Source: Schistocephalus solidus
Taxonomy: Eukaryota > Platyhelminthes > Cestoda > Diphyllobothriidea > Diphyllobothriidae
DNA: 64,000 nucleotides
Direction of reading: 5' to 3'
NCBI GenBank assembly: GCA_017591395.1
Contig: WEDG01004086.1
Location: 59,876 to 123,875, forward strand
Position 1 is the first letter of the stretch, and every line of letters begins with the position of its first letter. The notes under the pieces are model-generated. The model made no database searches and had not been told where the DNA came from. It worked only from the letters and a program-made list of their open reading frames with translations. Made by a program: the position numbers and the translations under genes. Positions 1-64,000 of this stretch are shown here, piece after piece.

Positions 1-303
1 GGTATTCACCTGAACACCAAACTGAAGATGTACAAGGCCGTCGTCTTGTCGACACTCCTTTACGGAGCGGAAACCTGGACCGTCTACTCGAACCAAGCCA
101 GGAAGCTGAATCACTTTCATCTCAGCTGCCTCCGCAGAATACTGAAGCTGAGATGGCAAGACAGGATCCCGGACACGGAAGTCCTGGAGCGGACCGGAAT
201 CCTCAGCATCCATGCCATGCTGAGGCAAGTGCAACTGCGATGGAGCGGCCACCTGGTAAGAATGGACGACGAGCGACTACCCAAACGACTTTTTCTACGG
301 TGA
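1..303 (+). pseudogene. Reverse transcriptase, C-terminal (post-palm) fragment of LINE copy A
   Basis: The frame opens at the window edge; the first in-frame Met is at 28. It carries the motif [14 protein letters not shown], then [13 protein letters not shown] and [17 protein letters not shown]. This is the conserved block that follows the RT domain in RTE/BovB-like and related LINE proteins. The catalytic motifs would lie upstream, outside the window. An extra T in the run near 290 shifts the frame, so the protein stops at 303 just where the sister copy continues. Fragment of a mobile-element protein, not a host gene. Confidence 0.8.
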
Positions 304-539
304 TGTCGCTACGGGTTCTCGCAGGCAGGGAGGTCAAAAACGACGCTACAAGGACACTTTGAAGACATCGCTGAAGCAACTGCAAATCAACTCTGCGACC
401 TGGGAGGACCTCGCCCAGGATAGACCGGCATGGAGAAGATCAGTGAAGACTGGTTCAGCGATCTATGAGGCCAACCGGATCGCCGCTGCCAAGGCCAAAA
501 AGAGCGGCACGAAAGTCACCAGCGCCCCGGACCAACACC

Positions 540-1370
540 GCCAATGCCCAGGCCCCTGCCAACGTGCCCGCGCTGTCAACGCATCTTCCGCGCGCGAATC
601 GGCCTCTGGTTGGACATCTTCGGACGCAATGCACAAACAATCCGACAATTCCAATTTCTACGTCAAATTCTGCTAACCCTCCTTCTGACTCCCCCTACCC
701 TCACTCCTGTCATCAATTCCATTGCTCCCACCATCACAGAGACCACATCCATCTACTCATCGCCTGTTACCCCCTACCACCGCAAACCACCACCGCCTTC
801 ACTACCACCACCACCACCATCAGCGATGGGGAATCTCTCCTAAGCTGTACTCAATGCGACCGCACATTCACCTCACGAATCGGCCTGGTCGGTCACTTGC
901 GAATACATCGTACAGAGACCGGTGAGCCAGTGCCTGAGCACCATCACACGGCAGAGGTCGTCGCCTCCACTGCCCCTCACTGTCCTCGCGCATTCACTTA
1001 TCGCATAGGCCTATTCGGTCACATGCGCATCCATAACAGCGGAATTAACCACAATGCCGACAACACCGATACACCATGCACACCCTCCGCTCCTGCCATT
1101 CTTAGTGCCCCCTGCCACCCCCCACTACCAGCAATGACATCCTCCCAGCCTCTACCGATTTCTCCTGCCCACACTGAACCCGCAACTTCAACTCACGCAT
1201 CGGCCTGGTCGGTCACCCTGCGAATCCATCGCATGGAGGCTGGTGAACCAGTGCCTGGGGCTCCGACATACAGTCGACGTGCCCGCCTTCACTGCCCTAA
1301 CTGCTTTCGCACATTTACACACCGCATGGGCCTATTAGGACACATGCGCCTCCATGACAACCTCCGGTAA
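540..1370 (+). pseudogene. C-terminal C2H2 zinc-finger array of LINE copy A
   Basis: Five finger units can be traced. The first (about 556-625, CPRC...H type) is broken by a 2-nt insertion. The second (846-910) is intact with CTQC and a 12-residue spacer before H-x3-H. The third (975-1034) has lost its first Cys. The fourth (about 1160-1230) carries a stop between its Cys pair and His pair. The fifth (1290-1352) is intact as CPNC...H-x3-H. Linkers resemble TETGEPVPG and are rich in Thr, Ser and Pro. In LINEs, DNA-binding fingers are usually N-terminal (R2) or CCHC type, so a C-terminal C2H2 array is unusual. It probably helps nucleic-acid binding (inference). Confidence 0.75.
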
Positions 1371-1458
1371 ACCACCGTAGGCTAACCTACATCAGCGCAC
1401 ACTACCTACACCAATGCATCGACAACACTCTCACAATCACCATTTACCATTAGTATAT

Positions 1459-2390
1459 CACGGTTTCCTAGAAACCGTGGCTGGGAAGTCTGCCAATCTG
1501 ACGCTTCCACCAGACCACGCCGTCGGCTCAGTGTATGTGCTGTGTGTGTCGAGTGGCTGACCAGTGAACTGGGAGTCAGACGGCGATGGCTGCTCCATAT
1601 CCCCTGAGTTTGTGAATCCTGGTGTGTGCGTTATGGGGGCCAGGTCGTGCTGTGGCGCGCGAAGACGGGTACGCCGATCCGTCAGCCAATGCGCCCACTC
1701 CCACATCAGGCAACTGACTGGCTCGGACAGTGGTCTGATTGTGGGGTGGGGAGAAAGTGAGGTCGAGAGCTCAGCGTATTTTTCCTCACTATAAACAATC
1801 TGACGCGCTTGAAACTATCACGGTGCGCTAAAAGCCGTGGCTTGGAAGGTTGCCAACTGACGGGATAACTCGGACCGCGTGGTCAGCCCAATGTGTGTTT
1901 TGTGTGGAGTGGCTGACTGGCGGACTGAGAGTCAGGTTGCAATGGCTCCTTCTTACTGTGGCCTTTATGGCACTCCCACTCCGTGGGATCCGAGCCAGGT
2001 GTGGTGGCACGCCCAGGGGCGGCTTAGGCCGCGCCAGCCACCTGCGCCCTCTCCCATCTCCGGTCTTCTTGACTCTGTCTTGACACCGGACTCAGGTGGG
2101 GGAGGAGGAGAGAGTGCGGTAGATGCAGCGCAAGTCTACTATCACTTTAAACTAAATCACGCGCAAGTCACCGTCCCTGCACCACCTGGTGTGGAGCATA
2201 CGGTGGACCTCGTCGAAATCGACGGTCGAACTGCCAGGTACAGGTTCCTCCACCACGGCTATAGTGACGATCATTTTGAATGCAATTGTAACCTAGAACA
2301 GAGAGTTCGAAGTCGGCTACGGAAGGTGTTGTCAATGCTTCAGTTAGTAGAACAATATCCAGGTACCCGGACGGCGACCAGCGTCTGAAG
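1459..2390 (+). repeat. Dispersed repeat R, copy R1
   Basis: Begins with a palindrome (arms CACGGTTT/AAACCGTG, 5-nt loop, 1459-1479) directly after the LINE. The unit contains two diverged halves, about 1471-1800 and 1843-2250: both start with 'ccgtggct-ggaag' and share blocks around 'gagtggctgac' and a G-rich block (near 1742-1765 and 2096-2120). It is nearly identical to the reverse complement of 5492-6263. Diverged relatives lie near 4395, 31850, 32880, 37200, 41500 and 63640. Open frames across it (for example 1879-2388) are accidental: they are not conserved in length between copies. Function unknown; possibly LINE UTR or a non-autonomous passenger. Confidence 0.8.
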
Positions 2391-2399
2391 CAGGGACAT

Positions 2400-4200
2400 C
2401 GTAATTAGCAAAGATCGGGAATTTAGAACGAACAGTTCATGTGGGCACGCTGGTAGTTTTTGAGGGAGGGCAGCTAGATCGTCCAGTGGTTCATGGGTTG
2501 CCCCTACGGTTGCCCCTACCCGGTCCTGGAAAAAGGTTGTGGCATAGTAATCGCCCGAATACCACCCTTTACATTTATATGGTGTACTATTAAAGCGACT
2601 AGTTCTTTCACGAATTTTGTAGTTGCAGGTGCTGGCAATGGTTTAGAGGAGGAATAGAACGCTTCGGAGAAACAAACTTCCTACCCCCGTGGGTAAGGCT
2701 GCTACTTCAAAAGCAGACTTGCCGTGCTGCTAGGCCATTCACTGGAGTTTGCTTTAACAGCACAAAAAATAAACGCCGATATTTTTTTTTATCGTCCGTC
2801 AACTGACGCCGACACCCCTACAGTAAAAACCTCATAAAAATTTTCCAAACATATACTGTTATTCATGACTTCGCTTGGCGAGGCGCCAACACAGAAGTTG
2901 AAGTTTCCGAACGACTCGGTTAAAAATTCAAGCAATGGCAAGGACGCAAAAGGACACGGTCCGCAGTCGCGATAACCACACCGGAAAACTCAAGCATCGG
3001 GTATCCATACGTCTCTGTAAGAACACTGGGGTAAAAAAGTGCATTTTAGCCACTGTTTCACATCACCTTCGAGCTGGTTCGAGCAATCTGTTACATCGAA
3101 CGTGTGGCCCACAGAAAAAGTATTAAAACCATTGACTTTAGGCAGCAAGTATTACACAAAAGCCAATGAGTCGTTCTGGTTGCATCTCTGCCATCCATTA
3201 AATGCTTGATTCCTGCGGTTTCATGAAAGAAGAAACATACAGACAACCTAAGAATGCGAGTTGAAACAAAGTTTGCAATTATGTAGAGGTTTAAAGTAGT
3301 TCAGTTTATTTATTCTCATGGTAAACCTGACAATATTAGGGAATTAAAAGTTTAAACTTGAGTTTTATTACGCCCGTGGGACTTTAAAATATTGACTGAT
3401 AATATTTAATTCCATTTGTTGACGTTCCAGTTCTTTTTCGACTATGAAATGTGAAGCGCTGATCAGAAGGGCGTGCGCCAATTCTAGTTTGAATAAATAC
3501 TTGACCCCTACCGATAGAGGATGATGATTGCGGGTGGCACTGAGGAAGCCTCGAATTTAGGTGCCGCTTTGTGGTTGGTTGGAGACCCATGATTGGCTAA
3601 AAGGGACGAGAGAACCATTCAAAAAAGCTGTTGTCTTGAAATTGGAGTGATTAATAATTCCTTTCTTAATAGGTGCTTTTGTCAGCTTTGAATAATTCAA
3701 TTGAACCTATTGCGCAAAACTCGGTGTCCTCGGTGGGATCCGAACTCACTACAAAAGGGGCAGAGTTTTATTACAACCTTGGCCTCGCTGTCGTAGGTTC
3801 AAATCCCACTGAGACCGCCGAGTACTTGCTTTTCAAAAAGTGAACCACAAGGAACAAGTGAAAATCAGCAGCGGATGCTTGTGTCACTGGGAGAATTCTA
3901 ACAGCCGAACTCTCATATTTACATTAGATTGCGAGAAAAGAAGGAGTGATCACCGATGCAACTGCTGATTGCATGCATCTCTGGCGTTTTGATTGCGAGC
4001 CAGTTGAAATTGAAGCCATAGGAGGCTCACCCTGTGTCACGCAGCTGTAAGATTCATCCGCAAGTCAACATGCACCCTGTCAAACGGTCGTCGGTCCAAT
4101 ATCATACAAAATACACGCTGTTAGGTTGTTTAAAAATTCTCCATCGTGTCATATAACATACTACTCCCTATTTTGTGAGTAACATTATTTTATAATTGTT
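2400..4200. other. Intergenic, mostly featureless
   Basis: No coding exon recognised. The only structure is a tRNA-like fragment near 3725-3825. AT-rich and unique-looking otherwise. Confidence 0.5.
3725..3825 (+). repeat. tRNA-like fragment (possible SINE head)
   Basis: Contains a B-box-like stretch (GGTTCAAATCC near 3798) inside a larger imperfect inverted repeat: 'ctcggtgggat' near 3730 faces 'atcccactgag' near 3806. No cloverleaf with a paired acceptor stem can be drawn, so it is not called a tRNA. Confidence 0.35.
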
Positions 4201-4206
4201 TGTCCG

Positions 4207-4357
4207 ATGCCCTGCAGTGTGTCGGGGAGATAACCCTTTGTCCAACGTTCATTATATGTCAGCCTTTTTTAATTTACAGTATCATTGGCATCAATAGGGA
4301 GCTCAAAGGCTTCGCCTATATTTCCCTTAATAAAACGGAACTGAACTGAACTGAACA
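4207..4357 (+). repeat. Repeat D, copy 1: LINE-like 3' end with pentanucleotide tail
   Basis: About 150 bp, almost the same as 14329-14472, both starting 'tgccctgcag' and ending '...ttaataaaac' followed by tandem CTGAA units. A shared body with a short tandem tail is typical of CR1/RTE-type LINE 3' termini. A shorter relic of the same end lies at 9590-9636, just after the CR1-like relic, which suggests that LINE as its source. Confidence 0.6.
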
Positions 4358-4394
4358 CTGTCACCCATGTGAAAATAGATGCATCGCGCCTGTC

Positions 4395-4800
4395 GGATTG
4401 ATGGCTTGGAAGCTTTCCAACAGATAGGACAACTCGGTCCTCGCAGTCAGTACCTGCTGGAAGTACGGGCTGGAAGGCTGCCATCGTTCTTTCGTATAAT
4501 GGCCTTCCTGGTGCTTTTGCGCACGTGAGGTCCGAGCCGACCTCTGTGGAAACCTGGCAAATTCTGTGGGGACCAAGTCGTATGTGGCACGCGTAGCTGG
4601 ACTGTTTAGATTTTTCTGCCACTGCGCCTGAACCCAACCTGCAGTAGACCTGAGCCTGTCTTGCCATCGGAGCCAGGTGGATGAACGAGAAGAGAGTGCG
4701 TTAGATGGAGTGCAAGTCCGCTTCAAGACAGTTCACACACACACAAGTCACCGGCGCTGCGCTCCCTCCCTAGGGCTCCGATTGGATATCTTCATTCGTG
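4395..4800 (+). repeat. Diverged copy of repeat R (R3)
   Basis: Shares ordered blocks with R1: 'gatggcttggaag', 'gacaactcgg', 'agagagtgcg' followed by 'tagatg', 'gtgcaagtc' and 'cacaagtcaccg'. Much more diverged than R2, so an older copy. The long minus-strand frames here are by-products. Confidence 0.55.
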
Positions 4801-5469
4801 ACGGCCGAACTGTCAACTGATTCTGAATATTAATCTCGTGGTGGAGTAACGTCCGGAGATTCGAGATGCGACAAAAATATAATAAAATGGCATCCGAAAA
4901 ATTACTTTGAAATAAGTCACGTCCCTTTGAAAAGTGAAACATCCCCCAAGCCGCAAGTGGACGAACATGTCCTGCTACTCGATCAGTGAATGCTCGATGA
5001 TAGATCGACGGGTTGAATAACGTTCACTGCCCAAAAGGAAATATGATAAACACGCCCGAAAGAGCAATCACAAGTAAAAACTGAAATTAGAAAGATGTTT
5101 GGACAGAAGAAGTTAAAGGCGTGCGGCATGTAACCCTTGCCGATATCAGTTCCGAGTCGGTATAGACACTTTTTTGCTCTTACTCCGGAGTGGATATGAG
5201 CTAGAGCAAAGGAATATAGCCGTAAGCCCAGCGTAGTATTAGTTAATTTGATGAATTTCTGTACCAACAGAGTTAAAACCGGAGTTGCGGAAGCCCCAGC
5301 CTTGGCAAGATCAACTACTTCACGAAGCTCTCTGAGTGGAGGCATTGCGGATCGATATCAATGCGTAATCATACATGATGCCTCAGCAAGAACCACAGAC
5401 GAACTGCACAGGGACAAATGCACCAACAGTCCAGCCGCATTCCCTACTGCCAGCTGACACCGACGGAGC

Positions 5470-6275
5470 CCTGGTATCAGCCAAGGATACCCGACAGTTC
5501 GACCGTCAATTTCGACGATGTCCACCGTATGCTCCACGGAAGGGTAGTGCAGGGACGGTGACTTGTGCGTGAATTAGTTTTAAGTGATAGTAACCTTGCG
5601 CTGCAGCTACCGCACTCTGTCCTCCTCCCCCAACTGAGACCGGTGTCAAGACAGAGTCAAGAAGACCGGAGGCATAAGAGAGGACGCAGGTGGCTGGCGC
5701 GGCCGGAGCCGCCCCTGGGCGTGCTACCACACCTGGCTCGGATCCCACGGAGTGGGAGTGCCATAAAGGCCACATTAAGAAGGAGCCATTGCAACCTGAC
5801 TCTCAGTCCGCCAGTCAGCCACTCCACACAAAACACACATTGGGCTGACCACGCGGTCCGAGTTATCCCGTCAGTTGGCAACCTTCCAAGCCACGGCTTT
5901 TAGCGCACCGTGATAGTTTCAAGCGCGTAAGATTGTTTATAGTGAGGAACATGCGTTGAGCTGTTGACCTCACTCTCTCCCCAACCCCCACCATCAGACA
6001 CTGTCCAAGCCGGTCAGTTACCTGATGTGGGAGTGGGCGCATTGGCTGACGGATCGGCGTACCCGTCTTCGCGCGCCACAGCACGACCTGGCCCCGCTAA
6101 CGCACACACCAGGATTCACAAACTCATGGGATATGGAGCAGCCATCGCCGTCTGACTCCCAGTCCACTGGTCAGCCACTCGATACACACAGCATATACAC
6201 TAAGCCGATGGCGTGGTCTGGTGGAAGCGTCAGATTGGCAGACTTCCCAGCCACGGTTCCTAGCCAACGATAACC
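5470..6275 (-). repeat. Repeat R, copy R2 (inverted relative to R1)
   Basis: Reverse complement aligns nearly end to end with R1 (about 1468-2245), with only scattered substitutions. With R1 it forms a ~780-bp inverted repeat around a ~3.2-kb spacer. Lacks the zinc-finger region that precedes R1, so R also exists apart from the LINE. Confidence 0.8.
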
Positions 6276-6695
6276 ACTCAACAGAGGAGTGCCTAGCAAG
6301 GTGCACTGTATTTTAATTCAAGGTCTTTCAGAATCCCACACATACACCCACAAAGAATGAATTGCTGCAGAACTTGGCGATTCCAGGATCTCCTCGATGA
6401 AATAAGGCAACCATCGGAAGAAATCACCATCATTGAGGCCTTTCATCTTGAAAGCCGACTACAACCGCCTATAATCGTCGTAGGCAACAATAGGCGGGCA
6501 TAAATGCCCCTTTCTGGGTGTTTTGAATGAAGCCCTCCCGAAATTACGCGTATATTTAGGAGGAATCCTCAACCATCGAAAGAATGACACGCCACAAATT
6601 AGTCCTAGAAGTAAGAGCACGATAAAGCAACGCGGAACAAAACCTGGTGATCAATAAAAACGAGATAGTAAAAGGCGATTCTGCCTCCGTTTGGA

Positions 6696-7046
6696 TCAAG
6701 CTGGTCCGAATGATGACACAGTTGGTTTAGTAGACAGAACAGAATTGTAAACAGATTTCGCATTAACTCTAAGCTTACGGTCAAGCAGGTCAACACGACA
6801 AGTGTAATTTCCAAAACTGACGAACTCCGAATCCATACCTATGCCCTCTCGCCAGACGGGAAAATGGTTGTCGGAATAAAAAGACCGAGAGCGCGCACAT
6901 CCTAGATTTCTGCAGTAACCGAGCAAACCGAACTGGTGGCGGTCAAAACAGTCTGCAGGTCTGAGAGAAAACTGCCAAACTGACGTACAATACGGAAGCA
7001 GTGTGGCCGACCACAAGATATTTCCATATCTTAGCGATGCCTCTAC
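6696..7046 (-). CDS. Unrecognised open frame behind a splice-acceptor-like site
   Basis: On the minus strand a T-rich tract ending in CAG at 7047-7049 is followed by 116 open codons to a stop. The translation has several Cys and aromatic residues and no family I recognise. A second open frame (7043-7267) lies just upstream in another frame. It could be a host exon or an eroded retroelement. Only the open length and the acceptor-like site support it. Confidence 0.2.
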   Translation of the reverse strand, partial: VEASLRYGNILWSATLLPYCTSVWQFSLRPADCFDRHQFGLLGYCRNLGCARSRSFYSDNHFPVWREGIGMDSEFVSFGNYTCRVDLLDRKLRVNAKSVYNSVLSTKPTVSSFGPA

Positions 7047-7689
7047 CTGCAAAAAATTACCCTGAAGCCGATGCCCAATTGCTGGAAAAGCTCTACTTGT
7101 TTGCTACGTAGCCGACTTTTCTCATCATTAGGGATTTGACTGCACCTCACATCGACTGGAACTTGGCCTCCACCGACTGTTCTGAGAGCGCATTCGAAGG
7201 GCAACTTCTGAGTACCACCGCCCATTAGTTTCTCACTCAACATGCCACGCTTCCAAAAAGAGTTCATAAGAGTCAGCAGCTGAACTGCTTCGAATTTGTG
7301 TTCCCTAAGGTACCGGACAAAATCGACCTTGTAAATTGTGTAACCCCATTAGGTCAGAAAGCCCATATAGTTCACATGTGGGAATACACCCTGTTCTCGT
7401 TGCCTGTCCAACTACGTGATCTCAGACCAAACCCATGGCGTGGCAATTTTGAGCAGACGAAAAAGTAACTTCAGCCTGCTGACTGAGCCTTGGCACTCTC
7501 CGGTAAATTTGACGAGGTATGAGCTGAGTTAAAATATATATTTCACAATCTTCTCTCAAGCCACTGTCCGATAATACAAAAAGACTAACGAAGAGACCTC
7601 GTTGGCTGACTCCATCATCAAAGAAGGAAGTCAAAATGAAGACAAAATTGTGGAAAAAGATCTCGAATTGGTTGTAAACCTGAATCATT

Positions 7690-9480
7690 AATCACTTACA
7701 AGTTACAGAGAGATCGGGTTAAAAGTCTCCTCAACAGAGATCGATGTGTCTTCAAAATTGATCTTTTATACGGCATTAGGGTTAATTGAACAGTCCTCTG
7801 CATTTATATATTATAAAGTATGCGGAATGAGGATCATATCCCACTGTTGCGAACTACCAAGGTCGCGGAAATCTCAGAGGCTAAGGATAAGTCTGAGCAT
7901 CCCTCTGAATTCTCCCTGTCCATCGTTACATGAGAACCCAAATTTTTCTCATACATTTATTACGACGAGGAAATGCCTACAGTCGAACGAGTCCTGTTCA
8001 CCGAAGAAATCCTTCAGGAACAGTTGCTAAACTTGACTTCCCCAGGTCTCGATGAAATTCCCACCAAGATTTTGAGGGAGTTAGCTTTTGAAATGATCAA
8101 GATGTTAACCTTGCTTTTCTAGGCATCATTTACTCCTGGGTGCGTACCCCTGATTGGAAGTCCGCAACCACCATTCCGTTATTTAAGAGTGGAAGTCGAG
8201 TTCTTGCGAATAACTACAGGCCAACGAGGTTTACTTCAATTTGTTGCCAAAATCAGGAAGATCATAATTAAAAAAGTGTTTATGCAGCTCATTGAGCAGA
8301 ATTACTTTCTCTCCGATGCCCAACAGGCCTTCGCTGTGGTAGGTCCTGAAGTACAAATATGCTCCTTTCGCTTGAACGCTGGATCAAAGCACCCAACGCA
8401 GGCAATATAGTCCACGCCATCTAAATCGACTACAAACTACTTTCCACGGCATTCCTCTCCAACGTCTCCTGCACAAACTGCGCAGCGCAGGAGTTCGCGG
8501 AAGCCTCCTTATATCACTCGGTAACTTTTTAAATGGACGATTCTAAAGGGTGTATGTCGGGAACCAGTGGTCGACAAAGGTGACCACAGTGAGCGGCGGC
8601 TAACAGTGCTCATGTTCAGGTCTACGTTTTTCCCTGTTTTCATCAATGACTGCGTCACTAACTTAGACTGTGATGCCATCCTGGTCACTTGCGATACAAA
8701 ATTGAAGAAAGTTATTCACTATGCGACCGACGAAGAACACCTTCAAACAGATTTGAGCCGGCTCGAGAACTACTCGAAGCGCTGGCTTATGCACTTACAT
8801 GCAAGCAAGCACCTCTCTCTTCGAATCGACGACTGTAGAGGCTCCAGCCGAGGATTAACCTTCGAAGAAGTACTCCTTTGCAAACAGTGAACATTCAGAA
8901 GGAGTTGGGGGGGGGGGGGTGCGCGGAGTGCATCTTTACTCAAACCAACACTGAAATGCACGAAGGCGACCAAGCCGGCCATGTCTATAATCAGGCGAGC
9001 GTTAACAGGGTTTTAAAAAGATAGCTTCTCCAAAATGTTTAAAGCCTTTGTGCGACCATAGCTGGAATACGCTATAAGACAAGGACTGTCAAGGACTTTA
9101 GTGTCATAGAAAAGGTTCAGATGCGGCCGTCAAAAATTATCAACGGTCCATAAAAGCAGACGGTCGATCCTAAATGTCGTTCCCCTTTCCCACAGTCATG
9201 TAAGAAGGGATCTCGCTGAGCTAACACGCCCACTTTGCACTGTCATCCCCTTAAACTACACACAGGGAAATTTAGAGTAAATGAAGGCAAGATTTTCTTC
9301 CGTAACATCGTGGTTACAGCGTGGAACGCTCTGTCCACTGAGGTTGTTCTCTTCCCATATGTGGGCTCATTTAAACTCAAACCCAACACGCATCAAGCTT
9401 TTCAAATAACAACCACAGATATCTACATAATCTACTTACTATACATGTCATTACCACACAATCATACTACTTATAAAAAT
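7690..9480 (+). mobile_element. Degenerate CR1/jockey-like LINE
   Basis: Pieces of an RT can be followed in order through changing frames. Near 8033 is SPGLDEIPTKILRELA. Around 8155-8225 come DWKSATTIPLFKSG and NYRPT, the motif region before motif A. At 8640-8830 are VFINDCVTNLDC and a D-x2-LQTDLSRLENYSKRWL block. Near 9000-9300 is the region that in CR1 elements follows the palm. The YADD box is replaced by residues like TCD near 8690, so the active site is gone. Many stops and shifts. A poly-G run interrupts it at 8907-8919. Its 3' end is probably the D-type terminus at 9590-9636. Confidence 0.65.
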
Positions 9481-9589
9481 AAGTAGATATTGGTGTTTAT
9501 TATTTTATGTTATACGGACAGTTGCTTGTCGCCTGAAAACAACCTCCTTTTCAATCGGGCTTTATTCATTCATTTGAATTTGTACCAGC

Positions 9590-9636
9590 TATGGAGGTCA
9601 AAGGTAACCGCCTATCCCCTCCTTAATAAAACTGAA
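9590..9636 (+). repeat. Relic of repeat D terminus after the CR1-like LINE
   Basis: The segment 'cgcctat' ... 'ccttaataaaactgaa' matches the last ~45 bp of the two D copies. It sits about 110 bp after the last recognisable CR1-like coding sequence. Confidence 0.45.
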
Positions 9637-9639
9637 ATC

Positions 9640-9960
9640 CTGGTTCGAATGCCAAGTCCAACAAAACCTAGGTTTGGGTAAGGCTGACTAACGACGGCTA
9701 GGACGGAAATGATCACGCCTGCCTCCCTAGTCTTTGTCGATACTGCTCCCTGTGCAGTCGCTATGCGACTGCCTGCGGGGGCTCCAACTGTGCAATTGCA
9801 AGCAAAATTGCGGGACACCCGGCCCGTGGCTCAATCGCAGAGCGTGAGCTTACCGCTCAATGACCCAGAATCCCAGGTTATCCAAACTTGGGACTGGGAA
9901 GGGCCGACTGATTATGGTTAGTTTGGTCAGATATGGACGTCTCAATCGCTTTTTTCTCTG
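9640..9960 (+). repeat. Two eroded tRNA-derived SINE copies
   Basis: First copy: a B-box-like CTGGTTCGAATGCC near 9640, then 'ctgactaacgacggctag' near 9683 and 'ctttgtcgata' near 9730, in SINE order. Second: an A-box-like GTGGCTCAATCGCAGAGC near 9824, a weak B box near 9876 and a decayed core (CTGATTATGG) near 9908. Both have lost the intact ribozyme-like core seen at 28503. Confidence 0.55.
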
Positions 9961-10049
9961 TTGGTGTTTGTTCTAGTGTAGGCGCTGGTTACTTTACCTT
10001 CAGACGGGACTGGCAGGTCTCATAACTTGGTCAGTAAACGTTTCGTGCT

Positions 10050-10215
10050 TATGAACATTGTCAGCAAATACAATGGAGACTGGAATGGCCATTTCTAACT
10101 TATTAGGCGTCATCAGCCAGCCATACCCAACCCCAGTTGGTGCACTACCCGAAGCTCAAACCCGCGACCTGTTGATCAGAATTCCAAAGCTCTAACCATT
10201 GAGCCATGGCTCGTT
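10050..10215 (-). repeat. tRNA-derived SINE with hammerhead-like core
   Basis: On the minus strand: A box TGGCTCAATGGTTAGAGC, B box GCGGGTTTGAGC, then at 10122-10078 the 45-nt core with CTGATGA and GAAA. Stem I (GGCTGG/CCAGTC) and the palindrome ATGGCCAT are identical to the 28503 copy; stem II is weaker (CGCC... / ...GTTA). Confidence 0.7.
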
Positions 10216-10243
10216 TTCCTGTCGATTTAGATCGGGAATAGTG

Positions 10244-10368
10244 ACATTCGTTGATGAAAGCTCCTCGTTCGCTAACGGTACTTACTCGTTCCGTTCTGCC
10301 TTGGGGCTCACTCTCGGGAATTACGAGTGAGTTCCAATAGCAATCGGTGAACGTTCATCAACGAATGT
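10244..10368 (-). repeat. SINE 3'-tail fragment bounded by a 15-bp inverted repeat
   Basis: ACATTCGTTGATGAA at 10244-10258 is exactly repeated in inverted form at 10354-10368. Between them is sequence related to the SINE tail ('gagccccaaggcagaacgg' on the minus strand). Confidence 0.5.
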
Positions 10369-10379
10369 TTCATGATTAC

Positions 10380-12370
10380 TTGAGTTGATCCATTGGAATC
10401 TGGCTAGCTGGAAACACTCAGAAACTAAGACGAATGGAATCTCCAGATGAGATTTATACTATTTTTAGCAAAAAATGCTTGTTTGACAGGTAGAAGTACA
10501 ACGGTAGATATCCATAAGCTACGTCTAATAGAATACTATGACAGTAACGACAAATTACGCCATGAAATGATCGGGCAAGAACTTTTCCTACTGAGTATTA
10601 TGCATACTACATCCTGACCGATGGGTCTACTGGCCCACTCGGCAGCTGAGTGCTCAATAACCTAAAAAAATTAGCCGGTTATGGTCTGCAGCCCGATGCC
10701 AAGACCAAAACTTCCTTCCCAGACAGGTGCGCAGCTTGCCTCCACCTGCGTGCATATCCTTCTGCGCTGAAGGTGTTTTCGTCTCCTTGCTGGCAATTGC
10801 GTCATTTTGTGGCAACGGAATTGACTGTTTGGCTAGATACCACAGTGTCCTTACATCGTAATCATGAGGGGATATTTATAGATGGTCTCCTTCTCGGCCA
10901 GATGTCCAAGCCTGCTCTTTGTACGCGTAATCGCAGTTGTGCACAAAAAATGCATAAAACACGCGAAACATCAAGAACAAACCGGCATCCCCCTTGTATT
11001 CGTCTCTGAAAGGCCAAATAAAGCAATCTTAAATATAAACGCCAAAAAAAGACTAAAGCGTACCTACGGAATAATTTTTTGGTCCAGAATTAATATCTTT
11101 AGGGAAAACTGCAAATTTAAAATGGTTTGAAGCTCGGGATACCAAGTTAAATGACACTGCAACATTTAAGATGCACGGAAGTGCATATAAACTAGTAAGT
11201 AGTTAAAAGTTGGGTCACCTATGCCAGAAGGACTGATAAATTCGCACTATATCAGACCAACAGTAGCGGGAATACGTTGACGAAATTCATGCTTTGTCAT
11301 TTTTTCGAGAACTATATTCCAGCGTCATTTCGGCATTGAAAAATAATTTTTCCTAATAATCAAACAGGGCATTCCAAGAAGGAAGGTTTTGCATGATTTG
11401 ACGCACCAACAGACACGTGGTCGTCGGTATTATGCTGCTGCACAATACAGTCGCGAGGGGTTCGACCTACTAACATATCACCCGGCATTCCACCACGGGC
11501 TTTATGGTCGCTACTTTAGCTTTGAGGAGATGAAAAGCTGAAATTCAAAAACCGGCATATTTACTATTATGATACTTTGGGAACGCTGGGAGAGCCCTTG
11601 ATGAGTCCAACCACTCGCATTGGTGTCATGCAGTGGAATAATACCGAGAAAACACGGTGTACTGGTGACTGCCTATTGGCATGTTATAAACTATTACGTG
11701 ATTATCTCGCGGAAGACGATAGACGTCAGCCTAAATATTCCTGGCATCTTTCAAACTGAGCCTAAACAGCTTCATTTCGACTGATTTACTCCCACTTAGA
11801 ACGTTGATTTCTGAAAAGGAAGAAGATGTTTTTTTTCAAAATTCCACCGTTGACCATATGGCAGAAAGCCAGTTGTTTTATTTGAGTTCGTGGCGGGAGG
11901 TTTCTGCGGTCTAGGGGGTGGTGAGGTTAAAAGGCAATTTTCAGCGTTGATTGGTATGCAGAAGCCTCGGGTGTAAATGTGAACTGTTCACTCAGACAGC
12001 ATCGTATCTGCACGTTTATTAGTGCTATATATGCAGTATAAAACATGGTCCGCATCCACCGTGAATTTTTACACGTCTTATATGACGCATTCCAACTAAC
12101 GTAGGTAAAATTTCGATTTCACCTAAACAGAAAGTATACAAAGTGTAGTTTGGAAATCCCAAGCGCAAAGGCAACTATATTTCCGGTTCCAAAATTATCT
12201 GTGAATCCAAAAAGATCATTCAAACTGAAATATACCCATTCTTCAACTGAAAAAATGTAACCCAAAACTCTCTGGAATTTAGTGCGGTCACCTGCATTTC
12301 AGGCGATTCCGATTCCCATGTCCTGATGGGAGAGCCTATAAGCAATAGGCTTTGTCCCAGAACGAAACCT
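10380..12370. other. Intergenic, no confident feature
   Basis: One 119-codon open frame (10650-11009, plus) ends 6 bp before an AATAAA at 11016, so a terminal exon is possible. Its translation is unrecognised and it lacks a clear acceptor. Nothing else seen. Confidence 0.3.
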
Positions 12371-12379
12371 CTGCATTTG

Positions 12380-12665
12380 GTCTATCAAATATGTTGCAAT
12401 GATGAAGACTGCAACTACGTCGGGGACACTGGTCGAAAATTGAAGACCCGCTTAAATCAGCACAGATAAGCGGCTCGGAGGCTTGATCCAAGCTCACAGC
12501 TTGCAACCAATATTGGAGAAACTGGCTATACTTTTTACATGGAAGGAACGACCATCTTAGGCCGAGGCGCCACAAAAACCGGAATTACTGACGCTCGAAG
12601 CATGGTATTCAGATACCAACTCTATCAACAGGCATCTAGACCTTCCTGCGACCTAGAAGGTCCTG
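12380..12665 (+). pseudogene. Penelope-like element, GIY-YIG endonuclease relic
   Basis: Translation starts VYQICC then DCNYVGDTGRKLKTRLNQH, which fits the GIY-YIG domain of Penelope-like elements (YVG half-motif, then the Arg of GRxLxxR). It continues DPSSQLATN and, after a frame change, LTLEAWYSDTNSINRH with LDLPAT, the usual C-terminal end of that domain. One in-frame stop (near 12467) and at least one frameshift. The RT that should precede it is not visible. Element relic, not a host nuclease. Confidence 0.65.
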
Positions 12666-12679
12666 CGTTATTACATCCA

Positions 12680-14300
12680 TAAGAACCAGCAACAGATGCT
12701 TAAACCGAACTTTGGAGCTCTGAGCGCAGACGGCCATGTGACGAACACACCGGAAGAGGAGGCAGAATTACAAGAATTCTCCACCGAGGTGACGATGAGC
12801 AACGCCAGCGGTCGTCAAGCCACACAAACAACCATCCGACGGATGCGGCAGCAAAAGAGAAAAACAATCGATTAGATCAAGGCTGATCAGTTTGGCCGGC
12901 TATTCAAAAAGTATGACCAATATTTAGCAGTCAACGCTTTGAAAATGGTGAGCCAGGCAAGCTCTCCGAAATGTCAATTAGAACAGAAACCTGTTCCGGT
13001 GAGCGATTTAAATTTCTCATATATAAGCAATCCCTTCCTGAGGGGTGGAAATGAAATAGAGGTTTTATTGATTTTTTATTGTAGACTTCGTTTGGTGACT
13101 TAAATCAGACCAGGGTGTCCGATCTGCCTCTCCAACGGCTGTAACTATTTTGCATAAATTTGAGTTACGCTGTGCGAGAGTATGCAACGCTGGTTCTATG
13201 CCAGCAGTTCAAGCCCTGCTTCCGAGCCCATCTGCAGGCCTGATAGTCAAACCTGACGGATTTTAGTATAGAGAGGGGGGGGGAGGTCAATGCTTCGAAG
13301 GTCATAAAAGCTGTACCACTGTCAAATTATACCGAGAAGCAGTCAGACTTGCTTGTATGACCCCTCCCCCACGACAGGACACGGAAATACGAACATCCTC
13401 CAAGTACCACAAGTGGCCTTACACGAAGTTCCAAAAATGATAAATCTTCCTGTGCCCCAATCGTAACAATAAACCTCACCGTAAGCCTAACAGCAACCTA
13501 ACCTCAACCCCAAGTTCCTTGGAATGTAGCAGAAAGCCACCTGCGTTAGGGTGGTTCTTGTTCCCATATCCTATCGAGAGGCAATACAGGCATTCACTAC
13601 CAAATATATCTGACCTTATAGACGCATCAAAAATAAGTGGTAAAATTCTATACTACTTAAGTAGTTATTTTATTGAGTGTATTTTTTGCAGGTTGCCCAA
13701 AAAACTCATTGAAAAATCGAGATCCTTTCGTGTCTGAAATAAATTGGGATCATGCTACACGATATTTAATACTGTTAACTCACATAAGTACTCCTTCCAA
13801 ATCGAAAATGCGTTTGAAAATTTTTGTTTAACTTTCATGAGATGGGCTCTCTACTGCACATGTGAACACTTTCCTGATTGCCGTGTTCTCTGTAGACTGC
13901 CGGAATGGCGCACTTCAAAATAAATGGTTACATAAGATAGTCAAGTGAGACTGACAACAAGGGACTTTCGGACAAGGGAAGCTTCTGTACGGTGGTGGGA
14001 AAAAGAATTTCGGGGGTTTCTGCAAACTTCCTTATGGCCCATATGAAAAGCAAATTAGATAGTTTAAAAATTCTCGTGTCAGAAACGAAATGAAATGTAA
14101 ACCGAAATCCTAAGATGTGATTTTCATTTAGTAATGTTTTGTCTTGCAGCATAATCCTCAGATGTTTAAGTCGCGACAAGGTGCTAACCTTTGAACGATT
14201 TTCTTTTTGGTCAACCGAAAGGACTACACCCTGCTAATAAAAAATACTCAGCGAGTAGGAATTTTTCCCATTGGTTTTCGCTGCTTTTATAACTAAAAAA
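12680..14300. other. Intergenic, no confident feature
   Basis: No recognised exon. A short G run near 13270 and minor AT-rich tracts only. Confidence 0.4.
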
Positions 14301-14329
14301 ATATATATATATAAAATATATATATATAT
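14301..14329. repeat. (AT)n microsatellite
   Basis: Two AT runs separated by AAA. It abuts the 5' edge of the second D repeat copy. Confidence 0.85.
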
Positions 14330-14472
14330 GCCCTGCAGTGTGTCCGGGAGATAACCCTTTGTCCAACGTCCATTTATATGTCAGCCTTTTTAATTCACAG
14401 TGTCACTGACATCAATAGGGAGCTCAAAGGCTTCGCCTATATTTCCCTTAATAAAACTGAACTGAACTGAAT
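14329..14472 (+). repeat. Repeat D, copy 2
   Basis: Near-identical to 4207-4357, including 'agctcaaaggcttcgcctat' and the tail of CTGAA repeats. The clean 5' boundary at an AT microsatellite and the tandem tail are consistent with a 5'-truncated LINE insertion. Confidence 0.65.
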
Positions 14473-15987
14473 ATCATAAAAGGTATGCACATTCCTTTGC
14501 TGGAAAATTACATCTTCTTCAAATTTAATACTAGAAAAGAGGGTCTCTTTCGGTTTAAAAAACTGTTTAATTTCGGAATGCTTTTGAACCTGACTTGCTG
14601 TATTACCTGTATTCAGGGTTTCCAAACTAAAAGTTATAGTTTTTCCATTTAAGGAAAATCCTAAACACAGATGTACAAGCAGCAGCATTAAATAGAAAGA
14701 TTCGGTGCTTTATGAATGATCAATTCACAATTCTGAAAACTCTCATAAATGGAAAAATTTCAATACCAAAAGATACTCTCTCTTCAAGTAGAACATTTAA
14801 TGAAGACGTGCGTTTCTACGAAATGAAGACAAGAAAGAATATTTTTGCTTTTTTTCTATAAAATCTCGTAAATGTGTATTTGCTATTACGAAGAGTTGCA
14901 TGAGACCCTATTAAAGTATACGGTTGAACTGGAACATGTTGTGTACTTGACAAGCAACATTTATAAATCAATGAACATGATTCTTTATGAATGCACATTG
15001 CACAATCTTAAAATGTCTCTGAATAAGAAACATTAAAAACGGAAATCTACCTTCTATGCCAGTACAAGGTTGAAGAATGCGTTATTTTGCTCAAACTTAC
15101 TTTCAAGCGTTGTTTCGATGAAATATACTTGAGTTTATAAAGGAACAGAAAATAAACGGGAACAAATCATATGACGCAAGTATTGAATTTACGAATACAA
15201 TTTTGGCAAGTGCCCGAAAAAGGCTCGTTCAATTGCCAACATGACAGAAATATCTGAAGATTCTGCTGCAGGATAATTAATAACACTACCATGCTTAAGT
15301 AATATGCTATAATCGCAAACAGCTTTAAAAATCATCATTCATATTTCCTGAGATAGCACTGCTACCAGACTTTGACTGGTCGTCTGCAGCCTTCTTGCAA
15401 TCCTTGGCCATTATGAAAGACGAAACTAAACGTGCACACCAAAAGCAACGCAGCTTTTGTGTTTCGTTTGCAAAGTACATTCTCTTTTAAAGGCTTGAGA
15501 GTGCTGCGGGTCATTCCGGAGAGTCTTCTTCTTCTCAGTGACTCCACAAACAAGTGAACACCTTTCGCCTGGTGTCCCTAGTCTTCAGAACCAATTCCTA
15601 TGCCCTCTTTCTCACAGTTCAAAACGCAACTAAAGTGTGGCTCTAATGGTAAATATACAGTGCGCGACGCGACTTATGAAATATTATGACCGAAATCTGA
15701 AGGAATACCAGTGAGTATAATGGCTTCCTTATTTTTTAGATTCCGTTGAAAAATAAAGAATTTTCCGTGGAGTATTTTGTGTAAAGTCACTTTAGTACAG
15801 CGGGGTACATCCGCTTGACAAAATTGTCTGACAGGAATTTCTCGCATGCAACCCATCTTTGAGAATTTTGTTACTGTACCCAGACCGAACTGTCTACCAA
15901 GTCACGTGACCCAAAGCCACTTGTTCCTGTTCATTACTAAACAGGCACCAACAGTGCGAGTCCGTTTCCAGACAGCTGGGAAACTTG

Positions 15988-16044
15988 CATCAAACTGCGG
16001 CTTAACCATCAAACTGCGGCTTAACCATCAAACTGCGGCTTAAC
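15988..16044 (+). repeat. 19-bp tandem repeat, three perfect units
   Basis: Unit 'catcaaactgcggcttaac' occurs three times head to tail without a mismatch, then breaks off after 'catca'. Perfect copies imply recent or unstable expansion. Confidence 0.9.
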
Positions 16045-17334
16045 CATCAGTCCTCTTTCTGCTAGTAATTTTTACTCATTACTGCGGACAGCTACGGATT
16101 AGCCCGTTCACAGTGCCTGGCGTCGTTAACATGACGGGATATATTTGGACGGCTCCTTCGCCAACGCAGCCATGGGGCCTGCAGAAACTCCGAAAAAATC
16201 CCGAACAATTAAACATCCATTTCCGATGCACACCTGCAAGGTCAAATTAACAAAAGAACTGCTCCTGCTGGTAAATTAAAAGAAAAATCAATCTAGGTTA
16301 TTACTTCTTCGCCTGGAAATAATATTTAATTGAGCACAGGAATAGGAACTCCCCGAAAGACAGGTGGACTTGCGTTAAAACCCAGGGCTGTACTTGTTCA
16401 CATTTCCCCCCTAACACTAATTCTAACCCTCCCCATCTCCTTAACCTCTTTGACTCTAGCGTGAGGCCAGATGCCTGATAAATCGCAACGGAAATTTTTA
16501 AGGACTATTTGTAAGGACAATGGATGTAGCCATTTTTCCTTATTAGATTCCGCTTAAGCGTAAAAATTTTATTTTCTAGACAGGAATGTTTATCAAATGC
16601 ATTTTACCAATGAAAGTCGAGATCTATTTGAGTAAAACCGGCGTTTCCTTTGATCAGCATATTTTCCAATTCTTCTGCTTATTGCGAACCAGTGTCACAT
16701 GTTTACGCACATTTTTCCTACGGAAAAGCAGAAACAGAAGCAAGAAAAACTTCTTTCAGCTTCCTTCAACGACAGCAAAACCTGGCTTTCTATCCACAAA
16801 AATCTTGAAAGCCTAGGTTTAAAAAGAAGAATTCTTTCCTGGAACCAAGAAGCAGATTTAGTTTCAAAAATTTGACTTTGCAATTTGGTAGTGGCTTGTG
16901 CAACAAAACGCAGTAATAAGGTTGGCTGGCAATATTTACTTTCAACACACTGAAAGTTGCAACGTATACGGGTTGTGATCACAGCATGCTGCCAATTTTC
17001 CGTACCCGGGCGTACGATAAAGATGTTCAAACGGGCTCGTCTATCTTTGATCCTGAACGCCTACAGGCATTAGCTCTAAAAGAACAGCCACATGTTTCGT
17101 TAGTAATCATCTCTTATATTAAAAAGGTTAATCCGTGTAAAATATTAATGGTATGCTTGCCTGCCTAGAGGACCAGAACGATCTCCAGAAATGCAAGATG
17201 ACTTTCTTTGTCGGAAACCTAATAAGGATCATTGCATGGCATGTGAGCACCTATCGATGTTCCCCCTGGGCATAGTTAAGAAAACACAAGAGAAGTTGGC
17301 CTTTCGCTGCAAGAGGCAGCAGCTATGCCATTCA

Positions 17335-17368
17335 GAGAAGAAGAAGAAGAAGAAGAAGAAGAAGAAGA
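17335..17368 (+). repeat. (AAG)n microsatellite
   Basis: About eleven AAG units. They create poly-Glu/poly-Lys frames on one strand and poly-Phe on the other; these are not genes. Confidence 0.9.
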
Positions 17369-18829
17369 GGTGATCACTAGAATGAAAAAAGTCCAGGAGG
17401 AAACACGGCGGAAAAAGTTGATGCCTGACGGTTTGGATGGCCATCAACTTTGCTGGTCTGTCGATCTCGTGGTAAACAATGAACACGCCCTGAACAGCAG
17501 TGGCCGTGGACATACCAGACAGCAATAATCCTCAACGTTGAATGGATAATCTAATGTTACAGGATAGTGCTCCTGTTTGCCGATCAACAGGCGTTGGTTC
17601 TAATAACTTATATACGAATAAAGTCAACTTTTTTAGACAAAAAAATACACAAATGAAATGTTTGCAGGTATGACTGACTGACTAAGTAGTCAAAAAAATG
17701 AAAAGGATCAGCCAAACCAAGTGCTAATATTTTGTGGCTCTGATTAATTTTCACTTTGTTTCCTCTTTGATGCCTTCAACCTTAACAATATGAATTGCAA
17801 AATACAAATACAGTTCCCTCTCAGCTTCTATGTAATAATTGACAAACTCGATTTTTCCCTTTTTTCAGCCGTTGTTTCTATAATGCTACAGATATATGGG
17901 AGCATCGAATGAGCAATTTATGTGTTGCATGGATGCTCTCGAGATTTTAATGCCATTTATTCAGACAACCCATTTACTATAATTGTTCCTGTTAGGGAAA
18001 AGTAAGCTAACAGCGACTTTTAAACACACAATCACACATTTCTATTTTGACCTTCGGAAGCAGTCGTTAGTAACCGAAAACAAGCCCAATTAAGTATTTT
18101 AGTTTTTCTGAAACACATCCTCTCCAGAGGTAGTAATAAACGGAACATTTTGTGAGGTTTCTTGGACTGATTCGCTGTCAGGCCACAGGATAAAAGTATT
18201 AGTGTTTTTGTTTGTTAAAACCTTTATTCAAATTTCCCAAGTATAGTAACGGGTATATACAACACAAAACCATCATCCTGACTAGCAGAATACAAGGAAT
18301 TGTTTCGTCGGCTCCTTTTCCACTATCAGTACGAGACCAGCCGAATTTTTGAACTCATCCTCTTACTGATTGATTATCCTCTGCTTTCGAACTGCTACAG
18401 TCTGTAAGTTAAATTCGTCAGAGGGTTTTAATTGCTTCTATGTCAATGATTTTCCCCTTCCCCGGTGTGCTCAACATTGTGGTCTGCTCAACTTTCTCTA
18501 AACAGTCTTCAAATTTAAAAAAAGAGCTTTGATGCAACAACATATGAATGAAGTCTAGTGTTGTTTATAATTTTTCGGAGAACGGTTAGGGAACACGTGG
18601 TTAAATTATTAACCGGCATGCAATTAATTGATTAAAATTTGATGCCTCTTAGGTATCCGATGAGAGAAACTTGTGCTCTTTGTCTCTGCCGTCACTATGA
18701 ACTGCCTGCGAGATGTTGCGATGTTTTAAACTGCATTCCCCACGTGCAGTGGCCATTCTATTTCTAAAGTGTGCTCAAGGTAAAAAAAAAACAACTGACG
18801 AACACATACGTGATTTACTCATATATATA

Positions 18830-20760
18830 CAGGACTGGTTTGACGAATATGACGCCGAAATCAGCAAATTACTCACGGAGAAGAATGGACTACACAAAGC
18901 CTACATGGACATTCGGACTGACGCCATCAAAACAGCCTTCTTCAGATACCGGTGCCTTATACAGCAACGGCCGCGGTAGATGCAGGGATGCCTGGATGAT
19001 CCGAAGGGTTGAGGAAATCCAGGGGTATGCGGACCGCAATGAAATGAAAAACTTTTTCAAAGCCATCAAGGCCATCTACGGCCCTTGTATCAAGGGGTCC
19101 GCACCGCTGCTCAGCTCTGACAGCACAACACTGCTGACAGAGAAATCGCAAATTCTGAAGCGCTGGGCCGAGCACTTCAAAAATGTCCTTAATTGCTCAT
19201 CAGCCATCTCCGATGCTGCCATTGACCGGCTCCCTCAAGTGGACACGAACAATGACCTGGATCTGCCGCATTCCCTACCAGAAACCATCCGGGCCGTGCA
19301 GCAGATTTCCAGCGGTAAAGCACCGGGATCCGACGCAATCCCACCGGAAGTCTACAAGCACGGTGGGCCCCGGCTGATGGCAGAACTCACAACACTCTTC
19401 CAGGAGATGTGGCACCAAAGACAAGTTCCTCAGGATTTCAAAGACGCGACTATCGTCCATCTCTACAAGTGGAAGGGGAACCGGCAACTCTGTGATACTC
19501 ACAGAGGCATCTCGTTGCTCAACATCGCCGGGAAGATCTTCGCCCGTATCCTTCTCAATCGTCTTAACGGTCACCTAGAGAAGGGCCTGCTCCCAGAAAG
19601 CCAATGTGGCTTCCGCCGACACCGCGGAACAACCGATATGATCTTTGCCGCCCACCAGCTACAAGAGAAGTGTCAGGAGATGCGAACTCACCTATACACT
19701 ACCTTCGTGGATCTAACGAAAGCCTTTGACACGGTGAATCGTGACGGACTGTGGAAAGTCATGCAGAAATTTCGGCTGTCCTGAGCCGTTCACGCACATG
19801 GTGCGTCAGCTTCATGACGGGATGACGGCGCGCGTCACTGACAACGGGACGGTATCCGAAATATTCGCAGTGACGAACGGAGTGAAGCAGGGCTGCGTAC
19901 TGGCCCCCACCCTCTTCAGTCTCATGTTCTCGGCTATGCTGATGGACGCCTACCGTGATGAGCAGCCTGGTATCCGCATCGCCTACAGAACTGACGGGCA
20001 CCTTCTCAACAGTCGGCGTATGCAGGCTCCAACGCGCGTGTCTACGACTACAGTCCATGACTTGCTCTTCGCGGACGACTGCGCCCTTAACACCGTGACG
20101 GAGGAGGACATGCAAAGGAGCATGGACCTCTTCGCCGAAGGCTGCGCCGATTTCGGATTAACAATCAGTACAGCCAAAACGGTTGTCATGCACCAGCCGC
20201 CACCCAGCGCGGAATACAATGCTCCTCGAATCAATGTCAACGGTGCTCAACTCAAAAACGTGGAGACCTTCGCTTATCTAGGAAGCACGATGTCGCGCAA
20301 CACGAGAATCGATGACGAGGTTGCCCAACGGATCTCCAAAGCTAGTCAGGCCTTCGGTCGGCTGCAGGCCTCCGTGTGAAATCGCCACGGTATTCACCTG
20401 AACACCAAACTGAAGATGTACAACGCCGTCGTCTTGACGACACTCCTTTACGGAGCGGAAACCTGGACCGTCTACTCGAACCAAGCCAGGAAGCTAAAAC
20501 ACTTTTTCATCTCAGCTGCCTCCGCAGAATACTGAAGCTGAGATGGCAAGACAGGATCCCGGACACGGAAGTCCTGAAGCGGACTGGAATCATCAGCATC
20601 CATGCCATGCTGAGGCAAGTACAACTGCGATGGAGCGGCCACCTGGTAAGAATGGACGACGAGTGACTACCCAAACGACTTTTTCTACGGAGATGTCGCT
20701 ACGGGTTCTCGCCGGCCTGGAGGTCAAAACGACGCTACAAGGACACTTTTGAAGAAATTG
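18830..20760 (+). pseudogene. Reverse transcriptase of LINE copy B
   Basis: Frame 1 of the protein runs to 19784 and holds ISSGKAPGSDAIPPEVYKHG, DFKDATIVHLYK, RGISLLNIAGKIFARIL, SQCGFRRHRGTTDMIF and motif A VDLTKAFDTVN (near 19705-19740). A one-base insertion near 19773 moves the frame. The next part (19741-20379) holds motif B NGVKQGCVLAPTLFSLMF and motif C LLFADDCALN (near 20060-20090). TGA replaces a Trp codon at 20377, extra T's near 20505 shift the frame again, and TGA replaces an Arg codon at 20664. The catalytic Asp pair is intact, so decay is recent. It copies element RNA at a nicked target. Confidence 0.85.
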
Positions 20761-20833
20761 CTGAAGCAATCCGCAAATCAACTCGGCGACCTGGGAGGAC
20801 CTCGCCCAGGGTAGACTGGCATGGAGAAGATCA

Positions 20834-21757
20834 GTGAAGACTGGTTCAGCAATCTATGAGGCCAACCGAATCACCGCCGCCAAGGCCAAAAGAGAGGCAC
20901 GAAAGTCACCAGCGCCCCGGACCAACACCGCCAATGCCCAGGCCCTGCCAACATGCCCGCGTTGTCAGCGCATCTTCCGCGCGAGAATCGGCCTGGTTGG
21001 ACATCTTCGGACGCAATGCACCAACAATCAGACAATTTCAATTTCTACGTCAAATTCTGCCAACCCTCCTTCTGACTCCCCCACCCTCACCCTCCCGGCA
21101 TCAATTCCATTACTCACACCATCATAGAGGCCACATCCATTTACTCATCGCCTGTTACCCCCACGATCGCAACCACCACCGCCTTCACTACCACCACCAC
21201 CACCATCAGCAATGGGGAATCTCTCCTAAGCTGTACTCAATGCAACCGCACATTCACCTCACGCATCGGCCTGGTCAGTCAATTGCGAATACATCGTACA
21301 GAGACCGGTGAGCCAGTGCCTGGAACACCATCACACAGCAGAGATCGTCGCCTCCACTGCCCTCACTGTACTCGCGCATTCACTCATCGCATGGGCCTAT
21401 TCGGTCACATGCGCATCCATGACAGCGGAATTCAACACAATGCCGACAACACCGATACACCATTCACACCCTCCGCTCCTGCCATTCTTAGCGCCCCTGC
21501 CACCCCCACTACCATGAATGACATCGCCCCAGCCTCTACCGATTTCTCCTGCCCACACTGCGCCCGCAACTTCAACTCACGCAGTGGCCTGGCCGGTCAC
21601 CTGTGAATCCATCGCACGGAGGCTGGTGAACCAGTGCCTGGGGCTCCGACATACAGTCGACGCGCCCGCCTTCACTGCCCTCACTGCTCCCGCACATTTA
21701 CACACCGCATGGGCCTATTAGGACACATGCGCCTCACTGACAACCTCCGGTAAACCA
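20834..21757 (+). pseudogene. Zinc-finger array of LINE copy B
   Basis: Five finger units on a Pro/Thr/Ser-rich background. Unit 1, CPRC-x12-H ending RTQC, is at about 20950-21015. Unit 2 (about 21235-21297) has its first His changed to Gln. Unit 3 (about 21357-21420) is intact as CPHC...HMRIH. Unit 4 (about 21549-21612) is CPHC but ends at a stop before the last His. Unit 5 (about 21678-21740) is CPHC with the last His replaced. Frames differ between units because of indels. Together with copy A it defines the ancestral layout RT, linker, five C2H2 fingers. Confidence 0.75.
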
Positions 21758-22389
21758 CCGGAGGCTCAGCTACATCAGTGCACACTACCTACACCAATAC
21801 ATCGACTACGCCCTCACAATCACCATTTACCAGAGTATATCACGGTTTCCTAGAAACCGTGGCTGGGAAGTCTGCCAATCTGACGCTTCCACCAGACCAC
21901 GCCGTTGGCTCAGTGTATGTGCTGTGTGTGTCGAGTGGCTGACCAGTGGACTGGGAGTCAGTGTAAATAAAGGAATACTAATTCCTTTCCCGGCACAAAA
22001 CCACTAATTTATAAAGCCTAATTTTTTGTACCAAGGGCCTTATCTCAGTTGCTTTGCGTATGGATGTAAGGAAATTACTCTGCTTGCGGTTATTTGGTAA
22101 ACAAACTTGAGGCAAGAAGATCCTGAAGTAAAATGCCACGAACTTTAATCAACGCTCTCCGCTACCTCCTGAAGTAACGGTCGGCAATGTGGCTCCAAAG
22201 AATATTTACCTTCAAGAAATATTTATATATGTCCACTGATGTTAACCATTAATTCCCCTTCACGGCCGCCGCTAGTGCTATCCCTAGGATTGGAATTCAG
22301 GATACAGTTGGGAGCTAGGTTTAGAGGTTACTGTTAGGGCTAGAGTCAATAGATAGCGTTAGAAGTTATGAGTAGGCATTCGATGGACG

Positions 22390-22640
22390 CTTTCCGATCG
22401 CTTACGGGACCTGCTCATCTTGTTCTGCCTTGGGGCTCACTCTTAAGCCCGCTAGTAGCCATACAGCGGTAAGTATCAACATTAGCGACAAAAAACAAGG
22501 GAGACTGGAATGACCATTTCTGGCTTGTTAGACATCATCAGCAAGCCATACCCAACTCCAGGTGATACACCTCCTGGATCTCGAACCCGCGGGGGTGAGT
22601 GTGACTGACTAATGACGGCTAATGGGCCATAGATTTATAC
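22390..22640 (-). repeat. tRNA-derived SINE, nearly complete body, plus a short opposite fragment
   Basis: Minus strand from 22592: B box (CGGGTTCGAG), core at 22547-22503 (CTGATGA, GAAA, CCAGTC), then the tail with 'gagccccaaggcagaac' and 'cgatcgg'. The A-box half is missing. At 22593-22640 a plus-strand piece ('gactgactaatgacggct') is a second, eroded copy. Confidence 0.65.
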
Positions 22641-22649
22641 AGAACTGTT

Positions 22650-23815
22650 TGGGGCTTGTTCTGCCTTCATTCAGCCCATCAAAACCCTGACTACCAGCTG
22701 AGACTGGCTGCACAAATAGGCGCACGCACAAAGTGCAGCTGATCCACAGATTTTGGGGCTGATCAATATATCAGCATGTACATCCTCACTGCTTCTGCTA
22801 CGTTAGTCTGGCTGAGTTTTGCATCACAGGTGATTACCTCTGCATTAACACTGTAAACCATTCGGATTTTGTTCGCTTTGGGAGACAGTGGATCGGCGTG
22901 TTTCCAGTCCTATGTGCCCACGCACACTTACGAGCTTTCTGTAATCTCACAATGCACGTGACTCGTGCGTTACTGAACCCAATCAACAGGTCGAAGCCCA
23001 TTTTAACCCTCGGATGCGTGGCGGGTAAGTATTCCAAGAGTGTAAGCAGGGGAACGGTGGCACGCTTACATGGGTTTACATTTCCCAATAGCTGAAAGCC
23101 GAGTAATTTGTCAACTAGACCATTGCTTGGAAAAGTTACTAGTCAAAAGGAATGCCGATTGGCTCGACACTCATTCAAAAAACAATATTTTAAAGCTCAC
23201 AGACGCTGGATAGCTTTGGCTTCATACGAAACCCCAGAAATCCATGCGGGGTTGTGCTAAATTCAAGGAAATTGAGGGTATGTTTAAAGTTAGGAGTAAG
23301 GTTTACGTGAAGTTAGGGTTTGAACACGGCTATAGGTGCACTTTTGGGAATTCAGAAACCTGCATTTTTAGTGCATGCCTATTCCATTTTCTTGTAAAAA
23401 GTTTATTACGGTGCGCTCACTTAATCTTTTACCGTTTAAATCCTTAAGCAAAACACTATGGATCACATATGCTTTCATTTGTTAGCAAAAATGCATGCAA
23501 TGCACCTCTTCGAGGCCTAGCGACTAGTATTACAGCTGAATACGAACTTACAGAGTGCATGTGCATTTCTGTCCACATTAATGCGTTCGTAAACTCTTAA
23601 TGTAAAGTACAATACCTTCTGCCGTGTGACGCAACCCCCGAATAGACTCTCTTCCCCGAAATTAATGCAAGCATGCACCTTAATGGTGCATTTGTCACTT
23701 CACAAGCGCGTGCGTGACGTGTGTTCACTGAAAAGACAAACAGTGACTTCAAACCCCTTAAGTCAGGAACTGCAGGCGAACTTTAGACAATGGGGTACCG
23801 ATAAAGACAAGCGCT
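22650..23815. other. Intergenic, no confident feature
   Basis: Nothing recognised on either strand. Confidence 0.4.
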
Positions 23816-23820
23816 ACCGT

Positions 23821-23880
23821 CGTGAATGGCCGTTTCTCGCTTATTAGTCATCATCAGCCACTCATAACCAAGCCCAGGTA
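23821..23880 (-). repeat. SINE core fragment
   Basis: Minus strand: GTGG-CTGATGA...GCGA-GAAAC...GGCCATTC. Core residues are kept but stem I has decayed. Confidence 0.55.
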
Positions 23881-23944
23881 TGGGTGCCACTCTAGGAAAA
23901 TTGAAATTAATTGTTTTATTTGGTGTTCTTATGAAATTATTAAC

Positions 23945-24120
23945 CAAACTGGCTGCATTGTTACTAGTTAAAAGCCCAGACAGGAGTTTTGTCGATATGC
24001 TGCCGCTGCATGGCAGAGCTGCGAGAGTTTCGGCTCATCAGTGTGTCCTCCATCAGTCCCTGTGTGCTTTCTGATAGATACACCAACGTTGAAATTTCAG
24101 CTTTTTAATTTCCTCAGAAA
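23945..24120 (+). repeat. Repeat C, copy 1
   Basis: Shares 'agcccagac', 'gagctgcgag', 'cggctcatcagtg' and 'tttcctcagaaatta' in order with 44790-44990; related copies are at 45132-45257 (inverted) and 62190-62350. Confidence 0.6.
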
Positions 24121-24129
24121 TTAATTGGT

Positions 24130-25350
24130 TACTTGGTTACTCTCCTTAGTTGAGCTGCCAAACCACATCTTAAATGACACGTCGTACACATGAGGAGCAC
24201 GGATTAGACGAGATGGAAATGAGTACAAAGTCTACTACCTATAATGTTTGTCCTGCACTGAAAAATGCCTTAAAATTGCAATGATTGCAAGTTAATTAAC
24301 TTTGTAATATGTAACCTTACTCATGAAACATGGTAAAATTAACGTAGAATTGCGAACAGCTCTGAAGCCAGTCCAAAGACATCCACAGAACAACCAAACA
24401 AATAATGCATGAACTCAAGTCAAAAAGCAAAAGTGCGTATTAAAAGCACCATTTTGTTTATTAAAGAGAAAAAAATGAAAAATTCCCAGAAGGCAAAAAT
24501 TCATGTCACGTGTAGACTGGAGTTTTAGAATAACCTAATGCTTGTTCATGAAAATAACTGATGGAATAAAACGATAAACATATTTTTTTACATAAATATT
24601 TATTAAATATCCTCTCAGACGTCATATTATGTGAAATCCGACACACAATCAAGTGTGCGATGTCCGGTCCTGTGTTGCAAATGTTTATTATCAAAAGGAC
24701 TATAATTTTTTTGTTTTATTTGTTGCTAGAAATGTGGCTGATTGAAACAAACATGAATGGACTCGATTTAGCTGATGGAGAATTCACAGGAAAAAGGCTC
24801 CATAAGATCACAAGTTGATAGGCTGAACAGTGACTATTAAATGTGAATAGAAGTGACAGATGCAACCGTAAGCAAATTTTATTGTGTATAGTAAGAAAAA
24901 TTGTTCCGTTAACTTTAAGTGCGGTTTGTGCTGACAATGAAGTGCATTGAGAGAATACTTTAAGGTTTACGGGTGCTTTCAATCACTTGCCCACACACAG
25001 TTCGGTCCCTAACTGTTGAAAACTCACAAAATTAGCGCAAATTCGCTTGTAGCACACAAAAAACCCACCCAGCCTCCACACAAATTACACTAGGTTAAAG
25101 CAACGACAGACCTTTAAAAGAAAGCACACTTTGGTGTATAAAGTATTGATGCTTACATAAGAACTATTTTATTTTATCGAAGACCATAAAATAGGAAAAA
25201 AACGACTATATGACAGACCAATTATTGAAGGCTCATATAACTGACAGCAGAGAAGAAAAATATGATGCCAGGAAAATACTAAGGAAAAATAACAAGGATA
25301 CAACGCACTTGTATTTTTTGGAATTTCCTTAAACTACGGAAACAGAGATT
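24130..25350. other. Intergenic or 3'-flanking sequence
   Basis: No recognised feature. On the minus strand an AATAAA-type signal lies near 25160, about 190 bp beyond the stop of the candidate exon at 25353. Confidence 0.35.
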
Positions 25351-25352
25351 AC

Positions 25353-25596
25353 TTAGTCGTCAGTGGTAGTTTGGTGCATACATTTATTAAACATTAACTC
25401 CAACTTTGCTCCATTAAAGTGTGTTTCCTTGCCTTGTCTCAGTTTCTTTTGATTAGCGCAAGTAGATATCGATGGGCTGGAGATCAGGAGTGTTGGCAGG
25501 AGTAAAAAGGCTTCGGGGGCCACAGACAGAAAAGCTGACTCTTGACTAAAAATTAGATCGTAGGCGTCCGCCAAATTAGAATCATACCGCCTTTTA
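25353..25596 (-). CDS. Possible terminal coding exon, unrecognised
   Basis: On the minus strand, CTGTTCAACAG ends at 25597 and is followed by 80 open codons to TAA (KRRYDSNLADAYDLIFSQES at the start, MHQTTTDD at the end). A polyadenylation-like signal follows about 190 bp later. The exon would enter in phase 2. No partner exon with matching phase was found; a GC-rich open frame at 25911-26237 upstream ends in ACACAG|GTAAAC but in phase 0. Function unknown. Confidence 0.25.
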
Positions 25597-26991
25597 CTGT
25601 TGAACAGGAGTATTACCTTGCAACATTGAAATGTCCAATTGGCGTCGGTGAACGCACCCTTTACGACGTCAATAAATGCCTTGCCATTCTAGTCTCTGTT
25701 TTCTACCGTCAGATCCGTCGCTCTCCGAATTTGATGGCCATCCAAACCATCAGTCGTCGACCGTTCGTGAAAGTTGCTGTCGACGTGATGGGTTCTCGGG
25801 GCAAGTCCTTTGGAGGCTTATCTAAAAACAAGACTTAATCACAAAAGTAAACGCTTTTTGTTAAGTGCCCAGGGAGAAGGTTAAGGCGGTTCCGAGAACA
25901 ATCTTTTTTTTCAACGTAACACACGAGTCAAGCCTGGGTTTACCTGTGTGCTTGTTTTATTTTCTTTGTTGCGTCTGCTTCGGTGCGCGCGCGTGTGTAA
26001 GCTGGGTGCACGCGTGTGAGGCACGTCCAGGAAAGTAGGCCAAACGTTGATTGGTTGTTGGAGTATTCGCTTGGGGTCGATAGCTTCCTGCTGACTTCTG
26101 ATTTGATAGTGCTGCTTCCCAAGCAGGCCACGCGCACCGTCTGTTTTCTCGTGCGGGTTTAACTTGTTCTCGCCTCCGGGCGCTCTCCGTTCCACATTTC
26201 CAAAATGAACGCCGGTAGTTAATATATAATTGAGCAAATAAAAAAGTTATCTAATTAGTTTCTTACGCAAAATAGCTTAACAATAGCAGTCTTTTGATGG
26301 AGGCCAAATTTCTTCATCCTTCTTATATTAAACGCATAGAGAACATTGAAAAATAATCTCTCTGAACAGTCGTAATTGTGGTATCGCGCTAGTGTAAGAC
26401 GAATAACATTGTTGTCCTGTCTGCTTCTGGATGGTTTTGGGCAACCATGCTGAATTCTAGGCACTTTTCTGTGGTGTATAAGTCTCGAGCGGGCAATCTG
26501 CCTAATATCAAAAAAATATTAGCTAACAACTCACGCACCAGGACCTTAGCTGCCAATTTCCATATGCGCTCGAAATCAGCGTTGGACAGGAAACGCTTTG
26601 GCGTGGTGACGGGGTGACACGGAATAGTGACAGCAGGTCACAGGTTTCAATTTGTGTGTGGATTACTTCCAACTTTATGGCTACGTCCTTTTCGGTCTGC
26701 TCAAACGAGTAGCTCCGCCTATCTACGAATTCCTCGTAAGTTCACAATACGCAGGGAAACCGAGCAAAAATTTGAAAATTCACTTCACTTCTCAAATTTA
26801 TTGTAAATGACTCCTACTGTATTGCTGAAAACCCAAGTAAACAAACAACCTTGATTTCTCAAAAAGTTGCGTTCACACATCAGGTTACAGGACATGTCCG
26901 TCCTGTTGCGCTCTCGGGCGCAATCTGGAACCTCTACTGAAAATCGCTTAGTGACCATTCATGTAGGCAGGTAGGTGAACCTACAAAGATG

Positions 26992-27030
26992 AGGAAGACT
27001 GGAATGACGAATTTAACTTATTGGACGTCA
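26992..27030 (-). repeat. SINE core remnant
   Basis: 'gaggaagactggaatgac' then 'tattggacgtcagg' matches the core in reverse, with CTGATGA reduced. Confidence 0.4.
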
Positions 27031-27044
27031 GGTTTTCGAAAAAT

Positions 27045-27650
27045 AGAAGTTCTCTGGGTACGATAATAAATTTTAATGTGTCAATTTTCGACGATGGAAC
27101 CCCAGGTCGTTGGCAGACGTGCAATATGTGTATACTGGTAAAAAGCGATATTGCTTAGTCATTCCTACCCATAACTGTTACTGTGGACTGAAATCTCGCC
27201 CACATTGCCTGAAGCTTTTTCAATTTTTCTTTGAGATTGTTTTACACAGCATCCAATTCCATGTACCGCTTAGTGCACCAGTCATCGGTGTAAATAGTAT
27301 CCAAATATTATTGGCCTTTCTTCGATGGGCAGAAACCAACACTGTAAGTTTTGTCCCGTGCATGTTTTTGCCAAGTTTCAAGTGTATGAATGACAACTTC
27401 AGACAAGTGGTATCGTCTCTTAATTGCCAATTTGTTTTCCTGTAAGCATGTAGGGGCCAATTTTCCTATTTGAGCACAATAAACTGCATTGCAACTGCCG
27501 CATGTATCTTGTAAACGACTTCTTTTTTTTATAAAAGTAGCCAACTCTATCCTGAGGGTGGCAAAGCTGGTTTTGAATTTCAGCCGTTGTTTGTGCGCCA
27601 TTTGGAGTTGATGCTTCCTCAGGTGTCTTATAACAAATTCGGTCACGTTC
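27045..27650 (-). pseudogene. Penelope-like element 3' end with GIY-YIG relic (copy 2)
   Basis: Minus-strand frame 27646-27308 holds KKRSRLQDTCGSCNAVYCAQIGKL as separated parts (linker, then the GIY-YIG start with YIG changed to YCA), then SEVVIHTLETW. After a shift comes YTDDWCTKRYMELDAV, the conserved end. The 3' UTR ends with 'aaaattgacac' near 27085, closely matching copy 3. Multiple stops; catalytic residues are altered. Confidence 0.6.
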
Positions 27651-27659
27651 TTAGTGTAA

Positions 27660-27985
27660 GGAAGTGTTGACTAGTTTTTTTGGTTTGGGCGCCTGGTTGG
27701 AACAATCTAGTACCTCGTTCTTTCCTTTTAACTGCTCTCGTCTTATGCATTCATGCATAAAATCTCAAGGGTGCCCATTGTTTGATACCAGTTAGAACAG
27801 ATAACTAAGTACAGTTTGGTTAAGTTCTTTGTCAAAACATCCAGTTTTTGTTCGATTGAGGAGAGTGTTGAATGTTATCCATTTGTGAGCGACAAAAGTT
27901 TACTCTCGTAATACAGAATAACTTCCGCAAAAGCTTTTTGGGGTAAACTGGTGTATGAACTGTCCAGTCAGTTTTTCGCTGTAGG
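27660..27985. other. Spacer between two Penelope relics
   Basis: No feature recognised. Confidence 0.4.
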
Positions 27986-27987
27986 CG

Positions 27988-27988
<1 letters not shown>

Positions 27989-28032
<44 letters not shown>
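27989..28032. repeat. (TA)22 microsatellite
   Basis: Uninterrupted TA repeat directly beyond the 3' end of the minus-strand Penelope copy 3, possibly its tail or target site. Confidence 0.95.
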
Positions 28033-28037
<5 letters not shown>

Positions 28038-28430
28038 AAGTTGAGTTCTTTGGGAACAAAATAACTTAATTGTGTAAATTTTCGAATCTGGTGCCCCAGT
28101 TCGTCGTCAGACAAATGGGAGATGTACAGAAAACAGTTAACCTTAAATAATGCCTAACACAAGATTCTATGGTTGGCTAAAGTTTGAGCCAATAGACATC
28201 CGGAGTTTGAAGTTATCTGATCGATAGTGGCTGTTTTCGCCTCCACTTGACCTTGAGAAATTTGTAATTGGCATCTAAATCGATATGCCTGTTAATGCAT
28301 GCCTCGTCTGAGTGCATTGCCTCCAGGAATTCGCGGCCTCTTCTTGTTGGGCAGGCGCCAACGATGTGGGTATCCTCCCATCCAAATAGGTGTCCTGTGT
28401 CCAGTGTGTGCATGGCTACCTGCAGTGGGT
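28033..28430 (-). pseudogene. Penelope-like element 3' end with GIY-YIG C-terminus (copy 3)
   Basis: Minus-strand translation reads QVAMHTLDTGHLFGWEDTHI, then FLEAMHSDEACINRHIDLDA and YKFLKVKW. This fits the second half of the Penelope GIY-YIG domain (TGH...E..N RHIDL). The 3' UTR resembles copy 2. The 5' half is replaced by the SINE that starts near 28408-28435, so the SINE apparently inserted into this element. Confidence 0.65.
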
Positions 28431-28685
28431 AGAGCGTTGGACTTCTGCCCAACAAGGTCGCGAGTTCGAGACTCGGGCGCTGCAGCGCCTGGGTTTGGGT
28501 ATGGCTGGCTGATGACGGCTAATAAGCCAGAAATGGCCATTCCAGTCTCCCTTGTCTTTTGTCGGTCATGTTATTCTGCCTATATACTTAGCTGCCCTAC
28601 GGCTGCTGGCGGGGCTTGAGAGTTAGCCCCAAGGCACAACGGGACAAGTGAGTCCTGTAACCGATCGGTTAGCGCCCCATTACCA
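28408..28685 (+). repeat. tRNA-derived SINE, most complete copy
   Basis: A box TGGCTACCTGCAGTGGGTAGAGC (written in parts: TGGCTACC, AGTGG, GTAGAGC), B box GAGTTCGAGACTC near 28460, spacer 'gggtttgggtatgg', the hammerhead-like core 28503-28547, 'cttgtcttttgtcggt', then a tail with 'tagccccaaggcacaacgg' and 'cgatcggttagcgcc', ending in (TA)n. About thirteen related pieces occur in the window. Pol III transcription is inferred from the boxes. Confidence 0.75.
28503..28547 (+). ncRNA. Hammerhead-ribozyme-like motif inside the SINE
   Basis: Order and spacing fit a type I hammerhead. Stem I GGCTGG (28503-28508) pairs with CCAGTC (28542-28547), six pairs including one G-U. Core CTGATGA is 28509-28515. 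Stem II GGCT/AGCC (28517-28520 with 28525-28528) has loop AATA but a C-A mismatch next to the core. GAAA is 28530-28533. Stem III is the self-complementary ATGGCCAT (28533-28540), with no room for a loop, so it could form only between two molecules. The nucleotide before stem I is T (28541), giving an AUU cleavage triplet. Hammerheads in SINE-like elements are known from schistosomes (Sm-alpha). Activity is untested; the mismatch and AUU triplet argue for weak or lost activity. Confidence 0.5.
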
Positions 28686-28700
28686 TATATATATATATAA
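28684..28700. repeat. (AT)n tract at SINE end
   Basis: Short AT run marking the 3' end of the SINE. Confidence 0.7.
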
Positions 28701-29244
28701 ATGTTTGTGTGGTGTAACAAAATATTATAAACCTAGTGTATTACTGCGTTTTGTGTCAAAAAATGCCATAAATTTGCAAATAATAAGTTATAAAGCTGAA
28801 TTTTTGTCTGGTTTCCGGAAAATAATGCGATCCTTAAACTTACCTTTACCTGAGTTTCATTAACTTAAGATCAGATTTTACGATTTCAGAAGGGATTTAT
28901 TTGAAACCTTTTTTGTTTATATTAATGTACGCGTATAGCACAACGTACAAAATATACGTTTTATGCTGTGATATTTAATAGCATAGGAAATTTATTGGTT
29001 ATTCGACAACCTCCGGTTTTATCCAAATACTGCTTTTTTGCCTTCAACATACAAGATCAAAAACGCCGTGCTCTTTAGTAAAAGATTTTCTGAGTCTCAA
29101 ATCCAGTCAAAAAACCAAAACAATAAGGTCAAATGTATGCTTAACTACCAACGCAAATTCTGATGATGAATTCGCATGAGTTCGGTCATCTACTGTATTT
29201 TTTACCCTCAAAAATAATTAATTTGACGCTCGCGTGAAAACGTG

Positions 29245-29330
29245 GTGCAGTCTGTGGGATTTGAACCCACGCCAGCAAGGAGAAGGATTTAATACGACCA
29301 AAGCTCTAGCCAACTGAGCTATATGGCCCA
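29245..29330 (-). repeat. tRNA-like sequence (SINE head or tRNA pseudogene)
   Basis: Minus strand: D-arm-like TAGCTCAGTTGGCTAGAGC, then a T arm GTGGG-TTCAAAT-CCCAC with perfect 5-bp stem. The segments where the acceptor strands should be do not pair, and the anticodon arm is poor, so it is not an intact tRNA. A 71-codon frame over it is incidental. Confidence 0.55.
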
Positions 29331-29339
29331 CACCGGGAT

Positions 29340-31430
29340 AGTTTTGTAAAGCATTTAGCGCCACAATGAGCGTTCCGGCGTTATGTTGTCTGTAAACATC
29401 TGGTTTTCTGAAAAATAATCTGCTTGTTCCCAACCTCGCTCTTACAGCTCATAACGGACAAAAAGCAATTTTCATGTGTGGCAGATCTTGTTTTCTAAAC
29501 CTCTTTAGATTAGCATGCTACCTTCTGAAACAAAAAAAGCACAGAGTCGAAAAGAGCTACAACTATAGGAAATTTCCCAAATATGACTAATGCAGATTTC
29601 TGCTGTAATTTATATAAATCCTTACTGCAAAAATAAAATATAACAACATTCTTCATGCAAAAAGGACATTTTCTGGATCGGGCTAGACTAATAAGCCACA
29701 TTCACAACCATTGGGTGTCTATCTCTGAAAATCACAAATTCCGTCATCAAGTTTGATGAGTTAGAGCACATAACTCATCGTTATAAGGTGATCAGCGGGC
29801 GGCCATCCGATATGAAGGGATGGTCCACGCATGTCATTCGGAAGGTGTGCGGTTCCCTAGGTTGGCGTAGCTATAGGCGTCGTTCGGTAACTGCATCCTC
29901 GAAAATCTCATTTTATTAACAAGGGCAGTTCACAAGACATTAGCGCTGCAGGAAGTGGGGTACGCACCCAGATCTGCTAAAGATTGGATCCGGTGGACTC
30001 TAGGGATCATGAAGCTGATCGGTCAGCTACGTAAATCCTGGCTCGCAAAGCAAAATAGTAAGCTTTTATAATGGAATAGCATTTCATTCACTGCCTCTTC
30101 TTATGCAAATAGCCAAAGGCCAAACTCTTTTTTCCTGGATTGTCGATTGTTTTGTCCTTTAACATCTCTGTTCATAACCGTATGTAACGGGTAAATTTAT
30201 CTAACGTATGGCAAAAATCATAAGCAGCAAGGCAATGACTAATTCTGCTGACTACGGACAACACAGACAAAAGTGAGCCGCCCACTTCTACCAGTTTTCA
30301 AATAGTAGTATGTCCTCTATTAAATGAGAATAATAAAAGTAAAAAAACATGAAGTAAAAATGAAAGTTGTTGTTTATCCTTGCAGTAGAAGAAGTAATTT
30401 TTATAAAATTTCATCTAAAAATCGATAAAGAAGGGCATGTTTCACTTGGATTGATTTTCTTTGTGAACCATTAGAGGCTGCACAGTCTGAAATTATAAAA
30501 CCGCCATGCTGTGGTACATGATTTAAATACCAAATTCCTGGTATTTCAGAAGATATAAAAACCACCCTTAGAAAAATCTTGGTTTCTTGAAACGACCGGT
30601 GATTTTTATAAACGTCCGTCTATTTAAGGTTTTTGCAGGGGTGTAACGGTCTAGTAAATATCCTTTAAACGCCAAGCGAAATGCGATGCAAATGCCTTTA
30701 AATTGTATCACACTCAGTTAATGCGCAACCAGTACATTATTCGTTTTTCCAATTCTATATGATTAAAACTAAGTAGGCAGATCATTAAAAATAACTACCG
30801 ACTTGGACATCAAGGGAGCACTGCCGTCGACTCACTGAACCAAACCTGTGTTCTGTATAATTTCGCGGCTTTAACGAATCACTGATATCCTTGTTTACAT
30901 GAAATTGGTCCAGGCCATACGCAAGCTCTGACGTCCATAGTTTCTTTTTATTCCAGAACACCCCTCTCAGCTTATTATTTATGCATCGGGGAGTTAATGA
31001 GCTCTCAGCATATAACCTCCTTCGTTGGATGCCGTGTTTGATACTCTGATCCATGCGGCAACCTGCGCAGATGGGAATTTCACATTTATGCGTCTGTGCC
31101 TACGGGAAATATCTACCCTCGAGGTTAAGATTCAGACTGCGGCTAGAACAGATGCTGTGTTATCGAACCGTTAAAATAGTTTGAAAATACAGTTATGACG
31201 GATAAAGATAACTATGATGCCCCTTTACATACAATGTAACATTCTTCAGCAAGTTAGACAATAAACTTTATCAAAAGTTGCGGAGTTTGGCGGATCGATT
31301 TAGTAGTCTGAGTTCAATTTTTTCGACTGAATTGATGCCCCATTTATGGCAGGTCATCATGTTTCCCATTCGATAAGTATTGCAGTCCGTGAACTCTTTT
31401 ATTTGCCTACATATGCAAAGTACACAGGAG
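29340..31430. other. Intergenic, no confident feature
   Basis: No recognisable exon or repeat apart from AT-rich tracts. Confidence 0.4.
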
Positions 31431-31436
31431 AACGAA

Positions 31437-31458
31437 GAAAGAGAGAGAGAGAGAGATT
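31437..31458 (+). repeat. (GA)n microsatellite
   Basis: About eight GA units. Confidence 0.8.
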
Positions 31459-31559
31459 CCAACACTGGAATCCATCTTATCAAAAATTAGCATGCCAGTC
31501 GATTGAAGAGTTTGCCTTGGGATGTTGCCAACTAACTAGATAATCCGGCCTCTGATGAA

Positions 31560-31735
31560 TATTACCGACAAAGACAACGGGACTAGACCAGCCATTTCTG
31601 GCTCATTACTTACCGCCAACCAGTCATACCCAACCCCAGTTGATGCATGACCCGAGGCTCTAACCCATGGACTGCTGATCAGAAGTCCAACTCTTTAATG
31701 TACTGAGCCACAGGATCTTTGTCTTGCTGGTTTAG
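31560..31735 (-). repeat. tRNA-derived SINE, core deleted
   Basis: Minus strand: A-box region near 31730, B box 'gggttagagcctcggg', 'caactggggttgggtatgac', then GCCAGAAATGGC and 'ttgtctttgtcggta'. The CTGATGA segment is replaced, so the ribozyme-like fold is lost. Confidence 0.6.
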
Positions 31736-31849
31736 ATAGTTGACGAACGCTCACCAGTCGCCTTCACCCTCATTTATTTGAGCTCCTAGCCGTTCTCACA
31801 GAAGCTTGTCGTAGGTAGGGGAGCACTAGACTGTGTAGGCGGTACGCAC

Positions 31850-31975
31850 AGACAGGTTGCTTAGATTCTACAGCCAATGTGTCCCTGACCATCTTCGGTC
31901 TTCTCTGACTTTGTCTGACCGTGGGTGATGGAGATATTGCGATAGATGCTGCGCAAGTCTGCCCACTACCGTCGG
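31850..31975 (+). repeat. Diverged fragment of repeat R (R4)
   Basis: 'cttcggtcttctctgac' then 'gatagatgctgcgcaagtc' aligns with 2065-2140 of R1. Confidence 0.5.
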
Positions 31976-31999
31976 GAAGAAGAAGAGTGAGGTTGCTTT

Positions 32000-32870
32000 A
32001 CGGCAGAATCCATTGTGCGGAATCACTGACCTGTGAACCGTATGATTCCCGAGGCATAAAAGTGAGCGTCAGCACAATGGTTGCAGCCAGCCCCATGCCC
32101 TCAGGGAGTAGGGGCAATAGATGTCTACGCTTAAAGACATTACATAATCACACTTAGCTTGAAAAATTAATGGGCTCCTACGAAGTTACAAAACAGGCAT
32201 TTCTATTTGAAGCACGCCAACGCATAGTCTTGCAAACAGACTGATTGACAAACCGAACCTCAGGCTTGGTGTTCAATAACAGTATTGCAGTCATCTGAAA
32301 CATTTCTGGATCTATTCAATGACGGTTCTGTAGAACTGCGTGATCGAGAATGGTGTCATTTATCACCAGTTCCTGCTTCAAATTCGTAACACAGACACCC
32401 ATTTTCGATACCATAAAACAGCTTCTGCCTGATGACGCCGAAGCCTATCCAACAGCTTGGGATCTCATGTAAGTCGTTAAGCACTGCTTCGGGATTAATT
32501 TCGACTTCAGGCGGTCAATATACTAATAGATCAAGGCCACACAAAGGAAACCCCGATTTTCCGGCCGATTGCTGCGAAAGTGTTGCAAAATCATGAAATG
32601 GAAATGATTCGGAAGTACCAAACTTAATTTTTATGTTCGCTTTCGTCAAAAGCTGCGACAAAAATGGAGCAAGACAAAACGGAGACCCCTAAACTAAAAT
32701 TCAGCCGTCTCCAACGCATGATTCAAAAGAAGGAAAAGAAATGGATGAAGAGCTTCCTCTTTCGGGTGTTTTTGTTAGCTGCCATCCTTTTCCGGCAGAG
32801 GATTACAGAACCCCAACGAATGCAGTAAAATTCCCGCTCTTTGACAGCAGTCCACAGTTCAACCTTCGAA
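32000..32870. other. Unassigned, possibly an old retroelement
   Basis: Broken frames with no family I can name. No confident gene. Confidence 0.3.
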
Positions 32871-32879
32871 AACGATGCT

Positions 32880-33390
32880 CTGCAGCATGGTGGGCCCAGG
32901 GACGATGACAATTGCACCTTCTACTCTCTCAACCAAATGTATCCAGTGTCAAGACAGAGGTAATAATACCGTAGGCGAGATCGGGAACGGTGACTGATGA
33001 AGCTGAGCAGCCCGACTACGCGTGCCACATGCACATGTTTAACGCACGATGGAACAAGGTTTCACGCAAGATCAGCTCCTGACTAAGTGGAAGTGCCATG
33101 GCGTCGTGTTAAGAAGGAGTAATTTCAGCCACATTCTTTGTCCTGAAGGGATAGGATTAGCCCGTCAGTTGTTAGTCCGATAAGCAACGCCATTTAACAC
33201 ACCGTTTTAAATTAACGGCGCACCGAATTGTTTATAGTAAAGAATATGCACTGAGAACCGTGGAAGCAGGGTCCTAAGAGTCAACCTCATTCGCTCCCTC
33301 TCCAGATCTCGGTCCGCAATCCGAGCCCATCAACTGAAAGAGCTGAACAGCTCATCTACATGTGCTATACATGATACGCCCTCACCCACA
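32880..33390 (-). repeat. Diverged copy of repeat R (R5)
   Basis: Minus-strand relative: 'gtgccatgg' ... 'gttaagaaggagtaatt' near 33095-33125 corresponds to 'gtgccataaagg' ... 'ttaagaaggagcca' of R2; 'gaattgtttatagtaaagaa' near 33227 and a G/C-rich block near 33300 follow in the right order. Confidence 0.5.
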
Positions 33391-33638
33391 AACCAGGTTT
33401 TGGCAAAAAGAAAGTGGGCAATTATTACACATATTAATTGAGGTCATCAACAGCCTTTATGAAGCCACTTACTATCCTTTCCCTTTTGTAAACAATGCTT
33501 GCGAACCCTAAAAACGCACAGTCCACATAGTGAGTGGTTTGCCAGCATTGCAAGGAAGAAGTGGTCCTAGTAATAGGATGATCCTTCGTCTGCTAACTTA
33601 TACATTCCCCTTTTTCCTGTGCGTTTGTAGACCTTATC

Positions 33639-34472
33639 ATGAGTGACTTGCCCTCACGTAGGCTTTTCCAGCGTCTAAGCCGCTTGGCAATATCTACTTT
33701 CTTGGAGGTGAACCCATTTAATCGCCCATAAGTAACTTTACAATAACTTTGATCTTCTCAGGAACCACAAGACGCACTAAGTGACTCCTTTAAAACCATA
33801 CGCGCGGGTGAAGCACCGAAATAACGAAGATCACACATCATTTTTCGTTTAATTTCTTCAGAAGAAGGAGTGGATTCCCCAAATATACAGCGTGCGATAT
33901 TAATTATGTGTCACCAGATAGCTGATCTCTCAGCTAAGGTAGATTATGTGGTAGAGGCCCAACGAAAAACGCTGGGCTATCTACGGCTATGGATGCAATA
34001 CATCGGCAGCAGCCCTGCACATCGGGTCCGGCAGCTCCCCAGCTGCCCAAAAATCCTATGCCACAACAGTTACATTCAGCATGTGAATTTCGAAAGCTGA
34101 ATAACCAGCTGTTAAATCAAGACTTTCGTAATCAGCTGGTAAGCCATCTATAAGTATTGTATTAGACCTCCTATCCTACCTGCCTCGGCGGGCACAACAT
34201 AGATGATTTCGTAAAACGAATATTTATCGCTATCTTCGACGACGAAATAAGTCTACACGTTAATTTTAAAGACATAAGTCTAAAGACAGCTTGGGTAAGT
34301 CAATCAATAACTGTCTCAATGCCACTATATAGAGGTGTTTGCTGCCTGGAATGCCAGCGGCTCCTATAAATTATCCGATTTTGAATCTACCATCGCCAGG
34401 CAACTTAAAAGGTCGCTTGATAACCATTGCCAGAGGCAACAAAAACAAATTGGACGTCCAGCAGACGGTTAG
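33639..34472 (+). CDS. Small multi-exon gene with DUF4806-like domain
   Basis: Exon model: 33639-33707, 33762-33807, 33862-33938, 34043-34138, 34166-34294, 34335-34472 (stop TAG), about 184 aa, all junctions phase-consistent. Introns 1 and 2 are both 54 nt with good T-rich acceptors; the others are 104, 27 and 40 nt. The N-terminus (MSDLPSRRLFQRL) leads to a heptad-like helix (QRAILIMCHQIADLSAK). Then come LPKNPMPQQLHSACEFRKL, NQDFRNQL and GGHNIDDFVKRIFIAIFDDE, the pattern of DUF4806: LP start, FR..L, then GG with a V+.I helix. The C-terminus is SYKLSDFESTIARQLKRSL. The 27-nt intron is below usual size. Exon 3 also reads on openly past its donor in another frame, so this may instead be a frameshifted pseudogene. 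Role unknown. Confidence 0.45.
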
Positions 34473-34884
34473 TCAATATCAAATTTTTTAAAATAATGTT
34501 TGCTTGCAGGCAAAAATGCTGAACTATCATCGGTAAACCTAACGCCTTCACACAGTAATGTCGGAGGAAAAAGAAACCGCAAACCTTTGAACATATTCCT
34601 TTCAATTTTTCAATAAATTATTCTGTAAAAAACGTCTTCACCAAGCCTTACAATTAATAATACGGACCCAAGGGGTATTAAAAGCGTAATAGGTTGAGGA
34701 AAGGATTCAAACGGAAGGCGTGGGTAGCATGTTCGCTGGTTGCCTAATATCTCGATTAATCGATATTTAATAGATATATACAAAGCGGCAAAAATAGATA
34801 TACCATCGATATACATATCTCGATTAATAGATATCTAGTAGACATCTAGTAGATATTGCTTGCTACTAGGGTACCAATTATGAA

Positions 34885-35826
34885 GATGCCCTGGAGGCCA
34901 TCAGTGTCGTCGGAAGCCACATTGGCTTTCCGGGAGCAGGCCCTACTCTAGGTGATTGCTCAGACGATTGAAAAAAAGATACGGGCAAAAATCTTCCCGG
35001 TGATGTTGTGCAATGAGATGCCTCGGTTGTTATCACAGAAATGCCGGTTCCTCTTCCGCTTTTAGAGATGTACAATGGACGCGTCTTTGAAATCCTGAGG
35101 AACTTGTCCTGGGCGCCAGATCTCCTGGAATATTGTTGGGAGTTCGGCCATCAGCCGGGGCCCGCCGTGCTTGTAACCTTACGTTGGGATTGCTTCGTGT
35201 CTCAGCGCTTTACCACTGGAAATCTGTTGCGTGGCCCGGACGGTTTCTGGTAGGGAAAGCGGCAGATCCAAGTCATCGTTCGTGTCCACTTGAGGGAGCC
35301 GGTCAATGACAGCATCGGAGATAGCTGATGAACAATTAAGGATCCTTCTGAAGTGCTCGGCCCAGCGCTTGAGAATTTGCGAATTCTGTGTGCCTTCAGA
35401 GCTGAGCGGCGGTGCGGTCCCCTTGGTACAGGGGCCGTAGATGACCTTGATGGCTTTGAAAAAGTTTTTCATTTCATTGCGTTCCGCATTCCCTCGTATT
35501 TCCTCAGCCTTGAGGACCATCCAGTCGTCCTGCATCTCCCGCAACCGTTGCTGTACAACGCGGCGGCATCTAAAGAAGGCTGCTTTGGGGGCGTCAGTCC
35601 GAAGGTCCATGTAGGCTTTGTGTAGTCTATTCTTCTCCGCGAGTAAGGTACTGAAGTCGGCGTCATTGTCGTCAAACCAGTCCTGGTGTTGACGGAGTGC
35701 GCGTCCGAGGACTTCGATGGCGGTGGACTAGATGACATTTTGCAGTTGACACCATCGTGTCTCCACGGTGGTCTTATCGTCTGAAACATGCAGGTTCTCT
35801 AGTTTCTGGGTTATTTGGTTGCTGAA
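34885..35826 (-). pseudogene. RT N-terminal half of LINE copy C
   Basis: Minus-strand frame 35610-35179 reads MDLRTDAPKAAFFRCRRVVQ, AEHFRRILNCSSAISDAVID and LPQVDTNDDLDLPLSLPETV, homologous to copy B. A deletion removes residues around the TTLLTE segment. Then come a stop, HGGPRLMAEL, QVPQDFKDASIVHLYKRK, NITGKIFAR and a frameshifted GLLPESQCGF block. Motifs A to C are absent. It supplies sequence 5' of the start of copy B. Confidence 0.8.
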
Positions 35827-35869
35827 ATCAAAACAGTGAGCAGGCAAATGTGAAAAAATTTTTCTAACT

Positions 35870-36610
35870 TAAATGGCGGTCGCTTACCTTGGGGCCTTCG
35901 TCAGGGTTGAAGTCGGAGCCTCATCTTGGAGAGGACGAGGTGGTGATCAGTCCAACCATCGGCATCGCGGATCGCCTTGGCTAGCACGAGAACATTGTCC
36001 AGCAGCTGCCGGTGCCACGACTGAGGGTGCATCCGTGGCCTTCTCTCGCGCCAGAAGGCGGAAGAAGGTTTTGGTCAGCATGAGACGGTGTTCCGTACAC
36101 GTTCGCAGAAGAAGGAGGCCGGTATCATTACAGCAACCGAGACCGTGGTGACTCAGCACTCCCTTTCAGGCAGCGTGGTCTGTCCCGACGCGGGCGTTGA
36201 AGCCACAAAGGACAATTTACTTGTCCGCCTTCGTCACAGTGACCAGGAGTGTGTGCAGGTCCTCGCAAAATTAGTCCTTCGCCACATCAGACCATCTCAT
36301 GGGAGGAGCGTAGGCGCTGATGATGGTGTCGAACTGTTCTCCCTGAAGAGGCAGGCGGAGGCTTATCAGGCGATCATTGATACCCTGCAGCAGACAGGGA
36401 AGACGTCCCACGATGTCGTTCCGCATGGCAAAGGCAACACCAACATCGCGTCGCTCTGCCTTTAGCCGGCCACTCCAGAAGAAGGTGTAGCCGACACCCA
36501 CCTTCTCAGCTGACCCTGTTCAGAGAATCGGGTCTCGCTGAAACAGCAATGTCAACACTTGCAGCGCGCCAGTTTCCAAGCGACTTGCGCCGTCCTCCAT
36601 TCCGGCCGGT
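35870..36610 (-). pseudogene. AP-type (EEP family) endonuclease of LINE copy C
   Basis: Minus strand from about 36610: NVRSLLDNPRSNRPEWRTAQ, SETRFSEQGQL, GYTFFWSGR, then in frame 36501-36271 ERRDVGVAFAMRNDIVGRLP and FDTIISAYAPPMRWSDVAKD. It continues [35 protein letters not shown] and, after a shift, WLDHHLVLSKMRLRL. The domain order N, E, GDFN and SDHH-like box is recognisable. GDFN has become CGFN, losing a catalytic Asp, and there are at least three stops. This enzyme would nick target DNA to prime reverse transcription. Confidence 0.8.
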
Positions 36611-36659
36611 TGCTCCTAGGATTGTCTAAAAGGGAACGAACATTTCAGGCTGCTAGTGT

Positions 36660-37100
36660 AAGTGGACTCACCCGAGCAGCCTGGAGGGTATGGCACGGAG
36701 GATAAGACGGGGGTATTGTTGTTTGTTTGAGTTTTGCGTCCACGTATTTTCAGATCTGCGAGCCGCGACCGGCTACAGAAGATGTGCGACAGAGCATTTG
36801 TTTAAAACACCTTTTCTAGCCCCTTCCTTTGACATCCCAGTCGGCTGCCGATCTCCGCTATTGGTCAGGGTTTTGTTTTAATGGGAGAGCGACCCGAGTT
36901 AGCCTAGGCCGCCTACGGTGTTGCTGTCATCCCCACCGTAGGACTTTTTGGGAGGGCGAAGGTGGGAAGATCAGGAATCAGACATATCTGGTGTGGAAGC
37001 ACATACAGCGCCGGAGCCCCTCACCTGGTTTAGCCCGCCATTCTTGACGGTTGCCGGGGTGTGGTCACTGGAAAGAGCCAAGCTACGATGAGCCACAAGT
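36660..37100 (-). other. Probable 5' UTR of LINE copy C
   Basis: Lies between the endonuclease and the 85-bp unit, in a position expected for LINE 5' UTR or promoter. No coding sequence recognised. Assignment is by position only. Confidence 0.4.
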
Positions 37101-37107
37101 GACAGTT

Positions 37108-37192
37108 GGGTACCAGTTAGAGGTGGCCACCTGTACGAGACAAATGGAGCGACCAAATGCTATCTGTGTGGTGCTACCCCTAACAAGTACCC
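37108..37192 (-). repeat. 85-bp unit with 13-bp inverted ends, LINE-linked copy
   Basis: GGGTACCAGTTAG at 37108-37120 faces CTAACAAGTACCC at 37180-37192 (11 of 13 match). Interior 'aaatgctatctgtg' is shared with 63913-63995. It stands between R and the LINE 5' region. Confidence 0.65.
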
Positions 37193-37199
37193 CCAACCC

Positions 37200-37850
37200 C
37201 CACACACGTTAGTTTGACCGTCGTGTTCGACGATGGCCCCCGTATGCTTCACAACAGTGTGGTGAAGGGATGGTGACTCGTGCTTGATTATAGTAAGAAT
37301 AGACTTGCACTGCATCGACCTCACTCTCTGTTCCACTCTCCCCACCTGGACCTGGTGTTGAGACAGAGTTAAGAAAACCGGAGATGAGAGAGGGCGCTGG
37401 CCCACGCAATTCGATCAAACACCAAACAAGAACTCAACAACAAGAGAAGGGCGATTGGGATCCGACTGAGTGGGAGGGTCATAAATGTCACATGAAAAAG
37501 AAGCCTTTGAAGCCTGACTCTCAGTGGGCCAGTCGTCCATTGCGCGCAAACGCACGCGGTTCGAGTTTTCCGTCAGATGGCACTTTTCAAAGCCACAGTT
37601 TCAAGCGCACCTTGATAGTTTTTAGCTCGTCAGGTGGTCTCTATTGAGGAATAAATGCACTGAGCCGTGGAGCTCACTCTCTAGCCCACCCTCACAATCA
37701 GACCATCGTCCGAACCGGTCAATTGTCTGATGTGTGAGTGGGCGCCTTGGCTGACGGGCTGGCGTAACTATCTTCATGCGCCACAGCCCGACCTGGCCCA
37801 CATAGCGCCTAGTCTATCCTGTGTTACTCCAGTGCATCTACCACGTGGTT
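37200..37850 (-). repeat. Repeat R, copy R6, upstream of LINE copy C
   Basis: Minus-strand alignment with R1 across most of its length, e.g. 'ctgtctcaacacc', 'gtgggatccga'-like and 'caagcgcacc' blocks, and the two-half structure is preserved. Same strand as LINE copy C and immediately upstream. Confidence 0.65.
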
Positions 37851-38256
37851 CATTCTGGATCACAGTCGTCTAGTGCAATTAACCACTGAAATATAAACAC
37901 AGCAGAGTGACCGTGGTTTCCAAACGACGGACCACACACGCTAACTGGAAGAGATACTAATTGAACTACATGCTACAGTTGATCAAGGTTAATGCCTACC
38001 AGCGAACGCTTGCTAAGGGCAGGCGTGATCGACAAGGATTAAATAGAGAATTTCAACCAAACCATGCCATGGCGAAGCGTCGAAAATGAATATATTGGCA
38101 GACCACTTGCATCGCTTACGATGGGAACTGCCTGCAAAGTGAACTCAACCCTCCGCGGCCAGGTAATACATTCAAATTTCCCAATAGTAAAAGCAAGGAA
38201 ACAAGTCTGTCGACTACGGCATACAGTATAGTGGTGAAGACGGTAACTGCCGACGA

Positions 38257-38515
38257 TCACCAAGGAAGTGGATACTGATTATGATGATGCTGCTGCTGTT
38301 GAGGATAATCATTATGCATGAGCACCACTGTGCTCCAAAGTTGGACCGGAGGTTGCATGGCGACCAGATCAGAATTCTGCAGTTTTTGAGGCACACTGCG
38401 GACTCTGGTTATAAGTTTGATTTTTGGCGTGGTCAAAGGCGTGGATGGAGGTGATGGGCACCCCACGAGCCAGGTCCAAGAGACCTGATTGTCAGCTTTC
38501 AACTCGATCGAACGA
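38257..38515 (-). CDS. Probable terminal coding exon, unrecognised
   Basis: A strong acceptor on the minus strand (TGTTTTTGCTGTCAG) ends at 38516 and is followed by about 85 open codons to TGA. The translation starts RSIELKADNQVSWTWLVG, continues with Pro/Thr-rich sequence, and ends DYPQQQQHHHNQYPLPW. Gln/His runs near a C-terminus are common in transcription factors and other regulatory proteins, but no domain is present to name it. A GC-rich segment upstream (38570-38760) has an ATG but no settled donor. Could be a real gene end or chance. Confidence 0.35.
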
Positions 38516-38959
38516 CTGACAGCAAAAACACATGAACAAACCTGACCGGCAGAAAACCTCACCAGGCGGCCTTGTATGCTCCAAACCCGTCGGCTGTCAG
38601 CTGCCTGGGAGCCTACCGACTAGACCCATGAAGAAAACCCAACAGCCCTGGGAAAGGGCGGACGGACGCAAATTAGCGCCTGCAGCTGCCATTCCCTCTG
38701 CCCACTCTTAGCACTGGCGTCGTGGCGGGCCTCGACTGTCTCTCAGGTTGAACGAATTCCGATTCGGCTATCCTAAAATCTGTGGATGGTGATGATACCG
38801 ATGAGAATTAATTGGACTCCGGCTGTTATATATCGGTTGAATAACGTGCGAATCTGTGACATCTACAAGAACGTTATTCCTATGTTGAAAAGAAGCCGTA
38901 AAACCGTATTCTGCCTTTATCGCGTACTTGAAACTTAGTATCTAATGGAGATCTAACCC

Positions 38960-39125
38960 GGTAAGATAACTAGGCCGGGGTTAGAGTGTTGAAATTCTAA
39001 TTCACAGGTCACGGGTTCGAGCCTCGGGTGGTGCAACACCTGGAGTTGGGTATGGCTGGCTGATGACCACTAATGTGCCAGAAATGCCTTTTCCAGGCCC
39101 CCTTGTCTTTGTCGACAATGTTCAT
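38960..39125 (+). repeat. tRNA-derived SINE with near-intact core
   Basis: B box CGGGTTCGAGCC near 39013, 'ggagttgggtatggctgg', core CTGATGA at 39060-39066 and GAAA at 39081-39084, then CCAGGC at 39093. The stem III palindrome is degenerate here. Confidence 0.65.
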
Positions 39126-39139
39126 CAGATCTGTGGATT

Positions 39140-41130
39140 TAATCAGGTCGGGCCCTTCAAATATTGGCGCACACGAAGCGCCCCATGAATCTGTAAAAAA
39201 GGCGACGATCGAGACTGTGTCCACTTAATTGCCGTAATTTTGAACATCAGTTATTATTTAACTAAGCGGCAACACGCAAAATAATTTCATATATGAAATA
39301 CGTCAAAATTCCTTTATCATGGCACTATATCATTACGCGATATAAACAATGGCACTTGGCATGCAATAATTCCGAGCCTAAATAATCACCTGTCAACGCG
39401 ATTAATCAACATTATCTCTTTTAACAAAGTTTGGGAAATTCAGCAGAATTTTAATTTTCAAGGCTATAAAGACCGGCCTAAAAGATAATTTTTAAAGGAG
39501 GGAGGTAACTCAAATTAAATCTCAAGAAATAACCTTCTACGGGCGCGTTCCCTCTGGCAGATACGGGTGACTAGGATAATGTTCCACATAAAATTGCTTT
39601 ACTCTGGATAGCCTAGTCTTTGTTAATTCTTTGTCTAATTCCAGATGTGCTTTTTTAGCATTTCATGGGTTAAAATTATTCTACTCTGAAATCCTTTCGA
39701 ATATCTCTTCCTGTATCAACCTACTACAGCGCACTGGTTAATGTTCTCAGCTGTGGCCACTTTTATGAAACCGGCATCAGTGTCTAAATAAATGTACATC
39801 TACTGCAACTATTTGCAGTTACTGTACTCTCTCCACAAGCATGATAGCATCTAAAATGTTCGTCAGTCGAGAACTACTACGTACAGCAAAAATTTATTTG
39901 GTAGAATATTAGTCATCTGCAAAATTAATTTTAGTCGGTTTGGAGCCCATCTACGTACCCCTTAGTAATGTACAGCTTCCTACACACACTCTCATATGCT
40001 AAATTTGGACTCATCACTCCTGATAAACCGGCATATTTCATCAGGAATTAATTACAGGACAAGTTTTCAACATTTTAAACTTTCGCTTCGTATAAGGCCA
40101 TAATTAAAAATATGTTTTTAAGCTGGAAATCTGTATAACCGATAATTAGAATTTCCAAACGTTTGACAGATCGTAGGAAAAATGACTGTGTATACCTTAC
40201 GTAATCCTTATATCATACGTAAATAAGTTAGCCTATTAAAGTTAGGTGTTCACATTCTTAAATACTCCTAAATTTATCACCTGTCACCAGACATGAACAT
40301 CATTTTTGTTTGAAAGCTTAGTTTAAAGCTCCTTTTGAAAAACTCTTTATGGCGCAGTGACTGTCAATTTTGATTACCCTAACTTTGTGTGTTCATAGTG
40401 TTTCCCACACTGTGCTAAAACTATTCACTCGTCAATACTGCCTAAAATACCTCTTTTTTTTTGAATTTTGAGTAAAAATAAAAGACTCTATAACCATCGT
40501 TTTTCTTATAAAAATTAAAAATAGTCCTATTTCCAGGACCTCAGATGGAATTTGCATGTGACTTACCGTTGAATACATTTAAATCGAGATAGTGATTTTA
40601 TGTCTGACGTCACTTGTAATCTGCAACTAAACTAATTGTATTTGTGAGCAACAACATTTCGCGTTCCAAGTTCGCTGACCATCTTGCATAATCTCCTACC
40701 GTTAACGCAACCGAAAAGTGTCAATTTTCTATCAGTGTTTTAACACGAAATTACTCCCTCCACGCCAGGCAGACTTCAACAACTTCTGCAATGATAATCA
40801 TGCAGATACCAAAACAGTAAAAGTCAACAAAAGTATGTTTTCGATTAGTTGTCACCATGCCTTTACAATAAAAACGAATCACCTTAGGAAATGTTAACCA
40901 AAAAGCTCAGTAAAACTTCTATGAGAGGGTGAGAAAAATAGGATCCAGAGTCGAGGCCCTATGGCGGCAGGTGGTGTTAGTGCGAGGGTGCTTCAACACT
41001 AAAACACAACTTTGTAGGATCTGGAGCATGAATGTGGATCAGCTTCAGCCAGGTTAAATTTGAATGAACGTTGTCCGCAAGCACAAGCTTAGATCGAATA
41101 ACAACACGGCATAATTTTGTAAAGTCTCGC
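39140..41130. other. Intergenic, AT-rich
   Basis: No recognised feature. Confidence 0.4.
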
Positions 41131-41499
41131 GAGAAAACATGGACTTCCGTAGTTTTGCCCTTCTATATCGTATGAGTCAGTCCACTGTCGAGTTTACTGG
41201 ATGCTCTGCAAATTGGCCATCCGCGAGGAAAACAAGTGGGAGCAAATTGGTTTTTGGTATTTGCCCATTAAGATCGGTCAATCACTATGAAAAACCTATC
41301 CTTTTACTGTATGCTAACGAAAATACAAATAAGGAATGTCTGCCAAAACAGACGTGCGGATATGCTCATTTCTGTTGCTTCGTCAGCTATTGGAGGGGCA
41401 GTTCACGAGTTGGAAGTTGCAACGTCTGCCGACTGCTCGATGCAGTGGTGCGCGGCACCGGTAAATTTCGCGTGATTTAATTTATATTAAGGCAGAATT

Positions 41500-41850
41500 G
41501 CACAGTGTACTCTCCCCAATTTTATATCGGCCGGATGGTTGCTCTGAGCAGTGACTGACAATGCCAAACTGCCCGTTTACGCGTGCCACACACGAACGGA
41601 TCCCCAAAGGCTTTGGGCTTTCACGTGGACCACTAGGAGCTCGCATGGCTGAAAGCGCTACAGGTGGTATTGAGACGGAGCCATTTCAACGTGAGAGTAG
41701 TTCTGAGAGGAACCGAGTTATTCTGCCAGTTAGCAAATTCCATGTGTATGATAAGTTATTGTGCAGGTTTATTTTAATGAGGAACATGTTGTTGGGCCGT
41801 GGGAGTGGATCTCAAAGAAGCTAAAATCGAAAGCCTTCCTGCTCTCACCC
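41500..41850 (-). repeat. Possible strongly diverged copy of repeat R (R7)
   Basis: 'gagccatttcaac' near 41680 and 'gaggaacatg' near 41779 echo R2 blocks in the same order; overall similarity is low. Confidence 0.3.
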
Positions 41851-42229
41851 ACGCACCAGGGATCAAGAAAAATACGCTCATATTGCAAGAGCTGAGGGGC
41901 TGCAGTGTTGCCTTATTGGGGAGGGCAGAGACGTTTTGATTAGTAACCTAAAGCTTATCCAGTTGCGTTGTGTGATGCTGTTTGGGTGCAACGATCTACT
42001 CACCTTGGATGTTTTATGGACATACGGTAGCTCCACCTATCTCAGAAATTTTGATTAAAATTCACAAATTTTTGAATAGAAAGAACAAAATCTCAGAGAT
42101 ATTTCAGTGATAATGGGATGTAAAATTTTGAATGAAATCTTTTCTGATCAAATGCAAAGAAAGCACATTCATTAAAATGACTACTTTTATTGTTGGCATT
42201 TTGGATCCGCCCTTACTAGTGCTAGCCGC

Positions 42230-42290
42230 TATGTGGCCACCGACTGATGATGACCAAGTAACCAGAAGTCGTTGTTCCAGTCTGCGTACT
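42230..42290 (+). repeat. SINE core fragment
   Basis: 'gactgatgatgaccaagta' then 'ccagaagtcg' and 'gttccagtctg' matches the core with substitutions. Confidence 0.5.
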
Positions 42291-42699
42291 TAGTGTTGGT
42301 CAGTCATCATTGGTTATGCCCAACATTTGCTAGAGACAGTAGACTAGAATCAGATGTTGGTAGGCCATCTTTCTCCCAAAGTTAGACGTATCGCGACGGG
42401 CGCCGCTTCCACTTGTCAGCGTTTGATCGATCGCACCTGGTTGAAGGACAACCCGTTCGACTAAAATGCCAAATTACGAGCGGTTTACGGCCTTGAATTG
42501 GGTTATGGCTGCTGATGAGGATGTTGACGACTGGGTCAGAAACACGCATTCACATCCCGTATGTTTTGGTATCATTAGGAACAGGCCTAAAAATATCAGC
42601 CTTGGGCCTATTTTGAAGATTACCAGCTGAGTAAGAGGCTCGGCCGGTCGCCTGACGCATTGAAGGGGAAAAAGAGAGGAGAGTGTGGGCAACACGGGG

Positions 42700-42845
42700 A
42701 AAATTGGTGGATGGGAAACTGGAATAGCCATTTCTGGCATATTAGCCGTCATCAGTCAGTCAATCCAAAACCCTAGGTGTTGCACCACTGAAGGCGCAAA
42801 CCCGACCTGTTGATTAAGAAGTCCTAACGCTCTAAAAAGAAATTG
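42700..42845 (-). repeat. tRNA-derived SINE with hammerhead-like core
   Basis: Minus strand: head near 42835, 'gcctggggtt'-like spacer, core at 42761-42717 with CTGATGA, GGC/GCC stem II, GAAA and CCAGTT. One stem I G-U pair of the 28503 copy is A-T here. Confidence 0.6.
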
Positions 42846-42924
42846 AAACACGGGTTCGTTGTTTTTATCTTCGATTGGAAAATTTAGCAATAGTAGATGG
42901 GGGCTCAAAATCGGTTATAGACCT

Positions 42925-43115
42925 CACTTCTTCCGCTTTGCCTTGGAGTACTCGCGGGTCAATCAGTAGCCACACAGTGGCTTGCGGTAGAAAAGGCAAA
43001 TCGAAAATGCCAAGAAAGACAAGAAAGACCAGAATGGCCATTTCTGGCTTAGCCAGCCACACTCAACCCTAAGGACGAGTGAGTTTCTATACCGATCGTT
43101 AAGAGGTTCATCACC
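42925..43115 (-). repeat. SINE copy lacking the core
   Basis: Minus strand: 'gtggctggct' directly followed by 'aagccagaaatggccattc', so CTGATGA is deleted; tail with 'ccaaggcaaagcgg' follows. Confidence 0.6.
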
Positions 43116-43119
43116 GAAG

Positions 43120-44780
43120 GGCTATTAAATCAGTATGAATGTTTCGCATGTAATTTTTGATGCCCACAGTAAGTCAAATATATTATGCACTAACATGGTT
43201 AAAATATTTTTCTCCTAATAATTTATTAGCAAATAAAGTCTTCTCCAAATTTTTACGTCTAAACCATTTTATTTTTCAGTTAAAAATTTAATTCCTAAAT
43301 AATTTACAGATGATTGCAGGTACATTTGTACCTACGGTTTTAAAACTACGTACTGCATACTATCTGTGTAACGAAAAACATATAATTTCCCTAGGCTATA
43401 ATGAAGCATTTATATTGGGCCTATTGAGTTTTACGATGAAAACGGACCACGTTTTATTCAAATTTCTGAATGCGCAAAAGTTTACTTGGAACCTAAATAC
43501 TTTTTATCCATGATATTTTGAAAGATTTGCAAAATATGTGAAATCCTTGTACAACCCAAAAAATGGTGATGTTTTATTTCCGAAGTTTTCACACTTTTAA
43601 ACCTTTTTACGGTTTTTATTAAAGATTTTTATGTGTTACGCAATTTTTGTATCTCTTTCTCGTAGATAGTACACAAACGTCGTTTAAAAACTTGGTATTG
43701 CTCTTAGAGTCTTTTGCATGATTTTTAAATTGATTTAATTTCTGTAACCCTACCTACAGTACGTGCGGTTTCCTATATTCTATGGAAATATACCTGCTGT
43801 ATAGATGAATTTTACTTTTTTCTTCTACCTGAAAATGACAAGGACAATGCGATTGCAGGTTGCCCGATTTGGCATTAGATATTGATCCCAACCTAATGCC
43901 CGTTTGATGATATAATGCATTTCATATGCAGTGTTCATTAACATTAACATAAAATGCTGTATAAATGGTCATTTTATCGTCTGAAAATCTCAAAATAACT
44001 AATTATTTAAACTGAAACACAAGTTTTATGAAATATTAATTTAAAAAACTTAATTCTATATCCATCGCATACAAGAAAAATTCTTTATTTGCAATTACTG
44101 TAAATTGTGATTAACGTGGTTATCGAAAATCAATGGGGAAAACCACTTGCTTCTTCAGTTGTCATTTAAAAAGGGTTTATTTTTGCAGACGCCTGGAACA
44201 AATCTTAGTCAAATGTCGTAATCTTGCTATGCCTGAATTATCGTAGCGTTTTTCAGCAAAATTTTTCGGTTTTCCAACCCACCTAAGTTATCCTGTCTAA
44301 TCGAAAACACTTCATGAGGAAGGCCAGCTAATGTATATTTCTATATTAATTTTGTCTACAACTGCGTTAACTTTGTCATTTAGTGAATGTTTACGCTATC
44401 AAATATACTATAACACCTTAATTGCGTAGTCGTTTTAATGTCTCCTAATTCTTTCGTCGTAAAATTAAGGCCACTTTTTAAGTCATACGTGTTTTTGTTT
44501 TATTTGTAACTTTCAGCAGGAGTTCAGTGCTGCTTTGCAGTTTAACAAGCAGTCCCGACGTAACGTATTACCAGCAAAGGAAATGGAAACTGAAATGGCG
44601 TATTTCGGATTATGTGTCGCCCTCAAGTGGTCTCACAAACCAGTTGTATCCTTGGGATGGGATTCCTGAAGTATGCGTCGGCAGCACTGGTGCTTAAAAC
44701 ACCAGGCACCAGGTGTCCCCGTTTCTATGAGCCATCTCCGTTACCATGGAATTTCCACTACACAGACGCAGCTATCGTTG
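43120..44780. other. Intergenic, AT-rich
   Basis: No recognised feature. Confidence 0.4.
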
Positions 44781-44789
44781 TAGGCTGGG

Positions 44790-44990
44790 GCTGCATGATA
44801 CACCATACTTGCTGTATAGACATTAATTAAATGCCCAGACCCCTGTTTTGCCATCTTCTGAGCTGTTGCATGACACAGCTGCGAGGAGCTCGATTCATCA
44901 GTGGATCCCTCAGCATGCCCCTGTGTATCCTAATAGGCACTCTAGTTTCAAAAGTTTTGCTTGTTTATTTCCTCAGAAATTAAATGCTAT
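44790..44990 (+). repeat. Repeat C, copy 2
   Basis: Starts 'gatacaccatact', then 'gcccagac', 'cagctgcgaggagctcg', 'tcatcagtgg', 'cccctgtgt' and 'tttcctcagaaatta', matching 23945-24120. Confidence 0.6.
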
Positions 44991-45131
44991 GTTAGAGTCG
45001 ATCGCTTTATGCTACGGTCTAAAGACGCATGCAAAATGTTTGTATGAATGCTCAGGTCGAAGTCCCTCAACCGCTTCATATTCATTAAACTGACGACAGG
45101 TAGTTAGTAGTATTTATTGGGGTGAGATGAT

Positions 45132-45257
45132 ACACCATACTGACAGTAAGACCTAAAACAGGTGCATTGCCGATGCGCCGAACTTCTCGCACTGGCAGAA
45201 TATCTGCGATACACGCGTCTGGGCTTTTAGCTAGTATCTGTACTGTCAGTATGGTGT
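45132..45257 (-). mobile_element. 126-bp MITE-like element with 17-bp terminal inverted repeats (repeat C relative)
   Basis: ACACCATACTGACAGTA at 45132-45148 is exactly inverted at 45241-45257. The interior on the minus strand holds 'aaaagcccagacgcgtg' and 'atattctgcca', shared with other C copies. No coding capacity. The right size and structure for a non-autonomous DNA transposon; no target-site duplication is obvious. Confidence 0.6.
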
Positions 45258-48200
45258 CTCGTGTTACCTCGAGGCTTAGACGTCCTTTCTGTAGCTTGCA
45301 TCCAGATAACGGCTTTAGTACCACGAAACAGCATTATGTTAATGACACAGAATTGGTGGTGAACTGGTCAAAGATATTTCAAATTCATTTTCCTTAATCG
45401 AAGAGTGGCTAGGGAAGTCCCGCGTCCTAGAAACCGCAGCGCTACGGAAGAAAACCGTGCGGCATCGACCAAAACGACCGATAATCTGATAAATACCTGT
45501 CTGGCGAATACGAATGATGGGGTAGGTCTCCCAAGGTAATTGCCTCCATAGTTTCGTTCACTCATTTTACTCATGGGGAATAGCGTTGTTATGTAGTAAA
45601 CTCCTGTTGTCTTATCTTCCATCATAATTTTTGGCCCGTTTGTGTTCATTTTTCGAAAAAAACCGATGAATGGTGGTTGGTATCACTGAGTAGTAAAAGG
45701 TTCAGTCAGTTTTAGCAATCATGGTTTGCGGCGATCTTTAAATCGCGTCAGATACACAAACGTTTCTCTGTCTACGTGCATTTTTGCGTCAATTTTTCAA
45801 ATAGATGATTGGCCACGCATCTTAAAAGGCACGATTTTATACTGCGGTTTTTACGCATTTTTGTTGTCCTTCAGTTCATTCACTTAGCATTAAAAATTTA
45901 TATTTTTTATCTATCTTACAACCAAACTTTAACCCAACATGAGATATAATCCTAAATGTGACCTAAACTCTTACCACAAACCAGACTACTGTCTATATTT
46001 TTAGCGCAAAAGATGCCTGTAATGCGGGCGATTCTTATTCTCATGACTAGCTTAGGGGGTCATATAAGTCAACCTTAAACAAAAAGAATAATGCTTACCC
46101 CAAACGCTACTTTTTCGCCCAAGAGTTTCGTACCTCCCCACAATAAAATGTTCAACCAAATAGCACAAATGAAAATATGACAAATTGCTTCAAGCGCTTC
46201 ATAATACATGTGTGAGAATTTAGTTTCCTAAAAGCAGTATCTCTTAAAAACATTTAGAACAAAATGACACAGGTTAACTCCGCTACTTACTATTGATTAA
46301 CGAATATCAACGAGGAACTATCAAAAACAAATCTGAATAAAAATTCCATTGCGAGCTGGGACACAATGGACAGCATTTCACATGAAAGACTACACAAAGT
46401 CAACAACTACGTAAATAATTATCAATTCACGCTTCGAGGGTTTTCCCTTGTTCAAACTACCTATCGATATTATGCCTTCAAATCGTAGTGAATTCATGCA
46501 TTTATAAACATTGCTGGAGTAATAATGAATTAGAATGCATAACAACAGATTTTTTAGCATTGTCGACAGATTCCGTATGAAAACGGGAGATGAAAAATGA
46601 TTCAAGTTGATGATGGTAATTATACGATGGATTAGGCGTTGCGGGCTTCCAACCAGCGTTTGTGTCTGAGCTTTCTAACTTGTAAAGAGGCTATAATCGG
46701 AGGTAGAAGTGGTAACAGAACAAGAAAAATCTACAGGGAATAGGATCCAATCAAAAATCAGTAACATGAGTCTGTAGGTGACTGCGCGTGGATCCGTATG
46801 CAGGTTCCAGATTGATAAATCAATTGACTGAGTCCATAGCATGCAACTGCCTCCCTGGTTTATTTTTAGAAAGTGATAAACAATTTTACTTATTGTTTTA
46901 TTTAAGGCTGCCATTCATACTTTACACTCAGGTACACGCTGCAGACGCTTATTTTTAAAAATATATCAAGGCCTACTATCCTAGCTTACATTTTTCAGCA
47001 TTTATTTTTTTAAAAAATGGGTTGAATTTTCTCAACTTAATCTTCAAAGCAACTTAAAATCCGTAAAAATATTCTGGTCTGAAAATAAACACAAATTAAT
47101 GCATAGATAAATTTTTAATAATCATGAAATCTCTTGCGTTGGTTTTAATGGAACCCGCTTGATTAATTTTTTTATCACAATTATCCAAAAACTAGTTTAA
47201 GCGCTCATAAGTGAAAAATACCAAGGTCGTCTACGACGGGAAAAAAATTGGTCAGTTGAAAGCCAACCTCGGAGGCATCTCCTGCAGATTTTAATTTGTC
47301 TGGAATCTGCATGCAGACAACCAGAAAGTTGACGTGTGGCTATACCTAAAAGCCATCCACATTTCTTAAAGCTAAGAACAAACTGTTGGATAAATGCCTT
47401 AAAGAGCATAAAACTTCCCCCTAGGCATCAAAACTTCAGAATCTTTAAGATGTAAATAAATATTTTTTCGACCACACTGCCAATAAAAACGAACCATAGG
47501 GCATTGAAAAAACACCAGCCTTCGAATGCAAACTGCTTCTGCCTCAAGTGCGCACTGCGTTTGAAACGGAAGTTTTCATTGCAGTTTGTGATCTACCTGA
47601 TGTAAAATGTTAGAATTAATAAAAGACTGCTAAGCAATCACAAGCTGGCGCCAATGACTAGTTCAAAGGCCTAACAATAGCAGAGAATGAAACGAATTGA
47701 AAAATCAAAGATATATCAAAGTTAATATTACGTTGTTTAAAAATAGGACCTTATTTTAGAAAAGCAGAACATTCCAACAACTTCCAAATAACTCATCTGA
47801 GTTAATTGAAATTTTCATTGTACGGAAGGCTCTCCCCGCAGAACCGCGAGTAAAGAATACAGAAAACGTTGTACGTTTGAATGTTATCCTTCATTGAATT
47901 CTACACTTAAATATCCTTCAAAAATGAGTGTAATTTGGTGGATGGCCGTTACCAAGCGGCATGCAGTCTGATTATATATTCCAATAGCGTTTCTCAAGAA
48001 TTAGCTACCTTTATTTTTGGTTTCTCCGGCACTCTAGGATACGATTGGCAGGTTTAAGCTTAATTTCGTAGATAACTACCCGAAAGTAATAAAAAATCTT
48101 TCACAGGGTCACATGTTACCATGCCAGTCAGTGACCAGTAAATGTAAATGGAATTGTCAGGTTTAATCGTAAACGTACCATTTTTGCGTAGATTAAAGAG

Positions 48201-50582
48201 AATAGCCTTTTTCATTTAAATGTCTTTATAAATGTTTCTGATGCTAGAATACATTGAGTTTTGAGATCGCCGTTGAAAATGGCGGTGAACACTGCGATCT
48301 TCAGTGCTTTCAATCGATGGGCCACGAATGTAGATTCTGTTCTCTGCTTACACAAAAACCTTCAGAAGAACATATATATTGCTAGCATTTACCGAAAAAT
48401 TAATTGCTCTGGCATTCTTTCTGATGCATATGGGCCATATTTGTAGACTCCCCAGCATCAAACCGCATTGCCATGAAAAGAAGGTCAACAGGAAAAAGTC
48501 GGCAATCACTCATGTGTAAGATCAATTATAAAACGCGTTTTAGGTACTTCTTCAGCGGGCCTGTACAATTACAGGGAAAATGAAAATATGAGAGGTTGAG
48601 GGGTTTATAAGCGTCCATTTGTCAATATCGATCGCTTCCAAGCAGCTTGCATGGCCAGATCGGCGTGTTGAGACTGGTGAAGTGAGGGAGGAATAGCGTA
48701 ATGGGTGAGTGATGTTCGGAGGTCGAGTACGGGGAATGAATGTCACTGTCAAGTACGCGGAGTGAACAACAGTTTTTCAAGAGGTGGAGATGGCGTGTGA
48801 ACACTACCCGAAGTTGCTGTTGGCAACGGAAGAGTGAGCGCCTGTATTAGTGTCTTTTTGATAGCACAGCGCTGGTTCTGCTAGCCGGAGAGCAATGGCC
48901 TCGGCTGTTGCTAGCACCTGTTGACTGCTGTGCGTTTAATAGCTTCAAAGGTTTCTTTTGGTGACAAGAATAGAACTGGAGATCGATCTAGTTTCAACTT
49001 TGCATAGGCGAACTTGGCTTTTCAAGTTTAACATGGGAATATTCACAGAATTATAAAACTGTCGTAAAAATTACCTATTTTAAACGCGTTTTAAGTACAC
49101 ATTTCGATGGCGGATGTCTGCATTTGTTAGCTTTTTGGGACTTTGAACAGGTTTTCTTTGACTTCTCAGGAAATAAGTGACAAATTTCCCTGCTGAAATT
49201 GAATAAACACACTTTTCTCTTTAAATTACAGCCTTTTTCGGTGAATGTGTTTTACTTTTAGATTCCGTTCAAAGATTTAAAATACACGACGAAGTGGCTC
49301 TTGCAAAACTGAAATCTTCTGTCGTTCCTAAATTACGCATTAGTTGATACAAGATGATACAAAAGGTATCGTACTACATGCTTCAATTTTAATATATGTT
49401 GGGCGGGGGGGCGATCCGTATCAAAATATGAGAGTAATCACAAAGGGCTGAAAAATGTTGAACAGTAGACATTATTACTGCATTTTAGAGCATTAAAGCA
49501 AATGAACTTGCAAATCAACATGTAACGAATAGTTAAATTTCATTGGTTTTCTAAAAACAACGGCGTTGCTTGTGCATTGCTTCATCTTATATACGGTGAG
49601 AAAAAAAAATCAATTTTCAGATGCGACATATTCCGTTTTTTCAAATGTTCATGTGTAGATTACTCTGTTCTCAAAAAAACACGCAAACCTACGCTAAGAT
49701 AACTATTTGCATACACAACAGTCGAAACACAAGGTTAAATATAGCTATGCTCTAAATTTCAGCCATTAAGGCTGACAAAACTATGTATAAATATATTATT
49801 CTTGCAAAAGGATTTTTTCCTGAATAAGCGCGATGACTGAATAAAAGATACCGTATTTTATTTGCCAAGAATTAATCGTCTCAATTTTCGTCATTACGTT
49901 GCATGCGATAAGTCGTATTCTGTACAGAGAGGAAATGCCCTTAAATCTTCAGAATTTGCCAGGTGACAATGAATATACTTTCGACTATACTACCACTAAA
50001 ACCTGTAAAAAACCGGTATTTGAGCGTAAAAATACCCAGCCTCAAATTCCACTGTGCTTGCAAACAAAATCGTCAGTTTTCGTCTTGTCAGTGTTAACTC
50101 AGCTGCCAAGCATTTACTGTGTTGACCTGTTTTGGCAGGTAGCCAAAGCTTATTTTTCGAATTTAGGGTTTAAATTTAAGAATATCTTTGCCAATAAATG
50201 GACGACACTGTCTATAGTTTAAGGAAATACATTTTTATAATGTTTACCGGAAGTAAAAATTGCCAGGAAATGCACCTTCGCTAAAAGTCTGTAAGTAATC
50301 CCGTTGGATGATTTTAATGCAAATATTGCTAATCTCGCCCATTGGCTAAATGTTTCTGAAAAATTAATGTGGTGAGCTGACATGTCTAGAAAACCATAGG
50401 GCTTATTAATGATAGGTCTGTTGGTATAACCGCTTTGGTGCAAAATGCTTTGCTCTGTCCAAATATGTGACAATTCGACTTTCGTGGGTAACGATGATCA
50501 CCGCGTGCCACGGAGGGCGGGAGACCGGGAGCTCGCACTTGAAAGGAGTTATAATGAGGCCGAATTGCGCAACATATCTAAC

Positions 50583-50606
50583 ACCCTCTCTCTCTCTCTC
50601 CTCCCT
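50583..50606 (+). repeat. (CT)n microsatellite
   Basis: About ten CT units. Confidence 0.8.
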
Positions 50607-51045
50607 TCCCTATCAGGTTCAGATGGCAAAAATATATGAAGACAGCACAAAGTGAACGCATTGCCTGTCAATATGATGCAACCCTTCTACGCGTGCAATG
50701 CAAGATTTGGTCACCAAGCGTTTGCCAGAATAAGTGGAATCTCAAGAGATGGAATCATTTTAGTTCTACATTCATGATCACCGAGATTTCCCTCAGATTT
50801 GCAGGTTCAGTCTTAAGTACTTTACCGCCTAATGCGTATAAAAGATCAGATTTTTATCAGAATATTTTCATATACTATACATTGAAAAATCACAATCGGA
50901 AGGAAGCCATGGATACTATTGCAGGAACTTCAAGACTGTGATATGATATGCTGATTCAAGCGAAAATGCGAATCCCAGGAAGGAAGAGAGAAGAATTAGA
51001 TGCAATCACTTGGACAAGGACTTTCTTTGCCTGACGTTTCGGGTT

Positions 51046-51094
51046 CAGCTCAAACCCATCTTCAGATGTCGTCTCTGAAGATGGGTTCGAGCTG
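51046..51094. repeat. 21-bp-arm hairpin
   Basis: Arms 51046-51066 and 51074-51094 pair at 20 of 21 positions around a 7-nt loop. The arm motif (CCCATCTTCAGA) recurs diverged near 55460. Confidence 0.75.
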
Positions 51095-52210
51095 GAACCC
51101 TGCTGTCCGGCCTTTAAGTCAGTACCTGCATCCCCAACATTGTAGATGTATGCAATATTTGTATACTGCCACTTGGCAGCTTAAGAGACTAGTAGACTTT
51201 AGCAGACTGAGGCAACCTCAGTTTGGTCTCACAGGCTTTGGGCAAAGTGAGTGCATTAAGTGAGTGTGAGTAAAGTGTATATAAAAATAAGTCGATTTTT
51301 ATGAACTCAGCTATGGCATTGGTGACAGTTAAGCTAGTTCACTGGTGTCCTTTAGGCTGGACTACCTCAAGTGAAACCAACACCCGATCTCACAGATTTG
51401 ATATGATTCAGTTAATTGAACAAGCAAATAGTTGTAAGGTTTTCTTTTAGCACAGGGAGGATAAATATACGTCGAATCAGGTTACACCTAGGTCTGAAGG
51501 AAAGGGCCAAATGACTTTCTAGCCAGTGAAAACAAGGCATTGGCCATAAAATTCCAGACAGATTTCGTGGGCTGAAGGGGTTATAGGTGAATCACTCAAA
51601 CATGTCATCTTGTTAAGCCGCACGCCCTAAGGAGCAGTTCTTAAAGAATATGCAAATCCGTGTTTAACTCAAATGACCCTGATTCAGTTTGAGGTTTCAA
51701 TTTTTCCCCTGCCTGAGAGGACTATACTTTGCGCTAACTCATGGGGCGCAAATTAAGATAATCTGAGCAGGCTTTTAATTTGGAAAAAGTATTAAGGTGA
51801 TGTTGCGAAAATCACTCAAAGCCTTCGCAGTAATCGTTTGATCGAAACCCATTAAAATTCACTACTTTCTATGCATTATTTAGATGTAACTTACATTTTG
51901 ACGCTTTTGAAAGTGGATTCAAATAAATTTCCGATTTCTTCAAAGCTGGTACCCATCGAGTACCCGCCATTGGGAACGCTTATTCCAGTTCATAACGGGA
52001 TTGTCCACGAGTAACTTTGCAAGTTTAAAATAATGTAATTATCTGGTAACTTAATTAATTATTTGCGTACTTTTTTCAAATAATTTGAGGCATAAAAATC
52101 AATTTTTATGAATGGCATAAACAAAAATGTGTTTTAAAAGTGATCGTCATCTCCGCTGCGCAAGCCTGAGGTTTTTAGTGGCATGCCTCTTGTTTTGGAA
52201 GAATAGAACG

Positions 52211-54571
52211 CTAATTAATGAAAAATATTTTGTGCACGAGTTGGTCTATGGAGAAATATCGCATCGACACATCGCGAGTAACATATTTTTGGAGGTTAAA
52301 AAGAAAAGCTGACAGCAGAACTGCGATTTTATTTTTATCCTGTTAACAAAATTATCGGTCACTTCGCTACCATAGTAAACATTTAATGCCGTGTGCTAGG
52401 AAACAAAAAATAACTTTTTCAGTGGAACGCGAACGAAGGACTGAATTAATTTTAGGAAAAGCACGCAACGTGCATTGAAAAAATTTGATGAAAGGCAGGA
52501 AAATTTAAACACTTTTAAAAATAGATACTCACTGGTACGCATTATGAAATGAGTATGCCATCTTCCTACATGCTGCATCATTTTTATATTTCCTAGGAGC
52601 CATTTTGTACGAAAGTGAAATTTTGAGCGTTTCTTTAAACAGGCATGGCTTTAATTTTTGCAAACACCGAAGATATCCAAAAATGTATGCCTTAAACTTC
52701 CAACAGTCCCGTTAGCATTGCCGACTGATCATGCAAAAGCCAGCATAAATGCATGTACGAGGAAGCTTGACAGGCTTAACGGGCTTATTTTAATAAATTT
52801 TCGTGTGAGAAAGCATATCAACAAGTACAAATTTATCGATAAGAAAAGGGTACTTGCCTGATCCCAATAGCTAATCACTGATTTTCCAGTGAAAATCCAC
52901 TTCCGAATCGGGTCTCCTCTATCAGTGAATAATGTTACTGTATTATACAAGTTTTCTATTGGCCATAAACTTGTGTCCACATTTACCCCAAAGCAGTCAC
53001 TAAAACACCGGTCGGCTAACCGTGACGTGTCATAGGAGCGAGGGCAACAGTTAGTTAAAATTCGTTTTAAAGCATATTATTAGAACGTGTTAGTAAGAAG
53101 AGGCTAAAACCGTTATCTTAAAAATTATTTTTTTAAAAAATTGAATTTTCTTAAACCTTAAGTCATGAAAACGCTAAGGAAGAATATTGTGCTTCCTTGG
53201 GTACTTAACATTTTTCCATTAATTAGGATATTCATTGCTGATTAATTTACACTCATAGTCTGTTTTGAATTTTTTGCGTCTCCACGTATCAAACTTTTGA
53301 GAACTGGATTTGTCAGTAAGCAGGTGCTCCCATTTTCTGAGGTATCTTAGGAAGTACCATGCAAAATCTTATTTGTGCACATGCATCGCCTTTTTTTATT
53401 TAAACATAACTTCACTTTATTCCCTGATTGGCAGGTTCACCCTAAAGCCTCTCAGCTCCCCGAATATTTTCTACGAATTGGAAGACAGCTAAACAGCAGG
53501 CGGGCTTCGCTGCATCATCCAACCAGTAAAAATAGCGGCAATAAAAAGGCCAGTGCAGTTTAAGAAAACATTTGGTAAGTACTTGCCACTGAACGAGGAC
53601 ATTCGCATTTGGCGCGTTTCCTTTTACATGAAAGTAATGTAAGCTTGGATGCTTATTCTGGTTTAAAAGTCATTTACTAAGAACTTTCAAAGCATAGTCT
53701 AAAAGCAATATAGGTACTCATACTTGGCGATAAACTGCTTTTTGTTATTTTTTCGTAGTTTTTTGTTTAGATTAGTTTACCTTGAAACTCAGATAACGTC
53801 TTTTGAGTTTGGCATTTTCTATAACGCTGCATGACTTATCTAATTTCTCATCTGATGATTAAGATCTTCCTGGTCCTCTTAGTCTTCGTATGCCAAGTAA
53901 ATCCAACACATTGTAGTGAAAATTAAATTTTTTTTCTTGCCAGTTATTGTGCATGGCCTTAGTAGTAATCTAATATAGAATAAAATTAGGTGCAGCAGAT
54001 TTTTCACAAGAAAATCGTAAGAAGGGTAGGATCAACTCCAAGTGTTCATCCAAATAGGGATATGAAATGCTTGATTTTTCCATTAAAAAGCGATTGCATC
54101 CACGAAAAAAGTAGTTTTCCTCTCCAGATTGGCCTAGTCCTTGTGGGAATTTTTTCAACACCATCAGGCACAAGTACGCTTATTGTGATGGGAGTCATCT
54201 CTGATGTCCGACAGGAAGGACTAGTATTTCGTCAACTTGCCACGTGATAAGATTTTCAAGGTGGGGTGGTCCGCAGTAGTAATTTGCTCCAAAGGGCTGT
54301 TTCACTGGAAAAAGACTAAATCAGGGGCGATTTGGAGCCTTCTGTTGGCCGTACATTACCAATACGTTTACACAGTCCTAAAACGAAACTCACGGAGTCT
54401 TTCGGGGCGGGAACCGAAAATGCAAGTCACACTTGGACGAGGTGACAACGCAGGCAGCAGAACGGTCAATTCAAGGACAGCCAGCGTGGCAAACCATTTT
54501 AAATTGGTGTGCAACAGAGAAAACCGCCTAGAAATCTTCTTAGAACGTATGCCGTTTTGTAGCATGGTCAT
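52211..54571 (-). CDS. Candidate seven-exon gene, divergent from npf, unrecognised product
   Basis: Minus-strand exons: 54394-54571, 54162-54200, 53781-53851, 53587-53657, 52858-52999, 52533-52632, 52211-52308. Every junction is phase-compatible and the product would be about 232 aa. The start MTMLQNGIRSKKISRR and then WFATLAVLELTVLLPALSP looks like a signal anchor or signal peptide, so a secreted or membrane protein. Later pieces include MTPITISVLVPD, DCFGVNVDTSLWPIENLY, TLFTDRGDPIRKWIF and FHFRTKWLLGNIKMMQHVG. Two introns would use GC donors (CAG|GCAAGT at 52858 is a textbook GC donor; the one at 53587 is weaker). Exon 5, 47 open codons with good sites, is the strongest piece. I cannot name the family. 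Exons were chosen by eye, so chance assembly is possible. Confidence 0.35.
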
Positions 54572-54729
54572 CTCATTGTTTCATCTGTGAACTTAAACTT
54601 TAACTGTGAAGTCTTGGGGCACCAGGTGTCGGTTAGGTAATTTTTTGCAGTAAGGTTTTTGATGTCATTAGTTGCTGAAGAGAGTAAAAGATTATACTTT
54701 TGTGTTTTTTCGAAAAAAAGCACGTGATT

Positions 54730-54974
54730 ATGATTTACAAGAGAAGGGATCGTGTTTCCATCGCCATGCTGCTGTGTCTTCTTCTGTTAACGATGGTGCC
54801 CTGCCTTGTGAACACTCAGAAAACATTTCCTCGATTCAACTTCATTGAAACCTTCCAAGAGGACTCCAATGATGGAAGACAGTTTGGGCGAAAAAATTTG
54901 TTCAAAGATGTCAAACAATTCCGAAAGTACTTAGAGAGGCTCTCCGAATGGGTGGCCATCACAGGACGACCGCG
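54730..54974 (+). CDS. npf: Neuropeptide F precursor, main exon
   Basis: Start chosen at ATG 54730, with another Met at 54766; the open frame extends to 54700. A hydrophobic signal peptide (MLLCLLLLTMVPCLVNTQ) is followed at once by the peptide, which ends RKYLERLSEWVAITGRPRF once spliced. The R-x-YL-x6-AI-x-GRPRF pattern is that of invertebrate NPF (NPY family), and the layout, signal then NPF with nothing between, is typical. The exon ends after CG of the penultimate Arg codon, followed by GTTAGT, giving a phase 2 intron at the position known for NPY/NPF genes. The final exon is at 57110. The usual second Tyr is Trp here (EW for EY). An internal FGRK could be an extra amidation/cleavage site. 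Ligand of a rhodopsin-type GPCR; released from neurons. A 5' non-coding exon may exist: AG at 54719-54720 could be an acceptor. Confidence 0.85.
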
Positions 54975-57109
54975 GTTAGTCAGGAAATACTTTTCTTTTC
55001 TAATTTTGAATGAATACCTCTAAACGCCTACAAACAGACTGACTGAGAGAATTCTTTATATGGAACTTTGGGCAACAAATAGAAAATACCTCACCAGAGA
55101 AAATCAACCAAAGATATCTCTAATTGGGAACACCTACTGAGAAGGAGCTACAGCTTTTATTATACTATAAAAAAAACTTAAAATCTAGTGTTTTCGTATA
55201 TGCCATGGGAAAAATGGACAACTGAAAACGTGGTGCTAGCTGTTCACAACTTACATAAGTATTTATGAACCATTTTTTGACTTATGAAAAGAACTTAAAT
55301 GCAAACCAACAAACATAAACAAAGTTTAATCCTCTTAAACGACATAGCACTTTGTTTTTGGAGGCAACCAAAGACACTCTAACTGAAAAGAAGGCGATGC
55401 AATAGCTCAAGAGGGAATATAATTATGCTATAGTTTCGGATTTGGACTCGAACCCTTCTTCAGAGAGGGTCATAGATATGAGGCGATGATAATTTCTACT
55501 GGGAATCCGAATGGTCATGCAAACTGAAATCGTTGTTGGGCGATTACATATCTTTCTTCTCAAATGTGCCTATGAACTCGCTAATTAGCTTGTATTGGCA
55601 GTCATTTAACCGTCAAGTCTGCATACCTTTTTCCTCGTTCTATTTCCCTGGCTTGCGGAATCACAAGTCAAAAGTTGGAGTTATCTGATGAATAAACGAT
55701 ATGATAATTTATAAGAAATGGCATGCGTATAGGCACGGCAAAAATGTGCTCAATTGTAAAACAACATAAATATCAACGTTTACCTCAGATTTCATTTCAA
55801 AATTATTTAAAAAATCAGTGTCGTTTGTTTGGAATATCCTGACCGATTAACAACAAATATTCCTTTAATGTTTGGGCAGTTTGATTTAAACTTGATCACC
55901 TGAATATTCTTCTCATTATGGCTACCAGTAAAATTGAAGTTGAAGTTACACTTCCGGTAAGATAGCTTTAACATGTCTTTAGGCCGTTTTAAACTAATGA
56001 AATGCATTTCTCACGCGTTTTGTGATCAGATTTCACATGAGGAGAAGACAGAATCTGCGATCATTACTTGATGTGTAATTGAAATTTTTGAGGATTTTCA
56101 AATTAGCGTTATTGGACAGCACACGCTCACTTCTATTTTGCGTAAAAATATGCCCTCAGTGAGCAAGCTCGTCAGCGAAACAACATGTGTTGTTTTTGCG
56201 TGTTTTGAACCTTTCTCAGTGGTACCATTAACAAAGCTAAGTTACCAGGTGCGGAGTCTTGAAAAGCTGGCAGGAAAGCTAAACACACTTGCATTTGGCG
56301 GTTTTTTCTGAAAGCCGCGTCATCGCACTCCGGGAGAGCTAAATGACCTACAGGGACAGTTTGGGTAATTCGATCCCCAAAGATGACTGCTTTAGCACCG
56401 TGGACGCAGGTCTAACGTTTAATGGTGATTTAGGTCAACGTAGTCAATTCAGTGTAGGAGAAGTTTCCTCCGACAACCTACTATAAAAATGTAATAAGAC
56501 GACAAAAATCGGAATATTTTCTGGCAAACTAGGGTCGACTCCTTTTAGCGTACACGGCTTGAGCTGAAAGCGGACCTAAATATTTCGAAAATAAGGCTCA
56601 TCGCCCTTTTTAGTTTTTATTATGACGTGTCTCAAAGTGTTCGGTCACCAGCTGGTAGATCTGTTTGATGAACGCAACTTTGCCAAGCAGTGTATTTTGT
56701 GCAATCGACTGTGACACATAGCTGTACTTCGGTTGGGAATTACTACTTCACAGTTAGGCAATTGGCATGTATTTCCCTAAAACGCCCTTTCCAAAAGTGT
56801 CCTTTTCACTAATTTATCGACGAGTTATTGTCCGATTTGATTTAATTTTAATAAGAGTATCAAACAGTCAGATATCATGATTTTTATAGTGCGTAATAGA
56901 ATGGAAGACAATTATCATCTTTGACCAAACTTTGAATATGTGCCTAAATTATTCGGAAAAAGGTTTTGAGATAAACCGACTGCTGAATTCTTTAAGTTTT
57001 ACGAGTTCTAGACTGAGTGGAACTCTGCTCATCAGATCTGGTCCCCTTTTTCATTCTGCTCCAGATTAGCGAAACTTCTGACCTCTTTTTATGCATTTTT
57101 CCCTTTCAG
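54975..57109 (+). other. npf: Intron of npf
   Basis: 2135 bp, GT (54975) to AG (57109), phase 2. The 3' end has a pyrimidine-rich tract (TTTTTCCCTTTCAG). Nothing else recognised inside apart from a diverged hairpin-arm motif near 55440-55470. Confidence 0.75.
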
Positions 57110-57119
57110 TTTTGGATGA
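57110..57119 (+). CDS. npf: Neuropeptide F precursor, final coding exon
   Basis: After the acceptor, T TTT GGA TGA completes Arg, then Phe, Gly, stop. The precursor thus ends RPRF-Gly, where Gly is the amide donor for the C-terminal RPRF-amide, and no C-terminal flanking peptide follows. Only ten coding bases, so ORF finders miss it. Identified because both the phase and the Phe-Gly-stop are as the family requires. Confidence 0.8.
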
Positions 57120-57129
57120 AAAATGGAGT

Positions 57130-58020
57130 CAGCCCGCCCACAAGCTGCATCTTCTTCTCTGTATAGAGTAAGATATTGAATCAAAAGACTTCTCCGGTTC
57201 TCTCCTTCCGAGATTTGCTGATCTCCCGCTTTGGCGCTGGCATTTAACTGTAAAAGACACTGGATTTCGTCGCAGAAACTTGACCAATGGAGTACTTTCA
57301 GGGTGCTTTTGTCTGTCGGGGAAAGACGATGTGCTCACGAAAATTATGGAGTCACAACTATCGTTCGAAAATTTCACTCATTTGACCATCAGATTCATCA
57401 TTGCGAGTTGTTGGTGCAATGGAAGAGAATATCCAGAAGGTCTGAGAACAAAATTAGCGTCTTAACTGATGGAGTGCAAACCTACAAATATTTGAATATT
57501 TCTCTACGCTGACAACTGAGCCCCTAGTGCAAGGCTGTTGGCATATGTACTATCGCCTGGAAGAGTGGAAGAGATGGATTTAGACCATCCATCAAAGAGA
57601 CCCACTAATGTTTTCAAAACAACACGCCCAGTAAAGAAGAGAGGAATCAGCTTTATTTGAAAAGTATCATTGAAATCTTTTAGCAAAAGTGGAATTAACA
57701 GATTAGGCAATAACTAACCGGTTGAAATATGGACATCTACTACAGGGTCACAGTTCAATCCCAGTTTCTGCCATCTCCAGTTCCTTGCACGTTCTAGAAA
57801 TGGTAGTACGGAGAATGCTGATATAAGTGGCCTCAGTGTATGACGAAGCATCGGCGCATGGGTCGACTTCGTGGCAATTAGGTTGGAGTGGAGTGGATGG
57901 ACGAACATCATCGTGATTCCATCACTAAACTGGAAGCGTTGCTATCATGGGGTTCACTAAAAACAGTATACACCGGCAGCAGAAAAAGAGCACTCAAAGG
58001 ATGCATTTTAAAATTAGCAG
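57130..58020. other. npf: npf 3' flank and intergenic sequence
   Basis: Probably includes the npf 3' UTR; no clear AATAAA close to the stop. No other feature seen. Confidence 0.35.
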
Positions 58021-58027
58021 AGTAAGT

Positions 58028-58690
58028 TTAGACAAAGCAGGAAAAATAATGGGATAAAAATAGAGATGTGCGGGAGAATATAAGCATCGATGAAACGCCA
58101 TATAAGGTATATGTTGAGAACGTAAACAACGAATATAATGAGAAGTTTACAAATTTTAATAAGAGTTTGAGATTTGAGACGAGAATGAAAGATTGGATGT
58201 CGAGAGTAAACCCAAGGTACCGGAAGGAGGATTTGTCGTTGGAAAGGACGTCCAAGGATTCACGTCTAAGAGAAGGTAACAGTCGAAAAACACACTGGAC
58301 GGATTTATGACTGCTAAGTAGAAGGTCATTTTCCAAGGACCATGCCGAAACTTGGTCCAGGCCCTGCTTCAGAGATTTGAGGTGTTGGATTTTAAGAGGA
58401 TGGCTAACAAGCATATCGTTGGCATATTTTATATACAGACAGTCATTTGGCGATCTCAAATTGATATTGAGGAGGGCTAAAATGTGAGGGGATGAGCTGA
58501 CACCTTAAAGAACTCCACAGATGATGGGAAGCACCGTACACAAGCCGAGAAACTATGTAGCCCAGCATGAAAAGAGTAAAGGGACTTATTTGCTAAGAAC
58601 TCCCAGTTTTAATTACATCATTTTTTATGTTAAATGACAGCCAATTATGGCACAGGTGAAGTGCAACGATAAAGTAAGGATCATTGCATC
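58028..58690 (-). pseudogene. Non-LTR reverse transcriptase relic
   Basis: Minus strand: ICGVL then stop then GVSSSPHILALLN near 58500 (motif B, normally GVPQGS), then IKYANDMLVSHPLK (motif C with YADD changed to YAND), LKQGLDQVSAWSLENDLLL and SSFRYLGFTLD. This is the order of a jockey/CR1-type RT. The Asp to Asn change and stops make it inactive. It resembles neither the zinc-finger LINE nor, closely, the 7690 relic. Confidence 0.55.
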
Positions 58691-58699
58691 TGGATGCGT

Positions 58700-61600
58700 G
58701 AGCTGGGGTAATTTCCTGTCTTTATCTCGCCCTCGTTCTCGCATGACTAGCCGGTCATCGCAGCACGGGTATGTACTGTGGAGTGGTTTATAGTTAGGCC
58801 TTCTTGGGTAGAATCTACCGCACTCTTTTCCCTCTTCTCCTTTGGCCGTTTTGGCCCTAATCGTACTACATTGTCAGAGATGGTTTGAGGTTGGGTACAG
58901 TCAAAATGACTGGTGAGGCTATGCGGGCTCTATATGCGACTATGCCTTACGACCAGGCACGTTGCATGTGCCTGACAATTATCGGCCTGCTCGGGTTTTC
59001 ACATGTGTCAGAAGGTCATAAAAGGCAGCTTAGTAAAGAGCCACTGTACGACTCTCGATAAAAGATCAAAATCACTCAGTTCTTTGCGAGGCGCTTCTAA
59101 GCCATACCTCTTGGAACGTCAGATTCTGTGTAATGGCTATTGTGTGAGGTAAAAAGCATTTGCGCGGATTCGCAAAGGTGGGTCTTCCCCTTCTACTCTC
59201 ATGGAAAAGTTGACCAACCAAACCCCCAGCTTATGATACTGAACACAGTAATCGACAAGGCTATTCAGCCTCCTGCGCCCATAATCTTTCTTTGCCTCGC
59301 ATGCTAACTGCGCAAAGCTTACCACTAGCTGGGTGTCGAATGAAGACAAAGAGCTGTGAAACCATTTGTGTTGACTCAGTTTATACACGACATGAGGTAC
59401 CACACCAAACTCATCCGCTGTTAGTGCTGCTGCCTCGGTTCGTATAAGAGTGCTTTTTATCCAAGCATCAATTACCGGATAGCATCAACGGCGGACACTG
59501 GACGGCTGATAGCAAAGAGATTGTTTACAAATCGAGATAATGGAGGAATAAGGCATGACTCAAAGGTGTCAGCTAGCTGACTCGACAGAGAGGGAGTGAG
59601 AGTGGCCGAACAGGACTGTGACCAATTTCCGTTTGGAACTGCGCATGTCTTCTCAACGACCTTCCTGTTGCGCAGAACGATACCACCACCAAGAGTTCGT
59701 TCCGACGACGATGCCAGGGGTAAAAGAGTGTGCAAACGACAAAGTGAATGAAGGTCGCCACGAAAAGGCGATATTTATTTAATCCAACATTAACAGTGTT
59801 TTCGTTTCGTGGGATGCGAATACGACGACCGTAGTCGAATGGGGAATGCTGTCGCACAGCAGGAGATGAAAAAGAATGCATTAGGTGCTTCGCAAAGTGT
59901 GCCTTATAAATTAACTCATAATTCGTGAGCTGGACGAAGGGGTATCACCACTTATGACAGCCAAACTATGATTATTTAACCAGACCAAGGACTAATTAGG
60001 TTCAGGAGTACAGAAAGTTCATTCCAACATCGGGTAGGTGCATTTTATGCAGCGACTTATTTGAGCCAACATGTAGAAATAGCCACATAAACAATTTCAC
60101 GCAAAGAGTGCCTTTTTAGAAGTCCATAATTGGAGTAAAATCTTCTCAACGGAAGCGCAGTTGGACTTTGCTGTGGAAATCCAAAATAGGAAACCCGTGT
60201 CTTTCGTTAGTTCATGCCGCTTTGCACGAATCTGCGTGAAAAATACCTATCCACCGTTGGAGTAGAATTAAATTTTTCATTTTTGGAATATCTAGGCGGC
60301 ATAGTTAATAGGGACACTCGAGAATGCAATTTTTGTTGAGGCAGCTCACTTCCATACTAGGCTCGCAAAATACAGTCCACAAGAACTGCTTTTGATTTGG
60401 CTTGCGATACATGCTCACCACAGAGCGCGGCAATATGGTCGACCCACCCCCACACATAATAAAAACGGCTTTGTCCGAAATTCCAGAAGGGATAAATATT
60501 CCCATGGTCTAGCCCTACCCACCACACAGTATGCATTAATGGTGCCTAATCTTAACTCCAAACATAACCTTTTTACCCTATAATTGCCCTAATACGCACG
60601 TTACACTTCAAAAATAATTTCACATGGGTGCACATAAGCAATCACTACTACTAGCTAAGTATGCTGCGAATACGGTAAAAGCATGCTAAAAGATTTTATC
60701 ATAAAAACACTAATTTGCAATGGACCTTTTTCCAGTAAGCTGTGATTATTTTATGCGAAAAGCGAGTACACAGACCACTTACCTTCCTTTGATTAGATGG
60801 CCTCCATTGCCTTTCATGAATTCAATTTGCTTTTATTTAATTCATTTACCCATAACTCATTTTGTTACGTTTGGTTGAATAGAATAATAATCAAGTTTAC
60901 AGTTATTAAGATAAAAATGGGATGTTTAGTGACTTTCATTAGATAGAATCATTCCGTTAAATTGAGACTTATCTCAGCGCATGAAACTTCCTCCGAGAGG
61001 CGAGACTGTGTCCCGTTATGCTAGCGTGAACAAAGCATGTTATTGAAATTTTTCAAACCAGCCATAGTCGGCTGGCAACACATCGCAGAACTGGGCAGAA
61101 ATTATAGTAATTTTTGTGGAAACGATACGAAAAATGCACATAATGTGATTTTTAAGAGTATTTTTGGAAGCATATATTTGACTTCGATAAATTTTTCCCC
61201 GGATCATTTCATTTATGTGATAACTGGGTTAAGGAAAATATGATTTAATTGATCTGATGAGAATTTATCTGAAGTCACACGTGAAGCTCACCATAGAGTC
61301 TTCTAAATACGGATAACTTAACTCTGCCAAAAGCGCAGAAGTCTATAATTGCAAAACTATAATGTAATATCAGTCAAGGTTTCTTGTGGACCAACATTAT
61401 ACCTAGGTTTGCTAAAATAAAGATATTGCACACTAAAGCCTACTTACCCGCCAATTATTTTTGGCGTTCCACAGTAAAAATGGGGTGAGAGTGGAGAGAT
61501 GAGAAAATCAACCATTTTTAGTAACCGACTGCAAACCTGATCTCCACAGCCAAAGACGAGCCTCCACACCGAGAAGGTCAGTAACAAACATTAGGCAAGG

Positions 61601-62180
61601 AAACTGCAAAGTCATGACCTTTTCGTCGTTCAACTACATTTCCCGGAATTGGACACACCGTCTTGAGGGCAGAGCCCACCTGTGTGGGCGTTAGCGCTGT
61701 AACAAAAGATCTGGCAGGCATTCAGTTTTCCCTGAACTGGGTTAATGGTACCGGGACAGTTTGCGGTTGCTGTGGCTGGTTAGCAACGGGCAAAAGGCAG
61801 TCGGATATCACCAGTGCTGTCGTCAGAGCACTCGAAATAAGAAATTCCCCTCAGGTTAGTCCCTTAGTTATTCACCTTCGAAAAGCCCCCTTTCTGATGA
61901 GTCTACCCTTTAAAACAAACATCTGCCTCGCCATGGTGCTGGCTTTAGAAGGTAACTGACTAAGTTCCAGCTGCTCGCCGGCGAAATAGATGTGCTCTTC
62001 CATAAAATAAATTTAATAAGATAGAAAATCAGGATTTTATTAGCCACCCGGAGTCGCCTCCTATGTTGGCCCTCGGCCTTGATAATTTACATCTTACAGC
62101 AGAGATTCTAAGAAGTATTTCTCACGCCAAACCTAAGATAAACTGGCCATTTTCTTCTTCATGGACGAGTTTATTCATTT
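58700..62180. other. Mostly unassigned
   Basis: Holds a minus-strand open frame at 59137-59403 that extends openly upstream to about 59470, with neighbouring frames to 59881. Those translations (e.g. VVPHVVYKLSQHKWFHS, AKKDYGRRRLNSLVDYC) look protein-like but match no family I know; they may be relics of a mobile element. Nothing else recognised. Confidence 0.3.
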
Positions 62181-62189
62181 AGCGAAAAA

Positions 62190-62350
62190 TGATTCAGTCC
62201 AAAACTATAGACATACATGGAGTATATCGCGCTCAGACACGTGTTTCACCGATGCTTCTGCGACTGCATGATGCAGCTGAGAGGGGTTCGGGTCCTCTGT
62301 GGGTCCTCCGAGTCGGCTTTGTGGTGTCGTCTCATGCACTCCAAATAGAT
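62190..62350 (+). repeat. Repeat C, copy 4
   Basis: 'gctcagacacgtgtttc', 'accgatgcttctgc', 'gactgcatgatgcagctg', 'gtgggtcctcc' correspond in order to the other C copies. Confidence 0.5.
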
Positions 62351-62359
62351 GACAAAATG

Positions 62360-63635
62360 ATTTAGCTAACTTCCAAGGGTGAAGGACTTTAAGTTAAAGT
62401 GCCCAGGACACGACTAGCCTACCAGTACGGGCTACCTGTGTGTCATCTGCTACGGCAGCATAGTTGCAATGACTGGCGTGGCCCGATCTGATCAATGATC
62501 ATCAGGCATCCTAAACACGTGCGTGCTCACGCGCGCAGGGTTCACAACTTTAAATGATTCGGGAATTCACGTTTAGAAATGTGCGCTCTGGGTGCGGGGA
62601 TGAATTAAGGGAAGAGTTGTTTCCTACTGGCACCTGTCTGGCAGCCACGAATTAGGCTGTAATGCTGTTAGGGCCGCCGTGCACAGGATGCAGCACGTGT
62701 TACGGGCCACAAATCCGAAATTGTTTCAGAAAACCCCGAGGTCACTTTGGCTCTTGCAGGATGGGGTTGGCGTGTTGGAGTGTCAGCGAAGTGCCAACCC
62801 CTCCCTCTCTTAAACGCTGACCCCTGTCACCGCAGGTCATACCATTAGTGGTAGTTGGGCCGGTTTCGTTCCAGCATACGACAGACCTCCTGTAATTAAA
62901 TCTCTGTCCATAGCACAGGTGAATTTTTCTGGCAGAATGCGCGTAGATTAATCTATTTATCGCAGTCGGTCAGCGCAAAAGCGATAGCGGATGCAATCGC
63001 AAGTGGAAACGTCAATTTTGTTTACCAGAAAACCGCGTTAAGAGTAGAGTAGAACCATAGGGGGCCTCGTAGTTAGAGGTATTTTGCCGAAGACAATGAT
63101 TTGAGATCAGATCAGACTTCATTGTTGCTAAGTTGCGAGAAAAATCACCGAAATTTGCAAAACGTTTTGGTAACGGACGGCTCTGCCAACCTACTAACCC
63201 AGCAACAGATGCTAACTGTAACGAACACAATGGGAATGATTTGGAGGTAAAATTGACCTGTAGATAGGCGTGTAATGCGGTTTACTTTACTTCTAAAACC
63301 GCTTTACTTGAACGATTACAGTGGGCACATTAAGTTCTTTTCGTAACCAACGCGCTACCACCTTTTTATCGTCCGTTCAACAGTTATAACCTCAGCACGA
63401 CCGTTCCTGCATTAGACGCATATCTGTCGATTGGATACATTAGCAGGGCCATAAAATATTTTGCTACCGAGTTAGAAGGGACGCATTAATTGTCAAAACG
63501 GTTTTCTGGAACACAGAAAATCAACCGTTGTCCCAATCTACCAAATTTCAAAACCTAAGACTAAAAATTTAAGACGCAACGCAACCTTATCGAAAATTAA
63601 GCCTAAAGCCTAACCGTACACATAAAAGCTGATTC
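62360..63635. other. Intergenic, no confident feature
   Basis: Nothing recognised. Confidence 0.4.
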
Positions 63636-63639
63636 ATGA

Positions 63640-63910
63640 GTTGTGTGTATTGTGTTCAGGTGTGGTGGTGCGATCCAGGGGCGGCTCCGGCCACGCACAG
63701 CCACCTGCGTCTCCCGCCTCCGGTCTTGTTGACTCTGTCATGACACCGGGTTCAGGTGGGGGATGCGATAAGTCGGTACTGCAGCGCAAGGCTACTATCA
63801 CTTAAAATATTTCACGTGCAAGTCACCGTCCCTGCACTACCTGGTGTGGAGCATACGTTGGACATCGTCAGGAAATCGACGGTCGAACTGTCGAGTGTAG
63901 TGTTGTATGT
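63640..63910 (+). repeat. Repeat R, copy R8 (second half only)
   Basis: Matches 1998-2240 of R1 closely ('caggggcggct', 'gactctgtc-tgacaccgg', 'gtcaccgtccctgca', 'tcgacggtcgaactg'). Confidence 0.75.
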
Positions 63911-63912
63911 AG

Positions 63913-63995
63913 GGGTACCAGTTAGGGGGTAGCACCACCACAGATAGCATTTAGTCAGCTCCATCTCGTACGCTGGCCGCTTCTAACTGGTACCC
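63913..63995 (+). repeat. 83-bp unit with perfect 13-bp inverted ends
   Basis: GGGTACCAGTTAG at 63913-63925 and its exact reverse complement at 63983-63995. Follows R just as at 37108-37192, where a LINE 5' region comes next. The window ends 5 bp later, so another LINE may begin outside. Confidence 0.7.
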
Positions 63996-64000
63996 AACTC

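Follow-up and report, generated by a model that had tools for sequence, protein, structure and literature searches.

Type I hammerhead ribozymes have been described in SINE-like retroposons of Schistosoma, the SMalpha and Sjalpha elements (PMC2770079; PMC8490949). In S. mansoni, hammerhead candidates are also reported from the satellite W-elements, and three of the five that were tested cleaved (PMC8490949). According to two further sources, metazoan tandem repeats carry type I hammerheads, some of which are dimer-dependent (PMC7761336; PMC7229834), and platyhelminths are mentioned among the animals concerned (PMC7229834). Within the hammerhead itself, the 10.1-11.1 pair is described as the most conserved aside from A15.1-U16.1, and a natural variant with U10.1-U11.1 is reported to exist, U-U being said to outperform any other mispair (PMC3088659).

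The element analyzed here, a SINE of the tapeworm Schistocephalus solidus located in a 64,000-nucleotide stretch of DNA (the window), resembles these systems in several respects and, by analogy, may work like the hammerheads of flatworm and animal tandem repeats. With SMalpha and Sjalpha, as described, it shares a SINE-like repeat in a flatworm, a tRNA-related head, a very high copy number and the order of the boxes (CTGATGA, then GAAA), a likeness of architecture. With the S. mansoni W-elements, which carry minimal hammerheads (PMC8490949), it has in common that a hammerhead-type motif occurs in flatworm satellite repeats. Those W-element candidates that were predicted to be active had been selected because their stems were unbroken and their core boxes without fault, whereas stem II of the tapeworm motif opens with a mismatch. 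Like the metazoan non-LTR retrozymes, the tapeworm family has tandem repeats, roughly 300 bp long, with a hammerhead-type motif whose weak helix III may depend on dimers; where 150-450 bp is given for retrozyme repeats, the tapeworm arrays consist of 308-309-bp units with the candidate hammerhead. In contrast to the retrozymes, which are characterized as GC-poor (under 45-50%), the tapeworm unit combines a tRNA head with 56% GC, above the limit of 50%. Stem II lacks its customary first pair, as it does in the U10.1-U11.1 hammerheads (PMC3088659), but the mispair is U-U in that case and a family-wide C-A in the tapeworm element. Taken strictly, the element falls outside the type I hammerheads by its 10.1-11.1 pair and model score, and outside the retrozymes by its GC content.

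The hammerhead-like motif occupies positions 28503-28547 of the window, and all of its parts are on the forward strand. Stem I is formed by GGCTGG (28503-28508) and CCAGTC (28542-28547), giving six pairs, one of them G-U. Next to its 5' strand lies the core box CTGATGA (C3 to A9; 28509-28515), in which the core columns are conserved and N7 (28513) is not, followed by stem II (CGGCTAATAAGCCA; 28516-28529). The latter begins with the C10.1-A11.1 mismatch beside the core, continues with the four pairs of GGCT/AGCC and closes on the loop AATA; with 14 bases, the region is as long as in the schistosome hammerhead. After the second core box, the conserved GAAA (G12 to A15.1; 28530-28533), stem III consists of the self-complementary ATGGCCAT (28533-28540), and as this palindrome has no loop, its pairing would join two copies. 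U16.1 and the cleavage base H17, a U (28540-28541), belong to an AUU triplet and mismatch at 0.032 each in diverged dispersed copies; from the layout of the motif, the predicted cut is at 28541/28542. The CUGANGA and GAAA boxes and the UH site of a type I hammerhead are thus all present in the correct layout; by sequence, three stems could form around them, one of six pairs, one of four after a mismatch and one loopless. Inspection of the sequence confirmed the boxes and stems at the places assigned to them in an earlier note on this DNA, as well as the weak points listed there (the C-A mismatch, the AUU triplet and the loopless stem III). Absent from that note is a possible outer part of stem I beyond a UAU/U internal loop, where GGG (28497-28499) can pair with CCC (28549-28551), both on the forward strand; these outer pairs are retained in 76/86 to 83/90 dispersed copies. 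A lenient descriptor (the boxes CTGANGA and GAAA, no constraint on the first pair of stem II, a minimum of two pairs in stem III and of five in stem I) has a single match on both strands of the window, which is the motif itself; of 2158 dinucleotide-shuffled versions of the window, 7 contain any match to it.

The motif lies within a SINE copy, the body of which spans 28422-28685 on the forward strand and aligns with relatives in the window, about ten in number and diverged, and, from unit position 50 on, with the array units. A (TA)n tract that runs to about 28703 follows this copy, which has a GC content of 0.56 vs 0.43 for the window; compared with the array unit, the copy is either shorter or divergent in its 5' part. 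Upstream of the motif is a tRNA-like head with what we take, from the Pol III motifs, to be a degenerate box A region (28413-28429, forward strand; TGGCGCAGTGGG in the array unit) and a box B-like AGTTCGAGACT (28463-28473, forward strand). The box B columns rank among the best kept of the element, with zero mismatch at 28464 and 28465 and 0.024 at 28466 and 28469 in diverged dispersed copies. The head of another copy fits the Rfam tRNA model at threshold (35.1 bits), and five other tRNA matches are below the cut-off. Together with the well-kept box B columns, this bears out the tRNA-derived SINE proposed earlier. A reverse transcriptase ORF is also present in the window (18849-19784), its nearest named proteins being from Sparganum proliferum, Schistocephalus solidus and Spirometra erinaceieuropaei, and part of the SINE element, when translated, recurs in a 76-aa ORF of S. 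solidus. Adjacent to reverse transcriptase ORFs, the window also has a direct repeat of 1.6 kb (1-1579 and 20389-21961), its two copies sharing 93% identity.

In the 603.7-Mb assembly (8019 contigs), the pattern CTGATGAN{10,18}GAAATGGCCATTCCAG has 2739 + 2771 = 5,510 matches, against 0 + 0 for the reversed control, and in a first, array-rich set of copies the identical 57-nt segment occurs in 98/196. The hammerhead-like motif is therefore the common state of the family. The element exists both as dispersed copies and as long tandem arrays of approximately 309-bp units, among them arrays of 26.0 units of 309 bp (98% matches), 25.9 units of 308 bp (88%) and 14.6 units of 309 bp (84%); further arrays are also present. 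The earlier note does not mention arrays; the dimers that it had deemed necessary are thus available at the level of DNA. GC content is 0.56 in the array unit and 0.518 to 0.568 in the arrays. A run of four T, the Pol III stop signal, occurs once in the window SINE copy and is absent from the array unit examined, so that Pol III should be able to transcribe through such an array without terminating. Core intactness differs between arrays: 24/26, 20/23 and 11/14 monomers have an intact core in the arrays L086-L088, in which broken-core monomers have been amplified as well, vs 26/26, 20/20, 27/27 and 16/16 in the young, near-identical arrays L032-L035, where youth alone could explain it. A (TA)n tract terminates many of the insertions, several of which are permuted and exceed one unit in length, as would be expected if multimeric or circular RNA had been reverse transcribed. 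Of the listed insertion ends, not one comes as close as 3 nt to the predicted cut.

The best evidence for a hammerhead is the conservation of its core columns in dispersed, diverged copies. For this sample, 358 of 404 profile hits were retained, with pattern-selected copies and three overlapping loci removed; long arrays, copies with a divergence outside 5-35% and those with at most 60 aligned columns were also dropped, leaving 76 copies. In these, the 12 core columns mismatch in 35/712 cells (0.049), compared to 321/2580 (0.124) for the remaining columns of the 57-nt segment and 2324/9594 for the element columns outside it, so the core is better kept than its surroundings. At N7, a free core position in hammerheads, mismatch is 11/58 (0.19). 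Base-matched draws of columns were as low as the core in 0/20,000 cases within the segment and in 1/20,000 over the element, and the true register of the core was the best of 211 slides. The effect was reproduced with the copies' own consensus and, at one row per locus, in 29 loci (core 0.044 vs 0.105). The core columns rank 5 to 93 of 268, and some columns outside the motif are equally invariant. One such place is TT at 28495-28496, just 5' of GGG, as invariant in old copies as the core, for which we know of no role in a hammerhead.

At position 10.1-11.1 a Watson-Crick pair, nearly always G-C, is expected in a type I hammerhead. Unlike the schistosome ribozyme, which is active in vitro and has G-C there, the tapeworm element has C-A, in 88/103 dispersed copies and in all main subfamilies seen; U-A is present in 8/103, and G-C in 0/352 rows of all kinds. 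Paired substitutions, by which the earlier note had suggested to check the stems, gave little. Among 131 distinct segments from 330 rows, a set that still includes pattern-selected copies and for that reason was not used for conservation, no excess of stem pairing over independent columns was found save at the pair closing the loop of stem II (119 paired vs 114.0 expected), and there the excess is due to three rows. A slight excess was observed in a second set for stem II, 97 fourteen-base inserts from 100 places of the 5,510 (the first listed, not a random draw), which collapsed to 45 variants besides the commonest: 144/180 paired vs 138.9 (shuffle p 0.008). Over half of it comes from four C-G to T-A changes, a swap found at pair 28519-28526 in 4/45 variants with stem II preserved. 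These four may reflect common ancestry, and as evidence for a hammerhead the excess is weak.

Folding does not favor the hammerhead either. The best fold is a long hairpin, more stable by 10 kcal/mol than the hammerhead fold, with probabilities of at most 0.009 for the hammerhead pairs; as a control, a schistosome ribozyme sequence folds as a hammerhead. The rival hairpin extends over the segment at -24.4 kcal/mol and supersedes a shorter alternative, CTGGCT/AGCCAG, considered before. Double changes keep a pair in 8/11 cases for this hairpin vs 3/10 for the hammerhead pairs, counts that decide nothing because double transitions keep a pair anyway. Pairing in the hairpin does not predict the conservation of columns (p 0.57): mismatch in core vs non-core columns is 0.062 vs 0.118 where the hairpin pairs them and 0.037 vs 0.210 where it does not. 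The core columns are thus kept irrespective of hairpin pairing.

Comparison with Rfam, also proposed in the earlier note, yielded no copy that scored as a hammerhead among those examined. There was no hammerhead match in the window or in 12 loci, and in a genome search with RF00163, which scored 73 of 91,055 candidates, none exceeded the cut-off; the best reached 24.4 bits, and four places matched weakly. In permissive mode (E up to 1), 7/9 viral loci with the canonical pattern were matched, but at the gathering threshold 0/6 were, and the negative at that threshold on the window alone therefore says little. Many weak Rfam matches to microRNAs were disregarded as they are located on (TA)n tracts. 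The canonical pattern CTGATGAGNCN{4,12}GNCGAAA has 18 matches vs 5 for its reversed form. Searches for related DNA gave 0 matches in GTDB genomes and 0 in plasmids, and a single phage match among viral contigs was read as chance. On a viral contig (L128), a Twister-P5 ribozyme match of 48.4 bits (1199-1253) lies on the same contig stretch as a hammerhead-like match. In the literature, searches by sequence pieces gave no flatworm link in titles or the beginnings of abstracts, and among the titles listed for hammerheads in combination with SINEs, flatworms, tapeworms or retrozymes, none concerned a tapeworm hammerhead.

Judging from the sequence, the element would probably be a SMalpha-like SINE and satellite with a selected, non-canonical type I hammerhead, weak or dimer-dependent; that this hammerhead is working, or was until recently, has in our estimate a probability of about 0.5. 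In favor are the correct layout of the core, its rarity by chance, the conservation of its columns and the arrays, which supply motifs in tandem. Against it are the lack of an Rfam score, the C-A pair, the near absence of covariation, the disfavored fold, the amplification of broken-core monomers, the lack of a listed insertion end by the cut and the equally invariant columns outside the motif. The original proposal of a hammerhead in a SINE therefore stands as regards the SINE, the conserved core and the multimers in DNA, and not as regards the Rfam score and the paired substitutions, so that two of the three outcomes named in the note as refuting have occurred, at least in part. Any activity is probably weak, given C-A at 10.1-11.1, and would take place between two copies, given that stem III is palindromic and loopless. 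Pol III might transcribe from the tRNA-like head and read through the arrays, upon which neighboring motifs in one multimeric transcript could pair via the palindromic stem III into a double hammerhead. Cleavage after AUU would then release unit-length RNA, which might be ligated into circles or retrotransposed. We are more doubtful, and put forward only tentatively, that a large SINE and satellite family depends on such a double hammerhead, lacking the canonical 10.1-11.1 pair and acting via stem III in tandem transcripts.

The main rival is a fossil ribozyme. In this case the SINE would derive from an active SMalpha-like ancestor and have lost its activity along with the 10.1-11.1 pair, and the core conservation in old copies would be inherited from formerly active masters. 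The C-A pair in all main subfamilies seen, with no G-C in the 352 rows, agrees with such a loss, as do the missing Rfam score, the disfavored hammerhead fold and the broken-core monomers amplified in arrays. However, no G-C ancestor was found, and the arrays L032-L035 retain the core in all monomers, though their youth alone could account for this; on balance we consider a fossil unlikely, if a serious contender. Somewhat less probable still is a different function for the segment, as a conserved core domain of the SINE, for instance a hairpin that the partner reverse transcriptase recognizes, with the likeness to a hammerhead being secondary. The long hairpin that spans the segment, the higher count of double changes that keep a pair in it and the invariant TT at 28495-28496 would suit such a domain, but conservation follows membership of the hammerhead core and not hairpin pairing, and the C-G to T-A swaps at 28519-28526 keep stem II. 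Finally, a reader scans for many motifs, and the lenient descriptor does match in some shuffled windows, so a chance resemblance picked out among many possible motifs has to be considered; the core-specific conservation is independent of the shuffle count, and we regard this explanation as highly improbable.

An active non-canonical hammerhead would add tapeworms to flukes as carriers of hammerhead SINEs and serve as a natural experiment on how much distortion the pair beside the catalytic core tolerates. It would also mean that a family with thousands of copies escapes the covariance models now in use, and, since the Rfam search missed this tapeworm family, flatworms may hide others of the kind. 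If it is inactive, the copies are a fossil record of how such SINEs lose their ribozyme.

Some arrays and insertions have additional structure. L086 and L087 (G000:C87:62000-82000) form a long array of a divergent subfamily, with units 88% alike, in which monomer types, some of them with a broken hammerhead core, recur in a regular order like that of a higher-order repeat. In the array L088 (G000:C96:109000-113500), the repeating block is about 1227 bp long and made up of four 309-bp units that differ from one another, as in a higher-order satellite. On three different contigs, insertions (L005, L007 and L049) of 398 bases each cross the unit junction; all begin at unit position 221 and have their ends near (TA)n, pointing either to a start site favored in multimeric RNA or to descent from one master.
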